A DNA stretch of 25,009 nt from a virus. A model generated the notes under the pieces. The model ran no database searches, was not told the DNA's origin, and was given only the letters and a program-made list of their open reading frames with translations. Within the stretch, counting starts at the first letter, position 1, and the number at the start of each line of letters is the position of its first letter. Positions 1 to 25,009 of this stretch are shown piece by piece. The stretch covers positions 1 to 25,009 of the IMG/VR virus record IMGVR_UViG_3300034062_006187. One strand, 5' to 3'. Made by a program: the position numbers and the translations under genes.

Positions 1-1
1 G

Positions 2-748
2 ACCCAATCCTCCACCGCTTTGGCGATCGCCTCGGCTTTCGAGGAGGATGCCGGCAGCAGCTTCTCCGGGATGAATCAGGACGACTTCGCCCTGCCCTTC
101 CTGCGCTTGCTCACCAATACTTCGCCCGAAGTCGGTGAGCTCGACGGAGCCCTGCCCGGCATGATCCTAAACTCCGTTACGAACCAACTCTATGACGGCA
201 AGAAGGGCATCACGGTCGTTCCGTGCGCCTATGTGCGTCAGTACATCGAGTGGGCTCCGCGGGGCAGTGGATCTGGCGCGCCCATTCACATTTACCCGGC
301 AACTAGTGACGTCCTGTCCAAGACTCATCGGGAACCCGGTGACAACAAGGACTACTTGGACAACGGTAACTACATCGAAAACACGGCCAACCACTACATC
401 ATGGTCATCGGCGAAGACGGCACCCCCGCGCCGGCACTCGTCGTGATGAAGTCCACGCAGCTCAAGAAGAGCCGCAAGTGGAACAGCATGATGCAAGCGG
501 TTAAGCTCCAGGGTAAGAACGGCCTGTTCACGCCCCCGATGTACAGTCAGATGTATCGGCTTTCCACGCAGCCTGAGTCAAACGACAAGGGCAAGTGGTT
601 CGGCTGGGAAGTCGAGCGTATCGGTACTGTCGAAGACGAGAGCATTTACGCTATTTGTAAGAGCTTTGCGGCATCGGTGTCATCCGGTGCGGTGAAGACC
701 AAGCACGATAGCGACGGTGAAGGAGCCTCTGGCGCCACACCGTTCTGA
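2..748 (+). CDS. Possible phage ssDNA-binding protein, 5' end outside window
   Basis: The frame is open to the left edge. The first possible start inside the window is a TTG at 20 with no Shine-Dalgarno, so the true start probably lies upstream. About 248 codons are visible. The protein is soluble, with no signal peptide or membrane segment. The last 14 or so residues are acidic and glycine-rich and end in TPF, which resembles the acidic tail with terminal Pro-Phe of bacterial and phage single-stranded DNA-binding proteins. The gene lies just upstream of the primase, helicase and polymerase, which fits an SSB or related replication/recombination accessory protein. I do not recognise a clear OB-fold signature, so the function is inferred from tail and context. 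An uncharacterised phage protein is the alternative. Confidence 0.8.
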   Translation, partial: TQSSTALAIASAFEEDAGSSFSGMNQDDFALPFLRLLTNTSPEVGELDGALPGMILNSVTNQLYDGKKGITVVPCAYVRQYIEWAPRGSGSGAPIHIYPATSDVLSKTHREPGDNKDYLDNGNYIENTANHYIMVIGEDGTPAPALVVMKSTQLKKSRKWNSMMQAVKLQGKNGLFTPPMYSQMYRLSTQPESNDKGKWFGWEVERIGTVEDESIYAICKSFAASVSSGAVKTKHDSDGEGASGATPF

Positions 749-824
749 TGTTTCCCGGGGCCGAAAGCAATATTTTCCCCCACTTACATGTTGCAAGTAG
801 GCCCCATCTTTCGAGAAAGCAGAA

Positions 825-2357
825 ATGACCGATATTTCACGTTTCAAGGCAATCTTTTCGGGCTTGGATATTGCCTATGGGACGTACAAGATCGAAGGCG
901 ACAAAGGTAATGGCAAGCAAGCCGGTAAAGCCGTTGTCGTCCGCAAGCCGCCGACTGATGATCTTTGGCAGAAGCACATCGAGGGCGTTGAGCCGTCGCT
1001 GGGCATCATCCCCATTCGTGCCGATAACTCCTGCATCTGGGGATGTATTGATATTGATCAGTATCCTCTCGATCACGCGGGGTTGATCAAAAAGATTCGT
1101 AGCCTCGAGCTGCCCCTTGTCGTGTGCCGCAGCAAGTCAGGCGGCGCACACGTATTCCTGTTCGTCAAAGAACCGATCCCCGCTGCCGAGATGCAGCGGT
1201 ATCTGAAAGCCTCCGCGGCGCTTCTTGGTGAAGCCGGTCGCGAGATCTTCCCGAAGCAAGCCGAGATCCTCGTCGAGCGAGGCGACACCGGCAACTTCCT
1301 GAACTTGCCGTACTTCGGCGGCGACGACACGATGCGGTATGCCTTCAAAGATGATGGCAAAGCCGCGACGATGGAAGAGTTCTACGCCCTGTACGACCAG
1401 TTCGTGCAGGACAAGGCGCTCAAGTTCCCCGAAGAGCCAAAGGCCCCCGACGCCCCCGTTAAGGATGGTCCTCCATGCCTACAGGCTATCTGCGCACAAG
1501 GCGTGCCCGAAGGCACACGGAACAATGCGCTGTTCAACATCGGCCTCTACCTGAAGCGCGCGCACCCGGCGACGTGGGACAACCTGATCGTCGAGTACAA
1601 CTACAAGTACGTGAGCCCTCCGCTCCCGAACAACGAAGTGCAGATGTTGATCAAGCAGATCAACAAGAAGGAGTATCGGTACAAGTGCAAGGACGCGCCG
1701 CTCAATAGCTTCTGCAATAGCGGCCTGTGCAGGACTCGAAAGTTTGGGATCGGGGCCCACGGGCCAGACTCCCCGCAGCTCTCTGCGCTCTCGAAGTACG
1801 CGAGCGAACCACCACTTTGGTTTCTCGACGTTAACGGCAAGCGCATCGAGCTCGACACGGAAAGCCTTTTTAACCAGATGGCCTTCCAAAAGGCCTGCGT
1901 CGAGAAGCTCAACATCCTGCCGCCGGCAGTCAAGAAGCCCGACTGGGAGCAGCTTCTTAACGCACTGCTTACCGAGATGGTCGAGACCGAGCAGATCACA
2001 GCCGCGAGCGAAGACACCACGGTCACGGGACGCTTCAACGATCTCCTCGAGGAGTTTTGCACACACCTACAGCAGGCATTGGACCGCGACGAGATCCTGC
2101 TCGGCAGACCGTGGACGAGTGACGAAGAAGCTCGCACGTACTTCCGCATGAAGGATCTCGAGGCGCACCTTACTCGCAATAACTTCAAGAGCATGTCGCT
2201 GCCGAAGATGGCCCAGCGGCTGCGCGACCTTGGCGGTGAGCCTATTAGCCTCTTCCTCAAGAACCGCGCGACACGGTGCTGGCGCATCCCGCGTTTTGAG
2301 CGACAGGATTCACCGTTTGACACCCCCGAACAAAAGAAAAGCAGGAGCCCCTTCTAA
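825..2357 (+). CDS. Archaeo-eukaryotic-type DNA primase (AEP/PrimPol, TOTE-primase-like)
   Basis: The likely role is synthesis of primers for phage DNA replication. The 510-residue protein carries the AEP catalytic motifs: a DxD metal-binding motif in GCIDIDQYP (Asp76, Asp78), the sxH motif SKSGGAHVF (His109), and a third conserved stretch NFLNLPYF near residue 157. This is the arrangement of the TOTE-conflict-type primases common in phages. Residues about 218-310 look like a primase C-terminal domain, with Cys288, Cys297 and Cys302 in a CKDAPLNSFCNSGLC stretch that may bind metal. The remaining ~200 residues are helical and unassigned, with no Walker motifs, so unwinding must come from another protein, probably the helicase at 2822. 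The ATG at 825 follows a modest GAGAAAG. The stop overlaps the next start as TAATG. The fold call is strong; in vivo primase versus primase-polymerase activity is inferred. Confidence 0.9.
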   Translation: MTDISRFKAIFSGLDIAYGTYKIEGDKGNGKQAGKAVVVRKPPTDDLWQKHIEGVEPSLGIIPIRADNSCIWGCIDIDQYPLDHAGLIKKIRSLELPLVVCRSKSGGAHVFLFVKEPIPAAEMQRYLKASAALLGEAGREIFPKQAEILVERGDTGNFLNLPYFGGDDTMRYAFKDDGKAATMEEFYALYDQFVQDKALKFPEEPKAPDAPVKDGPPCLQAICAQGVPEGTRNNALFNIGLYLKRAHPATWDNLIVEYNYKYVSPPLPNNEVQMLIKQINKKEYRYKCKDAPLNSFCNSGLCRTRKFGIGAHGPDSPQLSALSKYASEPPLWFLDVNGKRIELDTESLFNQMAFQKACVEKLNILPPAVKKPDWEQLLNALLTEMVETEQITAASEDTTVTGRFNDLLEEFCTHLQQALDRDEILLGRPWTSDEEARTYFRMKDLEAHLTRNNFKSMSLPKMAQRLRDLGGEPISLFLKNRATRCWRIPRFERQDSPFDTPEQKKSRSPF

Positions 2358-2656
2358 TGCTCAAGATAGCCGGGTTTGATAGCGCGCTGATTGGTATCGC
2401 CACGGTGTGGCAGAAGAGTGGGCCCAACAGCACTGATCGCGTAGACACATTGGTCTACGACGGTGACGCCATCCTAGCGACACTGATGCACGAGTCTGGC
2501 CTGTCGTACGAGGAGGCCGAGGAGTACATCAGTTTCAACATCGAAGGCGCTTACGTTGGGGAAGCCACGCCGATCATCGTCTGGTCCTGCAAGATGGCGC
2601 GGGTTGACATGATCCTTGAATCGCAGCGCGAGCTCGAGGAGGGGAACGATGAATAA
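2357..2656 (+). CDS. Hypothetical phage protein (99 aa)
   Basis: This 99-residue acidic protein starts at an ATG that shares its A with the TAA of the primase gene (TAATG), so it is probably translationally coupled. The stretch YDGDAILATLM followed by SYEEAEEYISFNIEGAYVG resembles a small uncharacterised protein I associate with phage replication regions. There are no membrane segments, cysteine clusters or known catalytic motifs. It sits between primase and helicase, which suggests a replication-linked or early role. No function can be assigned. Confidence 0.8.
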   Translation: MLKIAGFDSALIGIATVWQKSGPNSTDRVDTLVYDGDAILATLMHESGLSYEEAEEYISFNIEGAYVGEATPIIVWSCKMARVDMILESQRELEEGNDE

Positions 2657-2825
2657 CCACCAACGCATGGTGTTCGTGGTTTACTGGACCAAGCCTGATC
2701 ATCCGGTCTCGATCGTCGGCGTGTTCGACGACTACCGTGATGCGCAAGACAAGCAAGCCGAACAACCCGAACAATTCGCGATCCACATCGCTCCCTACTA
2801 CCCAGCCCCGCCCCTCGAACCATGA
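2649..2825 (+). CDS. Hypothetical small protein (58 aa)
   Basis: An ATG at 2649 preceded by GAGGAGGGG is the best start. A longer in-frame start at 2616 lacks such a site and lies deeper inside the preceding gene. The product begins MNNHQRMVFVVYW and has a proline-rich end. It overlaps the previous gene by 8 bases and the helicase start by ATGA, so it is embedded in the replication operon. Family and function are not recognised. Confidence 0.7.
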   Translation: MNNHQRMVFVVYWTKPDHPVSIVGVFDDYRDAQDKQAEQPEQFAIHIAPYYPAPPLEP

Positions 2826-4321
2826 GCGTCGAAAAGGTCTTCGGTCCTCCGGGCGCAGGCAAGACGACTTACCTACTCTCGGTGGTACAAAACGAACTCG
2901 CAGCGGACGTCCATCCGACGCAGATCGGCTACTTTGCGTTCACTCGCAAGGCAGCAACCGAAGCCCGTGACCGGGCGATCCAGAAGTTCCCGGCGTTGAA
3001 CTCGGACCTAGACTTCCCGTGGTTCCGTACCCTGCACTCGCTCGCCTACCGATGTCTCGGCATCACCAGCAAGGACATGATGGGCCCCGAGCACTACGCA
3101 GAGTTCGCTAAAGAGGCGGGGATTGAGTTGGGCGTGGAGAAGGGCGAAGAGGAGTTTGCCATCAAGGCGGATCACCCCATCCTGAACGAGGTCAACATCG
3201 CGCGGATCAAGGGCAAGGATCTTCGCCAGCATTACAACGAGAGCCGGATGGCGATCGAGTGGCATCACTTCGAGTATGTTGATCGGGCCTACAGACATTA
3301 CAAAGCCTCACGCGGGCTCCTGGACTTCACGGACTTGTTAGAGAAAGTTCTAGACGAACCTGACAGACTTCCGTCATTAAAAACATTAATTATTGACGAA
3401 GCTCAGGATTTATCGCAATTACAGTGGCGTCTCGTTAAAGAGCTTATCGAACGCGCCGAACGCACCTATATCGCCGGCGACGACGATCAAGCAGTCTACA
3501 CATGGGCCGGTGCGGACGTTGACTCCTTTCTCACTCTTGGCGGGGAGATCCGCGTCCTCGAGCAATCCTACCGCGTCCCCTCCAAGATCCACGCGCTCGC
3601 CGATCAGGTCGTCAATCGCATCCGCAAGCGTCAGCCCAAGGTCTGGAAGCCCCGCACCGAAGGCGGCGCGATCGTCTACTACAACGACTTCCATCACGTA
3701 GACATCACCCAAGGCGAGTGGCTAGTGCTCGCCGCCGCGAACTACATGCTCACCGATATGCACGAGTGGATCAAATCCCAAGGGCTGCTCTTCGAGCGTC
3801 ACGGACAACGGAGCATCCCCGAGTCCGTCCTCCATGCCGTCACCGGCTGGGAGCGCCTGCGCAAGGGCGGTGAAATCCCCTTCGAGACAGTCAAAACCAT
3901 CTACAAGTTCCTCGATCTCAGCGCCGTCAAGCGTGGGCACAAAGGGCTGAAGACGGCGAGCGTAGAAGCTATGTATACCCATGCCTCGCTGACCAAGGAC
4001 CACGGCCTACAGACCGATGCCATCTGGCACGAGGCGCTGACCAAGATCGCCGAAGACAAGCGCAACTACCTCATCGCGCTCCTGCGTCGTGGCGTGAAGG
4101 TCACCGGCAAGGTGCCGATCAAACTGTCCACGATTCACGGCGCCAAGGGCGGCGAGGCGGACAACGTCCTCCTCATCGGCGACCTTTCGACCAAGTTCGC
4201 GCAGGAGTACGACAAGAACTCCGATGACATCAACCGGCTGCTCTACGTCGGCATTACCCGCGCCAAGCAGTCTTTGCATTTTGTTTTACCCAAGAATTCT
4301 TACAAGGGGTTTCGACTTTGA
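2822..4321 (+). CDS. Superfamily 1 DNA helicase (UvrD/Rep/Dda-like)
   Basis: This is an ATP-dependent DNA helicase of superfamily 1A. Motifs in order: Walker A GPPGAGKTT (residues 8-16), Ia-like YFAFTRKAA (38-46), Walker B IDEAQDLS (191-198), motif III GDDDQAVYTWAGA (219-231), motif IV QSYRVP (248-253), motif V STIHGAKGGEAD (436-447) and motif VI VGITRAK (476-482). At 499 residues it is shorter than cellular UvrD or Rep (about 670-720), closer to compact phage enzymes such as T4 Dda. It lies directly before PolA and two genes after the primase. No DnaB/gp4-type replicative helicase is visible in the window, so this protein may supply unwinding at the fork or act in replication start and recombination. 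The ATG overlaps the previous stop (ATGA). A short patch around the Walker B motif is unusually AT-rich. Confidence 0.93.
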   Translation: MSVEKVFGPPGAGKTTYLLSVVQNELAADVHPTQIGYFAFTRKAATEARDRAIQKFPALNSDLDFPWFRTLHSLAYRCLGITSKDMMGPEHYAEFAKEAGIELGVEKGEEEFAIKADHPILNEVNIARIKGKDLRQHYNESRMAIEWHHFEYVDRAYRHYKASRGLLDFTDLLEKVLDEPDRLPSLKTLIIDEAQDLSQLQWRLVKELIERAERTYIAGDDDQAVYTWAGADVDSFLTLGGEIRVLEQSYRVPSKIHALADQVVNRIRKRQPKVWKPRTEGGAIVYYNDFHHVDITQGEWLVLAAANYMLTDMHEWIKSQGLLFERHGQRSIPESVLHAVTGWERLRKGGEIPFETVKTIYKFLDLSAVKRGHKGLKTASVEAMYTHASLTKDHGLQTDAIWHEALTKIAEDKRNYLIALLRRGVKVTGKVPIKLSTIHGAKGGEADNVLLIGDLSTKFAQEYDKNSDDINRLLYVGITRAKQSLHFVLPKNSYKGFRL

Positions 4322-6186
4322 GCACCATGCCTATGTTTCAGCGGCCCTCGGAGTGGGTGCCGCCCGCCAACTTTCCCGATCTTTCCGCCGCAACGGAGAT
4401 TGCGATCGACCTTGAAACATGTGACCCCCACATGGAGTCGATGGGGCCAGGATGGCCCCGGAAGGACGGATTCATCGTCGGGTACGCCGTCGCGGTAGAC
4501 GGATGGAAGGGCTACTTCCCGATCGCCCATCAGGGCGGCGGCAACCTCGATGAGCGCATCGTCAATCGCTGGATGAAGAAAGTCCTCGAGTTGCCGTGCG
4601 ACAAGATCATGCACAACGCCGCCTACGATCTCGGCTGGCTGCGAGCTTCGGGCTTCATGGTCAACGGCACAGTCTACGACACCATGCTCGCGGCGCCTCT
4701 CATCGACGAGAACCGCTTCAGCTACGCCCTCAACAGCCTCGGCTTCGATTACCTCAAAGAGGTCAAGTCAGAGCAGGGGCTGAAGGACGCCGCCTCCGAC
4801 TTCGGCGTGCACGCCAAGAAAGAGCTTTGGAAGCTTCCCGCGATGTATGTCGGCGAGTACGCTGAACAGGACGCGGCGCTCACGCTCAAGCTCTGGCACC
4901 ACCTCAAGACGCTTATCAAGAAAGAAGAAGTCGAGTCGATCTTCACGCTCGAGACCGAGCTGCTGCCGGTGCTGATCAACCTCACGTTCCAAGGCATCCG
5001 CTTCAACCGCGACAAGTGCGAGCAACTCATCGCCGACTTCAAGCGCAAGGAAGCCGAGCACATCAAGCAGATCAAAGCCCTCTCCGGCGAGAAGGTCGAC
5101 ATCTGGGCCGCGGCAAGCATCGCCAAGGCCTTCGACAAACTCGGGATCCCCTACCCCAAGACGACGACTGGCTTGCCAAGCTTCACCAAGACGTTCCTCG
5201 ATGGCCATCCGCACGAGATCGCCAAGCTCATCATCGAAGCACGTGAGTTCAACAAGACCCACGGCACATTCCTCGAGCCTTACATGAACCACAGCGCCGC
5301 CGATGGGCGCATCCGCCCGCACATCAACCAGATGCGATCCGAAGACGGTGGTACCGTTACCGGGCGTCTCTCGATGAACAACCCCAACCTACAACAGGTA
5401 CCCGCGCGTCATGAAATTATCGGCCCGATGGTTCGCTCGCTTTTCCTCCCCGAAGAAGGACAACTTTGGGCAGCAAACGACTTCAGCTCACAGGAGCCTC
5501 GGCTTCTCGTCCACTACGCTACCCTCCTCGATCTACCAGGAGCGGAGCGCATGGCGGAAGCATATCGCAGCAGCCCAGACACCGACTTCCACCAAATGGT
5601 GGCAGATATGGCGGGGATCCAGCGCAAAGCCGCAAAGACCATCGGACTCGGATTGATGTACGGAATGGGCAAGCAGAAGCTTGCCAACTCGCTCGATCTG
5701 CCACTTGATGAAGCCGCGGAGCTCATCCAAAGCTTCCACATGAACGTCCCGTTCCTCAAGGGCACGGTCAACGCCGTGATGAAGCGCATCGAACACCCCG
5801 CCTCGGGCGGCTCGATCCGTACGCTGCTGGGCCGCAAATGCCGCTTCCCGCTCTGGGAACCCGTGGAGTACGGCATCAACAAGGCGCTGCCGCGCGAACA
5901 AGCCGTCATTGAATACGGACCACGGATCAAGCGTGCGATGACGTACAAAGGTCTTAATCGCCTCATTCAAGGCTCGGCCGCGGATCAGACCAAGGCCGCG
6001 ATGGTCGCGCTCAACAAAGCCGGCTTCCGCCTTCTCTTGCAAGTGCACGATGAAATCGCCGTGAGCGTCGAGAACAAAGAACAGGCGCAGGAAGCCGCAC
6101 GGATCATGGCCGAAGCCGTCTCCCTCGAAGTCCCCTCCCGTGTAGACGTTGAGCTTGGGCCTTCGTGGGGAGAAGCAAAAGGATAG
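4318..6186 (+). CDS. polA: Family A DNA polymerase with 3'-5' exonuclease (PolA, Leu762 type)
   Basis: This is the replicative DNA polymerase. The proofreading domain is at about 25-205, with Exo I DLE (Asp31, Glu33), Exo II NAAYDLGWL (Asn100, Asp104) and Exo III YAEQD (Tyr181, Asp185). The polymerase domain follows, with motif A NDFSSQEPR (Asp388), motif B RKAAKTIGLGLMYG (Arg436, Lys440, Tyr448) and motif C LQVHDE (His577, Asp578, Glu579). There is no 5'-3' exonuclease domain, as is usual in phage PolA of this size. The residue aligned with E. coli Phe762 is Leu444. Numbering is from a TTG at 4318 that overlaps the helicase stop and lies 9 bases after AAGGGG. An ATG at 4327 is the alternative and would remove three residues. 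It is the last gene of the replication block. Confidence 0.96.
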   Translation: MSTMPMFQRPSEWVPPANFPDLSAATEIAIDLETCDPHMESMGPGWPRKDGFIVGYAVAVDGWKGYFPIAHQGGGNLDERIVNRWMKKVLELPCDKIMHNAAYDLGWLRASGFMVNGTVYDTMLAAPLIDENRFSYALNSLGFDYLKEVKSEQGLKDAASDFGVHAKKELWKLPAMYVGEYAEQDAALTLKLWHHLKTLIKKEEVESIFTLETELLPVLINLTFQGIRFNRDKCEQLIADFKRKEAEHIKQIKALSGEKVDIWAAASIAKAFDKLGIPYPKTTTGLPSFTKTFLDGHPHEIAKLIIEAREFNKTHGTFLEPYMNHSAADGRIRPHINQMRSEDGGTVTGRLSMNNPNLQQVPARHEIIGPMVRSLFLPEEGQLWAANDFSSQEPRLLVHYATLLDLPGAERMAEAYRSSPDTDFHQMVADMAGIQRKAAKTIGLGLMYGMGKQKLANSLDLPLDEAAELIQSFHMNVPFLKGTVNAVMKRIEHPASGGSIRTLLGRKCRFPLWEPVEYGINKALPREQAVIEYGPRIKRAMTYKGLNRLIQGSAADQTKAAMVALNKAGFRLLLQVHDEIAVSVENKEQAQEAARIMAEAVSLEVPSRVDVELGPSWGEAKG

Positions 6187-6232
6187 TTGCGTTTGCGGTA
6201 TCGAGCGGTTAGAGTCGTAAACGAGAAAGGAG
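6187..6232 (+). promoter_or_regulatory. Candidate promoter and strong SD before the 6239 gene
   Basis: The gap after PolA holds TTGCGT (6187-6192), a 17-base spacer and TAGAGT (6210-6215), a modest sigma70-like match. AGAAAGGAG follows at 6224-6232, six bases before the ATG. The SD is clear; the promoter is a weak inference. Confidence 0.4.
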
Positions 6233-6238
6233 AGCCGT

Positions 6239-6712
6239 ATGCCACGAGCAAAAAGATCCCCGGACGATAAGCCTTTGCCGAAAGGTCTGAAGTGGATCAA
6301 TTTGAGTTACGACGACTTCAACAAGCGCTTTCCACGCATTGGAGTCAGGCGCTTGACTGCGCGCGTCGAGGCCGGAGACAAGTCCGCCGAGCCCAAGCTT
6401 GCCGAGCTTAAAGAGTACGTCTGGCGTTATCGACGCAAGCGCAAGTACCGCTACCCCGGTCGCTTCTCTCCAGAGAAGCGCAAGGGCACGAAGTTCCGGT
6501 CGATCATGATCCACATGGAGACCTACCAAAAGATCAAAGAGCTTCAGAAGTTCTATAAGGCGGGGATGGGATCCATCATCCGCCCGCTGATCGACGAGCT
6601 CTTTGACAAGACGTACAAGGAAGCGGAGCTCCTCGCCCGCATCGAGGCCAACAGGAAGAAAGAAAGTGAAACATCGGACACAACTAAGCCTAGACGTCGA
6701 ACTCACTTTTGA
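6239..6712 (+). CDS. Hypothetical basic protein (157 aa)
   Basis: This first gene of the middle operon has a near-perfect Shine-Dalgarno. The protein is lysine- and arginine-rich throughout, for example WRYRRKRKYRYPGRF around residues 62-76, and has a predicted helical C-terminal half. It has no cysteine motif or membrane segment. The basic charge suggests nucleic-acid binding, but I recognise no fold. A segment near residues 90-125 (SIMIHMETYQKIKELQKFY) resembles a ribbon-helix-helix arrangement, a strand followed by two helices, which would fit a small DNA-binding regulator. This is tentative. Confidence 0.8.
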   Translation: MPRAKRSPDDKPLPKGLKWINLSYDDFNKRFPRIGVRRLTARVEAGDKSAEPKLAELKEYVWRYRRKRKYRYPGRFSPEKRKGTKFRSIMIHMETYQKIKELQKFYKAGMGSIIRPLIDELFDKTYKEAELLARIEANRKKESETSDTTKPRRRTHF

Positions 6713-6914
6713 GGTACTTGCGCCCATGGACGTCAACGGCGTTACGCTGCCCCCGATGGTCGATATCCAAGCCGCTTATGTATCGCTCGAGAAGCCAGAC
6801 GGCAAAGTCTCTCGCGTAAACATACTCAAGGTACTGAGTGAATCTCAGCGCATCTTGCTCGAGGATCAGATCATCGATGAATTTACCGTAGAAGACGACG
6901 GAGACTTCGAATGA
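6666..6914 (+). CDS. Hypothetical phage protein (82 aa)
   Basis: A GTG at 6666 preceded by AGGAAG gives a product starting MKHRTQLSLDVELTFEVLAP. That N-terminus looks like the proper beginning of a small beta-rich phage protein. An ATG at 6726 would cut into the beta-strand stretch, and the start at 6603 lies deep inside the previous gene. The overlap with the upstream gene is 47 bases, and its end overlaps the next start by ATGA. The protein is acidic, with no recognised motif. Confidence 0.65.
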   Translation: MKHRTQLSLDVELTFEVLAPMDVNGVTLPPMVDIQAAYVSLEKPDGKVSRVNILKVLSESQRILLEDQIIDEFTVEDDGDFE

Positions 6915-7111
6915 GCCAGGTATTCCCCGATCGGGTAGTGAACGACGAAGGCGATGCTCGGATCCGAGGGGGTCTCACGCTACGCGACTACTTCGCGGCA
7001 CAGGCGCTCTTAGGGCTGTTGGCCTCTTCTCGCGGGATGTACTCCGCGAAAGTGCTTGCCGATGAAGCCTACGAGATGGCCGATACAATGCTCGAGGCCC
7101 GCGACCAATGA
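6911..7111 (+). CDS. Hypothetical phage protein (66 aa)
   Basis: The start overlaps the preceding stop (ATGA), and the end overlaps the following start in the same way. The central motif GLTLRDYFAAQALLGLLAS is shared by a widespread family of small uncharacterised phage and prophage proteins. The C-terminal half is a helix with an acidic face (VLADEAYEMADTMLEARD). It is soluble and of unknown function. Confidence 0.8.
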   Translation: MSQVFPDRVVNDEGDARIRGGLTLRDYFAAQALLGLLASSRGMYSAKVLADEAYEMADTMLEARDQ

Positions 7112-7293
7112 CCGTGCCCAAGATCCGCCGCTGCGCCGAATGCAAACAAGTCTTTGCCACGCCCGAAAGTTTCCGCAGCCACAAGCGCGTTGACGGGGCT
7201 TGCCGCTCAATCGAGGCGCTTCATGCGGTAGGCTTTCGACAGACGCCGCAAGGGTGGAAAATAACGCCGCCCGACCGGAAGTCCAAAAGATGA
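7108..7293 (+). CDS. Small zinc-finger-like protein (61 aa)
   Basis: The N-terminus contains CAECKQVFATPESFRSHK and a later Cys in DGACRS, a Cys-x2-Cys...His...Cys arrangement like a C2H2/C2HC zinc finger. The tail GFRQTPQGWKI resembles small phage zinc-finger proteins. It is coupled to its neighbours by ATGA overlaps. A DNA- or protein-binding accessory role is inferred from the finger only. Confidence 0.75.
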   Translation: MTVPKIRRCAECKQVFATPESFRSHKRVDGACRSIEALHAVGFRQTPQGWKITPPDRKSKR

Positions 7294-7331
7294 AGAAGCG
7301 AAAAGTTACCGATCGACTATCGGAGGTTAAC

Positions 7332-7631
7332 ATGAGCCGCAAAGCCGTACTCGAACGCACACTCGGCAAGAAAGCCGCCAAGCGGTTCCTGGCCAAGCAG
7401 CCCAAGGAAGAGTCCATCACCCTCGAGCTGCCCAACGACCTCCTCGATCAGATCGTCGTCGTGGAACTCACCAGGACTTACCAATCGCTGACCACGGACC
7501 TCGCCGCCCGCAAGAAGGGCAAGGGCACGGCGATCTTCGAGCTTGACAAGGAACTCGACATCAAGACCCTGGAAGGCCATTTGTTCTGCTTTGAAACAGT
7601 CTTAAAGTATTACGGCGCGTCGTTGAAATAG
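7332..7631 (+). CDS. Hypothetical protein (99 aa)
   Basis: Two starts compete. The ATG at 7290 overlaps the previous stop (ATGA) but has a weak ribosome site. The ATG at 7332 lies 5 bases after GGAGG and is preferred. The product has a basic N-terminus and a middle ELPNDLLDQIVVVELTRTYQ, ending in a helix with two aromatic patches. No family is recognised. The stop lies inside a promoter-like sequence for the following acetyltransferase gene. Confidence 0.75.
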   Translation: MSRKAVLERTLGKKAAKRFLAKQPKEESITLELPNDLLDQIVVVELTRTYQSLTTDLAARKKGKGTAIFELDKELDIKTLEGHLFCFETVLKYYGASLK

Positions 7632-7650
7632 CACGGATCTTCCGTACACT
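7623..7650 (+). promoter_or_regulatory. Candidate sigma70-like promoter for the GNAT gene
   Basis: TTGAAA (7623-7628), a 16-base spacer and TACACT (7645-7650) match the -35/-10 consensus reasonably well. Transcription would start about 7657, almost on the ATG at 7659, which has no clear Shine-Dalgarno. The transcript could therefore be leaderless. This is inference from spacing only. Confidence 0.35.
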
Positions 7651-7658
7651 GGCGGCCT

Positions 7659-8084
7659 ATGAAGGTCGTCTGTGAAAAGGTCGATCCTTCGAACCCGGAA
7701 GTCGAAGAGACACTCATCGAGCTGCAACGGGCTTGTCTGCCGCACGATGCTTTGTACTTCCCGGAAGAGGGGGTCTGGTGGATCGCTTACCACCGCCGCA
7801 CGCCGGTCGGGTTCGCGTGTCTGTCTCCTTCCCAACAAATCCCCGATGGGGTCTACCTCGGCCGCTGCGGCGTCACGCCACTTGCTCGAGGGGGCGGCAT
7901 CCAACGCCGTCTGATCCGCGCGCGGCTGCTCTGGGCCAAGCGGCAGGGGTATAACTGGGCGGTTTCAGACACCACGGATAACGTCCCAAGCGCCAATAAC
8001 CTCATCACCTGTGGCTTTCGGCTCTACGAGCCCGCCATCCCCTACTCCTTTGCACGAGCCCTCTACTGGAAACGACGGCTCTAG
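7659..8084 (+). CDS. GNAT-family N-acetyltransferase
   Basis: This is a 141-residue Gcn5-related acetyltransferase. The acetyl-CoA binding motif A is YLGRCGVTPLARGGGIQRRL (residues 67-86), with the pyrophosphate loop RGGGIQ in place of the usual Q/RxxGxG/A. It is followed by a helix and the typical beta-bulge region DTTDNVPSANNLITCGFRLY, where an N-terminal-side Asn and a GF.. turn are characteristic of the fold. The substrate is unknown; phage GNATs may modify host proteins, toxins or small molecules. The gene has its own promoter-like sequence, and its TAG overlaps the GTG of the HNH gene by one base. Confidence 0.85.
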   Translation: MKVVCEKVDPSNPEVEETLIELQRACLPHDALYFPEEGVWWIAYHRRTPVGFACLSPSQQIPDGVYLGRCGVTPLARGGGIQRRLIRARLLWAKRQGYNWAVSDTTDNVPSANNLITCGFRLYEPAIPYSFARALYWKRRL

Positions 8085-8458
8085 TGCCGTTCAAGGACGC
8101 CAAGGTCCGAGCGGCACGCCAGCGCGAGTACTCGCGTCGCTGGTATTTGAAGAACGCCCAGCAAGTCATCAAACAAAGCGGCACCCGCCGCGCCTCGGTC
8201 AAGAAGGCGTGGCTCGACTACCGATCCAAACAGTCCTGTTCGCACTGCGGTTTTTCCCATCCCGCGGTGATCGACTTCCACCACGTGATCCGCCATAACA
8301 AGCGTTCCGTGAACGATCTCATCCTCAAGCAAAACAACCTCAAGGAGGCCATCAAAGAGGCGGAGGAGAAGTGCATCCCCCTCTGCGCGAATTGCCACCG
8401 GATCTTGCACTTCGAGGAAAGGCGGGTTATAAGGGTGAGGAGAAAGAAGAAAGCATGA
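8084..8458 (+). CDS. HNH endonuclease
   Basis: This 124-residue nuclease of the HNH superfamily has a basic N-terminal half. The core has CSHC (Cys52, Cys55), the His-His pair in VIDFHHV (His66, His67), and CANCHRILHF (Cys101 to His105), giving a structural zinc site plus the catalytic His and Asn/His residues. The GTG at 8084 overlaps the TAG of the acetyltransferase gene. Free-standing HNH proteins in phages serve as homing endonucleases, packaging cofactors near terminase genes, or nucleases against host DNA. The terminase genes are several kb away, so a packaging role is less clear here. Confidence 0.9.
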   Translation: MPFKDAKVRAARQREYSRRWYLKNAQQVIKQSGTRRASVKKAWLDYRSKQSCSHCGFSHPAVIDFHHVIRHNKRSVNDLILKQNNLKEAIKEAEEKCIPLCANCHRILHFEERRVIRVRRKKKA

Positions 8459-8469
8459 AGGAGATCATC

Positions 8470-8610
8470 ATGTCTGGATTAGGTTTAGTCTTGTTTTTTA
8501 GCCTAGTCATGGGTATAACTTGGTTTCTGCGCAATAGGCGCAGGCCCATCGACCCGCATGTTCCAAGACCCAATTGGAGATGCTCGAGGGGCGGAAGAGA
8601 ATACTTTTAA
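8470..8610 (+). CDS. Small single-span membrane protein (46 aa)
   Basis: The ATG at 8470 lies six bases after AAGGAG. An ATG at 8455, overlapping the HNH stop, would add five residues. Residues about 2-20 (SGLGLVLFFSLVMGITWFL) form one hydrophobic span, followed by an arginine-rich, presumably cytoplasmic tail RNRRRPIDPH. There is no lipoprotein box. It could be a phage inner-membrane effector; a lysis-related role is possible but unsupported. Confidence 0.6.
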   Translation: MSGLGLVLFFSLVMGITWFLRNRRRPIDPHVPRPNWRCSRGGREYF

Positions 8611-8615
8611 TCGTT

Positions 8616-8633
8616 AGAAAGCCTAGAAAGGAG
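8616..8633 (+). promoter_or_regulatory. Duplicated SD leader AGAAAG..AGAAAGGAG
   Basis: AGAAAGCC followed by TAGAAAGGAG lies before the ATG at 8640. The same tandem arrangement occurs at 12635-12651 and 16234-16250. The SD decides the start of the downstream gene against an in-frame ATG at 8574. Confidence 0.55.
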
Positions 8634-8639
8634 ATTGAA

Positions 8640-8870
8640 ATGGAAAGTGATACAAAGTTTTTTGTTGCTGTCTGCGGCGTGCTTGGCTCTATTCTTCTCA
8701 GTGTTTTTGCGTACTGCGCGTACGACTTGCATCTGAGAACAGAGTACATCAACAGCGCCTCCGACCCGATCGCCGCGGCCTGTGCCTACGACTCACAAGA
8801 GGCGGCTTTCCCGCCTTCTTGCGTCGCTCACCTCTATCAACAGAAGGAGACCCTCAATGCCCTCCAGTAA
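8640..8870 (+). CDS. Small membrane-anchored protein (76 aa)
   Basis: AGAAAGGAG six bases upstream fixes the ATG at 8640. Residues about 8-23 (FFVAVCGVLGSILLSV) form a single hydrophobic segment near the N-terminus. The remaining ~50 residues are polar with two cysteines (CAYD, SCVAH), so the topology could be N-in with a periplasmic domain. It is the second consecutive one-span protein in this operon. The end overlaps the next gene by 14 bases. Function is unknown; spanin or holin identity cannot be shown. Confidence 0.7.
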   Translation: MESDTKFFVAVCGVLGSILLSVFAYCAYDLHLRTEYINSASDPIAAACAYDSQEAAFPPSCVAHLYQQKETLNALQ

Positions 8871-9384
8871 AAAACTCAAGAAGTCGGGCGCCGCTCAACG
8901 CGCCATCAACTGGTTCCACGACAGCCCTGGCGCCAAGGTCAGCGGCGTCGCCAAGCGTTTCGGGATCTCCATCCCCTACGCCTACAAGCTTCGCGAGAAG
9001 GCCGCAGGGAACGCTGAAGTCGCCGCGCCCACGTGGCGTGAGCAGATGGATAAGCCACTTCTCACGAACGACGAAGTGGATGCGCTGTTCGGGGATCGAG
9101 ACTCACGGACCACGGGCCTCGATGGCATCCTCGACACCCGCGCGAGTGACTACGGCACGTTCGCGGACAACGCCCGGCTTGCCCAGGCATTGAAGCGCGC
9201 CATGGCCGAGCATGCCGAAGATCACGGCCGCACGTTTACCGACGACCAATGGGAAGCCCTCGAGATGATCGCGACCAAGATGTCCCGCATCGTTAACGGG
9301 GATCCGAACAAGGCCGATTCGTGGGACGACATCGCCGGCTACGCCAAGCTTGTATCCGATAGGATACGGGGGGTTGTCCGATGA
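8857..9384 (+). CDS. HTH plus DUF6378-like phage protein (175 aa)
   Basis: The ATG at 8857 follows AGAAGGAG, and the start at 8782 is rejected because it lacks a site. Residues about 12-48 contain a homeodomain-like helix-turn-helix (INWFHDSPG, AKVSGVAKRF, GISIPYAYKLREK). Residues about 100-172 (TFADNARLAQALKRAM, QWEALEMIATKMSRIVNGD, DSWDDIAGYAKL) resemble the DUF6378 domain found in many phage proteins. The combination suggests a DNA-associated regulatory or nucleotide-metabolism-linked protein. The domain names rest on pattern memory, not a search. Confidence 0.75.
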   Translation: MPSSKKLKKSGAAQRAINWFHDSPGAKVSGVAKRFGISIPYAYKLREKAAGNAEVAAPTWREQMDKPLLTNDEVDALFGDRDSRTTGLDGILDTRASDYGTFADNARLAQALKRAMAEHAEDHGRTFTDDQWEALEMIATKMSRIVNGDPNKADSWDDIAGYAKLVSDRIRGVVR

Positions 9385-9434
9385 ACACCGAAGAGTTCTT
9401 CGACACCATCCGTGCGAGGGGAGAAAGCAAATGA
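9381..9434 (+). CDS. Possible 17-codon coupling ORF
   Basis: The ATG at 9381 overlaps the preceding TGA (ATGA), and its TGA at 9432 overlaps the next ATG at 9431 (ATGA). The peptide is MNTEEFFDTIRARGESK. It bridges two genes with the same stop/start coupling used throughout the operon, so ribosomes could pass through it. It could be a coupling leader, a remnant of a longer gene or chance. Confidence 0.35.
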   Translation: MNTEEFFDTIRARGESK

Positions 9435-9790
9435 CATCTGTGCATCAGAAGAAAGAACTAGGCCGTTGGCTACTGCCGGGCGCGGAGGGTGTCCAGCAGT
9501 TTGGAGTAACCCGCAAACCCCACGCATTCCACCGCGCCATGATGCGGATATGTTTTGGCTGGCAGTGGATGGACAAGGAACTGACTTGTGACTACTGCAA
9601 CCTCTACCCACGGCTACGCAAGAAAACACACTGCGAAGAGTGCGCCCGTTCGCTGGAAGGCGGCGAGTTATATAACGTGATCAAACTTGCAGAGAAAGCC
9701 GGGATCGTATTCAGAATGGGCAGCACGGAAATCACCGTGCAAAAATTGGAGAAGTTTTTCGCTTTAGCACAGGGGATCAAGAAGACATGA
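9431..9790 (+). CDS. Zinc-ribbon-like hypothetical protein (119 aa)
   Basis: The ATG at 9431 follows GAGGGGAGAAAG and fits better than an upstream start at 9350 that lies inside the previous gene. Residues about 56-75 hold CDYCN and HCEECA, a four-cysteine zinc-ribbon pattern. The C-terminal helix is basic (TVQKLEKFFALAQGIKK). A nucleic-acid-binding or regulatory role is plausible. No family is recognised. Confidence 0.75.
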   Translation: MTSVHQKKELGRWLLPGAEGVQQFGVTRKPHAFHRAMMRICFGWQWMDKELTCDYCNLYPRLRKKTHCEECARSLEGGELYNVIKLAEKAGIVFRMGSTEITVQKLEKFFALAQGIKKT

Positions 9791-9990
9791 ACCGCAAAGA
9801 CACACTCCTCGCGCTTCACGAGGCCAACATGGCGCTCCAAGGGCTCACGCTCGAGCTCACAGGGGGCTATAACCACGAGCCACGGACCAAGGCCCTGCGT
9901 CCTCTGGTCGAAGAGGCGCTGGCCGCCGAAGAGAAGGTCCGGGCGATTTTAAATCGGGAAGGCTATTACGAGTGGGGTGCGACATGTTAG
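9787..9990 (+). CDS. Hypothetical small protein (67 aa)
   Basis: The start overlaps the previous stop (ATGA). The protein is helical and acidic, with MALQGLTLELTGGYNHEP in the first half. It has no cysteine cluster or membrane span. Its stop lies just inside the next gene. Unknown function. Confidence 0.7.
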   Translation: MNRKDTLLALHEANMALQGLTLELTGGYNHEPRTKALRPLVEEALAAEEKVRAILNREGYYEWGATC

Positions 9991-10220
9991 TCCCCGCGAT
10001 CAACTCGACCGACGACCCGCCCATCCCGATCCACGACCTCCAGCTCCGGGAGTATGTCTTCGCCCTGCGCCGACGCATCGAAGTCCAAAACGTCCTCCTC
10101 GAGTCCCTCGCAGAGGAAGTCAAGGGGCTCAAACAGGAACGCGACGGGCTCACCACGCATATCGAGCGGCTCTTGCTCGATTTGCATTGGTACGAGTCCG
10201 GGCGCAACATGAGGGAATGA
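9984..10220 (+). CDS. Coiled-coil hypothetical protein (78 aa)
   Basis: The ATG at 9984 is chosen over a GTG at 9972 because GAGTGGGG lies at a suitable distance. Residues about 22-70 have leucines and hydrophobics in heptad-like spacing (LREYVFALRRRIEVQNVL, LAEEVKGLKQERDGL), indicating a coiled coil. It is a likely dimeric adaptor, with no enzymatic motif. It overlaps the next start by ATGA. Confidence 0.7.
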   Translation: MLVPAINSTDDPPIPIHDLQLREYVFALRRRIEVQNVLLESLAEEVKGLKQERDGLTTHIERLLLDLHWYESGRNMRE

Positions 10221-10465
10221 ACGACATGGACGACTTAAGCCTCGAGGAACCGGACCGCGCCCCACTCGTGCAGATGATCACCCTCACGATCAACGGCACA
10301 CGCTACGGGCTCGTCGGGCCCGTGGTCGTCGTTCCTGGACTCGTCCCCGGCCCCCTCGAGGTCGATATCTCCGAAATCGAATTCGGCGAGATCATGACCG
10401 TCCGCACCGCGGCCCGTATGCTTGAAGGAGACTTCAAGAAGGCCATGGGCGCGGGGGTCCAGTAA
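10217..10465 (+). CDS. Hypothetical protein (82 aa), last gene of the operon
   Basis: The ATG at 10217 overlaps the previous stop, with a later ATG at 10226 as an alternative. The middle is beta-rich (QMITLTINGTRYGLVGPVVVV), and a C-terminal segment (FGEIMTVRTAARMLEGDF) is helical. It is acidic near the N-terminus. No family is recognised. An intrinsic terminator begins 45 bases after the stop. Confidence 0.7.
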   Translation: MNDMDDLSLEEPDRAPLVQMITLTINGTRYGLVGPVVVVPGLVPGPLEVDISEIEFGEIMTVRTAARMLEGDFKKAMGAGVQ

Positions 10466-10510
10466 GTTTGTCGCGGCGCTTTTCCAGCACTCCAACCCCT
10501 TTGCCGCGGA

Positions 10511-10539
10511 CCCCGGGTCGATGAGACCCGGGGGTTTTT
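10511..10539 (+). terminator. Intrinsic terminator of the middle operon
   Basis: CCCCGGGTC, a GATGA loop and GACCCGGGG form a perfect 9-bp stem, followed by G and five T. It ends rightward transcription facing the leftward gene. Confidence 0.9.
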
Positions 10540-10540
10540 A

Positions 10541-10576
10541 CAAAGCAAAAGGCCCCGGGGATCACTCCCCGGGGCC
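10541..10576 (-). terminator. Intrinsic terminator of the leftward gene
   Basis: GGCCCCGGGG, ATCACT and CCCCGGGGCC form a perfect 10-bp stem. On the minus strand it is followed by TTTTGCTTTG. It lies seven bases after the stop of the 10583-10813 gene and back to back with the rightward terminator. Confidence 0.85.
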
Positions 10577-10582
10577 CCCGGA

Positions 10583-10813
10583 TCACGCAGTAGTCACCGC
10601 GTACCACTGGACGCCGTCCTGGTCCGTGTGGTCAAACTCCTCCCATCGACCACACGCCACTCCAGAGTACCAGCCGCCGTTGCACACATCGCCCCTGGTC
10701 CTAACGATCTTGGCAAAGGTGTCCGCGTCCCCCTCGTCCGTGAAATACATCACGCTGAAGCAGGTGCCGTAGGACTTCTTCGAGGCAACCGCAGTGGCCT
10801 TGGCTTTTGCCAT
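10583..10813 (-). CDS. Hypothetical leftward protein (76 aa)
   Basis: This is the only convincing minus-strand gene in the window. The ATG is preceded by AGAAAGGAG, there is a near-consensus promoter upstream, and a terminator follows the stop, so it forms a complete single-gene unit. The product begins with a lysine/alanine-rich segment and continues YGTCFSVMYFTDEGDADTFA and WYSGVACGRWEEF, a small mixed alpha/beta domain with three cysteines and many aromatics. It has no HTH and is not an obvious repressor. Function unknown. The convergent position and own promoter suggest a separately regulated moron-like gene. Confidence 0.8.
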   Translation of the reverse strand: MAKAKATAVASKKSYGTCFSVMYFTDEGDADTFAKIVRTRGDVCNGGWYSGVACGRWEEFDHTDQDGVQWYAVTTA

Positions 10814-10819
10814 AACTTT

Positions 10820-10898
10820 CTCCTTTCTGGTTGTTAAAGAACGCCGGCACCGTGAAGGGCCGACAACATATTATCTCATAGACTAGTCAATGAGTCAA
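10820..10898 (-). promoter_or_regulatory. Promoter, stem-loop and SD of the leftward gene
   Basis: On the minus strand, TTGACT (10893-10898), a 17-base spacer and GATAAT (10870-10875) make a near-consensus sigma70 promoter. A second TTGACT copy sits at 10885-10890. The predicted start near 10862 begins a stem (CGGCCC/GG-GCCG, one bulge, 10845-10862). AGAAAGGAG follows at 10820-10828, before the ATG. Confidence 0.75.
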
Positions 10899-11247
10899 CT
10901 AAATTAACTTGTTAAGAATCAAGGAGTTAAGTTGTTGGGTTTTGGGGAGGGTGTGGTTTTGATGCAACATGGATCACGGACCACGGGGCAGCAAATGACC
11001 GGCTGATGGTCGAAAAACACCAAAAACGCACATTAGTAGGACTCTGGAGGGGTCTACTATGTTTTTGTTTTTATTTTTTCAAAAAATGACGTAATAGACG
11101 TAATGGTGTAAGAAGTGTTGTAGATCAGTGAGTTATAGCTACACGGTACATTACAGGGGGTCAATAGGTGTAATTTCTCTGGGGTGCGCGCGCGGGATGA
11201 TTTTTTGAAAAAGAAAAATGTGTTGACCCTAAAAAAGTCTAACTAAA
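10899..11247. other. AT-rich intergenic region with short repeats
   Basis: There are about 350 bases without a convincing gene, markedly more AT-rich than the surroundings. It contains TTAACTTGTTAA, GACGTAATAGACGTAAT followed by GGTGTAA (11089-11109) with a further GGTGTAA near 11167, T/A runs around 11061-11086 and 11200-11218, and a GGGTCAA (11158)/TTGACCC (11223) inverted pair. A stem-loop at 11034-11059 carries a GGAGGG in its loop before an 11-codon ORF. A regulatory region is likely. A replication origin is possible but unproven. Confidence 0.5.
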
Positions 11248-11514
11248 GTGGCTTCAAAGGCTGGACGGCAAGGAATTGTCAGCAGTAGACTTGCTGGTAT
11301 GTTAAGAGTTGATTCGGGCATTCCGATCCCCGCCGAAGCCCAGCGGGAGAAGTACCCCTTCCCTGTCATGGCCGTGGGGGACAGTTTCCTGTTAGCCGAT
11401 GCTGAGTCGGCGAAGAACGCTCGCAGCGCCGCGTGGATGTACTCCAAGCGCCACGGGACGAAGTTCTCGTGTCGGAAGGTCGAGGACGGCTGGCGCGTGT
11501 GGAGGGTTGCGTGA
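11248..11514 (+). CDS. Small conserved phage protein (88 or 71 aa)
   Basis: The product contains SGIPIPAEAQREKYPFPVM, GDSFLL, ARSAAWMYSKRHG and a tail GWRVWRVA. This is the signature of a widespread small phage protein family of unknown function. Family members usually start just before the IPIP segment, so the ATG at 11299 (71 residues) is as credible as the GTG at 11248. Neither has a good Shine-Dalgarno. The stop overlaps the TerS GTG start. Confidence 0.75.
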   Translation: MASKAGRQGIVSSRLAGMLRVDSGIPIPAEAQREKYPFPVMAVGDSFLLADAESAKNARSAAWMYSKRHGTKFSCRKVEDGWRVWRVA

Positions 11515-12248
11515 AGCTACGCAGCAAGGCTGACAAGGAGTTCGGCAAGAAGATCGGCAAGGGCCTCCAGCCGCAGACGCTGGAAAAGTTGGCGCGGCCT
11601 GTTAAGCCACACAAGAACCGTGAGCTGACCACGCAGGAGTGGAAGTTCGTTAACGAGTTCGTCGCGGGAGACGGGCACGTTACGCTGAAGGAAGCCGTGG
11701 TCCGTGCGGGCTGGCCCGAGAAGCATGCCAAGAAGCGCGCCGAGGATCTGACCAACGCAGACAAGAACCCGCACATTGTCGCGGCGATCCAGAAAGCTCG
11801 AGCGGAGATGGCCGAGAAGTACGGAACTACGTACGAGCGGCACATGAAGGACTTACAGATCATTCGTGACCAGGCTCTGGCCGCGGGGGCGTATGGCGCC
11901 GCGGTGCAAGCGGAGTACCGTCGCGGGCAAGCTCTTGGAACGATCTACATCGATCGCAAGGAGATTCGGCACGGCACGATCGATTCCATGAGCAAGGAAG
12001 AGGTCATGCGCAAGCTCGAGGAGATCAAAAAGCTGTACGGCAACGGCAGCCCGATCATCGACATCACGCCAGAGCAAGTGAAGGAAAGCCTCAAGGAGCC
12101 GATCCAGCTCGAGCACGACGAGCCCGAAGACGCCGAGATCGAGGAAGCCGAAGAGGCAGAGGAGCTAGTGGATGCCAGCGAAGCCAGAGACGAGCCTGTA
12201 CCAGCGCCTAAAGGAAAACCTCCCAAACTGCCTTATTACCCGGATTGA
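11511..12248 (+). CDS. terS: Terminase small subunit
   Basis: TerS recognises the packaging site and hands DNA to the large subunit. The GTG at 11511 follows GGAGG and overlaps the previous stop. A longer in-frame start at 11433 would lie inside the upstream gene and is rejected. Residues about 55-92 (HVTLKEAVVRAGWPEKHA, KKRAEDLTNADKNPHIVAAI) form the HTH typical of phage TerS of the Terminase_2/XtmA type. They are followed by a long helix (about 95-150) suited to oligomerisation. The C-terminus is strongly acidic (EDAEIEEAEEAEELVD) and then proline-rich. Its last 77 bases overlap the nuclease gene. It lies 6 kb from TerL, which is unusual. Confidence 0.8.
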   Translation: MKLRSKADKEFGKKIGKGLQPQTLEKLARPVKPHKNRELTTQEWKFVNEFVAGDGHVTLKEAVVRAGWPEKHAKKRAEDLTNADKNPHIVAAIQKARAEMAEKYGTTYERHMKDLQIIRDQALAAGAYGAAVQAEYRRGQALGTIYIDRKEIRHGTIDSMSKEEVMRKLEEIKKLYGNGSPIIDITPEQVKESLKEPIQLEHDEPEDAEIEEAEEAEELVDASEARDEPVPAPKGKPPKLPYYPD

Positions 12249-12594
12249 GTCGCGGGTAAATCTTGGCATCCCGGACTGTTTCATTGCGCTGAAGCAAACT
12301 GGCGAGTTCGTCCCGGTCGAGCTCAAGGTGGTGAAGCACGGCCGCAAGGTGAAGCTTTCGCCACATCAGATCGCATTTCATGCGCGCCATGCGGAGCTTG
12401 GAGTGCGCACGTTCATTCTGGTGCTCTACGTGCCGCCGGGTAAGGTCGCATCGAGGGAAGGGCAGCTCTTGTTATTTTCTGGAAAGCAAGTGCTCGAGCT
12501 CGCGAAGTCTGGCATCGACACCGATCCGATCGTGCGCTATCACTACGGCGTGGTCCCGTGGCATATGCTCATGTACACACTTGCAGAGGCGTGA
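12172..12594 (+). CDS. PD-(D/E)XK nuclease (VRR-NUC/Holliday-junction-resolvase-like)
   Basis: This is a 140-residue restriction-like nuclease. RIESRVNLGIPDCFIAL (Glu26, Asp35) followed by VPVELKVV (Glu50, Lys52) gives the D...E-x-K core. LSPHQIAFHARHAELGVRTF supplies the Gln-containing helix seen in VRR-NUC and Hjc-like enzymes. Phage members act on branched recombination or replication intermediates before packaging. The ATG at 12172 follows GGAG by seven bases and lies 77 bases inside terS in another frame. The full motif set starts after this ATG, so the overlap looks genuine. Confidence 0.85.
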   Translation: MPAKPETSLYQRLKENLPNCLITRIESRVNLGIPDCFIALKQTGEFVPVELKVVKHGRKVKLSPHQIAFHARHAELGVRTFILVLYVPPGKVASREGQLLLFSGKQVLELAKSGIDTDPIVRYHYGVVPWHMLMYTLAEA

Positions 12595-12651
12595 GCCTTT
12601 GTTATAGATTCGGGTTGCTGGGATGTTCCAGCGTAGAAAGTTAGAAAGGAG
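12581..12651 (+). promoter_or_regulatory. Promoter-like sequence, stem-loop and duplicated SD
   Basis: TTGCAG (12581-12586), a 16-base spacer and TATAGA (12603-12608) are a weak promoter candidate. A stem GCTGG/CCAGC (12617-12632) follows, then AGAAAGTTAGAAAGGAG (12635-12651) before the ATG at 12658. The layout matches other leaders in this zone. Confidence 0.5.
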
Positions 12652-12657
12652 ACGACA

Positions 12658-12951
12658 ATGTCAGAGCATACTTCGGGCCCTTGGAGCGTCGATGGATCGC
12701 CCACAACAGATTTTGATGTTGTGTGTGCTGATGGGCGTATCGCAATGGTTAATGGCGAAGACTGGAGTGCTGATATGACAGAGGCAAATGCTTACTTGCT
12801 CGCAGCAGCTCCCGAGCTGCTGGGTGCCGTGCAGCTTGCCTTGCGTGCACTCAATGTCGCGCCCCGGTTTAAGGTTCCGGGTGCGGGGGATAGTTACGAG
12901 GTTTGCTCGGAGCTCGAGCGAGTGCTTCGCAAAGTTGAGGGGGCCCTGTGA
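12658..12951 (+). CDS. Hypothetical phage protein (97 aa)
   Basis: The protein begins with HTSGPWSVDG and has NAYLLAAAPELLGAVQLALRAL in the middle. Both are hallmarks of a very common small phage protein family of unknown function, in which the AAAPELL helix is conserved. It is soluble and acidic. It starts the first short block after the nuclease and is coupled to the next gene by a GTGA overlap. Confidence 0.85.
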   Translation: MSEHTSGPWSVDGSPTTDFDVVCADGRIAMVNGEDWSADMTEANAYLLAAAPELLGAVQLALRALNVAPRFKVPGAGDSYEVCSELERVLRKVEGAL

Positions 12952-13184
12952 AAACTAAATTTTATGTTGGAGCAATGGAGTCCGACTACGCAACCATTCA
13001 CGGTGAGCGCGAGGAAGTGCACTTTTTGACGAGGGTCGACTGTGTGCTAACAGCAAGTGACGAGAACGGTGCCGAGATTCTTAATAAGTTGCTGCGTGGG
13101 GCGGACAAGGAGTTCATCCGATCGGACAATCCTGTGCGGACGTTTGTACGGTTGGACGTGCTTAACCAAATGGGGGCCGCATGA
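12948..13184 (+). CDS. Hypothetical protein (78 aa)
   Basis: The GTG start overlaps the previous stop, and its own stop overlaps the following ATG. The N-terminal half is beta-rich (KTKFYVGAMESDYATIHG, VHFLTRVDCVLTAS). No motif is recognised. Coupling on both sides supports a real gene. Confidence 0.7.
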   Translation: MKTKFYVGAMESDYATIHGEREEVHFLTRVDCVLTASDENGAEILNKLLRGADKEFIRSDNPVRTFVRLDVLNQMGAA

Positions 13185-13390
13185 AAGCCATGACACTACC
13201 GCCCCGGACAAAGCTCTGGGGCTGGGATTACAACAAAGAAAAACAATTTAGGATGACCGGCAAGGAGTGGCATCAACACGCAAAGTGCGAGACGTTCAAA
13301 ACTGAGCGGGGATCGGACTCTGCGTGGCGCAATGGTTGCGAGGTGTGGCTCGATGGGACCGACATCGAGCACAAGGAGCGCCGCGGATGA
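13181..13390 (+). CDS. Hypothetical protein (69 aa)
   Basis: An ATGA overlap with the previous gene sets the start. The product is rich in tryptophan and charged residues (KLWGWDYNKEKQF, EWHQHAKCETF). No known family. A small soluble protein of the accessory block. Confidence 0.65.
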   Translation: MKAMTLPPRTKLWGWDYNKEKQFRMTGKEWHQHAKCETFKTERGSDSAWRNGCEVWLDGTDIEHKERRG

Positions 13391-13515
13391 AACAAAAGCA
13401 ATTCCCACCGGGGCCGCTGAAGTTACCGACCGATCCGCCGCCGAAGCAGGGCATGATCCGATTTGTACTGTTCATGATCTGGCAATCGATATTGCACGGG
13501 AGGGGTCGACGGTAG
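13387..13515 (+). CDS. Short proline-rich, possibly membrane-associated ORF (42 aa)
   Basis: The ATG overlaps the preceding stop (ATGA). The peptide has a proline-rich N-terminus (FPPGPLKLPTDPPPK), then a short hydrophobic segment (MIRFVLFMIWQSIL) and a basic end. The TAG falls directly before the TTGACA of the next leader. It is supported only by coupling and the hydrophobic pattern. Confidence 0.45.
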   Translation: MKQKQFPPGPLKLPTDPPPKQGMIRFVLFMIWQSILHGRGRR

Positions 13516-13573
13516 TTGACAGGGCACTCTAGTTGTACGAGGATTTCATTCGGCCGCTGGCCGCAGAAAGGAG
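13516..13573 (+). promoter_or_regulatory. Promoter-like sequence, stem-loop and SD before the PP-loop gene
   Basis: A consensus TTGACA (13516-13521), a 17-base spacer and a poor -10 GAGGAT (13539-13544) precede a CGGCC/GGCCG stem (13551-13563). AGAAAGGAG (13565-13573) follows. The SD points to the TTG at 13581 as start. Confidence 0.5.
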
Positions 13574-13580
13574 AAAGAAC

Positions 13581-14312
13581 TTGGAACCGATTACACGAAA
13601 CCCACTAGTGGTGGCTTACGGCATGGGCGTTGATTCGACGGCCATGCTCGTCGGCCTGTGGCAACGGGGCGAACGGCCCGATCTGATCCTGTTCGCTGAT
13701 ACCGGCGATGAAAAACCGGAAACCTACGCATACCTCGAGGTCATCAATGGATGGCTCGATCGCGTGGGATTTCCGCGCGTCACCGTCGTGAAGAATCCGC
13801 GGCCGAAATCGAACGATCGAAGCTTGTCGGAGAGTTGTGTGCGCAATCGCGTACTTCCTGCGCTCGCGTACGGGCAACATCAATGCTCGATCGTGTGGAA
13901 AATCGACCCGCAGCGAAAGTTTGTGAAGAATTGGCAGCCGGCACGTGATGCATGGGCGCAAGGGCTGACCGTCACGCAATGTGTCGGATACGACGCCGGC
14001 CCTCGCGATAGCGTTCGCCGATTTAAGGCAGAGGGCAAAGCTGCGGATGGTTACGCAAACCGATTCCCGCTGATCGAGTGGGGCTGGGACCGAGACCGAT
14101 GCAAGCTCGAGATCGCCGCGGCGGGGTTGCCGATCCCAGCGAAGTCAAGCTGCTTTCATTGCCCTGCGTCCAAGCGCGAGGAGATCATCGAGTTGCGCGA
14201 ACGACACCCGGATTTGTACGCTCGAGCTCTCGAAATGGAACGGCTCGCACGTGAGCGCGGGCTAAAAACTATCAAAGGGCTCGGGCGTACTTTTAGCTGG
14301 TCGAATGTTTGA
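13581..14312 (+). CDS. PP-loop ATPase, PAPS-reductase-like
   Basis: This 243-residue protein is of the adenine-nucleotide alpha-hydrolase (PP-loop) superfamily, related to phosphoadenosine phosphosulfate reductase. The PP-loop is AYGMGVDSTAML (residues 12-23), with an FADTGDEKPETYAYL motif (38-52) in the usual second position. Cysteines at 102, 134, 191 and 194, the last two as CFHC, could bind metal or an Fe-S cluster. TTG at 13581, seven bases after AGAAAGGAG, is preferred to TTG at 13533. Members of this superfamily activate substrates by adenylation in sulfur assimilation, tRNA thiolation and DndC-type DNA phosphorothioation. No DndA, DndD or DndE neighbour is visible, so the substrate is unknown. 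Confidence 0.85.
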   Translation: MEPITRNPLVVAYGMGVDSTAMLVGLWQRGERPDLILFADTGDEKPETYAYLEVINGWLDRVGFPRVTVVKNPRPKSNDRSLSESCVRNRVLPALAYGQHQCSIVWKIDPQRKFVKNWQPARDAWAQGLTVTQCVGYDAGPRDSVRRFKAEGKAADGYANRFPLIEWGWDRDRCKLEIAAAGLPIPAKSSCFHCPASKREEIIELRERHPDLYARALEMERLARERGLKTIKGLGRTFSWSNV

Positions 14313-14334
14313 ATCACTCACAATTGGAGGCGTT

Positions 14335-14523
14335 ATGACTCGCGACGAAAAAGTTGATTTTCTGGTCGACGAATCGATGACTCGGATCCTCGAGGGTGCC
14401 GAAGATATGCTGCTCATGCACTACTTGCTCACCGGCTTTGTCGGCTTTAATAACATGACCGATGAAGAGCTCGACGCGGAGATCGCCGAGCTCGAGGCGC
14501 TGAAAGCTGAGGACGAAGAATGA
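14335..14523 (+). CDS. Hypothetical acidic protein (62 aa)
   Basis: The ATG at 14335 lies after TTGGAGG. An upstream ATG at 14305, overlapping the PP-loop gene, would add ten residues but lacks a site. The product is strongly acidic and helical, with a central hydrophobic patch (MLLMHYLLTGFVGF) and an acidic tail (AEIAELEALKAEDEE). Its stop overlaps the next ATG. Unknown function. Confidence 0.65.
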   Translation: MTRDEKVDFLVDESMTRILEGAEDMLLMHYLLTGFVGFNNMTDEELDAEIAELEALKAEDEE

Positions 14524-14876
14524 ACGCCGCGCCCGAGATTGTGAAAACCGGCTGGGCGTCGATCACGGAGACAATGGCCGGCCTGTATGTTTCCCTCGAG
14601 GGCACCACGTCCGAAGACATGGAGCCGTTGATCTTTGAAACCAAAGAAGACGCCGAGGGCGAGCGCGCGCAATACATCGACGCTTGTCTCGAGGCCTACT
14701 CGATGGATGCGGACGTCGATCCCGAAGAGCTCCCCGAGCTCATGGAATCCCGGCGGGCAAGTTTGGAAAACGAAGAGCACGTTCTATTTGTCGGCGTCGA
14801 CACGGCCGGCGATGTTTTCGAGCTCGATCCGGTCACGCTCGAGGTGCGCGGGCCGATCGCGCGCCCCGATCGATAG
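14520..14876 (+). CDS. Hypothetical acidic protein (118 aa)
   Basis: ATGA coupling to the previous gene sets the start. The protein is acidic. It has a conserved-looking N-terminal beta segment (TGWASITETMAGLYVSLEG), a helical middle (DAEGERAQYIDACLEAYS) and a strand-rich end (HVLFVGVDTAGDVFELDP). No motif is recognised. Confidence 0.7.
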   Translation: MNAAPEIVKTGWASITETMAGLYVSLEGTTSEDMEPLIFETKEDAEGERAQYIDACLEAYSMDADVDPEELPELMESRRASLENEEHVLFVGVDTAGDVFELDPVTLEVRGPIARPDR

Positions 14877-14888
14877 CACGGGGGGGGC

Positions 14889-14958
14889 TTGCGCGTACTT
14901 TTTATTTCGTGGGAGTATTGCGACGTCGGGCCCATACCGGGCCCGCACTAGAAAGGAG
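14889..14958 (+). promoter_or_regulatory. Promoter-like sequence, stem-loop and SD
   Basis: A GC-rich stem over the upstream stop, then TACTTTTTATTT, may terminate the previous block. TTGCGC (14889-14894), an 18-base spacer and GAGTAT (14913-14918) are promoter-like. A perfect CGGGCCC/GGGCCCG stem (14927-14945) follows, then AGAAAGGAG (14950-14958). Confidence 0.55.
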
Positions 14959-14967
14959 AGAGTCACC

Positions 14968-15483
14968 ATGGGTTGGTTATTTTTGCCCGAGTGCACTACA
15001 CGTGCCGAGCTTGTCGCACATCTTCGCCGCCCGGAGCGTTTCGGCGAGACTTTCGAGCTCGCCCGCGCTTGCGTCGTCGGCTCGCATCATTGGTATTTAG
15101 TCCGCCACCGCGAGAGCGGGATGCACTGGATCGGGCTCGACCTTCTATCGTCCGCCCGTCGTCGGATGGGCTGGGGATACAAAGACCTCGACGAAACTGT
15201 CGGCCCCTGCGCCGTAGATTGCCCGGTCTCGTATCTGGACGCGCCACACGTGAAGCTCGAGGGATGGGCCGCACAATGGCGCGAGCGTGTCCGCGCGTAC
15301 CATGCGACGAAAAAGGCGCGCCCCGAGTATGCGCCCGGGCTCGTCGTCAAGCTTTGCGACTGGACCTATACGCTCGAGCAGCGCGTCGGCGCTCGCCGGG
15401 GCTGGACCGTCACACGTTCGGACGGCCAACAATTCAGAATGAAGGCCGGCCAGCTTGCGCGCGCCGAGGTGGTGTCATGTTGA
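14968..15483 (+). CDS. DUF6927-like phage protein (171 aa)
   Basis: AGAAAGGAG nine bases upstream fixes the ATG at 14968. Longer in-frame starts lie in non-coding leader or the previous gene. The product begins MGWLFLPECTTRAELVAHL and has WIGLDLL, then GWGYKDLDETVGPCAVDCP and VSYLD. This matches my memory of the DUF6927 pattern (MGWLF, WGYKDMDES.GP, DCP.SYL), a soluble phage and plasmid family of unknown function. The C-terminal third is basic. The end overlaps the next gene by 7 bases. Confidence 0.8.
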   Translation: MGWLFLPECTTRAELVAHLRRPERFGETFELARACVVGSHHWYLVRHRESGMHWIGLDLLSSARRRMGWGYKDLDETVGPCAVDCPVSYLDAPHVKLEGWAAQWRERVRAYHATKKARPEYAPGLVVKLCDWTYTLEQRVGARRGWTVTRSDGQQFRMKAGQLARAEVVSC

Positions 15484-16169
15484 AAACCGTGCGCCAGTCC
15501 GCAAACCGAAAAACCGGGCCGATCGCCGTCACGTACCGCGCCGGATCCGGGGATGTTTTCAATACTTGCCCGGCCACGTGCCCGCTCAACCCGCGGCCCG
15601 AGAAGGGCGCGCAATCGATCGATGCCGAGTATCTCGACGCCGTTCGGCGCGCCGTGCCACGGAATGGCACGGCGTGGACATACTCACATTTTCCCGCCGA
15701 GCAGCTCCCGGCGCCGGCTCCCGGGGAGACCGTGATAAATCACAGCGCCGATACACTCGAGGGCGCGATCGATGCCACGGCGAAAGGGCGCGCGGCCGTG
15801 CTCACGGTAGCGAAGGGCGCCACGTGGCCGACTCGTGTCGGAGATGTTCGGCTCGTGCGTTGCCCGGCTGAGGTGTCGGATCGGATCAACTGCGCGACGT
15901 GTGGCAATGGCCGCCCATTGTGTGCACGCGGAGCCGATCGGCGGCTCGTGGTCGTATTCGAAGCCCACGGCGCGCAAGCTGCACGCGTCGGGACCGATAA
16001 GGCGGGCGGATGCTACGGCGCCGGCGGCCCGGTGGCGTTGCAGTGGTCCCGCACTAGCACGGGCGGCGCCCGGGATGACGTGGCCGCCCTCGAGCAATTC
16101 GCCCGGGAGCTCCCGCCGGGCTCATTCCTGCGTCATCACGTGGTCGGCGATCTTGGGCGCCCCGACTAG
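15477..16169 (+). CDS. DUF7227-like cysteine-rich protein (230 aa)
   Basis: The ATG at 15477 overlaps the preceding stop region. The protein begins MLKTVRQSANRKTGPIAVTY and carries CPATCPLNP (Cys31, Cys35), WTYSHFP, TVINHSADT, VRCPAE (Cys129) and CATCGNGRPLCAR (Cys139, Cys142, Cys149), with GGCYG near 179. This cysteine pattern suggests zinc or an Fe-S cluster. It matches a phage/plasmid family I recall as DUF7227, function unknown. It is distinct from the radical-SAM Gp37/Gp68 family, because no CxxxCxxC is present. Coupled with the DUF6927-like gene. Confidence 0.8.
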   Translation: MLKTVRQSANRKTGPIAVTYRAGSGDVFNTCPATCPLNPRPEKGAQSIDAEYLDAVRRAVPRNGTAWTYSHFPAEQLPAPAPGETVINHSADTLEGAIDATAKGRAAVLTVAKGATWPTRVGDVRLVRCPAEVSDRINCATCGNGRPLCARGADRRLVVVFEAHGAQAARVGTDKAGGCYGAGGPVALQWSRTSTGGARDDVAALEQFARELPPGSFLRHHVVGDLGRPD

Positions 16170-16196
16170 GGGCCCCTTGTTTGCTTTTTATCTTTT
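16155..16196 (+). terminator. Probable intrinsic terminator after the DUF7227-like gene
   Basis: GGGCGCCCC, GACTA and GGGGCCCC form an 8-bp stem with one bulged base around the stop codon. TTGTTTGCTTTTTATCTTTT follows. The T-rich tract overlaps the promoter-like sequence of the next block. Confidence 0.6.
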
Positions 16197-16250
16197 AGGC
16201 TAGTATCGGGGCCGGGGCAATTTCGCCCCGGCCAGAAAGTAAGAAAGGAG
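16177..16250 (+). promoter_or_regulatory. Promoter-like sequence, perfect stem-loop and duplicated SD before the DUF932 gene
   Basis: TTGTTT (16177-16182), an 18-base spacer and TAGTAT (16201-16206) could form a promoter. The 9-bp stem GGCCGGGGC/GCCCCGGCC with a 6-base loop (16210-16233) has no following T-run, so it is a 5' leader hairpin rather than a terminator. AGAAAGTAAGAAAGGAG (16234-16250) follows. Confidence 0.6.
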
Positions 16251-16259
16251 ACTCTAATC

Positions 16260-17354
16260 ATGTCGACACTCATGCAAGCTTCCCGGCAATGGTCCACTCG
16301 CCCGCCCGAGGAGCGCTTCACCAGCTTGCCCGCCATGCGCGCGAAGCTCGAGCAGCTCCGCGCGAATTCTCGCGCGGCCGTTTTTAGTTCGCGCCAGCTC
16401 GGCGTCATTCCCGCGGATGACAACGCCGGGATCCTGATCGAGGGCCCGAGCGGCCACACGGCCGCCCCGACGAATTGGGCATTCGGCCAGCTCGCGACGC
16501 TCTCGGGCGCCCCGGCCGCCTACCTTCGGAGCTTGCCGGCTCCGCTGGCCGCGGATTGTCTCAACTACGGGCTCAAGGTCGAGCGCGACGCCACCGATAC
16601 CGGCGTCCTGCTCACGCGCGGCGCCGACGGGCTCGAGCTCCGGGCCGCCACTGGCCCGCGGTACGGGCGCATTTGGAATGTCGACGTAGTGCGCGCCCTT
16701 GAGGAGCGCTTCGGCGACGGCGTGACGGGAGACTTCCGCGTCCCCGGCGAATTCGGCCGCGGGCTCGCCGAGGTGACAACGGCCAATACGACACTATTCG
16801 CCGGCGATCGCGATATGTTCGTTTTTCTCGCCGATGAAGTTAACCGGATCGAGCTCCCGGGCCGGCGTGACGGCCAGACCGGCCAGCTCGCCCGCGGATT
16901 CTTTGTCACCAATTCCGAGACCGGCGCCAGCGCCCTAAAAATCAAAACATTCTTGTTCGATTACGTGTGCGCGAATCGGATCGTATGGGGCGCCCATGAG
17001 CTCGAAGAGATTTCGATCCGTCACACGGCCAGCGCTCCCGATCGATTCCTCGAGGAGGCCGCCCCGGCGCTTCTCGAGTACTCACGCGCGAGCGCTTCGA
17101 ACGTGTCGAACGTCCTGCGATCGGCGCAAGCTTCGAAGCTCGACAAGGTCGACGCTTTCCTTTCGTCACGTTTCGGGCCCCGGATCGCCGAGCGCGTCAA
17201 GGCGGTACACATGACCGAGGAGGGCCGGCCGATCGAGACGGTATGGGACGCCGTGACGGGTGCGACGGCGTACGCGCGCTCGATCCCATGGACCGCCGAG
17301 CGTGTGGAATTCGAAGAGCTCGCGGGCGGACTGCTCGATAAGGTGGCCGCGTGA
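16260..17354 (+). CDS. DUF932 phage/plasmid-like protein (364 aa)
   Basis: The diagnostic segment is FFVTNSETG (residues 214-222), then ALKIKTFLFDYVCANRIVWG (225-244). It is the conserved core of DUF932, a family found in phages, plasmids and integrative elements. Upstream, GPRYGRIWNVDVVRALEERF (132-151) matches the family pattern of an early Y..i.n.dvv. Family length is about 250-370 residues, so this is complete. Biochemical function is unknown; a role linked to replication or anti-restriction has been discussed only from gene context. It has its own leader hairpin and SD, and its stop overlaps the next GTG. Confidence 0.88.
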   Translation: MSTLMQASRQWSTRPPEERFTSLPAMRAKLEQLRANSRAAVFSSRQLGVIPADDNAGILIEGPSGHTAAPTNWAFGQLATLSGAPAAYLRSLPAPLAADCLNYGLKVERDATDTGVLLTRGADGLELRAATGPRYGRIWNVDVVRALEERFGDGVTGDFRVPGEFGRGLAEVTTANTTLFAGDRDMFVFLADEVNRIELPGRRDGQTGQLARGFFVTNSETGASALKIKTFLFDYVCANRIVWGAHELEEISIRHTASAPDRFLEEAAPALLEYSRASASNVSNVLRSAQASKLDKVDAFLSSRFGPRIAERVKAVHMTEEGRPIETVWDAVTGATAYARSIPWTAERVEFEELAGGLLDKVAA

Positions 17355-17596
17355 GCTCCCCGGCCGTTCTCACGCTACTCGATGCTGAGCGGCAAGCGGT
17401 GGCCATGGCCGCGCGCCATGCTGTGGCGGATCGCGTGTCCGCGGTGGTTTACCAGCTCGCGGATCGTGTCGTCGTTTTGCCGGCCACTGAGCCGGCCCCG
17501 GTAGGAGCCACCGTGCACTGTATCGCCCAGCGCTGGAATGCGACCCGGATACAGATCCGTCGCAGTGGCGCATGGTCCGACTGGGTCGACGCCTAA
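17351..17596 (+). CDS. Hypothetical protein (81 aa)
   Basis: The GTG start overlaps the DUF932 stop (GTGA). The product is alanine- and valine-rich, with a helical first half (LLDAERQAVAMAARHAVAD) and a strand-rich second half with HCIAQRWNATRIQIRRSG. No motif is recognised. The terminator at 17629 follows the stop directly, closing the accessory zone. Confidence 0.65.
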   Translation: MSSPAVLTLLDAERQAVAMAARHAVADRVSAVVYQLADRVVVLPATEPAPVGATVHCIAQRWNATRIQIRRSGAWSDWVDA

Positions 17597-17628
17597 CACG
17601 CGGCCCGGCTCCCGCCGGCCGCCCTCGA

Positions 17629-17653
17629 GGGCCCCATGAGGGGCCCTTTTTTT
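17629..17653 (+). terminator. Intrinsic terminator closing the accessory zone
   Basis: GGGCCCC, an ATGA loop and GGGGCCC form a perfect 7-bp stem followed by seven T, 33 bases after the stop of the previous gene. Confidence 0.92.
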
Positions 17654-17715
17654 ATGCCCGCTCGGGGCGCTCTCCGGCCCTTCCCGGGGCCGCCCGGCCA
17701 GCTCTCGCCAGCCCT

Positions 17716-17964
17716 GCGGTATCGATCGCCCGGCCGCCCTTCCAGCTCCCGCGGGCCGTGCTCGAGCGCGCCACGCTCCTGCCCTCGAGCTCGAGGGCCG
17801 CTCCCGGCCATGGCTGGCCCGAGAGGCTCGGGCCGTGGGCCGTGCAACTCTCTCCGCGGTATCGATCGCCGGGGCCCTTTCGCCCTGGTGCGTGGTGCGT
17901 GGTGCGTGGTGCGTGGTACGTGGTCCGCGGGCCGTTCGCCCTGGTGCTCGAGCTCGAGGGCCGC
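17716..17964. repeat. Dispersed direct repeats (15 and 18 bp)
   Basis: GCGGTATCGATCGCC occurs at 17716-17730 and 17856-17870. CTCGAGCTCGAGGGCCGC occurs at 17784-17801 and 17947-17964. TTCGCCCTGGTGC occurs at 17879-17891 and 17935-17947. The order suggests an old partial duplication or paired binding sites. Confidence 0.85.
17888..17922 (+). repeat. Tandem GTGCGTG array (5 units)
   Basis: There are four exact 7-bp GTGCGTG units and a fifth with one change (GTACGTG), in non-coding DNA. It could be a slippage product or a protein-binding array. Confidence 0.9.
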
Positions 17965-18010
17965 GGCCCGGGGCTCGAGGGGCTCCCGCCCGGGCCCGGA
18001 TCTGGGCGCC

Positions 18011-18102
18011 GTGTATGTCATTCCGTGGCCGTGTATGTCATCCCGGCCGGGGCCCTTTGTATGTTTCCGTGTATGTCATTCCGGCGCGTGTATGTTTGTC
18101 AT
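18011..18102 (+). repeat. Iteron-like GTGTATGTCAT repeats
   Basis: GTGTATGTCATTCCG occurs at 18011 and 18069, GTGTATGTCATCCCG at 18031, and the variant GTGTATGTTTGTCAT at 18088. A partial TGTATGT lies near 18058. All are in the same orientation, with starts about 20, 26, 12 and 19 bases apart. Same-strand repeats at roughly two-turn spacing resemble replication iterons or regulator sites. Confidence 0.8.
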
Positions 18103-18108
18103 TTTTCG

Positions 18109-18136
18109 ATTATCCCGGGCATTTTCTCGGGATAAT
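18109..18136. promoter_or_regulatory. Perfect 9-bp dyad next to the iteron-like repeats
   Basis: ATTATCCCG, a 10-base spacer and CGGGATAAT form a perfect inverted repeat. There is no following T-run. It may be an operator, a cruciform at an origin or a packaging/cleavage site. Confidence 0.6.
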
Positions 18137-18264
18137 GGGCCGCGATGCACGGCGCTACGCGCTAGGCAAAATCGCGCGAAACGCAGGCCAAAAAACAGGC
18201 CGCTTTGCTGGCTTCGCGGGCGTATGCCAAATTTCAGACAGCCAATAGGCAGCCAAAGAGAACG

Positions 18265-18328
18265 GGGGTACCCCGGTAGAAAAACAGGCCCGGGTTGATC
18301 AACTTGTCAACTCGTGCAAAAATTTTGC
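18265..18328. promoter_or_regulatory. Three palindromes upstream of TerL
   Basis: GGGGTACCCC (18265-18274), GTTGATCAAC (18294-18303) and GCAAAAATTTTGC (18316-18328) lie in a row just before the TerL start. TTGTCA (18304-18309) could be a -35, with no good -10. This looks like a regulated promoter area, by inference. Confidence 0.45.
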
Positions 18329-18352
18329 GCATATGAAAAGCAATTGGACCCT

Positions 18353-19816
18353 ATGAGCGCCGTTCCGAAGGAGATCGAGGAGGAGCGTCTGCGGCTGGAA
18401 TACCGGCTGATGCTGCTCGAGACGCAGGACAAGGCGCGCAAGAACTTCATCGATTTCGTGCGGTACGTGTGGCCGTCCGCGATCCTCGGTGAGCATCACC
18501 GTCGTATGGCCAGTGCATTCGATCGCATTGCCAACGGAACGCTGAAACGGCTGATCGTGAACATGCCGCCCCGGCATACGAAGTCGGAGTTCGCGTCGTA
18601 CCTGTTGCCCGCGTATCTGATGGGCCGTAAGCCTGGACTCCAGGCCCTTGAGGCAACACACACGGCAGAACTAGCTGTTAAATTCGGCCGTAAAGTCCGC
18701 GACCTGATGGATTCTGATCGCTACAAGGAACTGTTCCCGGACGTCGTGCTGAAGCAGGACAGCAAAGCAGCCGGACGCTGGGATACGAACGCAGGCGGTA
18801 GTTACTTCGCCGTCGGTGTCGGCGGTGCCGTGACCGGCCGCGGTGCGGATATCTTGATCATCGACGACCCGCACTCGGAGCAGGACGCACTGTCGGAACT
18901 GGCCTTGGACAATGCGTGGGACTGGTACCAGGGCGGTCCGCGTACCCGTTTGCAACCGGGCGGTGCGATCGTGATGGTGATGACGCGTTGGGGCACGAAG
19001 GATCTAACCGCCCGTTTGCTCAAGGCACAGGCGAGCCGCGGGGCGGATAAATGGGAAGTGATTGAGTTCCCGGCGATCTTGCCGAGTGGTAAGCCGCTGT
19101 GGCCGGAGTTCTGGAAGCTTGAGGAACTAGAGGCTGTCAAGGCATCGCTGTCGGTCCAGAAGTGGAACGCGATGTACCAGCAACAGCCGACGAACGATGA
19201 GGGCGCGATCCTGAAGCGTGAGTGGTGGCGCATCTGGCCTCATGAGGCCCCGCCGATCGTGAACTACATCATCCAGAGCTATGACACTGCCTACAGCAAA
19301 AAGGAAACGGCCGACTTCTCGGTGATTACGACTTGGGGCGTGTTTTACCCGGACCAAGACTCAGGGCCCAACATTGTGCTGCTCGATGTCACGCGTGGTC
19401 GGTGGGACTTTCCTGAACTGAAACGGATCGCGAAGGACGAGTACAAACGCTGGAATCCTGATAACGTATTGATCGAAGCGAAGGCGACGGGCGTGACGCT
19501 CCAGCAGGAACTGCGGCGCGTCGGTATTCCTGTCACCATGTACACACCGGGCGGCAGGCGATCGGGGACGGACAAGATCAGTCGCGCGAACGCGGTCGCG
19601 CCGATCTTGGAGTCGGGGATGGTATGGGCCCCGGACACCGATTGGGCGGAAGAGCTGGTCGAGGAGTGCGCCGCGTTCCCGAACGGCGACAATGACGACA
19701 TGGTGGACTCGACGACCCAGGCGCTGATGCGGTTCCGTCAAGGGAACTTCGTGACGTTGAACACCGACGAGAAGCCGGAGCCGTCTGGACGCACGCTTGC
19801 TCCCGAATACTACTGA
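18353..19816 (+). CDS. terL: Terminase large subunit
   Basis: TerL is the ATP-driven packaging motor and nuclease. ATPase motifs: Walker A-like NMPPRHTKSE (residues 70-79), an ATP-site segment LEATHTAELAVKFG (99-112), Walker B DILIIDDP (166-173) and a coupling motif MTRWG (210-214). The C-terminal RNase H-like nuclease is marked by SYDTAYS (Asp311), IEAKATG (374-380) and DNDDMVDSTTQAL (Asp448-452 region). A length of 487 residues is normal. The ATG at 18353 is preferred to a GTG at 18314, although its ribosome site is weak. TerS is not adjacent; it lies about 6 kb upstream. The virion genes follow on the same strand. Confidence 0.95.
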   Translation: MSAVPKEIEEERLRLEYRLMLLETQDKARKNFIDFVRYVWPSAILGEHHRRMASAFDRIANGTLKRLIVNMPPRHTKSEFASYLLPAYLMGRKPGLQALEATHTAELAVKFGRKVRDLMDSDRYKELFPDVVLKQDSKAAGRWDTNAGGSYFAVGVGGAVTGRGADILIIDDPHSEQDALSELALDNAWDWYQGGPRTRLQPGGAIVMVMTRWGTKDLTARLLKAQASRGADKWEVIEFPAILPSGKPLWPEFWKLEELEAVKASLSVQKWNAMYQQQPTNDEGAILKREWWRIWPHEAPPIVNYIIQSYDTAYSKKETADFSVITTWGVFYPDQDSGPNIVLLDVTRGRWDFPELKRIAKDEYKRWNPDNVLIEAKATGVTLQQELRRVGIPVTMYTPGGRRSGTDKISRANAVAPILESGMVWAPDTDWAEELVEECAAFPNGDNDDMVDSTTQALMRFRQGNFVTLNTDEKPEPSGRTLAPEYY

Positions 19817-19857
19817 GGCCTAGAATGTCAAGGCCACTCCTCTGGGGACCTTGAGCC

Positions 19858-22848
19858 ATGGCCAAAGCCAAGAAGTTAGCGGACAAAGACATTGCATCGT
19901 TTATCAAGAAGGTTGCGTCCGCGGGCCGTGGCGGCGACACGGAGTTGGCGTTTCTCAGCGCCAGTGCTCGGGATCTACTGAAGAAGCTCGGCGGCGCGGG
20001 GACCAAGAACCCTAAGACGGGGTTGAAGGAATACAAGGCGGCTTCTCGGTTTGCAAAGGCACGTGCGGAAGAAGCCGAGCCGGTAGGGTTGTTCGGCAAC
20101 ACCCCTGTTACTCCGACCGCCCCGATCGGCCCCTCGCCTTTTTCTGTTGCGCCGGCTTCTCCGTTCTCGATGGCACCGGACACGATCGCCCCGCAGGCGG
20201 AACCTGAAAGGGAGCCTGCTCGTGGTTCGGCTGCGGCGGACTTACAGCAACTCAGCGTGGCTCCCCCTGCACGGCCCACGGAACAGGCTCAGGTAGAGCC
20301 GGAGTCCGAGCCGATTCGTCCGCAGCCGGGATCTGCTGCGGCGGATCTTCAGCAGTTCACTAATCCGCCCGCACAGCCGCAGGCCGCGCAGCCCCCTGCT
20401 TCCGTACCGACGAATCTCAATGCGGCGGCAACGTCGTTTAACGCTGCAATGGCTGCGAACGCCGGGCAGAACACTCCGCAGATGGCGGATGCCGCAGAGC
20501 GTGCTCGTCTACGAAAGGAAGCGCGGGAGAGGGAAGACCTTTACGTTCGACCGATTGACTCCGGCATTGGTGATCGCCCTGGCATGGGCAAGACGGGAGG
20601 CCGTCCCGGTGGTTTTAACCCGTATGACGATGAAGCCGATCGTCGTGCGCAAGAAGAAGCTGCTCGCCGAGCAGCAGAGGAGGAAGCCCGTCGTGCAGCA
20701 GAAGCAGAAGCAGAAGCAGCCCGTAGAGCCGCGGAAGAGGAAGCTCGTCGTAAGGCCGAAGAAGACGCCAGACGTGCAGCAGAAGCAGAAGCCGCCCGTA
20801 GAGCCGCTGAAGAGCAGGCTCGTAGGGCTGCTGAAGAGGAAGCTCGACGACGTGCGGAGCAAGACGCGGCTGCTGCTCGAGCGGCTGAGGAAGCCCGTCG
20901 ACTAGCGGAAGAGAACGCGCGCCGCGCAGCAGAGGAAGAGGCAAGACGTAGGGCCGAAGAAGCCCGGCGTGCTGCGGAGGAAGAAGCGCGTCGCAAGGCC
21001 GAGGAGGACAAGAAGAACAAGCCTCCTGGCGGTGGCGACACAGGCAAGCCCGGTCCGGGAACCGGCACCGTGACTGCTCCGCCGGGGTTGATTGACAGCA
21101 AGTTGCCGGTGAATCCTCCGCCTATCACTACTCTGCCCCCGGGCGGTGGCGGCATTACGTTCCCGCCGTCTTCTCCTCCGCCCCTGGAGAAGGATAAGCC
21201 GATCCGTACGGCGGACTTTATCGATCAAAACTTAAACGGTATTGACGATCGGGACGAGGAGTTTCGCAATCCCCGGACCATGGAATTCCGAGATCGCAAT
21301 CGTAACGGCATCGACGATCGGGACGAGAAGCCTGATACGGGCAAGCCCTCACGTGGGCAGTTTAATTTCAACTGGAACGCGATTGACCCGAACAGCGATC
21401 TTGGTCGGTTGATCGGTCGGATTGGAAGACCTCCGGGCAGTAAAAAGCCTTCCCCGGGGCGAGGAACTCCTGGTGGCGACAAGACGCCTCCCCCGCAGAC
21501 GGGCCGCGGGCTGCCTTCGCGTCCTCCACCGACGACGATTCCGATCAGCCCCCCGACCGCGGGCCCTCCGACCACGAGTCCTCCGGGCGATGGCGGCTAC
21601 ACGCCGGGTCCAATCCCTGTCACGACACTGCCAAAGCCGGGGTACGTTGCTAATCCATTGCCCACGGCCCCGGGCCGTGGTACGTCAACCCCGTACTTTA
21701 CGCCAACGCCTGGCAGCCTGACTCCTGGAACCGTACCGGCGAACATTAATCTGCCGAGTTTGCAGACGAGCAATCTGCCGCAGCAGGCGCTTGCGCAGAA
21801 CCCGAACCTTGGGCCGACGATGTTGGGTGGGGCGCAGAACGCGGGGTACTACACGGATCGTTTTGGCAATGTGATTCTCTCGCCCGCGGCGGTGCGTCCG
21901 CCTGGTCGCGCGAAGGGCGGTCCGGCTTCGGATAAGGAGTTGCTCGCGCTTTTGAAGGGTGAGAACAAGGAAGCCTATGCCGAGTCGATGAAGAACATTG
22001 ATTCCGCGCGGGCCATGCTTGAGAACCTGTCTGACATGCCTGGCGAGACGACGACCGAGTACAGTTCGACGCCGATTTCGCAGACCGTGCGCCGCGCGAC
22101 GCGGCGCCCGATTCGTCAGGAGACGGACAAGGGGACAGCGCGCGGCATGGCCATGGAGCTTGAGTCGTTGACCGCGGCTCAAGGGCCCAAGCGCGCGCCT
22201 GACACGCTCGCGGAGCTTTTGAAGATGTCGGAGTCCGTACGTTCGCGTGATGCGATGTCGGCGAAGGATTTGATGCGTGATACGTTTGGCGAGGGCCGGC
22301 TGACCAAGAAGCAGTTATCGCGGCTCGGGGATCTGATGACGCGTCGGTTTGCTGAGGGCGGGGAGGTTGACGAAACGGACGAGCGGATGATCCCGCTCCA
22401 TCTACGTACGTACCTTGCCTCCATGCTTGGCGGTAAGACCAGAGAACCGATTACGGAAGAGAACCTGTCTGGTGCGGAGTTAGCGAAGCTTCGTCGGTTG
22501 ATTGAGCTTGCCAAGAGCCAGCCTGTATCAAGCAAGAAGACGGGCAAGGCGTTGCCGGGTGTGGTGACGTACGCGCATCATGACGCATACAAGAACAAGT
22601 ACGAGCGTCTCGGTGGGCTGCCCGGCCCTGACACGGACAAGACGTTGTACTCGACGGCGAACCTGCGTAATACGTTAGGGACGTTTTCGTTCAAGGAGAT
22701 GCCTGATGGGTCGTATGTGGTCAAGGACACATATGACTTCACGGGCGACGTTGGTGAGAAGGACAACTGGCTCATCAAGCAGGCGAACAAGGCGGGCGTG
22801 AATCGTCCGGTGAAGATCACGCTGCCTTCGCGGAAAAAGGGAACGTGA
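19858..22848 (+). CDS. Large putative virion protein with TolA-like helix and EF-hand-like loops (996 aa)
   Basis: This 996-residue protein lies between TerL and the portal-like gene. Domain order: N-terminal helical segment (1-75); Pro/Ala/Gln-rich linker with two GSAAADLQQ copies (123-131, 158-166); a charged Ala/Glu/Arg helix like TolA domain II (about 259-386); a proline-rich linker; two 12-residue loops DQNLNGIDDRDE (456-467) and DRNRNGIDDRDE (479-490) that fit the EF-hand calcium-loop spacing; a long Pro/Gly/Thr-rich region (about 500-690); and a C-terminal domain with AKGGP and RRFAEGGEVDE motifs common in phage internal or tail proteins. No signal peptide. Likely structural or ejected, but no family is assigned. 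The start is an ATG after TGGGGA. Confidence 0.85.
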   Translation: MAKAKKLADKDIASFIKKVASAGRGGDTELAFLSASARDLLKKLGGAGTKNPKTGLKEYKAASRFAKARAEEAEPVGLFGNTPVTPTAPIGPSPFSVAPASPFSMAPDTIAPQAEPEREPARGSAAADLQQLSVAPPARPTEQAQVEPESEPIRPQPGSAAADLQQFTNPPAQPQAAQPPASVPTNLNAAATSFNAAMAANAGQNTPQMADAAERARLRKEAREREDLYVRPIDSGIGDRPGMGKTGGRPGGFNPYDDEADRRAQEEAARRAAEEEARRAAEAEAEAARRAAEEEARRKAEEDARRAAEAEAARRAAEEQARRAAEEEARRRAEQDAAAARAAEEARRLAEENARRAAEEEARRRAEEARRAAEEEARRKAEEDKKNKPPGGGDTGKPGPGTGTVTAPPGLIDSKLPVNPPPITTLPPGGGGITFPPSSPPPLEKDKPIRTADFIDQNLNGIDDRDEEFRNPRTMEFRDRNRNGIDDRDEKPDTGKPSRGQFNFNWNAIDPNSDLGRLIGRIGRPPGSKKPSPGRGTPGGDKTPPPQTGRGLPSRPPPTTIPISPPTAGPPTTSPPGDGGYTPGPIPVTTLPKPGYVANPLPTAPGRGTSTPYFTPTPGSLTPGTVPANINLPSLQTSNLPQQALAQNPNLGPTMLGGAQNAGYYTDRFGNVILSPAAVRPPGRAKGGPASDKELLALLKGENKEAYAESMKNIDSARAMLENLSDMPGETTTEYSSTPISQTVRRATRRPIRQETDKGTARGMAMELESLTAAQGPKRAPDTLAELLKMSESVRSRDAMSAKDLMRDTFGEGRLTKKQLSRLGDLMTRRFAEGGEVDETDERMIPLHLRTYLASMLGGKTREPITEENLSGAELAKLRRLIELAKSQPVSSKKTGKALPGVVTYAHHDAYKNKYERLGGLPGPDTDKTLYSTANLRNTLGTFSFKEMPDGSYVVKDTYDFTGDVGEKDNWLIKQANKAGVNRPVKITLPSRKKGT
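20632..21015 (+). repeat. Imperfect repeats encoding an A/E/R-rich helix
   Basis: Degenerate units encode variants of AEEEARRA over about 128 residues. A continuous helix of that length would be about 19 nm long. The antisense frames opened by this composition (109-204 codons) are not genes. Confidence 0.8.
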
Positions 22849-22851
22849 GCC

Positions 22852-24660
22852 GTGGCGAAGGATTTAGCCCGTAGCATTCCGACGGAGTTTCCTTCAGCCA
22901 CTCCGGCCAAGCAGCCGGGGTGGGAAGATGCTGCGGCGTACGACCCGCAGGTACTGAGCGCGGCATATGGCCGTGGCGTTACGAGTGCGCTGGAGGGGAC
23001 GAAGCAGCTTGCGGGCACGGCGCGGGATTACTTGACGGGGCTGATGCAATCGGTGCGCGAGCGTTCGCCTGCGCAGTTGCAGGGCACTGCGCCTGCGCAG
23101 AGCCGTGAGACGTTTGACGCGGTGAACCGTGCGCTTGCCGAGGCGGGAAACAATCCCTTGCAGGCGGCGAAGAACTTGGCATCTGGCTTTGTTGACGTTG
23201 GCCGTGAAGCGGTGAAGAGTCCGGCTAGCATGACGGAGTTCATTGCGGGCAACCTCACGCCTGGCCGTCGGACGAAGACAAGGGTTGAAGCATCACGGCC
23301 CGAGGGCAAGGGACTTGTCATTTCGGATGTTGCGGATGAAAGCGGCAGGCCCATTGGCATGTTGGATCGTTACATAAAAGATGCCGGGACCAGAATCTCT
23401 GTCGCTCGTCAACAAGATTTGATCAACGACGAGCAATCCGACGCCATCAAGAAGTTCTTTGAAACCAAAGCAAAGAATTACTTTCTTCGCCAGTTTGGCA
23501 CACCGAAGGATCCGGTGTTCAAGGCCATCAAGGAGGGCAAGCTGACCAACACGCAGCTTGCCAAGGAGTTCCCGGATTACGCGTTGGATCAGCTTGCTGT
23601 TGGTAAGGAGCGCATTGACCCGGTCACTGGGCAAAAGCAATTCTTTCCAAAGTACCCGCGGCTGTCGGAAGACCTTGCGCGCAAATACGACGAGCTTGCG
23701 AAAGTAAACACCTACGTTTTCAACCCCAGCGACCAAGCCTCGGCTGATCCAGAATTTAACATGCTGAGTGAAGTCGGGCGTGCAAGACAAAGCGAACTAA
23801 AAGAGCGGCAGATTGAAGAAATGATGGCGCAGGGGATTCCTCCTGGAGAAGCGAATGTCAACATGACTTACGCGGTGCCGAGTGCCGAAGGAAAGCTTCG
23901 TGGTGTATACCAGGATGTGCCCACACGGTTGTTTGAGCAGTACAAAAAGGGCCAGCTTCCAAAACAGTTTGCGATGGCGATTGAAAAAGGCGAACCGCTT
24001 TACGAGGTTAAGCCTGGTGGGGCGCTTCGTTATGCGTTGGATGAAACCGCACTCGTGCGCTATCTGGGCACATTACCGCCGAACAAAATCAACAGTCTTC
24101 GCTTTGAAGACGCATTGAAGGAATCCGCCAAATACAACAAGCAGTTCCTGGAGCGTGAGGCTTTGGTCGACGACATCAAGGCCGGACGTCGTGTCCCGGA
24201 TCGAGTGTTTGCGGAGGGCGTGAGTGCGCCATTGTTGAGCTTCGGCGAGGACAGCCCGCGAGCTGGGTTTGCTTGGAAAAAGATTAACGATGCGGAATCC
24301 ACGGCACCCGAGGGTGCATACATCGGGCATTCTGTTGGCGGATATGCCAAAGGCGGTTCGTATGGCCCGTCTAAGCACAAGGAGTTTGTTTCGGGGGATG
24401 TGTCGATCTACACCTTACGGGACAACCGAAATCGCCCTGTGACGACGGTTGAAGTGCAAAACACGGAGCGTGGTCCGGTTGTAAGCCAGGTCAAGGGCAA
24501 TGGACGCGCAACAGGGAACACGGCCCCTGTAGACTACGAACCCGAGGTCTATCAGTTCCTCACAGAAGTTATTAAACCGATCTTGATCCGCGAGTCAGAT
24601 ATGTATCTGCCGCCCTCATTGCAGCAATACAAAATTGCGCTGGCGCCGACAACACGTTAG
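22852..24660 (+). CDS. Putative virion-associated protein with PcfJ-like C-terminus (602 aa)
   Basis: The GTG start lies 3 bases after the previous stop. The N-terminal ~150 residues are helical and alanine-rich (for example LSAAYGRGVTSALEGTKQLA). The middle (about 160-480) is charged and helical, and contains EFPDYALDQLA. The C-terminal ~105 residues (from 496) carry GGYAKGGSYG, then VSIYTLRDNRNRPVTTVEV and VVSQVKGNGR, the pattern of PcfJ-like C-terminal domains in phage proteins. Position between the large virion protein and the portal-like gene suggests a structural or internal component. Function is unknown; the PcfJ link is a pattern judgement. Confidence 0.75.
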   Translation: MAKDLARSIPTEFPSATPAKQPGWEDAAAYDPQVLSAAYGRGVTSALEGTKQLAGTARDYLTGLMQSVRERSPAQLQGTAPAQSRETFDAVNRALAEAGNNPLQAAKNLASGFVDVGREAVKSPASMTEFIAGNLTPGRRTKTRVEASRPEGKGLVISDVADESGRPIGMLDRYIKDAGTRISVARQQDLINDEQSDAIKKFFETKAKNYFLRQFGTPKDPVFKAIKEGKLTNTQLAKEFPDYALDQLAVGKERIDPVTGQKQFFPKYPRLSEDLARKYDELAKVNTYVFNPSDQASADPEFNMLSEVGRARQSELKERQIEEMMAQGIPPGEANVNMTYAVPSAEGKLRGVYQDVPTRLFEQYKKGQLPKQFAMAIEKGEPLYEVKPGGALRYALDETALVRYLGTLPPNKINSLRFEDALKESAKYNKQFLEREALVDDIKAGRRVPDRVFAEGVSAPLLSFGEDSPRAGFAWKKINDAESTAPEGAYIGHSVGGYAKGGSYGPSKHKEFVSGDVSIYTLRDNRNRPVTTVEVQNTERGPVVSQVKGNGRATGNTAPVDYEPEVYQFLTEVIKPILIRESDMYLPPSLQQYKIALAPTTR

Positions 24661-24669
24661 GATATCAAC

Positions 24670-25009
24670 ATGCCAATTGATAAAGCGATCAACCAAGCCC
24701 CTGACGCAGGCATCTTGGTCATTGCCGAGGGTGCGCCAGAGGAGGCGCCGGAGATCGAGATCGTTCTGGAGCCGGATGGCGGGGCGGTTGTGGAGATTGG
24801 CCCGGAGGCCGCGAAGGAAGTTGACTTCTACGCGAACCTTGCGGAGGTTGTAGACCCGGATGACCTCGGTCGGATTGCGATTGATGTCTCGGCGATGTTC
24901 GAGGCGGACAAGGGATCGCGGTCGGATTGGGAGCAGATGTACGCCAAGGGCCTGGAATTGCTGGGCCTGCGCATGGAAGAGCGCACCAAGCCCTTCCGTG
25001 GTGCCTCTG
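24670..25009 (+). CDS. Portal protein, N-terminal part (runs off window)
   Basis: The frame opens at ATG 24670 and is still open at the window end (113 codons seen). The first ~50 residues are acidic and variable. Then DFYANLAEVVDPDDLGRIA, SRSDWEQMYAKGLELLGL and ERTKPFRGAS follow. The ANLAE...L..I...DW...Y..GL.LLG...EERT.PF.GAS pattern is the conserved N-terminus of a portal family found in podovirus-type phages. The portal forms the dodecameric DNA entry ring at the capsid vertex. It is in the expected place after TerL, with two large genes in between. No strong Shine-Dalgarno is visible. Confidence 0.8.
   Translation, partial: MPIDKAINQAPDAGILVIAEGAPEEAPEIEIVLEPDGGAVVEIGPEAAKEVDFYANLAEVVDPDDLGRIAIDVSAMFEADKGSRSDWEQMYAKGLELLGLRMEERTKPFRGAS

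Follow-up and report, generated by a model that had tools for sequence, protein, structure and literature searches.

The window, the whole stretch of 25,009 nucleotides analysed here, is a fragment (25 kb) of a phage from freshwater that is related to DSL-LC04 (proposed 'Dishuiviridae'). Comparison of TerL showed a phage related to DSL-LC04 and to Pelagibacter phages. A search for the host with TerL in 84,980 genomes gave a single match, to a metagenome-assembled Verrucomicrobia contig, which says nothing on the host. The Rfam scan of the window yielded no family match, and the tRNA scan no tRNA. Five leaders, designated A to E, share one layout, in which promoter-like boxes are followed by a hairpin, a ribosome site (SD) and a gene (Table 1).

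Table 1. Leaders A to E of the window, their elements and the adjoining genes (z, hairpin stability against dinucleotide shuffles).
Feature	Position	Strand	Remark
Terminator of leader A gene	10579-10548	-	
Gene behind leader A	10583..10813	-	76 aa, no Pfam match
Leader A	10811..10898	-	promoter, bulged hairpin, boxA-like, SD; same order in relatives
A, -35	10898-10893	-	TTGACT
A, -10	10875-10870	-	GATAAT
A, bulged 5' hairpin	10864-10843	-	z -1.0
A, boxA-like	10842-10832	-	GTTCTTTAACA
A, SD	10828-10820	-	AGAAAGGAG; ATG at 10813
VRR-NUC-like / Holliday-junction-resolvase-like gene	12172..12594	+	PHROG 2165/5702; upstream of exchange slot
Leader B	12581..12657	+	
B, -35	12581-12586	+	TTGCAG
B, -10	12605-12610	+	TAGATT
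B, hairpin	12617-12632	+	z -0.6
B, first ribosome site	12635-12640	+	AGAAAG
B, second ribosome site	12643-12651	+	AGAAAGGAG
Exchangeable gene behind leader B	12658..12951	+	phrog_1273, no assigned function
Leader C	13516..13580	+	
C, -35	13516-13521	+	TTGACA
C, -10	13539-13544	+	GAGGAT
C, hairpin	13551-13563	+	z -0.5
C, SD	13565-13573	+	AGAAAGGAG
PAPS-reductase-family gene behind leader C	13581..14312	+	TTG start
Leader D	14889..14967	+	
D, -35	14889-14894	+	TTGCGC
D, -10	14913-14918	+	GAGTAT
D, hairpin	14927-14945	+	z -1.3
D, SD	14950-14958	+	AGAAAGGAG
Gene behind leader D	14968..15483	+	171 aa, family search without match
DUF7227 gene, after leader D gene	15477-16169	+	
Terminator-like hairpin of DUF7227 gene	16155..16176	+	core 16159-16173
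Leader E	16177..16259	+	
E, -35	16177-16182	+	TTGTTT
E, -10	16201-16206	+	TAGTAT
E, hairpin	16210-16233	+	z -3.2
E, first ribosome site	16234-16239	+	AGAAAG
E, second ribosome site	16242-16250	+	AGAAAGGAG
DUF932 gene behind leader E	16260..17354	+	phrog_1362

The recurrent leader layout described in the earlier note was borne out, and every motif position given there was recovered. AGAAAGGAG has eight matches in the window against 0.32 expected, a number reached by none of 100 shuffles; seven copies precede gene starts, and the eighth (3523, minus strand) lies within a coding sequence. The note had also placed a stem just before the SD in all five units. This holds for B to E; in leader A the boxA-like element intervenes. 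At 6224, where no clear stem had been seen, a promoter-like TTGCGT-17-TAGAGT would set the transcript start almost at the SD, so a 5' hairpin is really absent there. The 8625 leader likewise has none.

Taken singly, only the stem of leader E was more stable than its dinucleotide shuffles; the other four were no better. The claim could therefore not rest on the window, whose stems alone are no proof of structure, and the relatives decide. For a fair test, 181 distinct intergenic AGAAAG leaders were picked blind to hairpins. A hairpin of -6 kcal/mol or better was found in 51% of them, compared with 17% after shuffling, and the stricter cut-off of -10 kcal/mol gave 27.6% and 3.5%, respectively. 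AGAAAG sites within coding sequences showed no such excess (12.5% vs 14.1% shuffled at -6 kcal/mol; 3.3% vs 2.6% at -10 kcal/mol). A strict stem is missing from roughly half of the intergenic leaders, and many of these have a bulged one. The stems measure 4–12 bp and the loops 3–9 nt, with no common sequence, and the hairpin starts a median of 43 nt (IQR 39–46) before the start codon. That GC-rich hairpins lie beside a strong SD by chance and without function, as the four window stems would allow, is hardly credible given the family-wide excess, its absence from the coding controls and the fixed promoter spacing described below.

The DUF932 cluster contains 24 distinct hairpin sequences in 61 leaders. 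MAFFT alignments of the leaders put the stems out of register, and pairs were counted from ungapped, flank-anchored comparisons instead. Two-sided changes that keep pairing numbered 41 against 23.3 expected, with a maximum of 36 in 500 simulations, an apparent excess that is moderate and takes no account of relatedness. With the loosest flank threshold (259, equal to the simulation maximum of 259) or the strictest (7 vs 4.0), no clear excess was seen. One-sided, pair-breaking changes were fewer than expected (131 vs 195). Among non-Watson–Crick pairs in the stems, G-T outnumbered A-C by 26 to 12 (4 vs 6 in the coding controls), which suggests that the paired form is RNA of the sense strand. 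The earlier note had tied selection on structure to stem conservation in related phages. The relatives carry stems of different sequence at the same place, with two-sided changes that keep the pairing, and the predicted shape of the hairpin is thus kept while its letters change.

The position of the hairpins was compared with that of the promoters. A sigma-70-like promoter is present in 90% of the 89 distinct hairpin leaders, as against 20% of shuffled sequences and 21% of non-cassette hairpins; its hexamers are weak and variable. From the -10 box to the hairpin start, the most frequent distance is 6–7 nt, which suggests that the hairpin usually begins at the expected 5' end of the RNA. Transcription would then start at the stems, as the earlier note had predicted from -10 boxes shortly before them; in A to E, these candidates end 3–8 bases 5' of the stem. 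The distance of 3 bases belongs to leader E, so its transcript may begin within the 5' arm, with the hairpin starting upstream of +1. Among these window promoters, only that of leader A passed a strict consensus scan, and the support for the others comes mainly from the same layout in relatives. An intrinsic terminator lies just upstream in 31 of the 89 cassettes (1.3 expected from shuffling), so this coupling is a property of one third of them, not of all. In the window, the stop codon of the VRR-NUC-like gene sits in the loop of a hairpin (12583-12602, z -3.4), and that of the DUF7227 gene in the loop of its terminator-like hairpin, which runs into the -35 box of leader E. The 5' hairpins themselves were rejected as intrinsic terminators or attenuators, because only 6 of the 89 have at least five T in the 8 nt after the stem.

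The promoter–hairpin–boxA–AGAAAG order of leader A is repeated in six relatives (L067, L073, L090, L134, L146, and L160). This is the order of rrn leaders, and some of the boxA-bearing leaders also have GAAAA or AGAAA loops. Such features would fit a hairpin recognised by a factor of the phage or the host, such as a nut/put-like antitermination or regulatory RNA-binding protein, that couples the units to the stage of infection. We regard this as improbable, since no common sequence is found in the loops and stems of the remaining leaders, leaders B to E have no boxA, and single-gene units have no need of antitermination.

The earlier suggestion of cassette-like gene uptake was upheld in a more specific form. 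The slot that follows the VRR-NUC-like gene shows leader conservation of up to 100%, and the gene behind the leader is replaced, with the boundary at the SD and start codon. In 55 of 60 pairs, a leader at least 80% identical precedes genes that are less than 60% identical. The DUF932 gene displays the opposite pattern, with the gene kept and the leaders changing. Exchange at the leaders could also mean that the repeats are DNA elements, namely repressor operators, which can be inverted repeats, or short recombination homologies, with the hairpins as a by-product. This is very improbable, because the stems are completely different from leader to leader within one genome and G-T pairs prevail on the sense strand.

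In nine relatives of ~60 kb and DSL-LC04, the doubled AGAAAG sites are nearly all on the TerL strand, mostly ~1–14 kb upstream of TerL. A scan of the collection for the doubled motif AGAAAGNNAGAAAGGAG returned mostly chance matches, so the motif by itself is not diagnostic of the cassette; the true cassettes came from this phage group. No clear cassette was found in the cultured relatives by DUF932 (Synechococcus S-ESS1, Erythrobacter ZS04) or in Pelagibacter phages.

With the above results in hand, we consider it somewhat probable that the leader is an insulated, mostly one-gene expression module, in which the hairpin protects the mRNA 5' end regardless of its sequence. The module would be driven by the host sigma-70-type RNA polymerase and would run, often from the terminator of the previous gene, through promoter, hairpin at the first transcript bases and ribosome site to the gene, its promoter frequently overlapping the preceding terminator or stop codon. 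The ribosome site is predicted to be strong and is often doubled (AGAAAG/AGAAAGGAG). Most probably, the hairpin acts by shape and position only. With few or no unpaired 5' bases, pyrophosphate removal and 5'-end-dependent decay would be hindered, and upstream RNA would be kept from folding onto the ribosome site. In PMC3997798, a 5' hairpin is reported to hinder RppH and to make bla mRNA more stable; for B. subtilis RppH, no fewer than two 5' bases must be unpaired (PMC4227774). Since the module would be independent of the gene behind it, accessory genes could be exchanged in this ready slot, and a new gene would probably obtain a stable, translatable, monocistronic message. A hairpin that is mainly a translational insulator, folding first and keeping the ribosome site uncovered with little effect on decay, would likewise stand directly before a fixed ribosome site and tolerate exchange of the genes behind it, and in the predicted folds of B, D, and E this site does lie outside the stem. 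We think this unlikely, because by itself it does not account for a stem starting at the predicted +1, and the folds leave the ribosome site open to a moderate degree only (median unpaired probability 0.71). Extending the protective module to a family-wide, sequence-free rule is more tentative: any hairpin at +1 with an AGAAAG-type ribosome site might serve as a universal 5' cap-like module that lets foreign genes be expressed immediately, with the conserved leader as a landing pad for gene exchange and the hairpins turning over freely.

The leaders provide a natural set of dozens of independent 5' hairpins at the same position, alike in shape and not in sequence, and offer a direct way to ask whether mRNA lifetime and output in infection are determined by 5'-end structure alone. 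They also point to a concrete route for swapping accessory genes in phages, in which the leader is constant and the exchange takes place at the edge of the ribosome site. Annotation can use the cassette as a marker of where transcription and genes begin in a large group of uncultured freshwater phages.

Among known systems, morons of lambdoid phages are accessory genes that have inserted among phage genes together with a promoter and a terminator of their own, whereas in the VRR-NUC slot it is only the gene that changes, behind a regulatory leader that stays. N4-type promoters, uniform short hairpins with a 3-nt loop for the virion RNA polymerase, were ruled out by the variable stems and loops and by the sigma-70-like boxes upstream. 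The likeness to rrn/nut leaders, a hairpin followed by the boxA-like GTTCTTTAACA, is confined to leader A and its six relatives, with no Rfam match. The stabilising 5'-terminal stem-loops of ompA, papA, and engineered bla (PMC3997798, refs 92-95) are similar in lying at the extreme 5' end, here predicted, with the ribosome site exposed downstream; those belong to single host genes, and the design here is family-wide, repeated, and exchangeable, with a putative stabilising effect. In cluster K mycobacteriophages, the SAS is an RBS-containing repeat that precedes many small genes and has an inverted repeat upstream in about half of the cases, and the ESAS holds a SigA-like promoter; ESAS repeats have one sequence per subcluster, and the authors state that the differences do not support RNA pairing (PMC3203893, PMC11373665). 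By contrast, the stems here share no sequence yet keep pairing. Identity with SAS/ESAS was rejected, because the 13-bp GGGATAGGAGCCC and the 17-bp one-consensus inverted repeats are missing and the motif here is AGAAAG(GAG). Another close parallel is offered by the PeSLs (promoter-early stem-loops) of T4-like phages, reportedly described by Arbiol (2010) and Comeau (2014), both cited in PMC4503421. The PeSLs and the units here are small intergenic cassettes of host-type promoter and stem-loop terminator near accessory genes, tied to gene shuffling; the coupling of promoter and terminator is present here in 31 of 89 cassettes, and the shuffling is matched by the 55 of 60 pairs with a kept leader and a swapped gene. 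The conserved T4 early promoter and the T4-like genome are absent, the hexamers being weak, variable and sigma-70-like and the phages unrelated to T4. The PeSL stem-loops are terminators. What is constant here is an additional hairpin that does not terminate, lies at the predicted +1 and varies in its letters; the AGAAAG ribosome site after it is fixed and frequently doubled. The promoter–terminator shuffling resembles PeSLs, and the combination of a sequence-free +1 hairpin with that ribosome site appears to be new.

The motif AGAAAGGAG occurred eight times in the window (0.32 expected), and seven copies precede gene starts. This ribosome site matches the complement of an extended 16S 3' tail, CUCCUUUCU. 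The eighth copy, inside a helicase-like gene coded on the plus strand, is probably due to chance. The five leaders A–E (promoter-like boxes, 5' stem-loop, AGAAAGGAG, gene) and their stems were as the earlier note described, and their exact coordinates were confirmed. In leader A the stem does not directly precede the ribosome site: a boxA-like sequence intervenes. The leader at 6224 indeed lacks a 5' hairpin, because its promoter-like boxes put the predicted RNA start practically at the ribosome site. As an isolated fold, stem E beat shuffled sequence (z −3.2); stems A, B, C and D were no better than shuffled sequence.

The window, 25,009 bases long and itself an IMG/VR virus record, was compared with about 150 related loci. 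Of named phages, DSL-LC04 comes closest to it by terminase (75.6% identity), followed by phage 023Pt_psg01 and Pelagibacter phages HTVC027P/HTVC023P. DSL-LC04 is a lake-water assembly of the proposed family 'Dishuiviridae', with a pseudomonad as predicted host (PMC10611076).

Leaders were selected for an AGAAAG ahead of an open reading frame, irrespective of hairpin presence. Stem-loops of −6 kcal/mol or lower were found in 51% of 181 non-redundant intergenic leaders versus 17% of dinucleotide shuffles, and those of −10 kcal/mol or lower in 27.6% versus 3.5%. AGAAAG before starts within coding sequence showed no excess at either cut-off (12.5% vs 14.1% and 3.3% vs 2.6%, respectively). Therefore, the hairpin signal is tied to intergenic leaders. 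Bulged stems missed by the strict rule were visible by eye, untallied, in many remaining leaders. The loops of the hairpin leaders had no common motif.

A promoter-like pair scoring at least 14 was present in 90% of 89 non-redundant hairpin leaders, compared with 20% of shuffled sequences and 21% of hairpins without the AGAAAG/TACAGG tail. The distance from the −10 box end to the first stem base peaked at 6–7 nt. Bacterial transcripts generally begin some 7 nt past the −10 box, so the hairpin would begin at or beside the predicted +1. The start codon followed the hairpin start by a median of 43 nt (IQR 39–46), and the stem-to-AGAAAG gap was mostly 1–10 nt. Doubled AGAAAG, with copies 1–2 nt apart, occurred in 65 of 111 leaders versus 10 of 120 coding controls. 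The doubled sites of DSL-LC04 and of nine records of ~60 kb were nearly all on the strand of the large terminase gene (TerL), most of them ~1–14 kb upstream of it; one record had none, and one site was on the opposite strand.

The stem conservation in related phages anticipated by the earlier note was recovered before the DUF932 gene, which follows leader E: the hairpin kept its place, with 24 different hairpin sequences in 61 leaders. Close relatives differed on both sides of the stem (GGCCGGGGC..GCCCCGGCC vs GGCCGGGAC..GTCCCGGCC; GCTGG..CCAGC vs GCTGA..TCAGC). Across 117 comparisons with alignable flanks, 41 two-sided changes kept pairing (23.3 expected, maximum 36 in 500 simulations), and 131 one-sided breaks were counted against 195 expected. 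A looser threshold gave no clear excess (259 vs 226, with up to 259 in simulations), and at the strictest there were too few events (7 vs 4.0). For this reason, the two-sided changes, in counts uncorrected for relatedness, support conserved pairing moderately. Stems were gained through G-T pairs in 26 cases and through A-C pairs in 12 (coding controls, 4 vs 6), which favours sense-strand RNA over a DNA palindrome.

Just upstream, 31 of the 89 leaders had an intrinsic terminator, against 1.3 in shuffles. Several promoters were nested in the terminator: its loop contained the −35 box, and its T-run served as the spacer of the promoter. Immediately before leader E is a terminator with most of the DUF7227 stop codon in its loop. 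Leader B overlaps the VRR-NUC stop-codon hairpin (z −3.4), and in several relatives this stop codon lies within the −35 box, TTGACA. The leader stems were rejected as terminators, a T-run following only 6 of 89.

The leader 3' of the VRR-NUC gene was conserved, up to 100% identical, with differing genes behind it. Among 60 pairs whose leaders were at least 80% identical, 55 had gene identity below 60% in the initial 150 bases, close to what unrelated sequence gives in global alignment. Identity stopped at the ribosome site or start codon. An HTPGPW start is common to some genes in this slot, which may be distantly related; other genes there are unrelated. DUF932 showed the reverse, many leaders before one gene. 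Thus, on sequence comparison, leader and gene are separable modules.

Positions of features in the window and in related loci (L-numbers)
Feature	Position	Remark
Leader A	10811-10898 (−)	
Leader B	12581 (+)	start
Leader C	13516 (+)	start
Leader D	14889 (+)	start
Leader E	16177 (+)	start
Eighth AGAAAGGAG	3523-3531 (−)	
Inverted repeat TAGTAGGACTCTGGAGGGGTCTACTA	11031-11060	in an AT-rich region
VRR-NUC stop-codon hairpin	12583-12602	
Terminator before leader E	16155-16176	
Stretch before TerL	17597-18313	~700 bases, no convincing gene
Its opening terminator	17627-17648	
TerL	18314-19816	
AEP-type primase		
PolA-type DNA polymerase		
VRR-NUC/Holliday-junction-resolvase-like gene		
PAPS-reductase-family gene		
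DUF7227 gene		
DUF932 gene		
Leaders with promoter, hairpin and boxA-like GTTCTTTAACA	10811-10898 (−); L067, L073, L090, L134, L146, L160	strong consensus promoter
CAGNCGGTGCGNNAAACCGNCTG/CTTTTCATGGA hairpin	L115:12033, L120:12062, L125:7417, L144:8679, L161:24470	upstream of starts
Nested promoter-terminator leaders	L030:5331, L117:1969, L092:2866, L140:7492	
Erythrobacter phage ZS04 DUF932 homologue	L285:3992-5128	annotated 'integrase'

The promoter-hairpin-boxA leaders precede a single small gene, on the minus strand in the window; some relatives of leader A have GAAAA/AGAAA hairpin loops, and its order resembles rrn boxB-boxA leaders. Many relatives have a separate hairpin, CAGNCGGTGCGNNAAACCGNCTG and then CTTTTCATGGA, ahead of a gene in their virion gene region. 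The stem of this hairpin shows clear two-sided changes; the hairpin was not found within the window. The inverted repeat between the minus-strand and plus-strand genes is a possible operator. The stretch before TerL holds short tandem repeats (TGGTGCG x5.6; GCCGTGTATGTCATCCCGTG x1.9). The ZS04 'integrase' label is probably a misannotation.

Of the readings, that of an insulated one-gene module has the best support; its 5' hairpin would act by shape and position. The hairpin would guard the 5' end against pyrophosphate removal and 5'-dependent decay, and screen the ribosome site from upstream RNA. There are precedents for such protection: the bla mRNA is stabilised by a 5' hairpin that impedes RppH (PMC3997798), and B. 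subtilis RppH requires at least two unpaired 5' bases, according to work cited in PMC4227774.

The ESAS/SAS repeats of cluster K mycobacteriophages likewise combine a repeated RBS, inverted repeat and promoter, but they follow one consensus, with no support for RNA pairing. The promoter-early stem-loops (PeSLs) of T4-like phages, compared here via citations, are, like the present leaders, promoter-terminator composites linked to gene shuffling.
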